From Mya arenaria (lineage: Eukaryota > Mollusca > Bivalvia > Myida > Myidae): a stretch of DNA of 64,000 nt. The stretch is from assembly GCF_026914265.1 (NCBI RefSeq), contig NC_069122.1, positions 36,135,473-36,199,472 of the forward strand, read 5' to 3'. The position numbers and the translations under genes were made by a program. This document shows positions 1 through 64,000 of the stretch, piece after piece (the stretch's first letter is position 1; every line of letters starts with the position of its first letter). The notes under the pieces are model-generated. The model saw nothing but the letters and a program-made list of their open reading frames with translations. It did not search any database and was not told the DNA's origin.

Positions 1-2
1 TT

Positions 3-179
3 AACAATGAGACCACGACATCTGCACCTGAGATGTTTGAAGATCGATTTAACAACGAGACCACGACACCTGCACCTGAGATGTTTGAAGGTCAATTAAA
101 CAACGAGACCACAACGATCGCACCCGATATGTACGAAGATAGTTCAGAGGAATATTCTGATGAACATTCGAAAGAGTGA
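3..179 (+). CDS. C-terminal end of a repeat-containing protein (partial)
   Basis: An open frame enters from the left edge and runs 58 codons to a TGA at 177-179. It holds three consecutive 16-residue units, each starting NNETTT and continuing (S/P/I)AP(E/D)M(F/Y)E, so the DNA period is 48 bp. The end is acidic and Ser-rich (SSEEYSDEHSKE). The NNETTT core contains an N-glycosylation sequon (NET) and a Thr run, which would suit a secreted or cell-surface protein, but this is inference. Synonymous differences between units (for example acg/aca, gag/gat) suggest the frame is under protein-level constraint. A poly(A) signal follows 86 bp after the stop. The start and most of the gene lie outside the window. 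I do not recognise the family. Confidence 0.6.
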   Translation, partial: NNETTTSAPEMFEDRFNNETTTPAPEMFEGQLNNETTTIAPDMYEDSSEEYSDEHSKE

Positions 180-264
180 TCAAAAAAGAGTTCAAAGAAG
201 GATGTTCATGATCACGTTTTTCGCTAACGTACTGTTCACTTATCTAGTGTGTGATATCAAGCAT

Positions 265-270
265 AATAAA
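265..270 (+). other. Poly(A) signal AATAAA of the edge gene
   Basis: A canonical AATAAA lies 86 bp after the stop codon of the partial plus-strand gene, in AT-rich sequence. The position fits a short 3' UTR. Confidence 0.55.
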
Positions 271-366
271 ACTAATGTTCTTTCATTCTTGACAAAATAC
301 AACTAACCATATAACAAAAGATACAGTTGCATTCACGTGCATGTAGCTTTAATCTAACAAACATTC

Positions 367-425
367 ATATATTATATTATATTATATTATATTATATTAT
401 ATTATATTATATTATATTATATTAT
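367..425. repeat. (ATATT)n microsatellite
   Basis: About twelve near-perfect pentanucleotide repeats lie between the edge gene and the 3' end of the first receptor gene. No other function is visible. Confidence 0.9.
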
Positions 426-743
426 AAATAGTACGAGAAATAAACACATTCAATACACTTGCATGGTCATTTTACCTTTAAATACGAAATATTGAAATAT
501 TTAAGGAAAACAAAAGAAGTCAGAAACTACAGATTATAATAATTATTTGTATATTTTTATTTCTTTTACCTAAAGTTTATAAGGTATAAATGATTATAAA
601 CGTTTGTGAAAAAATAATCATCTTACATATCCAAACACTCATAAATGGTATTTTAACATAACTTTATTCAAACTTGACATATAATACTAATTTCATAAAA
701 GAACAAAGTCAGAAGAACACTCGTGATACATGATCATTCGATG

Positions 744-749
744 TTTATT
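744..749 (-). other. Probable poly(A) signal of receptor gene copy 1
   Basis: On the minus strand AATAAA lies about 440 bp after the stop codon. The surrounding sequence (roughly 600-765) is conserved at 9020-9187 beyond the second receptor copy, including the signal itself. This supports it as part of the 3' UTR. A second AATAAA at about 663-668 is less well conserved in position. Confidence 0.5.
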
Positions 750-1185
750 TAGCTTTGAAAGAAATACTCGGGCCAGTATTCATAAAGACTATTGAGGCAT
801 TTTCTAACTTAAGTCATATCATGTTTTTAAGATTTTGTCAAAAATACGTTTATACATTTTTTAACATAAACAGTGAGTAGTTTAAATAAAGTAAATGAAT
901 AAAGTAATTTATAAGCAAAAATGCAGACATATTATATGAAAAACGAGAAACTTAACTTAGAAAATGACATTAAATATAAAAAAAAACTTAAGAAGTTGTG
1001 TGAATACTGGCTCTGCATTACTGGAAGCTGCAAAAGCTGGTGTAGTTTGAACCGTTGTCTGGTCACATCATTTGATGAATATGGCGACATGCCGTTGCTT
1101 GGAACTACACAACACTGGACCAAGTTCGAGAGGATAAAGCCAAGAATGAAAACATGTGAGTTAAATGATTGAATATTCAGTCAGA

Positions 1186-4100
1186 TTAAATACTCTCGTA
1201 TGTGTTACCGCCGTCGGTGTTGATCACGTTGGATTTCTTGCCCTAAAAACCAGAAGAAAAATGTATCAATACTTACTAATAAGGAATTTTATAAAGAAAC
1301 TCGAACACTATCTAAACTTATTGCGCTATTCGGGGCTTAAAGTTATGCAGATTCATTTAGGTATTGATCGGGGTTCTTTTGATGATATCTGTGTTCGGTG
1401 TGTGAATCTCTTCAAATGTATGCAATGCATTAAACAATTTGCCTCTGAACAGGGTAATCGTAAAATTTGGCAATGGATATGTCCCTATTGTTTCCATTGA
1501 TATAAATCACACCGATGTTTCAAAAATTAAAACCAGTACTATTATATGAAGCCGAAATTGAACTAAATATCTTTGGCTTATGACAACCACTTGACACATC
1601 TTAATTAGTGTGTTCGTTTAGAGTTTTTTTTTCTTCTGACGACAGTCGAGACGTGTGAACTTTCATTCCTTGAAAGGCCGCAATTTAGCCTAGTGATATT
1701 GATTGATTGTCGACAAAAGTTTGATACAGAGTTAATTCTGGTCAATACATAAGACATAAGGTCAAAACAGCAACTGTGTACTTTTAGATGCCACAGGTAA
1801 TGACAATCGTGGTCAGAATGTTTGTCTCGACATTAAGTCGGACAAGTTCAAGACTGTGTCATTTTGGTAAACAGCGTTTTACTATGATAACTCTAATAAG
1901 ACCCTTTTAACGCATTTAAATTCTACATAACTATTGGTCTAGAAGTATCTCATAAAGTCACAATATAAAACACGAGAGTCCAAACAAATCAAGTGGCCTG
2001 AACGTTTATCCTCTAGATAAATTGGTGCTGGGTAAGTTTAACCCAGAAACAGGGTCACTGTGCCGGGACAAACCATATACACATTACGAATATTAGACAT
2101 GATTCGTATGTTGCCAAGAAATAAATTAAAGTAGTTCAAAATATTTGTTGAAATGGTATCTGAAACGTGTTTGTTATTTAATAGACTCAGATTAAACCGA
2201 GCCTGGATAACACAGAATACTTATACAGCACCGTGCGAACTCCAGATGCCAATTTCTGTTTTAATCTAAACGAAAGTAAGACAAAACCAAACCCATAGGC
2301 GAAAACATATCTTCAAAACATTTTGATTTGACATATTGTTTCAATATGATAGAGAGTAAGCAGATTTACGTTTTAGCCGATCATAAAACAAAAGTGTATG
2401 CATCACAAACGGTAAATGCACTCAAAAAAGTCTTACTTGAACCACGTTGTTTTCCTTGAAGGATTGTAACTTAACGTTCAAGCTATCCTAGCCTTGATCA
2501 AGTTGGTCATCTTCATACAAATTTCAAGCATAGTTATCATTTTTACTCATTGACATTTTATTTCAGGATCAAAAATATATTACTCCCTAATACATTGAGT
2601 TACACAACATACCAAAAACATACGTACCCTGAAAACATTTGGAATGGCGCACCAGAACTGGTGGTTAGGACACAGCCGCATACCAGATTCCTTCTTAATC
2701 AGAGCCTGATACAGCCCACCGAAAATAAGGTATGCGCCAAGCAGACTGAACACTCTGTAACACGTTAACAGTTTGATATCAGAATATAATCTAAGCCCAC
2801 TCGTTCTATTAAAATGCAAATTTGAACGTTGTTGACTATTGAAGTTTGCTACTATGCTTATTCCTGTAATCTTCACTGTGTTATCTTAAACTTATGTAGC
2901 AACTAACATTTACATTCCAAATGACAAACATGGCTTTACACTTGTAAAGCAACTGACAAATAAACACTTATAAATATTGCTGCGCTACAGGCGTTCACTC
3001 ACTTACGGATAACTAAAGTAACAATTTTGCAACGTTGCAATGAGGCAACCAATACCTACCAAGAAGCAATTACAAAAAGATGGCTTTTTATTAGACATTT
3101 TTTAAAAATTATATATTATTGTTGGAGCAAGTGTGCGGCTGAATACTCATGAACTAGTTTCCCCCCCCCCCCGAGCTCTTGTTTTATTGCCCGTTCCAAT
3201 GTCGTAGCCCCATCATTTGCTAAAAAACATATTTCAATACATGTGTGGTATGTGTTTGGTGGTAAGTGGATGTTATGACTGCGCAGTTGAATACATTATC
3301 TCGTTCAGTATATGTTCGACTATGAGTTTTTAAATTTGGTCATCGTACCATTTTGGTTACTGGGCTTGTCCTTGTATTTGCTATTTATTTATTTACTTCA
3401 TATGGCTTGAAGTTATGGGACAACTAACACTGGCTAAACTATTTACAGTAACAAAGTTGAGTTCACACATATTGGGTTCATAGCATTGAATGAGGGATTT
3501 CATTTTATTGACAGTTTACATTGATTTATTCAAAGATTAAAGTTTTAATACTATAAAGAAATTCATAATTTTACACAAATTGACAAAGCTAATATTTACT
3601 TACACAATGACAAAGATGACTCCACCATTTAGACCGGATGATGGTGTCTCCGCAGGAGTTATACTTGGAGCGTATGCGCATGACCACTTGCTTGCCAGTG
3701 TCATTTTCTGTAATAAAGTTTAATCATAAACATTTTGAAAGAAAGCATAATAAACTTAAAGACATTCCGGTACAGCTGTTTGTTTTCTGATGGAATTTTT
3801 CAAGACAATGTAATTCAATATGCATCCATCCCCTGACGCAATTATCATTCTTATTAAAAATATAACAACATTACAATGTGACCCAGTATGAGTAATATAA
3901 AAATAAATAAAAGAACATCGACCTAACAGAGTTCGACATAGCGAGTTTCGATTGTATTAAGGATCTCTGGTTTAACCGAACTGATTTAACTGTAGAAATG
4001 AAGACTACAGGAACAAGCACAATATTCAAACTACGATGAATGTCGAAAGGGACTCGATCATGGTTTGTTAAATGTATTTTACGGTTTTTTATCACAAAAT

Positions 4101-7100
4101 AACGTGTGACAAATCATAAGGAGTGTTCAAACTAAAAAACTACTGACGTCTGGAACCGTTTAACAAAGGTTGATGTATGATCAAATTATGTCATTGAAGT
4201 CCACAACTTTGAAATGCGTAACTAACTCGATGAAATTAAAGACTGCAGCGTGAATGGTTGATTGAGTCCATGTGGAGGATCGGTAAAAGAAAATAGTTGT
4301 TATCTATTCAGGACTGCGCCGACGTGGGTTTACTGCCCATTAAAACCAGGGGGGTATACTTTAATGGTAAATAGACCTTTTAATATGACAAGGTCAAAGC
4401 CAAACATGCATTTAATAAATGGTAGAAACTGATAATTCATTTGGTTTTACTGCAAAATATGAAATTCGGTAATTTAAGTATTTGAGTGCTTGAATGTTAT
4501 ATTAGTCGATTATACATCAAAATTGGACTCTTCCATAATTCATGTTTGGTGATGCATTCGTCAAAATCGATGTACGGAAAATGAATGAGCAGAAAACATT
4601 AAAATCTTCGAATGTCACTGGCCCGAACACTTACAAACACTAGTCTACGCCAAGTAAATGCTAACTTTTACTACTGACACTATTTATGCAAATAAACTGT
4701 GGTGGATAAATAGACAGACTGAAATGAACTCTACGAAACTATATTTGGCGCATTCGTCAGAATCGATCATAGTAAAATGAAGGCACGGAAAAAATAAAAT
4801 ATTCTCGATTCTGATTGGCTTTCAAAAAATCCAAAGACCAAGTTAATGTGGAATTTGTTAAATGCCGAGGCAAGTTGTGTGAAGTTTGGCGCCCGCAAAT
4901 CAATCTCCCAATGAATTTCTACGTTATTTCTTTGGCTGTTCAAAGGCGATAACCCATGTGATATTTGGCGCCTGTTGACTGGGTAATGTTTTAAGTGGCT
5001 TAGTGTGTTGATACTTTGAGCAATGCTGAAGCGTTTTGTCTTGTTTGTTTTGCCTTAAAAATTGTGCATAAAGAACAACGTTTTTTTTCAATTATACTTA
5101 CATAGTCAATGGTGACGTTGTTGATGTCTTGTTCTCCATCAATTACAAAGAAGTCAAATACGGTGCTATCAAAACACTGAAGTATTATAGTCGTTGTGCT
5201 GCAATAAAAGACAGCAATCATCAACATTATTATCATCTCCAGCGTCCTCATCGTCATATTCGTCGTCGTCGTCGTCGTCGTTATCGTCATCATTATCAGG
5301 AAACAGATGAGATTATTAATGTACATTAACAACCGCTGCCTTTTTCAAATATATGTCATGTATTTATAATTTAATTCAAATATAATAATTACTATTTATG
5401 CAAATAGCTGTAAGTTTTACGTTACCGTTTGAAGTCACCTTGATCCGAAGTGTATGTCAAGGTCAGTGTTCCGTTTTCGTCAACGTTGAAATTGGCACTA
5501 TCCTGTTTACCTAGATCGTACATTAACGGGTTGGGAAAGCCTGGGCGTATCATACATACCTGATGGAAAAAAAATGTGGAAGTTAAGTAATGTTCATATT
5601 GGTTGTGTTAAGATAAACTGTGTACCACAATGGTGTCTCTCATCTAACCACCTCTGTTATAGTACACATTTTTGAACATCCACATTTATTGTGTAGAACG
5701 AGTAATCAAAATAACGTAAATTAACTACGTAACCAGAATATCTAACTGAAAATGGGCAATTAATGAATGATTTGTTGTTTGTTTTGTTTTTAAGAGGAGA
5801 AATGTTGAAGACATCAACGGCAGCATTTCGAACAACATACGTTTTAAACATAAAATATCAAACAAAACATAGACATAATGCGAACGCATGTTTTTGCAAA
5901 ATGATATGGTCTGCACGGGAGGATAACTTATGGACACAATGAGACCGCCTTTTCGGGAATTTGATTTTCCTTCAAGTTTTGCATCTATAATACTACCGAT
6001 TCAAAGTCTTTAACTGCCCAATTGTTGGGGTTTAGATAACAGACTTGCAATAAGTCTACATCACGTGGGTGTGTCAGCCGCCACACGGTTAAGTTAAACG
6101 TTGATAGGTGTATTCGTAAAACATGCAGTTCTGTTCAAACCTTGGTACGCAGATATAAGATCATGTGTACAGTATAAAAGGAGCAAGTCTACATCACGTG
6201 GGTGTGTCAGCCGCCACACGGTTAAGTAAAACGTTGATAGGTGTATTCGTAAAACATGCAGTTCTGTTCAAACCTTGGTACGCAGATATAAGATCATGTG
6301 TACAGTATAAAAGGAGCAAGTCTACATCACGTGGGTGTGTCAGCCGCCACACGGTTAAGTTAAACGTTGATAGGTGTATTCGTAAAACATGTAGTTCTGT
6401 TCAAACCTTGGTACGCAGATATAAGATCATGTGTACAGTATAGAAGGAGCATTTTATTAAACGAATATTATTCAACTAAAACAGTACCGCAACACCCTCA
6501 CACTCGGTGTTATTTTTCGGTCCTATGTAGGAGAAAGGCACGCACGGGTTCCACGAGTATGTGTCCCCACTACCTGCATTGTCGGTCTTGTTGCTGAAAC
6601 TAACAATGGATCAATTTGTTACCACTAGTTAAACACGATGTGGAGTTTTTGTTGCTGAAAATAAGAATGGATCTATTTGTTACCACTAGTTAAACACGAT
6701 GTGGAGTTCTTGTTGCTGAAACTAACAATGGATCTATTTGTTACCACTAGTTAAACACGATGTGGAGTTCTTGTTGCTGAAATTAACAATCTATTATTTG
6801 TTAACATTAGTTAAAACACGTTATGAATTTCTTGTTGCTGAAACTAACAATGGATTAATTTGTTAAAACTAGTTTTTTAACATGTTTTGAGGGTTTTTTG
6901 CTGCAATTAACGAAAGTAATTGATGACATTAGTTATTTACTAGTTGTTTAAACACGTTAAGGAGTTTTTGTTGCTAAAACTAACAATGACTATATTTGTT
7001 AACACTTGTTATCTAAACACGTTGTGGGATTCTTGATGCTGAAACTAACAATGGATTTAATTGTTGACATTTGTTATCTAAACACGATGTGGATTTCTTG

Positions 7101-8003
7101 TGGCTTAAACTAATATGGATTTATTTGACGACACTAGTTTTTTAAAAACGTTGTTAATTTCTAGTTGCTGATAATAAAAATAATTGATTCATTTATTGAC
7201 ATAGCTTGTTTAAACATTTTGTCAATTTCTTGTTGCTGAAACAAACAACGGATTCATTTGTCCTACCTAGTGACTTGACACACACTTAATCCAGACTGAC
7301 TGCACCAGTTTACAGAAAGACATTTGTATTCAGAAACAAGTTTAACAAACAAAAAAAATTAAACCCCGACCCTCCTCTTTCTTAAGGGAAGAGAGAGAGG
7401 AGACGATACTTTATTTTTGGCAACTCGAATATAATGTTGCCAAAAAATGTTTAAGTTGATATTAAATGTGTTACTGCCCTTGGTTTTGGCCAATGAAGTA
7501 TTTGAACCAAGACGCAAGAGGTGGAGGTCATATGGTAAATGTTTTCGCATTATTAAAATAATGGGAATTCAACACTAACACTAACCCTAACTATCCCTTA
7601 CCAACATCAAATTCCTAAAAGTTGGCCATGGTTAAACAAAACTTATTAGAAGGGATGCGTCCTACACTTTCTCTACTATTCTTACATACTTCTATTGAAC
7701 ATTAAAAGTACACTGCAAATGAATATTTCAATTATGCCAGGTAAATGTTAAATTTCAATAATAATCTTCTTTAAGTTACAAATAAATAAAACCGTTTCTT
7801 AAAAATTTACTCTTAAAAATAACAAACTTTTAACGAAAATCTTACTTTGGCAGGCCATCTGTTCTTGCCAGTGATGTCAAATTGACTATCAATCCATCAT
7901 CGTAGACACAGGAGCATGAATCTATCGTATGGCAGTTTCCTTGTTGAGCTGAAACTGTCTCAACTACCAAAAACAATCCAATAAAAAGTACCAACAGTTT
8001 CAT
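1186..8003 (-). CDS. M6PR: Cation-dependent mannose-6-phosphate receptor-like protein, copy 1 (7 exons)
   Basis: Coding exons, in transcript order: 7846-8003, 6488-6593, 5426-5559, 5102-5198, 3604-3707, 2628-2754, 1186-1242; total 783 nt, 260 residues. All introns are GT..AG and the phases join exactly. Residues 1-19 are a signal peptide (MKLLVLFIGLFLVVETVSA). An MRH-type lectin domain fills about 24-180 with eight Cys (24, 30, 32, 70, 84, 90, 141, 175). Residues 193-215 are a membrane span. The tail has ESGMRLCPNHQFW, matching the GMEQFPHLAFW stretch of vertebrate M6PR, and ends with the YXXhydrophobic signal YESI. Counting from the shared Cys141, R133, E155 and Y165 fall exactly at the bovine ligand-contact positions R111, E133 and Y143; the Q66 position is Met91. 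Sequons include N54, N80, N117 and N160. The family carries M6P-tagged hydrolases from Golgi to endosome. Length is close to human M6PR (277). The start is the Met shared by both paralogues. A TTTAG upstream of the ATG in both could end a 5' UTR intron. Confidence 0.85.
4548..4850. repeat. Two diverged copies of a dispersed repeat in intron 4 of copy 1
   Basis: The motif GCATTCGTCA(A/G)AATCGAT occurs at about 4553 and 4748, each followed by similar AAAATGAA / GGAAAA sequence. A third copy lies at 48298-48380 in intergenic DNA. No clear terminal repeats or tRNA-like head were seen, so the class is unknown. Confidence 0.45.
5205..5303. repeat. Degenerate CAT/CGT triplet tract next to exon 4 acceptor, copy 1
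   Basis: An imperfect triplet tract (atc, atc, cgt x7 and similar) lies just upstream (minus strand) of the exon 4 acceptor at 5199-5201. The paralogue has a much longer, purer tract at the same place (14492-14728), so a triplet seed existed before duplication. Confidence 0.75.
6052..6450. repeat. 133-bp unit in triplicate, intron 2 of copy 1
   Basis: Three direct repeats of exactly 133 bp start at 6052, 6185 and 6318. They are nearly identical, so the triplication is recent. Each unit contains CACGTG near its start and ends with GTATAAAAGGAGC or its variant GTATAGAAGGAGC. The second paralogue has a single diverged unit at about 15484-15645, so triplication happened in copy 1 after duplication. 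Confidence 0.9.
6594..7262. repeat. Intron 1 minisatellite carrying copies of the exon 2 splice acceptor (copy 1)
   Basis: About eleven units of 61-68 bp. Each begins on the plus strand with a version of GTTGCTGAAACTAAC, which read on the minus strand is GTTAGTTTCAG followed by CAAC. The first unit is the real acceptor of exon 2 (6594-6596) with the first exon bases. At least five further units keep the TTTCAG|CAAC form. The rest of the unit is (C/T)AATTTGTT..ACTAGTTAAACACG-like. Confidence 0.85.
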
Positions 8004-8259
8004 TGTAAGTGTTATGTCCAGAAGTAATATACAAATCTAAATTATTGCGATCGTTTAATTGTTTTCAATAATCAACGGTTTGTATGTGTTAATAATTATA
8101 TTAACCGGGAGTTAAACAAAATGGCTGAATTAACCTAATCAGTGCACATGATTTATTAAGTTTGGGTACATGTTAACTGATAATTGAATATGTATGTACG
8201 TTATCACATCCATGTATAATTTGATAAACTGATACGTATACACAAAACAGTGTTTATTT

Positions 8260-9000
8260 TGACTAAGTTAAAGCTTTATTTAGTTCATGAAGATCCATTA
8301 AAACATCGCATATTTTACATATATTATCGGAATGATTAAATAGATAGTTAGAAGCTAATATTACTATATCTTTTATTTTCTTATATGTGGCAATTAATAT
8401 ATAAATTATCAATTGTTTGAAATCGGTGACTTCAATCATACTTACGTAACTCATTTATGATAGCATTTTTTGTTTTGTTTTGTTTATCTTAAAATGAAAG
8501 AAGGGTCAGTTGCTTATTGAACAAAATTAAAGAAAACATTTCGACGGATTGGTGTTGCATTTGAATGCGTTTAGGTGCCTAGGGATCGCTGGTGAACTGC
8601 GTATTGTTGTTGTTTTTGCATATTCGTTTTAATGATAAGCTTGACCTGGCCCCAATTTCTCGAAACTTTTATTTCAATTAACTAAATACATACTTTAATT
8701 TGATTTTTTGTAATGAATAATGTGTTATTGTTATTATCATAATATTCATTCTTATTTAAAGGGAATCGCTCATGATTTGCAAAATGCACTTGTGTATGAC
8801 GACATAAAGTGTGGTAAATAATAAGGATTGTTAAAACTAAGATACCGGAACCCTTCAACAAATGTTGATATATAACGTTGTCTTTGAAGTCCACGGTTTT
8901 AAGCAGAGTTAGTTAAGCTTTTCAACAAAAGGCTTAAAGGTTAAATTATCCCCCAGTGTTTATTAGAGTCCTCGTGGGCGAGCGGTTTCGTTGTCGGATT
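8260..9000. other. Spacer between the two receptor genes
   Basis: Homology between the two gene copies stops near 8250 and restarts near 9000-9020. The spacer holds a partial MITE with GGCCCCAATTTCTCG at 8648 to about 8757. It then has a stretch (8750-8930) related to sequence in intron 4 of both genes at about 3990-4200 and 13500-13690. No gene is seen. Confidence 0.6.
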
Positions 9001-9170
9001 TATATTCTATATTTTATCAGGTTTGTGAAAAATAGTCATCCTACATATACAAAAACTCGTTCATAAATGGTTTTTATTGAACATATATTTAAACATGTTT
9101 CATAATACTAAATTCATAAGCAAACATACACAAACTCAGAATAACACTCGTGAAACATGATCATTCGATG

Positions 9171-9176
9171 TTTATT
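9171..9176 (-). other. Probable poly(A) signal of receptor gene copy 2
   Basis: Minus-strand AATAAA about 385 bp past the stop, in the block homologous to the copy 1 signal at 744-749. Confidence 0.5.
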
Positions 9177-9559
9177 TAGCTTTGAAAACTCTTAAAGCTG
9201 GTTCGATAGTCAGCCATGTTCAGTCATTTTCTAAAATCAAGTGTGTATTTTAAATAAATTCAAAGGAAATATCAACTTAAATCAATATATCAGATACATA
9301 TTACAATTATATAAAATGTGAGACAGTCCAATCAGAAAACTGACTGAATTTCGGAATTGCCTTAAGAAAATTTGCGAATTCTGACTGCTCTGAATTACTG
9401 GAAGCTGTAACAGCTGATGAATTGTGAAATGTTGTTTAGTCAATCACTTGATGAATATGGCGACATGTCGTGGCCTAGAACAACAAGTTCGCGTGGAAAG
9501 TGTCCTCAAAAGGCTAAGAATGTAAACATGTCAGTTAAATGAGTGAATAGTCAGTCAGT

Positions 9560-12500
9560 TTAAATACTCTCGTATTTGTTTCCACCGTCGGTGTTGATAA
9601 TGTTGGCTTTCTTGCCCTGAAAGCAAGAAAAACAATATTCTATGTGTATGTCTTAGCGGGATTGTGAAGATATCTACGGCAAATAAGTACAGTCGAACCT
9701 CGTTGGCTCGAAATCCCAGGGACCGTCGAAATAACCTCGAGCCTCGGGAATATCGAGCCAAGCGGGAATGCTTACTTTCAGTATAAAGAAATAGGTATTT
9801 TATATTTAGTTCGAGCCAACGAGGAAATCGGGTCAAGTGAGTTCAATCCGATGGGGTTTGATTGTATACCTTTATCACAACTTATTAATACAGATGATTT
9901 TTTTAAAGGAATTCGGTCACTTTCTACACATATTAGCTTAAGTAATGGAATAGTGTGGACTGACAATTAGGCAGACTCACTTAGACATTGACGAGGTGCT
10001 TTATATATAATATGTTTTTGTTGTGTGTATCTCGTTGAACACTTTGCCTCTGAATAGGGTCATCACTGAAGTTTGTTTCAAAACTTAAAACCAGTACCAT
10101 GATGTTGAAAGCCGAGAGTTTGCCAGATATTGCTTTGTCTATAACAACCACTATTATTGTATCAGTTTACCAGAGCTTAGTGCGCTTTTGTGTTCGTCTA
10201 GAGTCCGTCGTCTGACGTCAGTCGACACGTGTAAGTGTTCATCCCTTTAAAAGCCACAGTTAAGCCTAGTGATCTTTATAAATTCTCGACCAAGTTTGAT
10301 ATAGAATTAATTCTAGTCGATACAACTGTGTACAGTTATGTGCCACATGTTTGGAATATCGTGCACAGAATGTTTGTCTCGACATTAAGTCGGACAAGAT
10401 CAATACTGTGTTATTTGGTCAACAGCGTTGCCACTATGTAAAATCAAAGAAAGCCCTGTTAACACACTAGAGGTCTATTCGGGATGAACATTTGCATCCG
10501 AATATTATAGGCAAGTTTAATTCTAGATCACATCACGACTATCTCATAAAGTCACAATATAGTGAACACTCGAGTACAAACTTAATCCAACATGGCCTGA
10601 ATGTGTATCGTCTAGACAAATTAATGCTAGTTAATTTGTACTCAGAAACTGGGTCACTATTAAGAGACAAACCATATACACTTAACGAATACTAGACATG
10701 CTTCGTTTGTTGGACAAAAAAAAACAGAAGGTCAGAATGGTTGTTCAGATGGCATCTGGAACGTGTTTGTAATTTAATAACATTTGATTAAACCAATGGA
10801 GATCACAGTACACTAATACAGAACCGCACAAACTCCAGATGCCACTTTGTTTTATAATCTAAAGTAAAGTTTCTTACGAAAGTAAGAAAAATTGAACACA
10901 TAGGCATAAACAGAGCATACAAAATATTAAGAGCAATCATATTTTGTTCAATCTAATAAAGGGTAAGCAGATTTACTTGTAATCGTAACTAACAACATTC
11001 AAGTTACCGTGACCTTCATCCAATTGACCATGTGTATACAAATCGCTGACTTGCAAGCATAGTTTTCATGCTTACTCACCGACATTTTACTACAGGATCA
11101 CAAATATATTACTCCCTAATAGATTGAGTTACCCAATATAACTGGTATGTTTTATTTACATTCATACGTACCCTGAAGGCATCTGGAATGGCGCACCAGA
11201 ACCCGTGGTTAGGACACAGCCGCATACCAGATTCCTTCTTAATCAGAGCCTGGTACATCCCACCGAAAATAAGGTATGCGCCAAGCAGACTGAACACTCT
11301 GTAACACATTAACAAATTGATAAAAAATATGATGTAAACTTACACGTTCTTTTAAAATAAATGACAATTTGAACATTGTTGACTTTTGAATTTTGCAATC
11401 ATGCTTTTTCCTGTTCACTGTGTTATTATTATTTTTAACTGATGTGACAACTGACATTGACTTCCAAACTGACAGAGATGACTGAAAACTTATTAAGCAA
11501 TTGACAAATGAACAATTATAAATATTGCACGGCTACTACCGTTGACTTGCAGATGGACAGTAAATTTACCAGGTTTTTTTTTACAATATTGACCTTCCCA
11601 TTACAAGGATTGCTTATGTTAAACTCCGACTAGACATATTTACAAGGTTGCAATTATGTAAGGAATGACTGGCATAATGCATATAATTATTATGGTATGA
11701 TTTATACCATGTGTATATCTGTTTATTATATTCGACACAATAACGCGGTAAAAAGTTGATCACTGCATAATTGATACGTTAAATCACTTTTAAACAAATA
11801 AATGAAACGATTATGACAACAATGGATTCCAACATGTTGACTATTATGTGTTGCTTGCTGAAAAACAATTTTTAATTGATATTAATACGCGATGATTCGC
11901 AATCCGAACTTATCAGGAGATGTTGCGTTCATCGGAAAATATTCCCAATTGCCGAAAGGCAGTTCATTTGAGGAATGTAAGTTGTTGTTTAATTAGTGTA
12001 ACCGATGTAACTATGGTCACATAGGCGTAACGTGCCCATTCTCGTAAATAGGAATTAATGTTGTAGCAAGTGTGTGGTTAAATACTCATAAACTAGTTTA
12101 AACCCCTAGGAGCTCCTGTTTCACTGACAGATCCAATGCCGTAGCCCCAACAATTGCGAAAAAAACATATTTCGATACAAGTGTGGTATGTTTGTGGTGT
12201 CTGGTGGATGTGATGACTGCGCTGTTTTAAACATTCCCACGATTAGTGTCTGTTCGGCTTTGACCATGACCCTGAGTTTTAAAATAGGGTCATCGTGAAG
12301 GTTTGCTTCTGGGCTTTTCCCTGTATTTGCTATTGCTTTATTCAATCTATCGGGCAGAGCTGTCACATTGACTTACGGACTGCTCTATATTGCTTGAACA
12401 TATGGAACCATTAACACTGGCTTACTTTACAATACCATAGTTCAGTATAAACCTCTTGGACATATAACATTGAATGAAGGCTTCAATCTCATTGACTTTA

Positions 12501-14492
12501 AACATTGATTTATCTAACAACTATAGTTTTAATACTATAAAAAATATTTAACACAATTTGACCAAAGATAATATTGACTTACACAATTACAAAGATGACT
12601 CCACCATTTAGACCGGATGATGGTGTCTCTGCAGGAGTTATACTTGGGGCGTATGCGCATGACCACTGGCTTAACAGTGTCATTTTCTGTAATAAAGTGT
12701 TGTAATAAACCGTGTATAATATAGTACAATAAATTTATAGATATTCCATTACAGTTATTAGTTATTTCTGATGCAATATCTCCGGACAATGTAATTCAAT
12801 ATGCATCCATTCCCTCACGCAATTAACATTCCTAAAAATAAACATAACAGAAAGAACAATGTGATCGAGTATGGGTATAATGTAAATAATCACTGCTAAA
12901 GCGAACCAGATAGTATTGAAAAGAAGAACTGACCACATATTTAAAAACAAATCAGTAAAAATATTTCAGATACCAGCCTTTAAAATGTTTTATTTTATAA
13001 ATACATTTCATTTTGTTGCATTTGCTATTCATATGAGTGTGCTCAGTAATCAATTTATGCATAAAAGATCGCAGTAAGAAATGTGCATGCCAAATTCATA
13101 AAGTTTCTTAGTGAACATCATCATCTTAGTGTTGTTGTGGGGGGGGGGGGGGTATTTTGTATTTTGTATTTCATATGCATATAGTTTAATGGGTTCTTGT
13201 AGATTCATTGTTCATGTATACGACCGTAAATATCCTATATACTTAAACGTACAGTCAAATCCCACTATGTCTCAAACGTGAGGACCTCAAAAAATACTTC
13301 GAGAAAATAATTACTCGATATAACCTATATGCAGAAAGTATATAACTAACCCGAAAAGACACCGAAAAAGAATATCGAGATAACAGGGTTCGACATAGCG
13401 AGTTTCGACTCTATATAAGATCTCTGGTTTAAACTTACACACATAACTGATACAGTGAAGACTTCAGAGACAAGCAAACATCCGAATATTTACGATGAAA
13501 GGGATTCGTTCATATTTTGCAATATACACTTTTTACGAGGTTTTTTTGGTTACAAAATAACGTGTGGCAAATCATAAGGAGTGTTAAACTAAGATATTAA
13601 CGGCTGAAACCCATTAACAAAAGTTGATATATGCTCAAATATTGGCTTTGAAGTCCACAATTTTGTAATGCATTACTAACTCGATTCAAACCGGAGAACC
13701 CGGAGAAAACCCACTTGTCCGGCTTTGTGAGTTTGGTTTGTGGTCACCAAGCCGGACAAGTGGGTTTTCTCCGGGTTCTCCGGTTTCCCCCACAACACAA
13801 GACCACACTCTCGCGTAAAATCGTGCCAACGAGAGTGATTAATATAATGTTGTAATAACTTGTTTCACAATCGTTGTTAAATAAATATGTTTAAACTAAC
13901 TCGATTCAACAAAAAGCTGTAGTGTGATTGGTTGATTGACATTATCACGTGATGCTAGCGTTATATTTATCAAACATTAGTTATTGCATCCAATGTTCTG
14001 TTACACGATGGCTTGTTTTTGGCGTCTTGATTGTGTTACTGCATGGTTTGTACGCTTCGTTGGTGAATTTGTCGACAAGTGTGATATTGTGTACCATTTA
14101 ATGGTTAAAACCTTTAAACGGTTATATAGTTTGATACTGTTTGCTCAGTTAAAGCGTTGTGTCATATGTTTGGTTTTGGTTTTGCCTTTAAACGTGTGCC
14201 ATTAACAGGACATTGGTTAAATGGTTGACTTCAAGGGTTACAGTCTTTTGATTTATTGTTTCCTCCTCCCTCTTTATGTCTAACAAAAAAATACGCATTA
14301 CAATTAGAACACATTAGTTGAAAATTAAACATTAAGACTTAACAAAATATAGATTATTACAACGTTTTATTCAATTAAACTTACATAGTCGATGGTGTCG
14401 TTGTTGATGTCTTGTTCTCCATCAATTTCAAAGAAGTTGAATATGGAGTTATCTTTACACTGAAGTATTATAGTCGTAGTGCTGCAATAAAG

Positions 14493-14532
<40 letters not shown>

Positions 14533-14584
14533 CCACCACCCCCACCACCACCACCACCACCATCGCCATCATCATCATCAGCAC

Positions 14585-14616
<32 letters not shown>

Positions 14617-17600
14617 CCTCCACCACCACCACCACCACCACCATCATCAATATCGTCGTCGTCGTTACCACCATCACCACCATCATCATCATCATCATCA
14701 TCATCATCACCATCATTATTATCATCACAGAAGCAACAAATAAGTTAAAATGCGCATTTACTACAGTTGCCTTCCTTCAAACGAATGCCATGTATAGTAT
14801 TACTTTAAGTTTAATTGAATGTTTTTATAAAAATAGTTACCGTTTGAAGTCACCTTGATCCGAAGTGTAGGTCAAAGTCAGTGTTCCGTTTTCGTCAGCG
14901 TTAAACATAGCACTGTCCTGTTTACCTAGATCGTAGATTAACGGGTTGGGAAAGCCTTGGCGTATCATACACACCTGATGGAAAAAGAATGTGTTAGTTT
15001 GGTGATGTTCACATAAATGATGTTCATATACGTGATGTTAAGATAGGTGTAAGATTAGCGGTACTATCATGGTAAAAAGTTGATATCTACTTTTAATGTG
15101 TAGAACGTATAAACAAAAAAAACATAGAATAACAATAAGAAAAACTAACTAAAATGGGAAAATAAAAGTTTTTGTTTGGTTGGTTGTTTTTTTAATTAGG
15201 ATTAACACCAAACACATCCAAGCCAGCAGATCGAACAACATACGTTTAAAACATAAAATATCAAACAAAGCCTGTGCATAATGCGAACGCTTTGCAACCT
15301 GCTATGGTTTCCACGGAGGATACACAGGAAACGTTAAGCTATTATTGCTGACCATATGCAGGGTTTTAATATACCAAATGAGACCGCCATAAGGGGATTT
15401 GATCTGCTTGCAAGTTTTGTTATTGAAACACTACCGATTCAAAGCATGTATTTACCCGATGGGTGGGGTTTAGACAGCAGACTTGCAATAATTATACAAT
15501 AATTATACAACACGTCTGTTTGGTAGCCCCCACACGGTTAAGGAAAACGTTGACATGTATATTCGTGCGAACATGAGTAACTATGAAGGCTCTTCAAAAA
15601 TGTGCTAACGGGTATAAGATCATGGAGACGCTATGAACGGAGCATTTTTATTAAGAGGATATTAGTAGACTAATACATTACCGCAACACCCTCACACTCG
15701 GTGTCATTATTCGGTCCTATGAAGGAGAAAGGGACGCACGGGTTCCACGAGTATGTGTCCCCGTGATTGTCGGTCTTGTTGCTGAAACTAACATCGGATT
15801 TATTTGTTGAAACAAGTTATTTTATCACGTGTGGATTTCTTGATGCTGAAACAAACACATCGTTTATTTACTGATACTAGCTATTGAATCAAATTGTGGA
15901 TTTCTTGCTGCTGAAATTAACAATATTGTTATTTGTTGAAACTAGTTATTTAATATACATGTGGTAGTCTACTTGTTGCTGAAACTAACAAATGATTTAT
16001 TTGTTGAAACTTGTTTTTTAAACATGTTCTTGACTACTTGTTACTGAAACTGACTCATTATTTATTTGTTGAAACTTGTTTTTTAAACATGTTCTTGACT
16101 ACTTGTTACTGAAACTGACTCATTATTTATTTGTTGAAACTTGTTTTTTAAACATGTTCTGGAGTACTTGTTACTGAAACTGACTCATTATTTATTTGTT
16201 AAAACTAGTAATTTAAACATGGTTTGGACTACTTGTTACTGAAACTGACTCATTATTTATTTGTTGAAACCTGTTTTTTAAACATGTTCTGGACTACTTG
16301 TTGCTAAAACTAACTCTTTTTTTTTCAGTCAAATTTCTTGAACATAGCAATCGGTTATTTAAATATTGATTCATAATTGAGCATGCAAACTTAAGTGATA
16401 CCCTAGATAACGCTGTGTTTTGTCTTATTTTACTTATTAGCATTATACAATGCCCTCACAATTTAGATAAACTTAATCCAGACCATCTGGGCCAGTTTAG
16501 AGTAAGAAAATGCTATTCAGAAACAAGTTTAACAAAAGACAAAAAATTTAATTCCCGACCCTCCTATCCTATTTTACGGGCAGTGAACTAGAAAACTAGT
16601 AAATTGAATACGGTGTTATCTTTTTAAGATGACATTAAGTAAGATATTGACCTTGGTTTTGGCAAATGAAGTTTTTGACCTAAGACACAGTAGTTGGAGG
16701 TTATTAGACGGTTTTTGGCATTTTTAAAATAATTGACGGAACTCAAAACTAACCCCAACCCCAACTAACCCTAACTTTTTGCGTTATTCAAAAATCAAAA
16801 ACCCTAGATATTGATTTCGGAAATGGGTCGTGTTTTAACCTTCCATGTGGCCCCGCAGTGCCGTGTAAATGTGCTGGTTTTCTTTTCGAAAATAGCGGGA
16901 GATGGGTCTTACCTAGGATGTCTTCTTCGGGGTGCGTGGGGGGCATTTGGTGGTGGGGATTTAACCAGCAGTTTGTCTCCGCAGAGCAGGGATTTTACCT
17001 GGGATTGGCTTAACCGAAGGCCAAAGTTCTCGGTCTGGGGAAGGAGGGCGTGGTAATAATTGACTGGTGCATTACGGACACAACATATGCATCATGACTC
17101 GGTTTTTAATCTCGGTTATTTGATATCAATACAAAATATTTCGATAAGGGTTTTTTGCATAGTACTGGCTAATCTAACTAGTTTTCTATTAAGTATGGGA
17201 AAAACTGTTTGTAAATGTTTCTTTGCAATAATTTGGTATTCCATGTTTAGTTCTCTTCTTCTTTAAATGCGCTTTAAGAGTTAGGATTTCAAAAATTTAC
17301 AGACTTTAAGACGCAACATTCTTCAATATCAAAACTTAAAGTTTAGTTTTTCATGTTTTCATATTTTGCCCATAGTAAACAAAACTTACAAAGAAAGGAT
17401 ATGGCATACACTTTCTCGACCATCCCACATACTTCTATTAAACATTGAAAAGTATTGTGCATATGATTATTTAACTTATGCCAGGCGTATATGTAGAATT
17501 TCTATAATAATCATTTTAAAAGATACAAATAATTAAAAAAGTGGTTTAGAAGTACAACTTAAAGATAACAATTATTATGCGAAAATCTTACTTTGGCAGG

Positions 17601-17749
17601 CCATCTGTTCTTGCCAGTGATGTCAAATTGACTATCACTCCATCATCGTAGACGCAGGAGCATGAATCTATCGTATGGCAGTTTCCTTGTTGAGCAGAAA
17701 CTGTCTCAACTACCAGAAACAATCCTATCAGTAGTACCAACAGTTTCAT
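9560..17749 (-). CDS. M6PR: Cation-dependent mannose-6-phosphate receptor-like protein, copy 2 (7 exons)
   Basis: Coding exons, in transcript order: 17592-17749, 15682-15781, 14841-14974, 14385-14481, 12583-12686, 11172-11298, 9560-9616; total 777 nt, 258 residues. Exon lengths equal those of copy 1 except exon 2, which is 6 bp shorter (NHGDT against NAGSGDT). All splice sites and phases are intact. The protein has the same signal peptide, MRH domain, membrane span and YESI end. It keeps the Arg, Glu and Tyr ligand residues and also has Met in place of the sugar-contact Gln (VCMIR). Differences are mostly conservative: Q to G before FW, S to A and T to K in the tail, and F142/D143 to K/D after the shared Cys. 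An upstream in-frame Met exists at about 17794, but the MKLL Met is shared with copy 1 and gives a proper signal peptide. Both copies look functional. The gene span is longer than copy 1 because of intron insertions. Confidence 0.85.
9690..9864. mobile_element. Short MITE with CAGTCGAACCTC ends (pogo/Tigger-like), intron 6 of copy 2
   Basis: It starts CAGTCGAACCTCGTTGGCTC and ends GGGGTTTGATTG, with TA on both sides and inner complementary stretches (GGCTCGAA and TTCGAGCC). TA target sites and a CAGT(C/T)GAA end fit pogo/Tigger-type Tc1-mariner MITEs. It is absent from copy 1, so it inserted after or around the duplication. Confidence 0.5.
13252..13410. mobile_element. Related CAGTCRAA-type MITE, intron 4 of copy 2
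   Basis: It runs from CAGTCAAATCCCACTATGTC to GACATAGCGAGTTTCGACT, with ends that are inverted relatives. Its right end is also present in copy 1 (about 3915-3960: GTTCGACATAGCGAGTTTCG). The insertion therefore predates the gene duplication, and copy 1 has lost its left part. Confidence 0.5.
13688..13786. repeat. Perfect 38-bp inverted repeat with 23-nt loop
   Basis: The left arm at 13688-13725 and the right arm at 13749-13786 are exact reverse complements (start AAACCGGAGAACCCGGAGAA). The element is GC-rich in an AT-rich intron (intron 4 of copy 2). It has no counterpart in copy 1. It would form a very stable hairpin in RNA or single-stranded DNA. Confidence 0.9.
14492..14728. repeat. Long (ATC/ACC)n triplet array next to exon 4 acceptor, copy 2
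   Basis: About 237 bp of ATC and ACC triplets. On the minus strand this is (GAT/GGT)n ending only about 10 nt before the exon 4 acceptor CTTTATTGCAG. The long open frames here on both strands (Ile/Thr on plus, Met/Val on minus) are by-products of the triplet period and are not genes. Confidence 0.95.
15782..16325. repeat. Intron 1 minisatellite with splice-acceptor copies (copy 2)
   Basis: About nine units of 60-68 bp homologous to those at 6594-7262. The first unit is the exon 2 acceptor (15782-15784). Several later units carry TTGTTACTGAAACTGACTCA and are almost identical to one another (16010-16310), which shows recent local amplification in this copy. Confidence 0.85.
16740..17060. other. 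GC-richer segment present only in intron 1 of copy 2
   Basis: Copy 1 has no matching block at about 7600, so this is an insertion or a loss in copy 1. A 81-codon plus-strand frame (16811-17056) is open through it. It has no recognisable domain and lies antisense inside an intron, so I treat it as repeat-derived sequence. Near 16745-16780 there is a short CCCTAACC-like stretch shared with copy 1 (7571-7602). Confidence 0.4.
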
Positions 17750-18031
17750 TGTTACGGATGCTAAGAATGTTGTAAGTCCAGAAGTAATGTGCAAACCTAA
17801 ATTATAAGTTAGTTTAATTGTTTTTATTAATCAACGTTTTTTTGTGTTCATCATTATTTTAGACGGGTGTTAAATAAAAATGGCTGAATTAGCTTAATCA
17901 GTTCACATGATTTATTTAGTTTTCATTTGATTACATCACAACTGATAGTCGAATATTTGTGTATATTTAGAGTGCTCATATCCATGTATAATTTGATAAA
18001 CTGATACGTATTCACAAAACTGACTGACTTG

Positions 18032-18054
18032 TTGGCTGGCTGGCTGGCTGGCTG
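18032..18054. repeat. (TGGC)n microsatellite
   Basis: Five to six tandem TGGC units just beyond the upstream limit of homology of receptor copy 2. Confidence 0.85.
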
Positions 18055-18589
18055 ACCGGGTCACTGAGACTGAATGGCGTAGGGTTTGAAGCAGGACGAC
18101 GCAAAGACGAAGCAAAACTATTCGTATTGGATACGGCTCAGCCTGATAGATATCACCAAAGCAGCCAGGACTGTGTAGCCGTCGATGGTGACAATGGTTA
18201 TAGATGGCATGACAAGCTCTTTGAGGATACGTCTCCAACCGTTTGCAAAAAAAAAAAAAATAGTGGTCCTGTTGTTTTTGGCCGTCCATCACACTGTCAG
18301 TCCGCGTTGGCAGTTAATATATAGACACCAGAAACCATTTTTATCCCTGAATGTTCCGAGGCGTAATTTCGACATTTATTGATTGAGATCAATGTTATCT
18401 TTACATATTGTCTTGTGGTACTGTGTGTCTCGTGTCTCGTGGAGTGTATGTTTGGTTTGTTTTGTTTATTTGGGTTTATCAATGTCTGCCCGCGCCCATT
18501 GTCTGCATTATGGCTTGAACCCGCAGTGACGCCATCACAACTTAATATGTGCCCTAAGTGATATGAGATAGAAGTGACAGCAATTCGCA

Positions 18590-18905
18590 GTCAAATCTAG
18601 GCATTGGAAGACTTGAAGAAACAGAGTGTGGTACAAGAGATCCAGGTGCGATACCCTAGCTCTTTGCGAAGAGACCTCTTGGTTCTTTAACGTGCTCAGT
18701 GTAAAGCACCGATACACGGGATACGACTTTCCTGGGTTGAACCAGTACTAAGTACACCACTTTTCCAAGCACTACCCTTTAAATGCCGAGCGCCAGGCAA
18801 GGTACCAGCTTTTAACGACTTTCGGTATGACGCGGCCCGGGATCGAGCCCACGACCTTCCGCTCCGTAGGCGAACGCCATAACCACAAGGTCATGGAGAC
18901 GGTAT
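18590..18905 (-). mobile_element. tRNA-derived SINE
   Basis: Read on the minus strand, the head (about 18838-18902) has a tRNA-like A-box region (GTGGTTATGGCGTTCGCC) and a B box (GGGCTCGATCCC). A conserved body with GTGTATCGGTGCTTTACACT and ACGTTAAAGAACC follows, and a tail near 18600. This is the usual layout of an RNA polymerase III SINE. The family name is not assigned. Confidence 0.65.
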
Positions 18906-19598
18906 GTTTGGTTTTGATCCCTGTGCTCCCAGATAAGAGCACTTTTATTGGAATTTTAGACTGCTAGTTTTATATTTGATGGCAAATCTTGGATCTTTAG
19001 TACCTATTTAGTCGCTATTAGGCTTTAACAGTAAGTTGTTCTTCTTGACCAATTAACAATCACAATGAAACGGAGAGTTTAGTATTAGGAATACAATGTC
19101 TGCTTATAAATCATCCCTCTTACAGACCGCATTCCAGACAAAACTATTGAAACTTAAACGGATGCAAGGTTTTTTTCAATGTTATAAGCAGTTTGAAAGT
19201 ACAATGTCTATGCACTGAAAAATAGACTTTGCAGCCATTTGTATTAGACTATTTTTTGTCATATAAGACAAAACCGGTGTTTTGGTTAGTCAAAATTTAT
19301 CTAATTATTATTACTAACCAAACATATTATTTAAATGTCCAAACTAGTCAAATGTTTGCTAAAAACGTTATATAACTGGCGGCAAGTGTGTAATTTAATA
19401 CTAATAATAAATCAGTATTAACGTTTAACTAAACAATATGATGAATTTATATATACTTATACAGTAAATTCTGCTTATCCCAAACATGGCGTTATTGTTT
19501 CTGAAATTTTAAGTTACCTGAGTTAATATTAGTCTACCCCCCTATCCATTAGCTTAACTTAATATTCTATTTTCCATTGTAAGGCTCTGGGCGACGAC

Positions 19599-20008
19599 CA
19601 TTCTCGTACACCAGAGTGATGATACTATGCCATTCGGAACTCCTCGGTCATTTTTATCGAAAAACAACATCGGATGTATTTGGACGGTTTACATACTCAA
19701 AAAGTGGTACGTTTAAGTCCGCTGCAAGTAGATCGCGTAGTAATTTTATTTAGCAGTTGAACTTTATGACTTAACTCTTTGAAATCTTAATGAAGTTTGC
19801 AATAATTCACTTCGCTGGCAATCAATTTAAACTAAGATCAATAAATGCAACTCTAAAACACTACATTTAATTAATGATATAATTCAAAAATTTACGAACT
19901 ACTTCAACTGATATACCGGCATACATCCGAGGTTGTTTTCGATAGAAATGGCCGAGGAGCTCCGAATGGATACTATGCGTACCACAAACCTCTGATGAAT
20001 GAGAATGA
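19599..20008. mobile_element. 410-bp MITE with 8-bp target duplication (hAT-like)
   Basis: The left end CATTCTCGTACACCAGAG and the right end (reverse complement TCATTCTCATTCATCAGAGG) form terminal inverted repeats of about 19 bp. The 8-mer GCGACGAC flanks both sides (19591-19598 and 20009-20016), a direct target duplication of the size made by hAT elements. Inner inverted stretches (CCATTCGGAACTCCTCGGTC and its complement near 19955) make it largely fold-back. No coding sequence is present. Confidence 0.75.
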
Positions 20009-20016
20009 GCGACGAC

Positions 20017-21820
20017 ATACTGAATGTTATTGTCGGATGATATCACCAGCGCTTGTCACTGTATGCATCCCCGACCGAATTAAACATAAAATACGTATCT
20101 GAAGCTCGTTCGTTTTGAATATGAGGTTTAATTGATTCATGAATACAATGAAGCTAGATACATAGTTTCTATTTGGGACTAAATGAAAGCTTCCTTAACC
20201 CTTGATTACAAGTGCAGTATACTTGTATGAGTTGCCCCCCTTTGATAGTATTCTCTCCATTCAGATTCAAATTATTTGGGATTTTTTATGTTTGAGTTTT
20301 TCCCCTTCGCACCTATATACCTGATTTATAGGTCGATGCCCTCAGTATATAAACATTTGAATGTTTTAATTAATCCTAAATTCCAATTAGCATCCTCATA
20401 TTCCAGTTGTATCTATTAGAATTGCCGGGCTGTTTACAAAACGTTGCACTAATTGTTTGGCAATAAGTTAAAGTGACTACTAATTTATGATAATGTAAAC
20501 ATCTAAAACGCGCAAAATGTTCAGATACACATAAATGGAAGAGTTGTACAAAATAATAAAAATACGTTTGTCTGCAGTTTCATAAAATATCAATATACCT
20601 GTTAAAATATATATAATTATAAAAATTGCGAAACTCTATGTGAACCTGTATGTGTAGATAACCAGTTGGATATACACTTCGTTGATGAATCGCTGTTTAA
20701 ATGCACTGCATTAAAAATTCGTGTTTTCATGAATGTGTACGTTTTATAAGTTGTAATTAATGTGCGAATAAGAAAACATCTGATATCACTAGCGAATTGT
20801 GGGGGGGGGGGGGGGAATCGTTCAAATTTACTTTTTAAAAAAAGTATTAAATACGCCCAATATGCACCATTTCGGACTAAAAAATGTTAAAACTGTCTTT
20901 GGGGAATACCTCTTACATCCCCGGCCTACAATTTATACCAAATCACTTTCTGTTCTGAGGGAGATGCGCAAGTCAAAAGGTAACGCCCCTTCATAACACC
21001 CCCTCTTACGTCGAACCCTGGAACCGGCCCTGGACATGGAAAATGATTATGTATATCAACATAATTGTAATGCCATTTTTCGCAGTCTGCAAGTGTGATA
21101 CTTTAAAATTAGAGTAAATATTTGTTTATGAATCGTACGCATTGTATCTTCGAGCGTGTAGCAATGGACTCGCGTCCATGTAGTACCTATCACATTCATC
21201 TGTATTGTAAATAGTGACTTAAGGAGAGAGTATCTTCTTTCGTATTATATTAATGGGCCAGGTATGAAAAAATTAAATCAACTGATCAATGTCAAAAACG
21301 AACAGCTCTAATAAAATAACATTGTTTATAATTAAAGCATCTTTACAAAGAGACTTGGTTATCGATGTTATAAAATAAAATATGTATTGAAATGCATTGC
21401 TTTCTCCATTGTAGTGTATGATATTTTAGCCAATGGTAAGCTACGTATTGCTATTAATTGAAATTGAATTTAATACCATTATTTGTGAACATAAATGATT
21501 TATGAATAACTGATTGCATATGGTAATAAGCTGTATAAAATGTTAGGTTATTAACTTATTGTACATGGTCGCACGATTTACCCGAGGAATCGCATTCATC
21601 ATTTATATTAAACTATTTTTTCACACAGAAGTTATTTAAGCTCCTCCCGACGGTGAGTTTAAATACAGTTGAATTATCAAGCCGCTATGAAAACACGCCC
21701 ACCGCCCCTTTTAAACTAACAAAGTCGTTCTCGTGTATCTTTATATCCCGTTATGGCACGCGCCTGGGTCGATAAGGCAACGTTTTTATGTGTCGGGTGG
21801 CGCATGCGCTCCAAAGTAAA
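20017..21820. other. Upstream region of Ptf1a, no gene seen
   Basis: About 1.8 kb of AT-rich DNA with a G16 run at about 20801-20816 and no convincing coding exon. It is the natural place for Ptf1a enhancers, but I could not pick out a paired E-box/TC-box PTF1 site by eye. Confidence 0.4.
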
Positions 21821-21828
21821 CAACGCCT

Positions 21829-21890
21829 GATTGGTCGCTTTTAATAGTTCCACGTGCCTTGATATCGTACATAAGATGCTATAAAAGGTC
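21829..21890 (+). promoter_or_regulatory. Core promoter of Ptf1a: CCAAT, E-box, TATA
   Basis: An inverted CCAAT box (GATTGG) lies at 21829-21834, a palindromic E-box CACGTG at 21851-21856, and TATAAAA followed by GG at 21880-21886. The ATG is 63 bp after the TATA box, so transcription should start near 21910-21915 with a 5' UTR of about 35-40 nt. Order and spacing are those of a classic focused promoter. Confidence 0.65.
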
Positions 21891-21948
21891 CCAAGGGACT
21901 AATATGAAATGATATTACTTTCGCCTCGTAGAAGATAAAATCAAACTT

Positions 21949-23144
21949 ATGAAGACAATCAACGTAGAAATGTTAGAGAACTTTGATTTAGATTACTTTG
22001 TGGATGATTATTTTGACGATTTATCGCAATCGCCGTATTCCTCCGCGGACGATGATTTAAAATTTTATCAAAATGGGTTTGCGAATTTCGGTGAACATAT
22101 GATTTGTGATAAAAATTATAAATTTGGAAAATCAAAACGTCGAAGAAAGAAATGTGGTCAGTTTCAAATTCAACAAAGACACGCTGCCAATCTCCGAGAA
22201 CGACGGAGAATGCAGTCCATAAATGAGGCTTTCGAAGGTTTACGGACACATATTCCAACGTTACCGTATGAGAAACGTCTGTCAAAAGTTGACACGTTAC
22301 GATTAGCTATAGGCTATATAGGCTTTCTGGCGGATATGTTAACATCTACGGCATCAATGGGAGATGAATCTGAAAGATCTCTACGGAACCAAAGAAAAAT
22401 TATAATTCATTGCCATGAAGGTATGTATTTCTTAATAATTTACACAGCAAAGTATCAGATTTCGAGGATTTAGTTTTTTAGATACTAAATAATTTTTGCT
22501 ATTTCGTTGTTTCGAATAGTCCGTGTTTATCTATTTTATCATTTTTTTTTAATAATCGGACAGGCTAGCTATCTAAGTGATATCAACTCAAAATATATAT
22601 ACATATATATATACGATATTTAAATGACATTGAGAATACAAGTATTGGCAAAAAGGAATGTTCGAAAATGCTTACCTCAAAATAATTCTCAAATGTTTGC
22701 TAAATATATTTTTAAACAAACGCTATTGTTGCCATGTTTTTTTTTCTTTTAAAGGTTTTATTTTTTTTAACAGTAATAATCATTTGCTGAGGAACGCTTT
22801 ATTTCTTTCCAATTCTTATTAAATGCGCAGTGAATAAGAAATTCATTAGTAATAAAATGCAACTTTACTTTCTTTTATTTTCAGCCTTCGATCCGGAAAA
22901 CCCGTTTGCGGCCCCATATTTGATAGGACATTCACTATCTTGGAAGAATGAAAAAGTGCCAACTCTTGGGCCTAATAACACCATGTCAGCAAAAATATGG
23001 AGGCCCGAGGCGCCCGAGAAAATTACTGACATTAAAACCGAGAAGCAAGTCTGTGATAGTAAGGTTAAAAACTGTACAAAATCTAAAACAATCGAAAGTG
23101 AAAAGGTGGACGAGAACATTGAAGTGGAAATTGATAAAACTTGA
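21949..23144 (+). CDS. PTF1A: Ptf1a / Fer1 bHLH transcription factor (2 exons)
   Basis: Exons 21949-22420 and 22885-23144; the intron has GTATGT and TTTTCAG borders, and phase 1 makes a split Ala codon. The product is 243 residues. An acidic N-terminus (1-40) is followed by a basic run KSKRRRKK (61-68) and a bHLH domain at about 77-131 with [17 protein letters not shown] and [19 protein letters not shown], nearly identical to vertebrate PTF1A. After the domain KIIIHCHE matches KVIICHRG of vertebrates, and the intron falls at the same place. Exon 2 keeps GHSLSW (Trp177) and AKIWRP (Trp196), matching the C1 and C2 motifs that bind RBPJ/RBPJL in the PTF1 complex. The protein is shorter than human PTF1A (328) because of a compact N-terminus. 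In animals this factor acts in the nucleus to specify neurons and, in vertebrates, pancreas. The start is the first Met after the TATA box. Confidence 0.93.
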
Positions 23145-23240
23145 AGTTGTTGTGTGTTTTAATTGAATATTATGTAAGCAGGAACTTACATTTGTGATAC
23201 AAGATTTGTTTGACTTTATTTATAAAATGTGTTTAGTAAT

Positions 23241-23246
23241 AATAAA
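23241..23246 (+). other. Poly(A) signal of Ptf1a
   Basis: AATAAA lies 97 bp after the stop codon, with no closer alternative, giving a short 3' UTR. Confidence 0.65.
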
Positions 23247-23682
23247 ACAACTATGATGCTTGAATATTATTACTAAAACTGAAATTTCTACACTTAAAAA
23301 GTGTTTTTGTTGTATATCTCTTCACATTTTTCTAACAAAAGGCACGACAATTGTCCCTCGAAGGTGTTACCCCATCCCACCCCCACCATGCGTACCGAAT
23401 ACTCCGTAGTACAAGTAGTTCACTTCCGAGCGAGCGTACTTGATAATGCTATTTTTGTGTTCAGGAGTACTGCGAACCACTATAAAGTTATATATGTAGT
23501 ACCTGAGAGTGCTATCGGTCTATACCGTGACGTCGTTTTCAAAAATGAGGCCTGAGCAGAAAAATGTGACATTTTCTTAGTTGCATCGTATTATTATGCA
23601 TCACAAGCAGATAATCATAGCTCCTTCTTTTGAATCGAAATAATCGTCGATTTAGATATAAACATAATAGGGTTGAGAGTGT

Positions 23683-23850
23683 CTAGTGGTACAGCTGTCC
23701 TTCTCTCATCCAAGACGGTATATGTTCGATTCCCACCAGGGGTGCTTTTTCATGACCTCACAAAATGAACACCAGTTTCCTAGAAACGGACTAGAGCATG
23801 CGTGTTTAACAATCATCAGGTTTCGTTACAATGGAGCTAACATAAATTAT
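23683..23850 (+). mobile_element. tRNA-derived SINE
   Basis: The head has GTCTAGTGGTACAGCTGTCC (A-box-like) and GTTCGATTCCCACC at about 23724 (B-box-like), spaced as in a tRNA. A body with CATGACCTCACAAAATGAA and AAACGGACTAGAGCATG follows. The anticodon arm is degenerate, so it is not a tRNA gene. Confidence 0.6.
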
Positions 23851-23954
23851 TATAAACTAAAACTATTCGTCACTACCATTCTTGTTTAGTGTTAGTACAT
23901 AACTCTCGTGTGGGGGGGGGGGTCAAAAAAGACTATCTCTATAATTCTCATTTT

Positions 23955-24640
23955 TGCTGACGATTATACCTCGGAAACATATCTGTACGATGAACGAGCG
24001 ATTTACAAAATCCAAAGATTTCATTTTTTATTAAAAATCCGTACGGTCTTCGTAACTTCGAACACATGTCTGTACGATGGACGAGCGATTTATAAAATCG
24101 TAAGATTCCATTTTTTTTAAAAATCCGTACGGTCTCCGTACTATCGTAACTTTTGGTCACATGCCCCGTAAAATCTTTTAGAGAGATTACGTTTGTGAAC
24201 TTCAAAATATATTCTACCACCTTGAATCGTCAAGGATGTGGTACGGAGCCCGTACGGCGAAAGTAAAGCTCTGTGAACATTTCGCGAGTTCCCCAACCCC
24301 TGTGTCCGTAGTATCGTCCGTAGACAACCTACGATAACCGTAGACTCCCCTGAAATAGTCGTGAGAACACCGGCAAACTAGTGCGTGTCTCGCGGTGTTC
24401 AAGATCCGCACGGTCATCGTGTGATCCCTGTACGACCTCTACCGGGGCCCTTGCGCCTACTTCAAAAATGTCTACGAGCTCGACTCGGTGAAACATTTTC
24501 GCACAGTCCCCGAGTCCTGTGTGAGTTCATAAACATCCGTAATTGATGCTCGCAAGAGTCAACGATGACCGTACGAATTTGCAAAATTTCGACGGAAAAA
24601 CTACTAGCGTGGATGTGACCAGGGTTTTAGTGACTGCGTT
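23955..24640. repeat. Direct repeats and GC-richer CGTACGG-containing tract
   Basis: Two direct copies of about 90-100 bp (about 23965-24040 and 24060-24135) share TCTGTACGATG(A/G)ACGAGCGATTTA and AAAAATCCGTACGGTCT. Beyond them the sequence is GC-richer, with recurring CGTACGG and CGTAG motifs to about 24600. No protein-coding exon is convincing. It may be an old transposon. Confidence 0.45.
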
Positions 24641-25011
24641 CAAAACGCATTACGTTCGAAAAGTGCCATTGAAACAACATGAGAATGCCCAGTAGCCAAC
24701 AACTAACCATCCATTTCTTTAAAAGCACGGTTATACCAGCATTTATCCATAAAGATATTTGAATATGTTTTGTGTTCTGTCTTTGTTTACATGCGACGTT
24801 GAGTTTTTCTCGTTACGTGTCTGTTACGCAATGAAATAAGTGCATATAAATAGGATTTTCGTCAACACCTTGTCTACTGGGCTTGTCCTAGCAGTTTCCA
24901 CCGGTGTATTAACAGACACACGACAGACACCCAACACCTCAAGACAAAATAAAGTTCCTGATAAATGATGGGTTTGCCGCCTTGGAACGATCAGTGAAAA
25001 CAAGAAATTAA

Positions 25012-25320
25012 AGTGACACTCTTATTCAAAATCAATACATGTAAAACAAACATCAATTTCGAGTGATACATCCTCAACTACTTAATAAGTAATGCATATA
25101 TGGAAAATATGAATTACTATAAACAATGTTATAACTGCTTATTTAATAGCTGAAAACCCCAAAATATTAAACGATTGGTGAATGCTAAAAGATTTACTGC
25201 GATCTACTATGGTCTCATAAGGTAGCAATATCGTATTTTCTGCACATTTCTTTTAAATTAAACTTGGTATCCTTCATAAGAACCATTTATTTATCCTTTT
25301 CAAAACAATTATTTAGAGAA
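25012..25320 (-). mobile_element. TTAA-flanked MITE family A, truncated copy
   Basis: It begins AGTGACACTCTTATTC directly after TTAA (25008-25011). The body matches the other family members (for example CGATTGGTGAATGCTAAAAG and GTATCCTTCATAAGAACCAT). The far end is missing after about 25320. Confidence 0.75.
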
Positions 25321-25609
25321 CAATCAAAAATGCCAGTCTACCACCCATAAATAAATGTTATGGATGTAGTGTTCTTCAAGAAAAAATGAACTGAATGGAT
25401 AAAACGAGTATTCGACATACGTCATTCAATTTGGAATGTTATTGTGTCCATTCATTTATTATAAAATGAAAAAAATAACAATTTTACAACTAATAAATTC
25501 ACCAAACTTAATTAACTGTCTCAAAATTTAACATTGAAGTTAATGTTTAGATATAAAAACGTTCGCTTTATATTCCATTGTTTTTTACATATTCCACAAC
25601 GTTAATACC

Positions 25610-25783
25610 ATGGACGGTTCAGAGACAAGTGTAATCTGCAGTTTTTCGAACACGAATGAAGACAATTATTTTAGCGGCTCTTTTTTATTAAAAAATAAGA
25701 GCATCACAGAGAATAGATCACCTTCAAAAGTTTACAACGATGCTAATTACGTTGTTAACAGGGAAAAATCCAGCAGCAAATAG
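25610..25783 (+). CDS. Possible small ORF or first exon (57 codons) behind a TATA box
   Basis: ATG at 25610 opens 57 codons to TAG at 25781-25783. The product begins MDGSETSVICSFSNTNEDNY, is Ser/Asn-rich and has no visible domain, signal peptide or membrane span. A TATAAAA at 25552-25558 lies 52 bp before the ATG, which would give a 5' UTR of about 25-30 nt, much like the Ptf1a layout nearby. No clear splice donor was found before the stop. An open frame of this length can occur by chance, so this is tentative. Confidence 0.22.
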   Translation: MDGSETSVICSFSNTNEDNYFSGSFLLKNKSITENRSPSKVYNDANYVVNREKSSSK

Positions 25784-26124
25784 TTAACTTTATATCATGT
25801 GATCCTGAATAGAAATAGAAATTCAAAATTTCTGCAAAAAGAGTCCTCAATTGGCAAGGAGTTTTATCTTAATATCGGCATATAACTATGTATTGGCATG
25901 TCAGTAGACTGGCATTGTATCCATCTGATTAAATCAACTTTTCAAATTCAACTACTTGCTAAATAGTTGAATCTCATTAAAAAATTAAAAAGGTCATCAT
26001 ACGATAATATACGACCGACGAGTCATTTTACATACGTTATGTAGCAAATAAATTAAATCAAAGGTAGAGATGTTGCAATGACGAAAACACGACAAAACTA
26101 AACGGGTTGTGAAGTCATAATTAA

Positions 26125-26611
26125 CAGTGTGTGTATACCACGTGATAAATTGCGTCATAAATGCTACGTCGGAAGGCAGTATTGTACTTCGAATGAAGAC
26201 TTTAAACAAAGATAATTTCACTATTTCTTTACCATTTTCAATGAAACATAGCGCAGTCTACGCCGCTTACGGAGCCCCACCTCCGGTCTTTTACCAGAGT
26301 TTGATTGAGAGTTTAGTTTCTTAAAACACTTCGACAAACCTTTTCACAATACGGACGTCTGACGGAGCACTGTCAAAAAATTATTTTGGAAACAGGTTTA
26401 TGGAAGTGTTTGATGAAACTAATCACCTTATCGAACTCCGGTAATAAAACGAAGGCGGGGCTCTTAAAGTGGCATAGTCTGCCCTTTGTTTCATTTAAAA
26501 TGGTGTAGTAAAAGAAAAGTTATCTTTGATTTAAGTCTTCATTTTAAGAAAAAATATTGTCTTCCGACGTAGCATATATGACGTAATTTATCACGTGGTA
26601 TACACACACTG
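26125..26611. mobile_element. 487-bp fold-back MITE with ATTAA duplication
   Basis: The two halves are inverted repeats of about 190 bp. Outer ends are CAGTGTGTGTATACCACGTG and its complement, and inner parts match through GAAGACTT and AATGAAACA to GAGCCCC. ATTAA flanks both sides (26120-26124 and 26612-26616). The open frames here are by-products of the inverted repeat. Confidence 0.75.
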
Positions 26612-28600
26612 ATTAAGTTAAGGTGCTTGTGATTGTTTTTGTTTTATTTAAAATGTTTCTTTTATTTTGGTCGCCCGTAACAAAACAACAAAAAGGACAT
26701 CTTGTGGTTCCCATTCTATCATTATCACTTTCGCAGAATGTTGGTTATACATGTGTATTTAGCGGTGGTCGACGGTATTCATTCGTTGTTTTGTTGCTAA
26801 TGAGCTTCACCATCTCCAAGTCCAGTTAGCTTCTCTGTAACCTCCGTCAGGTTCGTATAGGTGAAATGAGCATATTCAGATTTCAAACTTGTGCTTGATA
26901 GTTTTGATAAGTTCGGATATAGTGGCCACGTACTGTGAAAGTAAAAATAACATAGAGTATAATCGTTTGATTTAGTGCAAAATATTTAACAGAGTGAGCA
27001 CCAAAAGATATATATACATATAAATACACGTTTGGCGTAGCCAATAGTTAATTTGTTTGATGTTTGCTTGCTGACAATCATTGCTATTTTGCACTGAAAC
27101 AATCATTTTTTCTTTTTTATTATATGCCTAAAAATTATATGAAATGTATTAAATAAATAAATTTATTGTATGTCTTAGGAAAAGCAGGCCAATTTGTATG
27201 CGTACGGTTTGTATTTTCGGTGATGAAGTAGTTAAAATTGTGACCCGGTCCCGTCGTTCGATTTTGGGCGTGAGAGCGGGCTAAATTTCAAAACGATAAA
27301 AAAATACCATATTGATAATTTTGCTGTTTCAAACAGTAAAATATCATTTTCATTTTCACTGATAAATCTTTACAAAACATCGGAAAGCATATAATATAAG
27401 TTTATGTAAACATACATGTGGCAGTTATGGGCGATGTAAAAGTGTCAATGCCGGTATTGCACCGGGTGCAACGATTTTCTATTCTCAAGAATTACTGGAT
27501 TATGCCACGGACATTTAAATCATAGTTTGTGTCCGTGACTATATTCGAAGATCCTGAAGTAAACACCATGCATCGACTATGATGCGACTGTCAAATTCCT
27601 CCCAAATTCCGTAAAAACTCTATCGGTTCAGCAGGATAGTGTCCGTAACAATTTGGCGGAAAATTCTTCAGGACTTCGGCCCACAGAACAATATAATGAT
27701 AAATTATGAATGCTCGTAAAACACTCGTAATTCACGTGTAAAGTTTAAATCTAATCGCCCAAAGATGAAAGTCCTGGCCATACATATTGTCCAATTTACG
27801 ATTGAACCATCACTTCAGGTTCCTTAATGTTATGATAGAATATCACAACCGCTATCCGTTCTTCTTTAATCTCACCGTACACGCGTCAAGGGTCATATTA
27901 CTACCCGAATATAATTTGCATAATGAATGTTGATTCTACCCTTTCAACATTCAAATGATGGTAATAAAACATAGAAGGATGGTCAATATTTCAACTGTAA
28001 CCGTCTCCTGAGAAGAAATTTAAAGGGATTAGACAGTCCCGTGTGACAGTGCTATACACCGGTCCATGTTAAAGTACTAGAGCAGCTCTAAACAGCGTAA
28101 CACCTACAAGAACTGATACTCTTTAGTCTTACTGTGCCCGATGCCGATGAAAGACATTCACTTTGGCGTCGTAAATTAAAGGTACAACACACACATACAC
28201 GCACACACGCATCGGGGCCCTGAACTTGCACTATGGATGCACAAAATCCGGACTTATTATTTTTTTTAAATGACAAAACATATATAAAAAGTAAAACATC
28301 TGAATAGTAATAATTCAGCAAACCCCACCATCAACGTCTGGTATGATGTCATTATTTGTAGGTTTGAGTCTCCAATCTGAACACAGACTTGAGACTGTTC
28401 GTAAACATGGGCCCAGCCCCACCTATTTTCATTTCTCTTCTCGGCTGTGTGTTAGGTGCCATTAATCGTTCTATAAAGGTGCACAATGTAGGTTGATACA
28501 AAATATAAAATTATGCTTGATGATTCAGTTAACCTTAACAAAACAATATGAAAGGTGTACAGTATACAGATAAAATAGCTACGTGGCCACAAATTCCAAA
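26612..28600. other. No gene seen
   Basis: AT-rich intergenic DNA. It contains a short CA-rich tract at about 28186-28215 and a stretch at 27420-27720 with somewhat higher GC but no open frame of note. Confidence 0.4.
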
Positions 28601-28605
28601 GTTAA

Positions 28606-29019
28606 AGTGACACTGTTATTCGAAATCAACACACACACACACGCACACGCACACGCACGCACACACACACGCACACACACATACACACATGTAAAAAACC
28701 CATAAAATTTGAGTGATAGATCTTACTAAATAATGCATTTATGAAAAATATTAACTACTGGTAACAATATTGTAACAGTGTATTTAATAGCTTAAAACAT
28801 AAAAATATTAAACGATTGGTGAATGCTAAAAGATTTACTGTACCAGTGATGTACTATAGTCTCATAGGGTAGAATTACCGTGTTTTCTGCATATTTCTTT
28901 CAAATAAACTCGGAATCCTTCATAAGGACCATTGTTTACGACATTTATTCATCCTTTCTGATACATTTTAATAATTATATTAATTGTGGTAAATCTTATT
29001 TGGGAGTAAAAGTGCATCT
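28606..29019 (-). mobile_element. TTAA-flanked MITE family A, full-length copy with (CA)n expansion
   Basis: TTAA at 28602-28605 and 29020-29023; ends AGTGACACTGTTATTC and, inverted, AGATGCACTTTTACTCCC. A CA-rich tract at 28627-28690 has grown inside the left end, which explains the greater length (414 bp against about 365 for other copies). Confidence 0.8.
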
Positions 29020-29023
29020 TTAA

Positions 29024-30558
29024 GAACGCGCAAAAAATCCGCTAATATCATTTTAATCTGTACACAAATCATATGCTCTTTTGTTTGGATCATTAAATGC
29101 AAATGAGTAGAACATGATAATGCATTAAAATAAAAAACATCAAGCTATATTGTGCTGCTTTAAGGGACTTCATATCATGTTTTATGGGATCAGATATTGA
29201 AACTTTAAATTCATGTGATTTGCTACCAGAAGATTTTAACAATCGTTATTAGCAGTTGAAACAAGAGATAAGATTAATGTCCGTACAGACGTGAAAAATA
29301 AGCACGCGCATACAGTCGTCTGCCTTCTGTGAAGCAGAAACGTTTTAACCCTGTCAAAAAAGGGATGAAACATTCAAAGGTATCAAATGACATTCGGGGC
29401 GTAATTATGATCGACCGTTGACTTGACAATATAAATGCTGTAAATTATATCACAGAGAGCCCCGCCACGCGCGAAAAAAGACAAGTGTCAATAAACAGCC
29501 CTCCAAATCAATAAAGAAGCCCCTTTTGACTAGGAAAGTGACTTTTAGGGACATTAAAGGACTAGTGTTTAGACACTATTATAATAGGGGCCAAAGGTAA
29601 TTTGTTCATACCGACGTTGGTCGAAAGTGATTTTGTTGTCGGAGTGGGGTATTTAAGTTTTCTAAATCGTCTAATGACATCGTGAAAGGTCTTTTCAACT
29701 GGCCGCGATTCCTGTTCGAATAAAAAGGGGCTAAATAAATACATTTATAAATATGAATTTTAGACTAAAGTTTTGTAGTTTTAGTCTCTTAAAATAGCAA
29801 AGACATCCTGGAAAGGAAATCCTTGAAACTTTATAAAACAACGAAAGTGTATCTCTATATATAAAAATCGCAGACATAGCTGTTTTACATTTCAGTCAAC
29901 TATACTGCGGTCTATAGTCCCTGGGAACCTTAGAGAAAAGACACCATTCATTGCAATTAAAATCACAGTGATTTGATTTAAGGAGCTAACATCATAAAAC
30001 GTTTTTATCCAAGCTCGTCCATCTTGGAATGTCTATCTCAGAAGTCGCTGTTTTCAAACTAACAAGACCCTGATAATACGGTATCAATATCAGGTAATGT
30101 TTACAATGTTGTCTTAATTAAATTTACTCGGCATCTCTTTATAAGACAGATTTTCCTTTAAAGAGTCCAAAGAGTCCACACGAGGGCAGATTTACGGGAC
30201 AGTGCTATTCATCATCGATGTGAAGGGGGGAACAGTATTTACAGTGGCTGGGAAGGAAGCAGTTGCTAGGAAGATTCAATATTTAATAATTGGAAGGGAG
30301 GGGTAATTGATACTGGATGATATTTCAGGCCACCTGAAGTTAAATCAAGTGGCTTGTGTTTTATAACGATTGAAGTATCAGGTTTTTTATTGGGCAATAA
30401 ATGACCATCACCATAATGGTCAGATAGTAAAATCACGCCATTTGATCAGATCACTGATTTTGTGTACTTTGTTCAAAAACTGCAGAAGTAATTATACTTT
30501 CTCCTCACGCTTTCATCTTTTGTATTTCATTCTATTGTAGAATAGCTGACCAAAACCA
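29024..30558. other. No gene seen
   Basis: AT-rich DNA with several short open frames lacking splice or promoter support. Nothing recognisable. Confidence 0.4.
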
Positions 30559-30809
30559 GGCTCCAATTTCTCAAACATCTTAATTCCCTTATAACAGGAT
30601 TAAGCTAAGCTCAGGATATTTGTTTTGGTATAATTCCTTTAATTCTCTCATTTTAAAGAGGTTTGAAACTATATAAAGAAAGTTATTTTAAAGATAATCC
30701 TGATTAACTACTTTTTGCTATGCAAAATCAGGTAAAAACAATGAATTTGTCTAAATAAAACAAGGAACTAAAGCCTGTCAGGCTGAAAAAGTTTCGAGAA
30801 ATTGGGGCC
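30559..30809. mobile_element. MITE family C (GGCCCCAATTTCTCG ends)
   Basis: The left end GGCTCCAATTTCTCAAAC and the right end GTTTCGAGAAATTGGGGCC are inverted repeats. A nested TTAA..CTTAAT pattern follows inside. Relatives lie at 37363-37613, 8648 (partial) and 61067 (degenerate). Confidence 0.65.
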
Positions 30810-31999
30810 GGAACATTTATTAATTCATTTAACAAAAACAAAGAATAAGCATTTTTATTCAAAATAGTTCATAACTAATATATAGAATAGTTTACATTGA
30901 AGGTTGTTTGTTTATTTTGTAATGCATTTCTTAATGAACTCGTTATGTTTGGTAAATTTTGAAAAAAAAATATATTTGGTAAAAACCTTTTTTTATTTAT
31001 TTCTGTTATCCCAGACTTAAAATTAATGAAGTTGTCAAAGTTATCAACTGCCGTGTGCCTGCTTTGTAAATATTAATATCATTATGAGCATTACTACTTG
31101 AGTTATCTTTAGTTATCTAATCAGGACTGCTAGGGTTAAGATTTACTTCTATTTGAAGTAGTTCAAAGTGTGCCAGAGAACTTTGAGCAGGTGAGAAGAG
31201 CTCATATCAATTCCTAAGAGAGTATTTGTTGTTATTTAATGTCGCGTGCGCGTGCGCTGAACTCGAGAGTCAGCAAATACAATCGATCCGCCGATACGAA
31301 TTTCCGCCATTTTGGTTTTGGATCATTTGTCGTCATTTATTGGTAATTTATAGATGTTTTATAGTCATCTGCGTAGAAGTTCGCTTTCCGTATCTCTGGT
31401 TCTTGCGAGATAAGCATCTAATTGAACATTTCACCAAACACTATTCCTGAATCGATGCGCTGGTGGTGGTTATTAGAAAAATATTACAAAGACGTATTTG
31501 CATATTTGGAAAGAGAAATAATAATTTGTTGCGTATTTTCATCTGCAGACGTTAACAAGACTTGGATTATAATTTATGTCCACCAGAATGTCTCATTCAA
31601 CAATATCTTGTTATGCAATCTCGCCCATATTTTAACACTTCTCTTTCACTTTGAAGAAATGGCCAATTTTATGTGAAAATATTGCCTATTAGCAAATGAG
31701 ACTATTACGCAATTGAAATTTTATTACGAACGTTTTCACCCAACTTCACATTTCTATTAATTGGATTTTTATGATACGGCAATAGCTCAATTCAAAAATT
31801 CGAGTCAATTTGTTCTTGCATGAGAACGCGGCATTTTTGAGGACGAAATATAGATTTGAAAGATGCAAAAGGAATAAAAGGCTATGTGTACATGTTGAAA
31901 TGAAGTAACACTGAACACCTTGTTTAGTAAAAATGCATCTTTCATAGAAATAAAAAAAATATCCGAAAAGAAAATAACTAATTCCCACTTCCACGGTGC

Positions 32000-32028
32000 G
32001 TTTCGACTAAATTGATGGTCTTCATCAG
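32000..32028 (-). other. Hammerhead-ribozyme-like core (weak)
   Basis: On the minus strand CTGATGA is followed 17 nt later by GAAAC, with a GAC..GTC pair between them. This is the order of the hammerhead core (CUGANGA, stem II, GAAA). Stem II is only about 3 bp with an A bulge, and no good stem III pairing plus cleavage triplet was found. It may be a decayed ribozyme from a retroelement or chance. Confidence 0.2.
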
Positions 32029-32180
32029 GTGAAAGCATCTAAGGATGATGAAATAATTAACATCTGTAAAACAGTATTTCATAAACACAATGATATCATG
32101 GCGTCAATTTTTATAAGGTTAGTTTAATGAGATTTATAATTACCAGCACAATGTACCGAAGTTATTGTCAGTCCCCTCTG

Positions 32181-32296
32181 GTCCGGATAGAAAAATCCCA
32201 CCCGCGGGCACCAGCTGTGTTTCAAGGTAACGAGGCTTGCCAAGTTACCGGCTACGCAGCGAGCCTGAGGGTCGGATATTTCTATCCGAACCGGAC
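32181..32296. repeat. Inverted-repeat element with GTCCGGATAGAAA ends
   Basis: GTCCGGATAGAAAAATCCCA at the left is matched in inverse by TTTCTATCCGAACCGGAC at the right, with a GC-rich middle (AAGGTAACGAGGC..AGTTACCGGC). It is a short fold-back repeat. Confidence 0.55.
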
Positions 32297-32504
32297 ACAT
32301 ATGATTGATATTTTTTCTAGCATACCTAAATTTACGATTTTTCTGTGACTTAAAGTGACTTTCCCCAGAGAACATTTATGTATATATTCTAAAAATATGA
32401 TGCCAGATGAAACGTGTCACTTTCACGTGTCCTGTCGTTTATGTCTGACTAATTGGTCTGTTATGGCATTAAAAGTCTAGTTTGGTCAATAAGTGTAATC
32501 CGGC

Positions 32505-33138
32505 TTGCAGTATCTCGGGAGAGGATGGAAGGGGAGGTGAGCTGACTTGCAGTATCTCGGGAGAGGATGGAAGGGGAGGTGAGCTGACTTGCAGTATCCC
32601 GGGAGAGGATGGAAGGGGAGGTGAGCTGACTTGCAGTATCTCGGGAGAGGATGGAAGGGGAGGTGAGCTGACTTGCAGTATCTCGGGAGAGGATGGAAGG
32701 GGCTGGGCTAATTTGCAGTATCTCCGGAGAGGGTGGAAGGGGCCGGGCTGACTTGCAGTATCTCGGGAGAGGGTGGAAGGGGAGGTGGGCTGACTTGCAG
32801 TATCTCGGGAGAGGGTGGAAGGGGAGGCGAACTGACTTGAAGTATCGCGGGGGGTGGAAGGAGCCGGGCTGACTTGAAGTATCTCGGGAGAGGGTGGAAG
32901 GGGGTGGGCTGACTTGCAGTATCTCGGGAGAGGGTGGAAGGGGAGGTGAACTGACTTGCAGTATCTCGGGAGAGGATGGAAGGGGCCGGGCTGACTTGCA
33001 GTATCTCGGGAGAGGGTGGAAGGGGAGGTGGGCTGACTTGCAGTATCTCGGGAAAGGGTGGAAGGGGAGGTGAACTGACTTGCAGTATCGCGGGGGAGGG
33101 TGGAAGGGGAGGTGGGCTGACTTGCAGTATCTCGGGAA
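32505..33138. repeat. 42-bp minisatellite, about 15 units
   Basis: Unit starts TTGCAGTATCTCGGGAGAGG and continues ATGGAAGGGGAGGTGAGCTGAC. Since 42 is a multiple of 3, a 14-residue peptide period stays open for the first units (ISGEDGRGGELTCS). The right side stops abruptly against a truncated family A MITE. Confidence 0.95.
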
Positions 33139-33155
33139 TCTATTAGCGCTAATAG

Positions 33156-33338
33156 ATTTACTTTGATCTACTATTGTCTCATAAGGTAGAATTACCGTGT
33201 TTTCTGCACCTTTCTTTCAAATTTAACTCGGTATCCTTCAATAAGAACCATTGTTTTCAAAATGTACTCATCCTTTTTGGTATATTTAAACAAATGCATT
33301 TAATGTGGTAAATCTTATTTGGGAGTAAGAGTGTATCT
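33156..33338 (-). mobile_element. TTAA-flanked MITE family A, left part missing
   Basis: It ends, inverted, in AGATACACTCTTACTCCC next to TTAA (33339-33342). The left half is missing at the border with the 42-bp array. Confidence 0.7.
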
Positions 33339-34089
33339 TTAACCTTAGCGTACTCAAAAAAAACAGCGTAAAAGAGATACAAAGGTCTGATAAAGATCGC
33401 CGGCTGACCATGGTCGTTTCATTGCAAAGAGCGAAGCCGGTGTCGTTTTGACAGCAATAAATGTCTTCGTCACGTGACGGAAGAATGTTTGCACGTGCAT
33501 AATATCTCGTAAATTATCCTGATTGACGGATATGATATGTCATTTCATATTCCGAATTACTGGCAATGAAATGCTACCGAGAACCATTAAAGATTACAAG
33601 GGCAGATATTTAGCAGCGCTGTGCAATTCGATCAGTCGTTAAACACGTCTAATAAATTGTGTCCTCTAAAATTATCATATTTTTTAACATTGTCAGTTAC
33701 CGGTATCCCGTTTTAATCTCCGCAGATTATAAGGATACCTTGAACGATGCAAGGTTTATGGGTTGTTTGTTACCTTGTTGATAACCAGGACGAAACTCGA
33801 TCTGACAATAAAAAAATATGGGGCCGCCGCGCAGATTTTAGCAAAGTTTATGTTTAGTTTTCTGAATGACGACAGCAGAATAAATACGATTAAAATGTAG
33901 GCACAGTTTAACCAACGTTCTATTTGATTGGGTATTCAACATGTCATAAACACTTATATTTACTGAAAATCAAGTCATCTGATCGGACACTAATAAATTA
34001 TGAATATCAATCCCAATGATGATATAATATTCATAAAATTATGTCAATTCCTCAAGTGTATTGTTAATAAATTTAGTATAAAAATGTAA

Positions 34090-34285
34090 CACTATGTTCT
34101 TCTACACATATAGTTATATATGTTTGAAATTAAAGTTTCAATAACATAAAAAATATTCATATTTAGAAAATTTGTATTATTATGTCCAATATATTTTGTT
34201 ATGCCTCATTATGTTGTATTGTATATGTACTCATGCTTTTTTTGTCATGTACTTATGACATGAGTGATGTTAAATAAACCTGGAA
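34090..34285 (+). mobile_element. LINE 3' end fragment
   Basis: It ends TTTTTTGTCATGTACTTATG, ACATGAGTGATG, AAATAAACCTGGAAACTTGG. The same 3' tail, ending in repeated TTGGAAAC, closes the minus-strand LINE at 61527. It is a 5'-truncated insertion, as is usual for LINEs. Confidence 0.6.
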
Positions 34286-34463
34286 ACTTGGACACTTATG
34301 ATATGTAACATAATCAGCTTACACTTCATCTTACGTCCTCTGTTTTATTAATTAATTGATTCGAATAAATCTTTTTGGATGACATTGGAATTTAATTTAA
34401 AAAATCTTGAACTTCAGTGACAAATCAATGAACATAAACTTATGGCATGTGTTAGAACAATAG

Positions 34464-34661
34464 CACCAAGAGTATATCCTTCGTGCACCAAGAGTATGTC
34501 CTTCGTGCACCAAGAGTATGTCCTTCGTGCACCAAGAGTATGTCCTTCGTGCACCAAGAGTATGTCCTTCGTGCAACAAGAGTATGTCCTTCGTGCACCA
34601 AGAATATGTCCTTCGTGCACCAAGAGTATGTCCTTCGTGCACCAAGAGTATGTCATTCGTG
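34464..34661. repeat. 22-bp minisatellite, 9 units
   Basis: Unit CACCAAGAGTATGTCCTTCG plus TG, nearly perfect. All overlapping open frames here derive from it. Confidence 0.95.
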
Positions 34662-35117
34662 TTTGTATTCAATTACCAACTTAGATTTAACTTAAATTTA
34701 AGGGTGAGTGTTTTGTATTGGCCAATCAGCTGATTGGAATCATTGAGGCACGTCACTAAGGATAAGACCTACATCGAAAACTGGCCCCTAATGAAACCTA
34801 AGACTAAGAACAATTCTAGATTCGTTAAAACCGTTGGAAGACAATTCTTATTCTTAAACATGACAACACGCTTTATTTAAGCCTATGTTTGAAATGTGGA
34901 AATACATGTATGTTTGTAAACAGCCATGTGAATTTTATATACGTAATTATGAATGGAGCCTCTTTACTATTTTACCCACCCAGCTGATAATAAAAACTGT
35001 CGGCAAAAAGTTTTTTTCTTGAATGTGCTGAATTAACATTAAACCCAACATAAATAAACCCACTTAAATGTTTACAATTGCAAAAGCAAAGAAGGAAATT
35101 TGTTTATATGCTATGTA

Positions 35118-35282
35118 TAGTTGACTAAAACTCACTTGGCTCGACTTCTTCGTTGGCTCGAATTGGATGTAAAGGACCGATTTCTTTATACTTCAGGTAA
35201 GAATTCCCGCTTGGCTGGAATCTTCCGAGGCTCGACGTATTTACACCGGTCCCTGGAAGTTCGAGCCATCGGTGTTCGACTG
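35118..35282. mobile_element. pogo/Tigger-like MITE
   Basis: It starts TAGTTGACTAAAACTCACTT and ends GTTCGACTG, with TA on both sides. Internal GGCTCGAA and TTCGAGCC match the copy at 9690-9864. Confidence 0.5.
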
Positions 35283-36036
35283 TAGACTAGTAATTTACTA
35301 TTCGACTAATGTGTTTGTTGTCTTGTCATGTTGATTGCATCTCGCATAGTTATGTTAGCTTTTATCTTAATCCATCTGCCTTTCACAGAATCTTGGTGGA
35401 TTTTTAATCTACTGGGTTTGTCCCGGTAGCTTCCATTGTGTTTTCTCTAATGCACTGTCTCCTGGTTTCAGCTACTTTGAGCATGTTAGCATGAGAGGTG
35501 TGTTTCTCTGCTTGTGACATTTAAGCAACAACTATTCATTAGAATACAACATACATTTTCAGCCAATGAAATTGCAGATAGTCAATTATTACGTACTAGG
35601 CTTAGTTATAAAGAATTTCAACTTACGCGCGTGTTAAATGTCCGCCTACTACCATTCATCCGATGCACACTTTCTAGGTATGCGTTTACTATCTGTCAGC
35701 CAAATAAGGTTGTATTCTAAGTCAGCTACGCTCATGCCACCCGTTCTTAATCGTTAAGATATTACTTCAAGTCATATATCTATTACATAGATTCAATATT
35801 CAATGACTACTCCTTAAATATCCGCTATTTATTATATATACGCCATAAATATACAAGCAATAAATATCGCAAAAGACATTTGCCAGTAACCCAATTAGTC
35901 AGGAAAGTGCAATACCTCTTTTTTCACTTTTTCATAAAACTAATAGAATGTCATTTCGATGAAATTGTATATGTAATAACGGATCTTTTTAGCGATTTTA
36001 CCAGTAATGTATATAATAAAAGGGTTATGAGTGCTG

Positions 36037-36148
36037 CGTTTTGATCCGGGAGGTTGTATTCGAATCTCGTGGATTTTTGCTGGCAGCTCATGAGAATCTA
36101 ATTTGTAATCATTCACTCGAGTCGAATACAACCTCCAAGATCAAAACG
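36037..36148. repeat. Inverted repeat, arms about 27 bp
   Basis: CGTTTTGATCCGGGAGGTTG at 36037 is matched by CAACCTCCAAGATCAAAACG ending at 36148, with one mismatch pair inside the arm and a loop of about 58 nt. Confidence 0.75.
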
Positions 36149-36255
36149 AAATAATGATAGCCATATACGTTAAGATTTTATATGTTTAATAGTTCAAGTA
36201 CTAATTTTAAGTACTAATCATAAATGTTAAAAAATAGTACTAATTTCGCTATGAA

Positions 36256-36352
36256 TTACTGCAATTTAACAATGTCAGAGAAACTCTAAATGCTTAAATA
36301 TCTGATATTTAAGCATTTTGAGTTTCCTGACATTGTTAACCCGCAGTAGTTA
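36256..36352. repeat. Long hairpin, arms about 45 bp, 5-nt centre
   Basis: Left arm 36256-36300 (contains TTTAACAATGTCAG and ATGCTTAAATA) pairs with right arm 36306-36352 (TATTTAAGCATTTTGAG and CTGACATTGTTAA). A few mismatches are present. The near-zero loop is typical of a young fold-back. Confidence 0.8.
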
Positions 36353-37204
36353 ATACTTATTTTATTCTAGATCGTTGATACGAGTGACCCTTTTGATAAA
36401 TCTAAAAGAAAAAAAGAAATATTTGAAATATATCACTAAATGTTTACAGGTCAAATGACACCATTAGCAAGAGTTCAATCCAATCAAACTACTGTGAACG
36501 AATCTTTACGCGCCACGACCAAACTCCCGCGTTATAAGTATCGTAAAACGGAGAAGATGCGGTGTCACTGTCCTGACTTTATATTGACTTAATACCCGGG
36601 GAAATCATGCATCAGAAATAAAAAAGGTGTTTTTGCTAAGACTGTGTGCAGCATTAAAAGTCGGTTGGTACATTAAACTGCCACCACATGCAGGAGCAGG
36701 ACACATGACGCGTGCTGGGCCCTCTCCTTGAGACCAGCACATGCTGGCATAGGCCATAAACTACCCATATTGTTCCTTTAGTCGTGTAACATCTCTTTAT
36801 ATACCCCACAAGTTGACGTACACGAATCATGGGTTTCTGAATTAATTAAAACCTTATAAAAGTTTGAATTAATTTTATTTCATTTGATATCAATTACAAT
36901 GCAATTACCCGCCTTTTATGTATGACAAATGTCTTAATTTATATCAAAATGCACCCAACCATACAACGGAGATGCAATTCACTACTCCTTTTAATTGGAC
37001 AGGTTATACGGAATGCTCCATTTTCACATTATGATATTATTAACACGCACATGTATTTGTATACGACATCGCACGCAGATAGGCGATCTTTATCTGAATG
37101 GCACTCAGACGGCGTTTATCGCATGTTTAAAGAATGACTTAACGACATTTTGCATAATATATACTGTCTGTAAAGCATCATGTTTATATGATCGAAATTA
37201 AAAG

Positions 37205-37340
37205 TTGCTCAGGTTGAGTCTACTTCAGCCTTGCTCAGGTTGAGTATACTTCAGCCTTGCTCAGGTTGAGTAAACTTCAGCCTTGCTCAGGTTGAGTATA
37301 CTTCAGCCTTGCTCAGGTTGAGTATACTTCAGCCTTGCTT
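37205..37340. repeat. 26-bp minisatellite, 5 units
   Basis: Unit TTGCTCAGGTTGAGTATACT plus TCAGCC, almost perfect. Confidence 0.95.
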
Positions 37341-37362
37341 AAATGTCCCTGATGAAGCATCA

Positions 37363-37613
37363 GGCCCCAATTTCTCGAAACTTCTTAAGCTTAACAGGCT
37401 TAAGTCGCTTATTTCAATTAGCCGAAATACATACTTAAAATTAGATTTTGGTAAATAAAAATGGTTTATTGTGATTATCATACAAATTATTCCTATAAAA
37501 TTTCGAAAAACTCTTAAAGAAGATAACATAACGCATATTCTCGAACAACAAAAATAGTGAGCTTAGCTTAATCCTGTTATAAGGGACTTAAGACGTTTTG
37601 AGAAATTGGGGCC
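37363..37613. mobile_element. MITE family C, best-preserved copy
   Basis: Ends GGCCCCAATTTCTCGAAAC and, inverted, GGCCCCAATTTCTCAAAAC. Inside are CTTCTTAAG and its counterpart GACTTAAG. About 251 bp, non-coding. Confidence 0.75.
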
Positions 37614-37823
37614 AGATGCTTTTCGGGTTGAAAGAGGTCATTATCTAGTTTATACTCATTTGTTTTAGTTTCATTGTAAAGACAGAGTCGATTAATAAGA
37701 AATTTTGGCAGCTTTTATTGGATTCCTTTTCTGTATAGATAATCCGACATGAGTTCTGGCAGATATTACTGGTTCCATTGTTTGTATATTTCATCAGACG
37801 TTAGCAGTTATGGTAACTATAAC

Positions 37824-39266
37824 TGGATCTATTATTTGTATATTTGTATAACTGTATCCATTGTTTGTATATTTGTATAACTGGATCCATTGTTTGTATA
37901 TTTGTATTACTGTATCCATTGTTTGTATATTTGTATAACTGGATCCATTGTTTGTATATTTGTATTACTGTATCCATTGTTTGTATATTTGTATTACTGT
38001 ATCCATTGTTTGTATATTTGTATAACTGTATCCATTGTTTGTATATTTGTATAACTGGATCCATTGTTTGTATATTTGTATTACTGTATCCATTGTATGT
38101 ATATTTGTATTACTGTATCCATTGTTTGTATATTTGTATAACTGGATCCATTGTTTGTTTACTTGTATTACTGTATCCATTGTTTGTATATTTGTATAAC
38201 TGTATCCATTGTTTGTATATTTGTATAACTGGATCCATTGTTTGTATATTTGTATTACTGTATCCATTGTTTGTATATTTGTATAACTGGATCCATTGTT
38301 TGTATATTTGTATAACTGGATCCATTGTTTGTATATTTGTATTACTGTATCCATTGTTTGTATATTTGTATAACTGGATCCATTGTTTGTATATTTGTAT
38401 AACTGGATCCATTGTTTGTATATTTGTATAACTGGATCCATTGCTTGTATATTTGAATTACTGTATCCATTGTTTGTATATTTGTATAACTGGATCCATT
38501 GTTTGTATATTTGTATAACTGGATCCATTGTTTGTATATTTGTATAACTGGATCCATTGCTTGTATATTTGAATTACTGTATCCATTGTTTGTATATTTG
38601 TATAACTGGATCCATTGTTTGTATATTTGTATTACTGTATCCATTGTTTGTATATTTGTATAACTGGATCCATTGTTTGTATATTTGTATTACTGTATCC
38701 ATTGTTTGTATATTTGTATTACTGTATCCATTGTTTGTATATTTGTATAACTGTATCCATTGTTTGTATATTTGTATTACTGTATCCATTGTTTGTATAT
38801 TTGTATAACTGGATCCATTGTTTGTATATTTGTATTACTGTATCCATTGTTTGTATATTTGTATAACTGTATCCATTGTTTGTATATTTGTATAACTGGA
38901 TCCATTGTTTGTATATTTGTATTAGTGTATCCATTGTTTGTATATTTGTATAACTGGATCCATTGTTTGTATATTTGTATAACTGGATCCATTGTTTGTA
39001 TATTTGTATAACTGGATCCATTGCTTGTATATTTGTATTACTGGATCCATTGTTTGTATATTTGTATTACTGTATCCATTGTTTGTATATTTGTATTACT
39101 GTATCCATTGTTTGTATATTTGTATAACTGTATCCATTGTTTGTATATTTGTATTACTGTATCCATTGTTTGTATATTTGTATAACTGGATCCATTGTTT
39201 GTATATTTGTATTACTGTATCCATTGTTTGTATATTTGTATTACTGGATCCATTGTTTGTATATTT
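37824..39266. repeat. 29-bp minisatellite, about 50 units
   Basis: Unit GGATCCATTGTTTGTATATT plus TGTATAACT, with two common variants (GGATCC or GTATCC; TAACT or TTACT). Four-unit higher-order copies are visible: a GCTTGTATATTTGAATTACT variant recurs about 116 bp apart (about 38441 and 38557). Because 29 is not a multiple of 3 and stops are rare, long frames stay open on both strands. These are not genes. Confidence 0.97.
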
Positions 39267-39900
39267 CATTAGACATTATAAGTTCTGACTACTATTACTT
39301 GATCCATTGTTTGTATATTTCATCGAGCGTTGGAAGTTCTGGAAACTATTAATACACTTTTTCTGTATAGATAGTCATATGTTAGGTTTGAAAACTTTTC
39401 CTTGATCCATTGTTTGTATATTTCATCAGACGTTAGACAATCCGGCATCTATTACTGGATACATTGTTTGTATATTTCATCAGACGTCAGATGTTCTGGA
39501 AACTAATACTGGATCCATTGTCTGTATATTGCACCAGACAATAGAAGGTCTGACAACTACTAGTATTACTGGAACCATTGTTTGTATATTCCATCAGACG
39601 TTGGAAGGTCTGGCAACTATTATTGGATCCATTGTTTGTATATTCCATTAGACGTTGGAAGGTCTGGCAACTATTATTGGATACATTGTTTGTATATTCC
39701 ATTAGACGTTGGAAGGTCTGGCAACTATTATTGGATACATTGTTTGTATATTCCATCAGACGTTGGAAGGTCTGGCAACTATTATTGGATACATTGTTTG
39801 TATATTCCATCAGACGTTGGAAGGTCTGGCAACTATTATTGGATCCATTGTTTGTATATTCCATCAGACGTTGGAAGGTCTGGCAACTATTTGGGATCCT
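39267..39900. repeat. 54-bp minisatellite B
   Basis: About eleven units, six of them nearly identical (about 39575-39890). Unit begins GGATCCATTGTTTGTATATT and continues with CCATCAGACGTTGGAAGG and TCTGGCAACTATTATT. The first 20 bp are those of the 29-bp unit. Confidence 0.95.
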
Positions 39901-40119
39901 TGTGATTTGTCTAAATATCTCATTAGACGTTGAAAGTTTATACAAACTTTGATAAGTTGTCCAAATATTATCTTTGGGATAGTTAACACATTTTATTTAT
40001 TTTGACTCATCAATTAAAGGATTGGGCTAATATTAACTAACCCAAAGAATAAACCAATTTCTAAAATTGACTGCAGTTATGTTTATCTAGAGTCCCTCAC
40101 TGCACATTATTCATCAAAT

Positions 40120-40440
40120 GTTGGAATTCCTTGAAACATTTATTGGATTACTTGTCTGTATACTTCATCAGACTCTGTACGTTCTGGTAACTGTTATTGG
40201 ATTCCTTGTCTGTATACTTCACCAGACTCTGTACGTTCTGGTAACTGTTATTGGATTCCTTGTCTGTATTCTTCATCAGACTCTGTACGTTCTGGTAACT
40301 GTTATTGGATTCTTTGTCTGTATACTTCATCAGACTCTGTACGTTCTGGTAACTGTTATTGGATTCCTTGTCTGTATACTTCACCAGACTCTGTACGTTC
40401 TGGTAACTGTTATTGGATTCCTTGTCTAGGTATTATTTCA
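40120..40440. repeat. 54-bp minisatellite A
   Basis: About six units beginning GGATTCCTTGTCTGTATACT and continuing TCATCAGACTCTGTACG and TTCTGGTAACTGTTATT. It has the same length and layout as array B and is a diverged sister. Confidence 0.95.
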
Positions 40441-41239
40441 GCAGACGTTGGAAGTTCTGGCAACTAGAACCGTTTGGATAGGAGTTCATACCTTTGTATG
40501 ATGTATATGAAGTAACCGCATGTTGGATATTTCGTGTACAACTTGTATATCATAACCTCAGAAGTCGGATTCCTTCTCTATGTCTGGTTCCCCCGTACAT
40601 TGGATGGTATGGCATCTTTCGATATTCAGAGTGTCACAGAAATCGAATCATAATTTTAACTTGAGAATTCTCATAGACGTAAAATTATATTTCAAAACAA
40701 ATCGTTTTGTTATGTATCCTATTTCATCGTCAGAATAACAAATTCACTCATCTCTGAAATCCTTACCTAATAATAGTAGTAAACGATACCTAAGTCCATT
40801 TATCGCTAATCCCCTTCTACCATCTATCATCTTCTTCACAGCAAGAACCTATTTCACCATCCGTTACGGTGGCAATCTCTTATGCTAAATACACCACAAC
40901 TGAGTATCTGTATTTATTTAATGTTTTCGTCATAAATAAAGCACGATTCAACACTTCATAGACTTGTTTCGATTGAATTGACAATGGAATTCGTTTTGTT
41001 TAATCACCAACATTCTTACTTCTTTTCACAGTCCAAATTTTGGTCAGAGTATATGAGATGAACTCCTTCAAATAAAAAAATACACAATCAATTTCTACGA
41101 AGTGTTCAGGTTTTGTAGATAAAGCTTGACTTAAATGTTTCTAAATATGTTTAGAATAACATTGTTAATTAAACATGTAATATCATTTGTAACAAAACCT
41201 TTTAAATACCCTCGTAGTATATGGAGCAGTAATTCTTAG
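40441..41239. other. Spacer between minisatellites, no gene seen
   Basis: A few degenerate 54-bp-like motifs remain at the left (GCAGACGTTGGAAGTTCTGG near 40441). The rest is AT-rich without recognisable features. Confidence 0.4.
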
Positions 41240-42340
41240 AAGCGCTGCACCGGGGCGCTGTAATTCTAGAGAAATGTGCTGCACCGGAACATTGTTATTC
41301 TATAAAAAATATACTGCACCGGGACGCTGTAATTTCATTGAAAAACGCTGCAACGGAACTCTTTTATTCTAGAAAAATGTGCTGCAACGGAACTCTGTTA
41401 TTCAAATGAAATGCGCTGCAACGGAACTCTGTTATTCTAGAGAAATGCGTTGCACCGGAACTCTGTTATTCTAAAGAAATGCGTTGCACCGGAACTTTGT
41501 TATTCTAGAGAAATGCGTTGCACCGGAACTCTGTTATTCTAGAGAAATGCGGTGCACCGGAACTCTGTTATTCTAAAGAAATGCGTTGCACTGGAACTCT
41601 GTTATTCTAGAGAAATGCGTTGCACCGGAAGTCTGTTATTCTAGAGAAATGCGCTGCACCGGAACTCTGTTATTCTAGAGAAATGCGTTGCACCGGAAGT
41701 CTGTTATTCTAGAGAAATGCGCTGCACCGGAACTCTGTTATTCTAGAGAAATGCGTTGCACCGGAACTCTGTTATTCTAGAGAAATGCGTTGCACCGGAA
41801 GTCTGTTATTCTAGAGAAATGCGCTGCACCGGAACTCTGTTATTCTAGAGAAATGCGCTGCACCGGAAGTCTGTTATTCTAGAGAAATGCGTTGCACCGG
41901 AACTCTGTTATTCTAGAGAAATGAGTTGCACCAGAACGTTGTAATTCTAGAGAAATGCGTTGCACCGGAACTCTGTTATTTTAGGAATATGCGCTGCACC
42001 GGAACGCTGTTGTTTAAGGGATATGCGCTGCAGCGGAACGCTGTTGTTTTAGGGATATGCGCTGCACCGAAAACTGTAATTCTTGATAGATTTTCTGCAC
42101 TGGGACTCAGCAATAGTAATAAAATTGCTGCACCAGAACTCTGTTATTTTAGGAATATGCGCTGTACCGGAACGCTTTTTTTTAAGGGATATGCGCTGCA
42201 GCGGAACGCTGTTGTTTTAGGGATATGCGCTGCACCGAAAAACTGTAATTCTTGATAGATTTTCTGCACTGGGACTCAGCAATAGTAATAAAATTGCTGC
42301 AACGGAACTCTGTTAATCTAGAAAAATGTTCTGCGCAGGA
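41240..42340. repeat. 34-bp minisatellite, about 32 units
   Basis: Unit GAAATGCGCTGCACCGGAAC plus TCTGTTATTCTAGA. Near the right end a block of about 170 bp (about 41985-42150 and 42155-42310) is present twice as a higher-order copy, with units that carry TTTAGGGATATGCGCTG. Confidence 0.95.
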
Positions 42341-42589
42341 CCACTGTAATTCTAATGCTAGATTAATGCACTTATATAATGTGCATTAATTTGACTGCTA
42401 GAATGTGTGCAGTCTTATCCTAGATAAACATATTGCTCAAGACTACAGTAAGTATAAGAACTGTACTGATCCAGATGCAGGCATTATAACGATATACATA
42501 ATTATAGGGATACTGTGCGCTATTGTAACCAATGCGCTGAACCAGAATTAAGATATTCAAATGCTCGAGAAATACACTGCCTCACTGAT

Positions 42590-43640
42590 TCGATTAATTT
42601 AGAAATGCAGGTATGGCCACGCTAGAGAATAAAACTGCTTCAGAACGCACTGATACAACTGATTGAGAAACGCAGGTATCACAATACATGAGGAATACAC
42701 TGTTCCACTGAATCGATTGATTGAGAAACGCAGGTATCCCAATACATGAGGAATACACTGTTCCACTGATACGATTGATTGAGAAACGCAGGTATCCCAA
42801 TACTTGAGGAATACACTGTTCCACTGATACGATTGATTGAGAAACGCAGGTATCCCAATACTTGAGGGATTGATTGAGAAACGCAGGTATCCCAGTACTT
42901 GAGGAATACACTGTTCCACTGATACGATTGATTGAGTAACGCAGGTATCCCAATACTTGAGAAATACACTGTTCCACTGATACGATTGATTGAGAAACGC
43001 AGGTATCCCAGTTCTTGAGGAATACACTGTTCCACTGAAACGCTTGATTGAAAAACGCAGGTATCCCAATACATGAGAAATACACTGTTCCACTGATATG
43101 ATTGATTGAGAAACGCAGGTATCCCAATACATGAGGAATACACTGTTCCACTGAATCGATTGATTGAGAAACGCAGGTATCCCAATACATGAGGAATACA
43201 CTGTTCCACTGATACGATTGATTGAGAAACGCAGGTATCCCAATACTTCAGGAATACACTGTTCCACTGATACGATTGATTGAAAAACGCAGGTATCCCA
43301 ATACATGAGGAATACACTGTTCCACTGATACGTTTGATTGAGAAAAGCAGGTATCCTAATACTTGCAAAATATAATGTTCCACTGATACGATTGATTGAA
43401 AAACGCAGGTATCCCAATACATGAGGAATACACTGTTCCACTGATACGTTTGATTGAGAAACGAAGGTGTCCCAATACATGAGAAATACACTGTTCCACT
43501 GATACGATTGATTGAGAAACGCAGGTATCCCAATACTTGCGAAATATACTGCTCCAGAACGCACTGATACGATCGATTGAGAAATACACTGCTCCAAAAC
43601 GATACGATTAAGAAGTGTATGTATCCCAATACTTGAGAAA
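42590..43640. repeat. 58-bp minisatellite, about 18 units
   Basis: Unit begins GAATACACTGTTCCACTGAT and continues ACGATTGATTGAGAAACGC and AGGTATCCCAATACTTGAG. On the minus strand three frames stay open for up to 357 codons because the unit lacks stops. The 58-residue peptide period simply reflects 3 x 58 bp. Confidence 0.95.
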
Positions 43641-44499
43641 TATAGTGTTTTGTAATACAGTGAAGGTTTCAATACTCTTAGTTCAACTTAAGACACTGGT
43701 TTATAATACAGGGCTTAAACAACTTGAGAAATAGATGCTTACATTGAAATGATTCTAATTCTGTATTATAATGAGTCAAAAGTTGTTAAGAAATAAACCT
43801 CTCTAGAATTTTGTGATTCCTATATTAGAGACATGTTCTGCTCCGGAATGCACTCACTATTGTTAATGCTACCAACAGTCAAACTGGTTAATAGCAATCC
43901 AACCAGTTGTACGAACAGTCTTTGCTTAATTCATTTTGCGACTTAAGTTATTTTATGAAACCAAACCATGGTAATTTACACAGATCAAGTGCTAAAAAGT
44001 CATATTGGTACAAACATAATGTTATGATGAAGTGCACTACTATGATAGTTATGTTGGGAGTAACTATGTGGTTTGGCATAATAATAATCCGAGCTGAGAC
44101 ACCAGACAATGCTGATATTGTAGTGCTACTGGTATGGTTAGAATGTGATTAACATTAGTCAGCAATATCCTGCGCATTGATCACCAAGTACGAAAATAGC
44201 TGGATTTCAACTGTATAGGTTTTCCAATGGTTAAAAAGTTTTTTTTAACGTGCATTTATGCAAAAGTTCATTTGAAGTTCGAGAATAAAACTTTGTTTCC
44301 AAAGTCATTTCAAATTGTAAAAGAAATGAATGACGTCACATGAATTTTACCATCAACACATCATTATAGCATGCGTGAATGCAGTAAATACATAAATACA
44401 ACAAAGGTAAGTAATCGCTGTGTGAAGCTCGTAAGTTGCAAACCGCAGCACAAAACTCTCCGAAACGAACGACGCATCTTGTAAATGAATACCACTACT

Positions 44500-45025
44500 A
44501 CACAATGGAAGCTACAGGGAAAAGCCCAGTACCCAAACTTTCATACATACCCTGTATAGAGAAACAAGTCTACGGAATGAAATATATTACACAGATATAC
44601 ATAACATCAACACACTACAGAAACATACTACATGCATCCAAATATAAATGTTACCAAATGTTTGGGATGAAAGATGTGGAAAACATCTCGTTTACAATGT
44701 AATGACCTTTTCTGTAGTGTATTAAGTTATTGCTGTTGGTGTAAGTTTATAAATATGGTGTCTTAATGCGTGTCTGTAAAATAATTCCTTGTCTGAATGG
44801 TTCATGCAGAAAACCAATAATACGATGAAAACTACAGGGACAGCCCAGTCGCCGACATTCAACAAAGACACTGTTAAGAGAAGCAAAGATTTGTGTTAGC
44901 TGACATTAAACGAGAGATACTGAACGTCAAAAACGGACTACACAAACATCAAAATATAATTGTAAATTCAATTTTAGAAATAAATAGAGTAGAAACCAAC
45001 TCTTCTGCAATGGAATAACATTTTC
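44500..45025. repeat. Two diverged direct repeats of about 200 bp
   Basis: About 44505-44710 and 44822-45025 share GCTACAGGGAAAAGCCCAGT or its variant, CATCCAAATATAAATGT-like sequence and AATGTAATGACCTTTTCTGT-like ends. The 88-codon frame at 44436-44702 lies in the first copy and is not supported as a gene. Confidence 0.35.
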
Positions 45026-45961
45026 TGTTCCTTTATCAATGATGTACAAAAAAGACTGATATTTCAATACCTATGATTTCCTCTGTACTCGAGGAAAGTA
45101 GAAAATACATTATGTAATATTAGAAGAAAATGGAAAAATGTTCACGATTATATGCACATGTAGAATTAATCATCCGTTAAATTTGTTAATGAAAACACAA
45201 AGCACAAATTCAAAAAATAGAATAATACCAAACTGTAGGCTCTCAGTATCTACTAATATCTAGGGAAATGGAATACCTTTTAGGGGTATTGAAAATATAC
45301 ATACAAATGTTATTCATCTAAGTGACAAAAATACTCAAAGGTAAAATCTTTTTTGTCAATTAAAAAAGGATGATACTAATTGTTATTAAACTTTTATTTC
45401 ATTTGAAAAGTCTTCGTCAATCCTGACCGAAATATTGTTATGAAGCAACGATTTCAAATGGGTGTAAAACGCTTATTTAAACTCCTATCTTCTCAAAACT
45501 TTGCCGACAGGTGCTCAGGAACGTTAACTCTTTGTGTTCGACTCCTTGCTGATAAGATCCTATTGGTTATCTTTGCACAAGTGTTTTCGTAAGGCCTTTG
45601 AAACAAAAAACGCAACACCTTTGTGCACAAAGCTATTGTCTTAAGAACAAAACGTTGTTTTCTAAGTACAAAAATAGAATGTTTGCGGTTTTCTTATCAA
45701 AACACGTTGCAAAACTCCCATTTCTTTGTTATAAACATCTTTAAATAAATGTCGTTGGCCCAAGTGCCTTGCATGGCCAACAGCATTTCAATTGAGAATA
45801 GCGTGTGTAGCACAACTAAAACATATTCTTTTCATGCATATGTTCACAGCTTTCATGTCTATAAACTATCATAGCGTTACAATATGGCAAACCTCTGATT
45901 TAAGTTTTAATGCGAAGAATTGTGCAAACGAGTTTTTAGGCTGCATCCAAAGACTAACAAG

Positions 45962-46480
45962 TCAGTGTGACAGACACGCTACTGCCTGAGGCCCACTGCG
46001 ATATCTGCTCAAATAACATGTTGTCATATGCATAAGTCCCCCAAATGATGCAAAAACTTGCCTTCCCTGCTGTTTTTGGATAATTTTAGTGTAGTTCGCT
46101 GTTGTGATATCATCGTCCAAGAAACTATGTGGTTCCATCATGCACGCGGTAGGTTTCACCACCTGTGTATTCCAAGGGAACACTAAAATCTTGGCCTTGT
46201 GCAAAGGCCTTGTCATCTTGGGAACTATCAGTCTAGCTGTGCTGCAACAAAGCTGCACAGTGGTTAAAAACTATTTCAAATCTCGTAATCAGGCAATTAG
46301 CAACACATTTTTGCTGTCAGGCTTTCCAAGCGAGCACGTCGTATTTTGCCGACTTGACGACGACGTTTCCTGTCTCGCAGATGTTGCCTGTGGTCTTGGC
46401 AGCCTTCATAAACAACAGAAATCTGCAAACAATTCAAGTGTTTGTTATTCATTGCTTAATATTGCTAATTTCCAATGAAA
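45962..46480. other. GC-richer segment with overlapping open frames, unidentified
   Basis: Frames of 98 (minus, 45962-46258) and 124 codons (plus, 46104-46478) overlap here and base composition is less AT-rich than around. I recognise neither protein, and no splice or promoter signals decide a strand. It may be a decayed mobile element. Confidence 0.25.
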
Positions 46481-48430
46481 GGGATTGACTATTTGTGCAA
46501 AATTAATTTCAGTTTAACGGCTTAAAAAAGAGCTTTTCTCCTACAAGCCCCGGTCCGCGCGTGTCAGCCGTTGATGGCAGTGTTTGCACTGGTTTTTTGC
46601 AGTTGGGAATTTATTTCTGGTTTGCTTAAAAGGTCAGGGTGCACACTTCAAACAAAAGTCTATAAAAGTCGAGGTAAAGCTAGGAAAAGCGGAAACGGCG
46701 CAGCTGTAGAACGATCTCCAAACGGTACTTTATCCCAGAGCTGTCGACTGTCACTTAATACTCGTTTAAGCACTGATGCTGAAAAAAATATTGTGTATTT
46801 TTCTGTAATTTGATTCGCTCATAAATAAAATATTGCATTTAATGCTTAATTCCACTTAAATCTTTTAAAAGCTGTTGTAAAAACGGTATATTCGCCGAAC
46901 ACGTGGAGTTGCAAATGTGTACACTTTTGAATTTCCCTCCATTGCAGTATTTCCGCTTTGAACACGCATGCGTAATTTATCAGATATCGATAACTCGCTC
47001 ACATTCGAAGTTGCACATCTTGCAAATAAAACATAGTATTCATAACGCGTGGGTGGAACCATCGAAATACATGCATTTCCTGTTATAAAAGGTGGCTTAA
47101 GTTAACTTTTAAATCATATTTAAGCCATAACAACATAGATAAACAGATATTGATTTGTTATTTAAATTGATAAATGCAAAATAGCTGCAACTTTTATATA
47201 CCACGAGTGCATGTAATGCTTCCTTCGTTAAGACGATCTTCTCTGTTATTAAACTTTTAAGCGACAACAAATTAATTTGTGTGTACGCTATGTCATACGT
47301 ATTTTATACTTGTATATTTAGAGTTTATTTAATATTGTAAAGTTAGCTTTAACGATTCAATTTGAATCTCATGCTTAAACTTTTTATTCGGACGTGAAAA
47401 CAAAACTGTGCGCTCGAAATAAAACATTTCCGTCCATTTTACAGAACGGAAAATACTGGAAGGGAAAACAAATCCTTATTTTAGTGTACACTACATTTAA
47501 CATGCTTATATAATAAAAGTGTTAAACAAAATGTATATTACGTGCGTACACTGTAATTTAAGTGAGGTTGTTTTAGTTGGAATTTGGTCTTGTTCCATGT
47601 AATTTATCAATTCCATTAATTTATGCGTGACAAGTTGGTTTTTTTCGAACTCAAATCCCATTCAAATGCAAATAACTACTACTAATATCACGAGGAAAAA
47701 AGTGCTTAAGGGTTTTTTTGCGGACAAATAAAAAACAGTTTTGTTATTAAACAACAACACACATGTTTATTAAGTGGGGTTTTTATTCTAGTATCGAAAT
47801 ACATAATTAACGAAGACATTCTTTTTTTGTAAATAATTTATGACTTTTTGTAGCATTAACGTTCACGAATCTGTTTGTCATTAAGTGGCATAGCACTGCA
47901 CAAACACATTTGTGTTTTCTTTGTTTTATTCAAGTGTTGACCTACAATTGGGAAACAAAGACGGAAAAAGAACATGAATATTTCTTGAAGCCTTTTTTTC
48001 TGTATTTTCTGATTTCTTACTTATAATGTTCTTTATCGAACACGTGTTTGTAGTTCCTCCATTATATGAGTCGTCATACTTATTTATGTTCTTTCTTTTT
48101 GATTTCGATAAGTCTGTTGTGTTGTGACCGACTCCCAAACGAACGGTCTCAGATTTGAATTGCCAGTAGTCATGGCGACTCTGTATATGTTAGAGTTCAA
48201 TTTTGGCGATTTACAGAAAATACAGCGGACGTACATCAATCGCAAGCCGACGTAGCCCGCCCTATTTTCTGTATATAACTTAGTTGGTGTTTGTTGATGC
48301 ATTCGTCAGAATCGATCTGCGTAAGATATAAAGAAAAATTGAAATATGCTCGTTTGTCATTAGCCCACACACAATGCAAACACCAAGTTGGTCATACGCC
48401 TGAGCTTAGTTGTTTATAATTGATGTGCCA
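46481..48430. other. No gene seen
   Basis: AT-rich intergenic DNA. The dispersed GCATTCGTCAGAATCGAT repeat found in intron 4 of receptor copy 1 recurs at 48298. Confidence 0.4.
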
Positions 48431-48439
48431 CTTAACACG

Positions 48440-49278
48440 CATTCTCGTTCACCAGAGTGATGATGCTATGCGTACATTCTCGATCACCAGAGTGATGATG
48501 CTATGCGTACATTCTCGTTCACCAGAGTGATGATGCTATGCGTAATTCTCGATCACCAGAGTGATGATGCTGCTATGCGTACATTCTCGTTCACCAGAGT
48601 GATGATGCTGCTATGCGTACATTCTCGTTCACCAGAGTGATGATGCTATGCGTACATTCTCGTTCACCAGAGTGATGATGCTGCTATGCGTACATTCTCG
48701 TTCACCAGAGTGATGATGATATGTGTACATTCTCGTTCACCAGAGTGATGATGCTATACGTACATTCTCGTTCACCAGAGTGATGATGCTGCTATGCGTA
48801 CATTCTCGTTCACCAGAGTGATGATGCTATGCGTACATTCTCGTTCACCAGAGTGATGATGCTGCTATGCGTACATTCTCGTTCACCAGAGTGATGATGC
48901 TGCTATGCGTACATTCTCGTTCACCAGAGTGATGATGCTATGCGTACATTCTCGTTCACCAGAGTGATGATGCTATGCGTACATTCTCGTTCACCAGAGT
49001 GACGATGCTATGCGTACATTCTCGTTCACCAGAGTGATGATGCTGCTATGCGTACATTCTCGTTCACCAGAGTGATGATGCTATGCGTACATTCTCGTTC
49101 ACCAGAGTGATGATGCTATGCGTACATTCTCGTTCACCAGAGTGACGATGCTATGCGTACATTCTCGTTCCCCAGAGTGATGATGCTGCTATGTGTACAT
49201 TCTCGTTCACCAGAGTGATGATGCTATGCGTATCACAGTTTGATTTATCACGATCGTACCTCTGATGAATGAGAATGC
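48440..49278. mobile_element. hAT-like MITE whose left end is a 35-bp satellite
   Basis: The element starts CATTCTCGTTCACCAGAG and ends (inverted) GCATTCTCATTCATCAGAGG, as in the MITE at 19599-20008. Near-matching 8-bp flanks TTAACACG (48432-48439) and TTCACACG (49279-49286) look like its target duplication. Between them the left-end sequence CATTCTCGTTCACCAGAG, TGATGATGCTATGCGTA is repeated about 23 times at 35 bp, or 38 bp when an extra GCT is present. Confidence 0.8.
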
Positions 49279-49691
49279 TTCACACGATGCTAGCAGGTTA
49301 CACGACCGTATTTACCGGTGTGCGAGGATAACTATATCTGATATAAGAAAATCATAAGCGATGTGTTACTGATGTATATAGATCTTATAATATATGAATC
49401 ATGTAAAAAATATACGATTTGGTCATGTACTATATTTCGATTTTAACTTAACTATCTCAAATGGATGTGTAGCATGGACACTCTTTATCAATATTTCGAA
49501 CGTAACGTCCTCGGTATCACATAAACTCTTACATTTCGGATTTGATTATGAATAAGAATAGGCGGAGTAAGCGTAGCAGACATATTTGCAAACATATTTT
49601 AGGGTGCCGCGTAAGCTTTATCTTTCAAAATATTGTCCACAAAATATGAATATAGCTCACGATGCGGTTGAGAAAAAAACGCGCGAAATCC

Positions 49692-49932
49692 GGTTACGAT
49701 GCCTGTTGTGGCTCGGATTTTTGCATCCGTTCCGAAAACACAGGGTTGATCCTTTTTGATACTTTCTCTTTGAATGGCTTTAGGTTTTCTCGTCTTCTTT
49801 TAATCAAAGTTTCAATGCTGCTCGTGTCACATCTTCCAGGGATCTTGAGGATAATTTTGTCCAGCACAAGACACATGTCTGGAAACAATTGTTCGGTATG
49901 CAAGAGCTTTAAACCTAACTGCATGAACTAAA
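49692..49932 (-). CDS. Possible terminal exon or gene fragment, unidentified
   Basis: On the minus strand, AATTTAG at 49927-49933 could be an acceptor. An open frame follows for about 78 codons to TAA, with FMQLGLKLLHTEQLFPDM, KIPGRCDTSSIETL and KRRRENLKPFKEKVSKRI. The composition is Lys/Arg-rich at the end and less AT-rich than the surroundings. I do not recognise the protein. The opposite strand is also open (89 codons), so coding status is uncertain. Confidence 0.25.
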
Positions 49933-49933
49933 T

Positions 49934-51166
49934 TAAGAAATCCTAAAAAAAAACATATTTTTCATACCGGTTTCCTTGTAAAATATAATAAATAGTAATG
50001 AGGTAAAATGAGGTAGTAAGAATACTTCAGTAAAAAATCAACGTTAAATACAGATCAACATATTTAAATTTTGTAATATAAATTATCACAATTTTAAATA
50101 GACCTCTCTTCAGATCAAACAAACTATGATACTAGTAGTATCAGAAATGCGACAACCATTGTGAACAATCATGTTGATATCTGACCCTCAATAATTCAAA
50201 CAGTCCCCGCATTGTATCACTTTTATCAATGTCAACCTCCTTCAGCTAAAGGGCACTTAACAGAGTTTTGATAATATCTTAATGTTAAGAGTATGATCAT
50301 TTCAGATCTGTAACGGTCCATCGTACGCGTGACGTAACGGGGTTCGATCTATGAAGCGTAGTAATTAGCTCCACTTAATGGCATTATCTTTGACAAACTT
50401 TCCAGAAAATCGCTTAATTTTCAAAAAAGAATACGAATTTGTCATGCGGACCAAAATGGTGAATTTGGCCCCTAATACCAGGTTGTCCCAAACGACACCC
50501 CGGCCAGGACTAGCTAACCACCGTTTAACCCGAGACATTATTTCTAAATTAACCCCTTACGCGCTGTCACCACCGTTAACCCGTATTCAGTTTCACTTTT
50601 GTTACGTCAAAAACTGATTTGTTTCTCGTTTACTGACTGGAACTCATCCATCGGTCGAAGTAGCATCTCTCTCTCTCGCTTACCGCATCATTAATAACAG
50701 AAAATAAGCTATCAAGCTTCTTCTCAATTCTGTCGGGAATAATTTGTTTTCAAACTTTGGCGCACTTTTCAAGCTTTAAAAAATCTACAATAAACTGCAA
50801 TAAAATCCTTTTTAGGCATATAATAAATAGAGAATATTGTTTGTTATAATGTGAGATGACAATTATCCTCTATTTGCGATACTGGGCAATGCCAAATGTC
50901 GAGTTTCTGTGTACCGCGTAACAATATTTTAAGTTATGGGGTTATAAAATATGGGATATACGGGTCAAAGCCATTTCCTACATATAACAGTATGGTTCCC
51001 TGCACCCGTAGCGGGTCACCTACTCTCACTTTGTTACGTATGTATCACGTCGACAACCTGTTTACATTTTTAGATGTTTCATTTATTCATCGGAATATCA
51101 TCATCGGAATCGGAAAATAGACGCCATTTTGGTACGATATAAATATAGGTTGATGCGATTCTCGTT
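49934..51166. other. No gene seen
   Basis: Short open frames at 50378-50617 and 50896-51120 show no recognisable domain or signals. Confidence 0.35.
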
Positions 51167-51170
51167 TTAA

Positions 51171-51538
51171 AGATGCACTCTTACTCCCAGATAAGATTTA
51201 ACACAATTAATAATATTGTTTTGATATTCAAAAAAAGATTAAAACATGTCAAAAGCAATGGTTCTTATGAAGGATACCGAGTTTAATTTGAAAGAAAAGA
51301 GCATAAAACACGGTATTTCCACCTAATGTGACTATAGTAGACCACAGTAAATATTTTAGCATTCACCAATTAATTAATATTTTTGTGATTTCTGCTATTA
51401 AATACACGGTTACAATCTTGTTATAAGTACTTAATATTTTCCAAAAACGCATTATTTAGTAAATAGTTAAAGGTTTATCAGTCAAAATGGATGTTTGTCA
51501 TACATGTGTATGTTTAGATTTTGAATAAGAGTGTCACT
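51171..51538 (+). mobile_element. TTAA-flanked MITE family A, full length
   Basis: TTAA at 51167-51170 and 51539-51542. It starts AGATGCACTCTTACTCCC and ends GAATAAGAGTGTCACT. 368 bp, no coding capacity. Confidence 0.85.
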
Positions 51539-51542
51539 TTAA

Positions 51543-53530
51543 TTGTCATGCATTATTATGTTTAATTCATTTGTATTGACTTTATTGATCAAACCGACAA
51601 CGAAAAAAGCATATGATTAGTGTACAGTTGAATAAATATATAGCTTTATAGATGTATTGTGTGGGGTTTTTATTTATAGCTTCGTAGCCAAAATATCGCT
51701 AATATGTTCTTATCTACATACAAATCATTAAGGGGGTTTTATCATAACAAAAATGCATCAATCAATATTGTGACCCTCTAAGACTCGAATACTCCTTAAA
51801 ATCACACGAATACTTCGAGTACCAAGAGGGGACCTTCAGTCTCTTTAATGTCTTTACACAAGTTAGTGGGGAAAAGTGGGATTAAAACCGGGATTTTGGA
51901 TGTACAGCCTGTGACATATCAACATATTGAACCATTCTGTTCTCCTGTTCACACAATTCAAACCGATCAAGGCCATCGATGTACAAACAAGCTTGTCATT
52001 TTATTGAACCATTAGCCCTCATGTTAATTTTTGATGCCTGGTGACATCATATCAGTTTGTTATTATTTGAAAGGGAATTGCTTATTAATAACATATATCT
52101 AAAATATATGTCTAAGAAACCATTATTAATCAAGTTATTGCAAATTTGATTTTTGTGTATTTTATTTTTCAACTAAAACTGCGGACGTGAAATAGCCCAT
52201 TTTGCCATCTTCCAAGGCAGGTTTAGCACAATAGTAGGTTTTCTACATTATCTTTTTTATTAAAACAAATCATTTTCTGCTCATAACGCTTTTCAAATGA
52301 TTCCACAATAATACGGGTTCACTAGACATGCAAAGTTCACATTATTGTACGTGGGATACCTTAATGTACTGTTACATGTACGACGATAAACGTGTATTAT
52401 ACACGAAAACAATCGAATACTGCTAGTGGGTTGTTAACCAAATCATTTTAAATCATTTATATATCACCTTCACTACACACATCCTCAACCGTTTTACCAC
52501 ACATTCCTATCAATTTATACCAGTTGGCGTACTAATACATAGTCGATAATGGAACTTCTTTACATTCTTTCATGAAACGTGTTTAAACAAACCGCGCTTT
52601 TTTATCAACGGATGCAGAAACAAACACGGCGAAATTTTTAATAATAAAAAAGTATCAAATTCAAAAATTGTGTTCGCAAGGTAGTTTTCACTCTTTGAGC
52701 TTGCAGTGTCAACGACCCCATTGCTCTCTAATTAATAAACCTTTAGTGTTGTTTGAATTTTTATTCAATAGTGAAAGTATTTTAATGCGTGAAATTTAAA
52801 CTCACTTGTAATTTGCGCACCCTGGGCCCGATGCTAATTGTGGCCCTTCGGTCTTATTAATTTGTTTTTACAATATGTGGAACTCTTGCACAATATTTTA
52901 AGACACATGTTAAATCCATTTTAAACACATTAGGTCTGAAACATGACATCTCTTGCACATGGCTGTAGAAGAACTTTTCAGCTGTTTTTTAATAATTAGT
53001 TTTAAAACTACTCTCTAAAGAAGTTCATTTTTACCAAGATTGAGACATAAAAACGTCTTCGTGCAAAGTGTATTGTAGGGAAAGTCTAATAAGCGGGTTG
53101 GAATTTTGACAAAGGAAAGTAAAAGTAATTTGCTGCAGTCTTTAAAAACGTTAAGACTTCATTCTAAATTGGAGAAGTTTACATTTATCAAGTTACAATA
53201 GGACTTTCTCAATAATTAGTGTTTATGTTTCTAGGAAAGAATCAACTGTGTGCTGGTAGTTATTTGTAATTGCGCAGTAGTTAGTGTAAAACAAACATTG
53301 TAATGATAAAAAATGCTAATATGCAGGGTTTTTACAACAATGATGCTTGCAATCCATGGGGTTGTGCGGGGTCTGACCTGTTCTGAAAAATTACAAATGG
53401 TGCCTTTTACAAATGGTGGTCGACAGTTAATTTGAGAAAAGACATGAGCTGCAAGTACCAGTGATCCGAATATTTAAGGAGTTCGACCCACAAATAAGCT
53501 ACCCGTCTGATAGATCCAGGAACCATAATG
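51543..53530. other. No gene seen
   Basis: AT-rich intergenic DNA of about 2 kb with no long open frame. Confidence 0.4.
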
Positions 53531-53535
53531 TTTAA

Positions 53536-53857
53536 AGATGCACTCTTACTCCCAAATAAAATTTACAACAGTTAATACAAATGGTTTGAAACACCAAAAA
53601 AGATGAATAAGTGTCGAAAACAATGTTTCTTATAAAGGATAGCGAGTCTTATTTGAAAGACAGGTGCAGAAAACGTGGTATATCTACCTTGTGAGTCTAT
53701 AGTGGATCTCAGTAAATCGTTTAGCATTCACCAATCATTTAATATTTTTGAGTTTTCAGCTATTAAATACACGGTTACAATCTTTTTATCACTATTTGAT
53801 ATTTTCCATAATGAATTATTTAGTAAGAAGTTAAAGGTTTATCACTCAAAACTACGT
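53536..53857 (+). mobile_element. TTAA-flanked MITE family A, right end lost
   Basis: TTAA at 53532-53535, start AGATGCACTCTTACTCCC. The right end breaks off at AAGGTTTATCACTCAAAA and runs into a small tandem of about 13-14 bp (GTAACGTCGTGGC type, to about 53897). Confidence 0.75.
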
Positions 53858-54313
53858 CATAACGTCGTATGGCGTAACGTCGTGGCGTAACGTCGTGAAC
53901 CGACCATTGGGGATCTGCTTTTAATGAGGTAACATTCAGCCCAAACATATTTTGCAATATATAAAGCAAGTTAAAGCTAGTTTTGATTTTATTTAAATTT
54001 GAAAAAAAATATCACTCTAATAGCTGCCTTTGCTTAACTCTTTATGAGGTGGTATATAAACTATAATCAATTGAAATTAAAAACTGTTATGCGTTTAGAC
54101 GGTCGGTCCATACTGCGGGTGTAAGCAATCTACCCCTTCACACTCCCATCCGAAAGCCTTTTCATAGCGAATACTCATTTATTTGGATAGCCCCGGTACT
54201 TGATCATGGTTTGCACTTTTTCATGTAACGTTAACGGAATAAAAATACAGTCGGCGGATGATGTAAGATCAGTAGTCAGTCACATTCAAATATAAATAAA
54301 TAAAAAAAAAGTG

Positions 54314-54318
54314 AAAAA
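54314..54318 (-). terminator. RNA polymerase III T5 terminator
   Basis: Read on the minus strand, TTTTT lies about 6 nt past the tRNA 3' end. A longer T run (54302-54310) follows as a back-up. Confidence 0.8.
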
Positions 54319-54324
54319 TATTAT

Positions 54325-54398
54325 TGGCCATTGTGGGGGTCGAACCCACGACATTCGCGTTATTAGCACGACGCTCTAACCGACTGAGCTAAACGGCC
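54325..54398 (-). tRNA. tRNA-Ile (anticodon AAU)
   Basis: A complete cloverleaf of 74 nt. The acceptor stem GGCCGTT pairs with AATGGCC (one G-U), and the discriminator base is A. The D arm is GCTC..GAGC. The anticodon stem TCGTG/CGCGA encloses loop CTAATAA with anticodon AAT. The T arm is GTGGG TTCGACC CCCAC. A box and B box (GGTTCGACCCC type) are intact. There is no intron and no encoded CCA, as expected for a nuclear eukaryotic gene. A T5 terminator follows at once. It looks functional, in contrast to the degenerate tRNA-like heads of the SINEs. Confidence 0.96.
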
Positions 54399-55324
54399 AG
54401 ATGTCAGATCGGATGAAAATGTTAGATATATTCAAATCTACTAAAGTTACACCTATGTAAGTTGTCAGATTTTCTAAAAAAGCTTAAGAGTCAATGCTCA
54501 TAAATAAAGGCAATCAAAGGCTCATAAATAAAGGCAATCAATACATTTAGTGCAATTGATATATGCGATGTAGCCATATAGTAAGGTTGCAATAATAAAG
54601 CTTTGTATAAAATGATTATTCTAAAATTAGACACAACACGCTAAATTAAGCAAAGGGAGACTACCTAAATAAAAAATGAAGATTAATTACTATGAGTAGT
54701 TTCCCTTGTATTCCTGATCGGCGTGGCAACAATTTATATTTCATCGGACTGTACAGAAAAACATAATTTAATTTATGGTTTGTGAAAAGTTAGATGTATC
54801 AGATGCATCCTTCAGTACGCTATGATGTACAAATGAATTTAGGTTCCCGCGAAATTGCAAGTGATAAATCAGGATAAAAAAAAAAAAATTATGAGGGGGT
54901 GTAAACTGTACCAGTACTGTATATTCATGCAAGTTTTAACTAATTGGTAGCGTTCAGAATGCTTGAAAATGGTTCCTTTATAACTGTATTCTTGAAAACA
55001 AATCCTACGGCACGAGACATTCCCCCACCCCCGCTTCTACCCCATTAGATAGCAAACACATAGATTTGGACCAAAATAAATTAAATACCTTTCACATACT
55101 CAAACCGCTTAGTGTCGAAGTCTTGCTACATATTTGGTTGAGTTGAGTTTGGACCAGTATCTAGAAAAAGGATCACAAAGTTGAGAAAGTTAAGAATAAT
55201 CAGTGTGTTGCACTATGCATCGTTTATTCATATTATTATTGAAAATGTATTTTTTTGAAAAGGACCCAAGGTATGCACCTGGATTTAGGACTAAATATAT
55301 TAATCATCTTTCCATCTTAAAGTT

Positions 55325-55865
55325 ATTTTTTGATAAAACAAGTACCCGTATGGAACTCCTTTTTATTGTCATCACACTATTACCTCCCTTGTTGATGACA
55401 ACAAGGGAGTCTGTAGTATCATTGAAACCTTGTCTTGTTGCACATTCCTAATTAATTATTTCTCGCTTCAGATAATTTGGCTCCATTCAAGAAATAATGC
55501 TGCACTCTCTTCGGATGTATTTAAAGAACGAGTTGACTATTTACATAATCGGAATCATATGCGCATATCCATGACAACCACAAATATCACATATCTATAC
55601 GCAAATTATTTTCACTACGCACAAAAGAGTTCCAGCGAAAAATTATTTTTTAACTTTATTTTGTTTAACTCAGTTGGGAGAAAAAGCATCTACCATAGCC
55701 GGTCGTAAGATAGGTTCAGCCCAACCCTCGTGCCGGGTGTTCTACGAAATCTCGGGGAGCCTCTTTTCCGCAAAACACCATACGCTCGGGATGGGATGCA
55801 CCTTTCTTACACTCTCGGCCATGGAGGATACTCTCCACCATAAATACATGAAATTTACTGGTATT
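55325..55865 (-). mobile_element. Hairpin-rich composite element, second copy
   Basis: In reverse orientation this matches the insertion at 62648-63229 over most of its length. Shared landmarks are TCCATGGCCGAGAGTGTAAG, a GC-rich hairpin with GTTTTGCGGAAA, ACCTATCTTAC, CGGCTATGGTAGATGC, TTTTCTCCCA, GCTGGAACTCTTTTGTGC, GGTTGTCATGGATAT, AACAAGGGAGGTAAT and GTTCCATACGGG. It has no coding capacity. The class is unknown. Confidence 0.6.
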
Positions 55866-56010
55866 CTTCTTAAAAAAAGAAAAATCCGACCTTCCTTACC
55901 TATTTCATGCATGGCAAAGAACCCAAACTTCCATATGGACATTCCGACGTAAACGAAACATTCTGCTTGTTTATTAAAACTTGGATAAGAGGCGGACTAG
56001 AACACTCTCA

Positions 56011-56790
56011 CCTTGGTGGTGCTCGAATTAACTTACAACCTCTTGGTTGAGGAGAGAGAATCTGTGGCACTAGAGTACTCTCACCCTGGTGGTGCTCGAA
56101 TTAACCCACATCCTCTTCGGTGAGGAGCGAGAATTTGTGGTACTGGAGTACTCTCACCCTAGTGGTGCTCGAATGAACTCACACCCTCTTGGGTGAGGAG
56201 CGAGAATCTGTGGCACTAGACCACTCTCACCCTGGTGGTGCTTGAATTAACCCACGACCTTCTGTGTGAGGGGCAGTCACTCTCCCCCTGGTGGTGCTCG
56301 AATTAACCCACAAACCTCCTGGGTGTGGGGCAGACACCTGGGGCACACTGTTCTCTCACCCTAATTTTGCTCGAATTACCCCACGACCTCCTGGGTGAGG
56401 GGCGGACATCTGAGTCACAATGTTCTCTCACCCTAAGTTTCTCGAATTACCCCACGACCTCCTGGATGAGGGGCGGACACCTAAGACACAATCCACTCTT
56501 ACCTTAATTTTGCTCGAATTAACGTCCGACCTCCTGGGTGAGGGGCGGACACCTGAGTCACAATGTTCTTTCACCCTTAATGGTGCTCGACTTAACCTAC
56601 GACCTCCTCGGTGAGGGACAGACACCTTTGTCACAATGTTAGTTCACCCTTATGGTGCTCGACTTAACCCACGACCTCCTGGGTGAGGGGAGGACACCTG
56701 AGTCACAATTTTCTCTCACCCTAATTTTGCTCGAATTAGCCCACGACCTCCTGTGTGAGGGGTAGACACCTGAGTCATAATCTACTATGA
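56011..56790. repeat. Minisatellite of about 73 bp, 11-12 units
   Basis: Unit has CTCTCACCCTGGTGGTGCTC, GAATTAACCCACGACCTCCT and GGGTGAGGGGCGGACACCTG. It is more diverged than the other arrays, with unit lengths of about 60-73 bp. Confidence 0.9.
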
Positions 56791-57056
56791 CAATAGGCAA
56801 ACTCTGAAACATTTTATAAGCAATTTTCAATTACTACTTAAACATGTCTTTCTCAAACTTCATATCTTATATTTTATATAAAAAAAACATGAGCATTGTT
56901 TATTATCATCGCATCTTAGTTTACATGTTTGACAAATTGACTTAAATGACATAATGTTTGAATTTTCTATTCCGTTTTGTAACATATTAGCACCAGCAAC
57001 ACAATGCGTTGCCTGAAGCCATAAGCTATATCAATATCTATGAACCGAGAATTTAA

Positions 57057-57405
57057 AGCTGCACCCTCACAAAATGTCCATTTTTACAACTTTTTTTATT
57101 TCTTGTCTTGGAAAGAGCAATTTTTGCATAAATATCTGCAAGCCAATGATATAAGATTGCTTACACAAAATCAGATCGTAGATTTTCATATTTCTGTTCG
57201 AACATTAATGTTTTATGGCTTAAACCGTTACTAACGGGTTAAGAAAAATGCATAAAACATCATTTTTTGAACTTAAATATAAACATCTGCGATATAATTA
57301 TTTGTCAGCAGTCTTATATAACTGGTTTCCATGGATTGTCGCAAAAATTGGCTCGTTCCAAGACAAAAAAAAATGTCAAAACGTTCAATCTGTGAGAGTG
57401 CAGCT
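57057..57405. mobile_element. TTAA-flanked MITE family B
   Basis: TTAA at 57053-57056 and 57406-57409. Terminal repeats are AGCTGCACCCTCACA and, inverted, AGCTGCACTCTCACAGATT. Long inner inverted arms include TTGTCTTGGAA and TTCCAAGACAA. 349 bp. Confidence 0.85.
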
Positions 57406-57601
57406 TTAAACACTGGATGAGATCGGATAATACGGGGAGAGACAGGGAAATAGTATAGGGAAATTCGTGAAAAATATATTCCTTGTATTATAGTATTATG
57501 TATGTATCATATATGTATATGTATCATATGTTCAAATGTGTAAAGATGCTAAATACAACGAAAAAACACTTACTACACAAAATACCAACTTATTTGATTA
57601 A

Positions 57602-57665
57602 GTTTCAAGATTCAAGATTTATTTACAGAATATCAAGAAGGCCATAGCCTATGTGGACAAATATA
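57602..57665 (-). mobile_element. 3' tail of another LINE
   Basis: On the minus strand TGTAAATAAATCTTGAATCT followed by TGAAACT is a typical LINE 3' end with tandem TCTTGAA units. No coding part was found upstream in 57665-58260. Confidence 0.45.
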
Positions 57666-59000
57666 TATACAATATGGTGTTTTCAGGTGATTACATGCAT
57701 ATAATTTACAGAACTAAACATCATAAATATCAAATACGCAAATACATCAACTTCATAAGTTCAGTAAATCAAAATATTTTATAATGCAATCTATTAATTA
57801 AATTAACGTGTTAATAACGTTATATGTTTAATCACAGATAAGTGGAAATAAAAGGTATAAATGATTAAGGCAAATATAGTAAGAAACTCTGCAATCAACA
57901 TTCCCGTGTGATATATTACATTTTGTATTGTTATGTTATTTAGTTCATGCCTCTAGCGTTAGGGGCCAATCATTGAAAAAAAAGACAAACGAACGTTATA
58001 CACAATAGCTCAGTTATACGCCAAAGGTTTATCATTTCATTGATAATAAAAAACACTGAATATTAGAATATTAATTTTGACTTTCGAATACCAAACGTTC
58101 GATCGAATATTCGTTTGCATCCCTGAATCGAATGATTCAAAACTTTTTTTTATACATATAAGTATTTGGCATTTTCAATTCAGTGTTTGTTTATAATAGT
58201 CAACATAAATTTAATGATAGCTAAATTTTAACAAATTTAAAAAAGAAATGTCACCAATATACATTCTGTGAGATTATTACATAGTCTAGTTTTTATTGTT
58301 GATGCAGCTGCAGGTTTCTTTTTGTTGGTGCTACCAGAATTATCCCGTGGTGTCGCCCATGTAGTGGGGTTTTGCTGTGACTACGATTACGTTGACTATG
58401 ACCGAGGGAGCGATTTCGCAGTCTCCTCTGAAGAAGAGATAACAGAAATTAGTTGATCAATAGATTCAAGAATAGAAATAGTGTGAGGAAGGAATAACAA
58501 CATCTCCAGCAAATCAATCTGGTTTATACGGTGTTTTTAAAATATTTTGCTACATTTTAAACTAGCCCTATTGAAACAAATAAGAAGATAATTGCATATT
58601 TTTTTAAATTAAAGTTCAACTTAAAAGTATAATGTCTGACATTAAAAAAAGAAATTAAGTAATTGTATATGTAAGAACAATTATTAAACTTGTTCAGTAA
58701 TTCTGATGTCCCTTACAGTCATATGTAAAACTATGGTGTTTATTGAATACATCATACCATGTGGGAAATATATCTCAGGATTCAATTTTAACAAAACAAA
58801 ATAAGTAATGTGGCTATTCAATAAATGTAACATTTATGACAAGTCATTGAAATGTATGTGATTATTGGAATGTTAAGTAATTTAAATCTTAACGTTTAGT
58901 GTTGTCTTGAAAAGTTTAGATTGACATTCAGTTATTGTTCAATTATTATAGAGTATTGAGTGCATCAGTACACGTATTCATCTAGTCTCTGACTGCATTA
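57666..59000. other. No gene seen
   Basis: AT-rich. A 62-codon open frame at 58268-58456 has no recognisable domain. Confidence 0.35.
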
Positions 59001-59001
59001 A

Positions 59002-59361
59002 AGATGCACTCTTCCTCCCAAATAAGATTAAACACAATTCATACACTTTTTTAACTACCAAAATGCTGGAAAAATGTCGAAAAATGGTTCTAATGAAGGA
59101 TACCGAGTTTAATTTGAAAAAAATGTTGCATAACACATGGTATTTCTACCTTAAGAGACTATAGTAGATCACAGTAAATCTTTTAGCACTCACCAATCAT
59201 TTAATATTTTTGCGTTTTCAGCTAATAGATACACGGTTACAATTTTGTTATCAATAATTAACATTTTCCATAAATGTATCATTGATTAAGAAGTTAAAGG
59301 TTTATCATTCAAACGTTATGTTTGTTATACATGGTCATGCATTAATAATAAGAGTGTCACT
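59002..59361 (+). mobile_element. TTAA-flanked MITE family A, full length
   Basis: TTAA at 58998-59001 and 59362-59365. Ends AGATGCACTCTTCCTCCC and AATAAGAGTGTCACT. 360 bp. Confidence 0.85.
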
Positions 59362-59756
59362 TTAATTATTTTAATCCCGATACGTTATAATAGGTATCAT
59401 TTGAAAGGGATTGTTTGCGGATTATAAATACATGTTTATTAAGTGACCGAACCTCGTAAATTGCACTGTATTTCAATTGAATTGGAATTGCCAATTGGAC
59501 GTTATAATTTCTATTTATTTCTGTCTAATATTTACATTTCCGTTTTATGTAGAAAAATAGTTTTTCAAATGATACCAAAACAATCTGGGATAACCAGTCA
59601 TTGAATACTCACATATTTGTGTACAGGATACCTTAAATTTTATAGATAACTGAGTGATTGCTCTATGTGTGTTTTAGCAACATGACTATGGGGCATGTAC
59701 TTGGTGTTATAAAACAAAACCTTTCCGATATTCCTGTCCACAGTTACCTAGTAGTT

Positions 59757-60074
59757 GAACTGCATTTTTGGCTAGTCGAGCTATCTGATTTGAGCGATTC
59801 GGACCCTAGGGTGATCTCTTGTACCAAAAAATGTGCTCTTGTACTATTTGATACACATAATATACAAACAATCCACTTTTGGTCGTATATTTTTACATAT
59901 TAAATATTTTAATCTTTCATACAATCTTGAATGATAAAAATGGTATGAATTATTAAAAAATGTCTATCATAGAGTACAAGAGCTCATTTTTTTATATTTC
60001 TCAGTCCAAGAGATCACCCTCGGGACCGAATCGTTCGAATCAGATAGCTCGACTGGCCCAAAAAAATGCAGTCC
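59757..60074. mobile_element. 318-bp fold-back element
   Basis: Arms of about 105 bp in inverse order share ACTGCATTTTT, AGTCGAGCTATCTGATT, AGGGTGATCTCTTG and GAGCTCTTGTACT/TGCTCTTGTACT. The centre is AT-rich. No coding capacity and no clear target duplication. Confidence 0.75.
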
Positions 60075-60268
60075 AAATACCAAGCGTATGTGTACCCGTC
60101 AGCTGTCTATATTTCTGGGTCTGAGCCGACCTGTGATTTCTCCTGCACCACCATATTATAGCCGCAAGTACGAGTGCGAGGATCAAAACAATGATTGGCC
60201 TGAAAAAAAAAAACATCGACAGGGCCTAAAAATGGCTTGGTTAGGGTTACATTGGAGAATGGTGTTAA

Positions 60269-60581
60269 AGCTGCACTCTCACAGATATACCGTTTTTACA
60301 ACCTGTTTTATTTGTTTGTCTTGGAAACAGCAAAATTTTGCGTGAATATCTGCAAACCAATGATAAAAGATTGCTGTCAAACGATCAGATCGCAGATTCT
60401 TATATTTCCGTTCGAAAATTAATGTTGTATGTCCTTAACCGTTTAAACATAGCTATACAAAAATGCGATCTAATTTTTGTCAGCGGTCTTTTATAACTGC
60501 CTTCCATGCATTTTCGCAAAGATTGGCTCGTTCCAAGGCAAAAAAAAATTGTGAAAACGTTCAATCTGTGAGAGTGTAGCT
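60269..60581. mobile_element. TTAA-flanked MITE family B, second copy
   Basis: TTAA at 60265-60268 and 60582-60585. Ends AGCTGCACTCTCACAGAT and, inverted, AGCTACACTCTCACAGATT. 313 bp with inner inverted arms (TTGTCTTGGAA and TTCCAAGGCAA). Confidence 0.85.
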
Positions 60582-61066
60582 TTAATGTAGTCTTCTGTAT
60601 AGAGCATTTAAGGGTTTAAACTATGTATTGAGAAGCACTTAGATTTTGTTTAGTTCTTCATTTTTTTTCAAACTGACTATAATAACGTTAGGGTCGGCGC
60701 CTATTTCGTAGGTAGGGTTGGGTAACCCGAACCAAATGCATGTTTAAGCCCAGGTTGAACGAAAGTTGAAACAAATTATAATAGGGGTACTGCGTTGGTG
60801 TAGCTAGGGCATTATGACACGGAACCCTTATAATATTTTTATACTAGGTTACAAGACATGAATCTTGTAAAGTAATATATTATTCTTCATTTACAAATGT
60901 GTTTAATATCTAAATTCTTAGAAAAAATCAAATACTCTTAAAAAATTATGTAAAGTTGTGTTTTGATAACATTTTCACTGTCGGGATTTGGTCTGTGTAC
61001 ATTAACGTGTTGTTACCGAGCAAGACATTATAAATATCCCCAAAAGAGAGAAAAACATGCACCATG

Positions 61067-61305
61067 CCACAGTTTCTAGAAACTTCTTAAGTCTCTTAAT
61101 ACTGGATTAAACTAAGCTCATTATTTTTGTTTTTCAATAATTTGCATAATATTTTACTCTTTAAGAGTTATTCTACTTTATTTAAAAACAGTATTATCTT
61201 TATGATAATCGCAATGAACAATTTTTCATTTAACAAAATCCAGTCATGTTTTGGCTAATTGAAATAAGCTACTTAAGCCAGGTGTAAAAGATTAAAAAGG
61301 TCGGG
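61067..61305. mobile_element. MITE family C, degenerate copy
   Basis: CCACAGTTTCTAGAAACTTC at the left matches GGCCCCAATTTCTCGAAAC with several changes. The inner GGATTAAACTAAGCTCA and GCTAATTGAAATAAGC parts match other copies. Confidence 0.45.
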
Positions 61306-61526
61306 AAACCGGAATCAAACATTTTATCTCTTGCCTTAGATGAACATTTTATATATCTAACTCACCAAAAGAACCATTGTTTATAGAGGTCCTCTATATC
61401 TTCACAGCATTTGTCCCCACAACAGTACTGGAATTTGTTGCAGCTGAAGATGTAAATCGTTCAAGATTTGTAATTACATGTATTAAAATTATGTGTGTGG
61501 TTAGGTATTTGATATGTACATCATGT

Positions 61527-64000
61527 TTCCAAGTTTCCAAGTTTATTTCGTATAACTCATGTCACAAAACATGACAAAAAGAGTATTGAAATATATATAT
61601 ATATATATATACAACTATGTAAAGAACGAGAATAGTCTCAACATTTTAAGACATAATCTATAAGAATCAATAAATTTAATCAGTGTCATCTAATATTAAC
61701 ATTATACCTTTATAATGGAGGAGGCATTTAAAGGGAAACAAAATACATCAATATATGTATCATTATGAGAATCTAAACATTATCTCTTTAATAAGCTTAC
61801 AGAGTTTTTCAAAATGTATACCTGAATCAGGTCTTATTTGCATTACTTGTTTAAATTTAATAGTATTTGGATGTCTAATATATTTATTATCAAGACAACT
61901 TTTTCTTTTACCAACAAATTCTTGACATTCCAACAAATAATGATATTCATCTTTTATCCTATTATCGTTACAAAATTAACATTTTCTATCGTTGCATTCT
62001 ACATTATTCCAGCTTCCAATTTCCACAGGTAATTTGATATTTCTAGTTCTAAATTTTATCATATATCGCAAGAGTTTGTAAGGTGTCTGTACAAGATGAT
62101 TTTCAAATTCAAACTTTTCTTTATACAGTCTATAATTTATACATTTTCTAGAGTTATTTATAGTAGAAAACCATTCATTAATAAAGGGATCGGACAAGTT
62201 TTGATAAACAGTTTTCTTTAACCATGATCTGTTTTTAAAGTCATGACTCTGCCCAATGTTAATATGCCCGCATTTAATCAATATTTCCTTAATATTACGA
62301 ATCCACTGGAAATGGGACTGTCGTGGATTTTCGGAAAACATAAATCTACTTAGGACAATATTATATAAAGATACAGTAAGTTTAGGTAACGGCGGGGTTA
62401 TTAATTTTGACCAAAAGTCAATCAAACGAGTATTAATGTTAATATTTAGAGGTTTAACACCAGTTTCGCCATATACAATACAGTTTGGTGTACTGCTCTT
62501 GACACCTAACACATATTTCAAATACTTTAGTTGCACTTTCTCGAGAATATTAATATTACCACAACCCCAACATTCACATCCATATAACAAAATAGGTTTG
62601 ACAACTTTGTGAAATAAATCAATTTGCAATTCAATAGAAAGACTATAAGTATCTTCCATGGCCGAGAGTGTAAGATAGGTTCATTCCGACACAAGCGTGG
62701 GGTGTTTTGCGGAAACGAGGTTTACCGAGTTTCCGCAAAACACCCTGCGCGAGGGTCGGGATAAACCTATCTTACACGAGCGGCTATGGTAGATGCGTTT
62801 TCTCCCACCTCAGTTAAACAAAATTTAGTTAAAATGTATTTTTTGCTGGAACTCTTTTGTGCTTAGTGAAAATAATTGCGTACGGATATGCGATAATTCG
62901 TGGTTGTCATGGATATTCGCGCAGTGATTCAGAGTGTGTTAATGGTCTGATCGGTCTTTAAATAGTTCTAAGAAGAGTGAAGCATTATTTCTTGAAATAT
63001 GCGTGAAAACTGTTTTCTGGTGACATTTGAAGCGATAAATAATAAACTAGCGTTCTAAATATTGCCACAAGGCAAGGTTTCCATGATGCGCTACAACAAG
63101 GGAGGTAATTACAATGTGGTGACCACTAAAAGAAGTTCCATACGGGCATTTTATCTTCGCCCGTGGGCAAGATAAGAATTTCTAGCATGGTTAAATTAAT
63201 GGATCTACTTATCTGAGGTGGGAGAAAATGATATCTAGCTTTCTACAACAAAACAAACATAGCTTTAGTGGCTTGCTTTGCGATATATTCCTTTGCTTTG
63301 AAAAACGAACCACTTCTACTAAATAACACACCTAAATATTTATATTCGTTTACTATTTCTAATTTATCATCGCATAGAAGGAATTTGTGTTCAACACGTC
63401 TTTCCTTCGAAAAATAAGCAATTTTGTTTTAGTGGTGTTAACAGTAAGTTGCCAAATTTTACAATAATTTTCATATATATTTAGAGCATTTTCCAGATCT
63501 GTATATGATTGTGCCAATATGACTGTGTCATCTGCATAGAGCAATACAAATAACTTTAAAAAATCTATCAAACGAACATCATCATCATGTTTATACACAA
63601 TTGTACCATTAACAATATTACTATTTGCAAAGAAGCTATGTAAATCGTTCACAAACATAGAAAATAACAACGGAGAAAGGCTCTCGCCCTGCCTTACACC
63701 TATAGTACAAGGGAAATAGTTTGACTTTACACCATTAACACATACACAACTTAGCATTTTCATACATATTTTTTACAATTTGTATAAATTTCCCTGCTAT
63801 ACACATTTTATCTAATTTAAGCCACAAGTAGCTTCTATTTATGGTATCAAATGCTCCTTTAGGCCACACCAAATTGATATTTCGTTCCGCGGATTTACCG
63901 CTCCTATTTTTTTGAAATTGTAAAAAAAATATTTTTATTTTGTTGTGTGCCCGCACCTCCATTTTGATCGCCAAGCAGATTTTTTTTCTGGTAATAAATT
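61527..64000 (-). mobile_element. Decayed LINE (non-LTR retrotransposon), 3' half
   Basis: Minus strand, entering from the right edge. Reverse transcriptase parts in order: KGAFDTINRSYLWLKL (about 63860), GVRQGESLSPLLFSMFVNDL (about 63690), the catalytic LYADDTVILA (about 63540), and the thumb/connection EYKYLGVLFSRSGSFF (about 63320). After an insertion the C-terminal region follows: LFHKVVKPILLYGCECWG (about 62600) and a Cys/His stretch FCNDNRIKDEYHYLLEC (about 61950), ending at 61763. The 3' tail at 61527-61554 has tandem TTGGAAACTTGG. The clade looks CR1/Jockey-like but is not certain. It is inactive: frame changes near 63755 and 63390, an in-frame stop just before the insertion (VLL-stop-KARY), and another inside the Cys motif at about 61974. 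Confidence 0.85.
62648..63229. mobile_element. Hairpin-rich composite element inserted into the LINE
   Basis: It splits the LINE between KARY and YSLSIELQID codons. The left part (about 62668-62780) is a long hairpin with arms GTGTAAGATAGGTT and AACCTATCTTACAC and an inner GGTGTTTTGCGGAAAC / GTTTCCGCAAAACACC. The right part is bounded by TTTTCTCCCACCTCAG (62797) and its inverse CTGAGGTGGGAGAAAA (about 63208-63223). AGTATCTTCC and AGATATCATT at the two borders may be imperfect short terminal repeats or target copies. Shared with 55325-55865 in reverse. Confidence 0.6.

Follow-up and report, generated by a model that had tools for sequence, protein, structure and literature searches.

The locus holds a tandem array of 22 head-to-tail units that spans 793 bp inside one element copy within the window, that is, within the whole 64-kb stretch of DNA that was analysed (Table 1). 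The array starts exactly at 48440, as the preliminary description had stated for its 35/38-bp repeats, but a recount of the units gave 22 and not about 23. Fourteen units are 35 bp long and eight belong to a 38-bp class, which is the 35-bp unit with an extra GCT triplet; unit 4, which belongs to the 38-bp class, lacks its first base. TRF reported the same span with a period of 35 bp, 22.0 copies and a score of 1300. Across the 769 sites of the units, 9 substitutions relative to the consensus were counted.

Each unit carries a full left terminus, as its start corresponds to the outermost base of the element. The left 18-mer is present in 22 of 22 units at no more than two mismatches, and in 19 of them without any. 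At this threshold, the 18-mer was found at 25 sites in the window against an expected 0.00, namely the 22 array units, one site at 19599 and two inverted right ends (19990 and 49260). The period of the array begins at the outermost base of the element, where the preceding flanking base is G compared to A as the last base of the unit. At the right edge, the base after the last unit breaks the period; in the one-unit copy described below, the base following the unit is a C, as at the start of a unit, and one base of microhomology at the right edge of the array is possible. ORFs of at least 120 aa were not found overlapping the element, and a coding role for it is unlikely. The name satellite was rejected as too large for a single array of 22 units and 793 bp, which is a minisatellite inside an element. 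Of the transition from MITE to satellite that had been described, the identity of the unit as the left end of the element was retained.

Table 1. Positions of the two copies of the element, their parts and their target-site duplications in the window
Feature	Positions	Strand	Remark
Left 9-bp target-site duplication of the one-unit copy, GGCGACGAC	19590..19598	+	8/9 compared to 20008-20016
One-unit copy, bases 1-31 of the unit	19599..19629	+	29/31 bases shared with the commonest array unit
Target duplication of the inner MITE, left, 8 bp	19622..19629	+	9 or 10 bp with the terminal C/G
Inner MITE, 340 bp	19630..19969	+	terminal inverted repeats of 50 bp (90% identity)
Target duplication of the inner MITE, right	19970..19977	+	
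One-unit copy, bases 32-35 of the unit (CGTA) and right arm of 26 bp	19978..20007	+	
Right terminal inverted repeat of the one-unit copy	19990..20007		
Right 9-bp target-site duplication of the one-unit copy, AGCGACGAC	20008..20016	+	8/9 compared to the left copy
Left 9-bp target-site duplication of the 22-unit copy, CTTAACACG	48431..48439	+	8/9 compared to 49278-49286
Array of 22 head-to-tail units	48440..49232	+	each unit opens with the 18-bp left terminus (at most two mismatches)
Outermost left terminal inverted repeat, 18 bp	48440..48457	+	16/18 compared to the right end
Units 14-17, 143-bp block (A, A, A with T22C, B)	48912..49054	+	resembles units 18-21
Units 18-21, second 143-bp block	49055..49197	+	unit 21 with two more substitutions
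Unique right arm, 45 bp	49233..49277	+	follows the last unit
Right terminal inverted repeat, 18 bp	49260..49277	-	16/18 compared to the left end
Right 9-bp target-site duplication of the 22-unit copy, CTTCACACG	49278..49286	+	8/9 compared to the left copy

Ends, target-site duplications and class of the element

The 22-unit element has a total length of 838 bp. Its right end, which had already been recognised beside the array, is present and closes the element at 49277. When duplication lengths from 5 to 12 were compared, 9 bp alone gave a near match (8/9), whereas 0 to 5 positions agreed at the other lengths. The flanking duplication, previously read as a near match of 8 bp, is therefore present but 9 bp long; at 8 bp only one of the eight positions matches. 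An inverted-repeat tool run with a 9-base seed reported neither the outer end pair of the array copy nor that of the one-unit copy, because the mismatches leave only shorter exact runs.

Both copies have the following features of a MITE: they are short (61 and 838 bp) and non-coding, with 18-bp inverted ends (16/18 and 15/18 matching) and target-site duplications of 9 bp that match at 8/9 positions in 2 of 2 copies. Mutator-like elements make duplications of 8-10 bp, usually 9 bp, and 9 bp was found at both copies. A 9-bp duplication is not exclusive to Mutator, and Merlin and others can give 8-9 bp. No transposase domain was found with Pfam in the 8 ORFs that were scanned of the 21 listed. 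The element does not have the form of a foldback element, as the left end alone is repeated, the right arm is a single copy and no inverted pair was detected at a 9-base seed. It is probably a non-coding, non-autonomous cut-and-paste transposon that is Mutator-like by its 9-bp target-site duplication.

Chance expectation was measured by scanning the whole window for inverted ends combined with a 9-bp duplication (at most one mismatch) at an element length of 40-1499, and by repeating the scan on 40 dinucleotide shuffles. With ends matching at 14/16 positions or more there was one hit, the array copy, compared to a mean of 0.05 and a maximum of 1 in the shuffles. At 13/16 or more, a threshold chosen after the 14/16 scan and with the one-unit copy already known, there were two hits, exactly these copies, compared to a mean of 0.2 and a maximum of 1. 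MITEs typically have many dispersed copies, and the number found for this element in 64 kb is two. Other arrays in the window gave no hit in the scan with 9-bp duplications. Among pairs of 9-mers drawn outside arrays, the probability of a match at 8/9 positions or better was 0.00026, and with arrays included it was 0.0011. An exact 8-bp duplication with ends of 13/16 gave two hits in the window compared to none in 40 shuffles. One was the MITE inside the one-unit copy; the other, at 34589-34646, was rejected as an element and taken as a periodicity artefact because it sits within a 22-bp array.

The edges of 13 arrays were also compared, hand-picked from 39 TRF rows after overlaps had been merged and microsatellites and short arrays excluded, and the best two inverted pairs per array were taken. 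The array at 48440 gave 14/16, six of the other 12 had pairs of 12-13/16, and six had none. Pattern searches found no match to the unit in viral_contigs or genome_contigs and no match to the inner MITE in viral_contigs. The right 18-mer matched one contig of the viral collection, which was judged to be chance from the surrounding 401 bp, and its matches in five bacterial MAG contigs (L002-L006) are presumed to be chance.

The one-unit copy and the history of the units

The second copy of the element lies at 19599-20007, a region that the preliminary description had presented as an intact MITE of 410 bp (19599-20008). This reading was dropped because the interior of 340 bp is bounded by 50-bp inverted repeats of its own and by a perfect direct duplication, and because the array units show the same site uninterrupted. 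Instead, the region is a nested pair, in which a one-unit copy of the array's element is split by a different MITE. Past base 31, the array unit resumes at the far side of the inner MITE. Thus, the units had rightly been said to carry the terminal inverted repeat, but the bases that follow in them are, beyond base 31, those past the inner MITE.

Without the inner MITE and one copy of its target duplication, the one-unit copy is 61 bp long and consists of a 35-bp unit and a 26-bp right arm; the unit lies entirely within the element. It differs from the array consensus at two positions over the first 35 bp, and its inverted ends match at 15/18 positions. The right arm is 19 bp shorter than the 45-bp arm of the array copy, and the last 20 bp of the two arms are identical. 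The one-unit and 22-unit forms are about 28 kb apart, each with its own target duplication, and sequence comparison indicates that the window holds both forms of one non-autonomous Mutator-like element.

The duplication around the inner MITE is perfect as 8/8, 9/9 or 10/10, depending on the placement of the terminal C/G pair, and for its superfamily (hAT or Mutator-like) the 8-bp reading and the 9-10 bp readings are equally perfect. The motif CATTC is found within the ends of both the inner MITE and its host element, which may be due to chance or to related transposases.

Position 10 is T and position 26 is G in every one of the 22 units, compared to A at both positions in the one-unit copy. 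This implies that the units either share a common ancestor younger than the split from the one-unit copy or were homogenised. The array was evidently amplified or homogenised in its own lineage, after parting from the lineage of the one-unit copy.

The classes of the units follow the order AAABBABAABABBAAABAAABA. The rare T22C is common to both 143-bp blocks, in register, and TRF scored a 108-bp (three-unit) period at 1331 compared to 1300 for the 35-bp period. A duplication of the 143-bp block (units 14-17 and 18-21) is suggestive only and not significant. Compared to shuffles, the order of the unit classes gave p 0.42 for the best lag and p 0.21 for the longest exact run, and the initial coding of the units gave p 0.35 and p 0.11, respectively. 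Runs anchored by variants gave p 0.14 and 0.21 against shuffled orders, and a type-only run gave p 0.73. A higher-order repeat structure was set aside as unproved, all order tests being non-significant. The two GCT classes are interspersed, as had been noticed, but since the order of the units is no different from shuffles (p 0.21 and 0.42), the multi-unit duplication thought to be implied by it is not established.

Origin of the array

The best explanation, and in our judgement the probable one, is that a Mutator-like element existed in a one-unit minimal form and that its left unit was multiplied in tandem to 22. The minimal element would have had one 35-bp left unit, a short right arm, ends of about 18 bp and 9-bp duplications. 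We infer that the first duplication arose where a junction had been formed by the end of the transposon. Such a junction could result when the transposase cleaves the left end and the repair is faulty, or when the element inserts into itself and the surplus right end is then lost, and it would account for a unit that opens exactly at the terminus. Later growth to 22 units would have occurred by unequal exchange or replication slippage, which would also keep the units alike. A rough estimate is that, if breakpoints were random, about 1 in 35 to 1 in 80 duplications would begin at the terminus, and a single terminus-phased array can be due to chance.

Growth from a single unit to many is the favoured direction, given that T10 and G26 are found in 22 of 22 units and A at both sites in the one-unit copy, though two copies leave it unproved. 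Likely consequences are length instability and several possible left ends for the transposase. More tentatively, each of the 22 units might be a working left end that the transposase could pair with the single right end, an idea that we consider rather doubtful. If true, a parent with the array would give daughters with 1 to 22 units and recombination would rebuild the array; the element would have a self-renewing variable end, and the cut of the transposase at the terminus would set the phase of the array. With a one-unit and a 22-unit form, each with its own duplication, the seeding of arrays by transposon ends becomes testable.

It is conceivable, but we think it improbable, that the ancestor already had multiple units and that the one-unit copy was shortened, either because the transposase used the left terminus lying farthest in or because units recombined with each other. 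Transposition would then lower the unit number and recombination raise it. The left 18-mer retained by every unit would fit this course of events, as would a one-unit copy that begins exactly at a unit start and has its own 9-bp duplication. However, two sites set the one-unit copy apart from every unit of the array, and its right arm is 19 bp shorter, so that it is not a recent offspring of this array.

By analogy, the element might be foldback-like, with one end extended by subrepeats that add binding sites for the transposase and raise mobility. An advantage of this kind has been proposed for Galileo and Tetris (PMC4079207), and tandem repeats are found in the terminal inverted repeats of Tm1, a Mutator/foldback family whose duplications are 9 bp long (PMC3169594); these and the further literature statements below rest on portions of the cited papers. 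Here, however, only one end is repeated, and as the right arm carries one terminus without an array to match, there is no long fold-back. A foldback-like nature of the element is therefore unlikely.

Capture of a pre-existing 35-bp satellite by the transposon would have a parallel in Xenopus, where tandem-repeat capture was proposed for miDNA4, according to a review (PMC12628747). In contrast, the unit studied here begins at the outermost base and includes the left terminal inverted repeat, and a target duplication without an array is seen at the one-unit copy. The position of the array within a transposon-like copy, with ends and a duplication, and the identity of its unit as the left end argue against capture; for an unrelated satellite it is unlikely because the unit carries the terminus of the element. 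We regard capture as very improbable.

Finally, an ordinary minisatellite lying by chance beside an inverted 18-mer, with no transposon involved, might be suggested by the share of the window bases in tandem arrays (about 14% by a hand-made list), but it is hardly credible when the right end recurs exactly at a second place, a 9-bp duplication is found at both, and no other array in the window was hit in the scan with 9-bp duplications.

Related systems and the surrounding window

MITEs with tandem repeats have reportedly been found in clams. In general, the monomers of tandem repeats often resemble terminal inverted repeats or other repetitive parts of elements (PMC9659126), and many such element-derived cases are listed in a review (PMC6947457). 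The nearest systems are Tm1, Tetris and BrickBuilt. In Tm1 from root-knot nematodes, 45 of 53 target duplications were 8-10 bp long (PMC3169594). Like the element described here, this family has 9-bp duplications, MITE-like members and terminal repeats that contain short tandem repeats in variable numbers, and one instance of a nested second element resembles the one-unit copy (PMC3169594). In contrast, the Tm1 repeats are 13-15 bp long and lie inside separate terminal motifs at both ends (PMC3169594), whereas here the unit itself is the terminus and the left end alone is repeated.

Tetris/TIR-220 of Drosophila virilis was assigned to Mutator by its authors and is a seed for satellite arrays, and its tandem repeats were suggested to come from part of the foldback terminal repeat (PMC4079207). 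However, its units of about 220 bp are internal to the terminal domain, with which they share a 37-bp stretch (about 80%), and kilobase arrays outside elements were shown for Tetris (PMC4079207), compared to the one array inside an element found here. BrickBuilt, a MITE of Porphyromonas gingivalis, is similar in having a minisatellite within a MITE and copies of 1 to 22.8 units (PMC4596501). It differs in being bacterial, in having duplications of irregular length and in its 23-nt unit, which has an internal position and is flanked by a leader and a tail bearing the inverted ends (PMC4596501).

MITE-related tandem arrays are also known from Xenopus, as Xstir (from the MITE Xmix) and miDNA4, and the latter occurs as a single monomer or as an array, as does the element studied here (PMC12628747, PMC9659126). 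The source region of Xstir is given as the terminal inverted repeat in a table of one review (PMC9659126) and as internal MITE sequence in another (PMC12628747), and Xstir may be a precedent for a unit derived from a terminus. Unlike the present case, miDNA4 is described as a captured repeat in a Tc1/mariner MITE (PMC12628747). The coral CMITE likewise forms MITE-related tandem arrays, but these consist of full-sized MITEs in tandem that are related to piggyBac-like transposons (PMC2872659).

Tandem repeats in MITEs or in foldback terminal inverted repeats are thus already known, and what is unusual here is that the unit begins at the outermost base, for which a partial survey of the literature found no described case. 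As described in the portions of the papers cited above, the repeats of Tetris, Tm1 and BrickBuilt lie inside a separate terminal domain, whereas here the repeated unit is the terminus.

The window has a G+C content of 35% and looks like part of an animal genome. An ORF at 21913-22473 encodes a bHLH protein (Pfam HLH, E 1.4e-21), which resembles the pancreas factor Ptf1a. A reverse transcriptase fragment was also found (RVT_1, E 1.1e-15), and the sole Rfam match in the window was a tRNA-Ile (AAT) gene on the minus strand at 54324-54399. The tandem arrays, which make up about 14% of the window in the hand-made list from TRF rows, have many different periods. Two copies of a larger dispersed element with 61/65-bp tandem arrays are present at 6323-7601 and 15506-16775, and their array flanks can be aligned with each other on the left and on the right. 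A long hairpin, MITE-like element at 26125-26611 has 59-bp inverted ends (93%) and inner arms of 168 bp (76%). At 37818-40465, a 29-bp array of 50 copies adjoins arrays with a 54-bp period. Of the 29 bases in its consensus, 25 agree with the opening 29 bp of the 54-bp consensus, and one period looks to have been derived from the other by a loss or gain of 25 bp.
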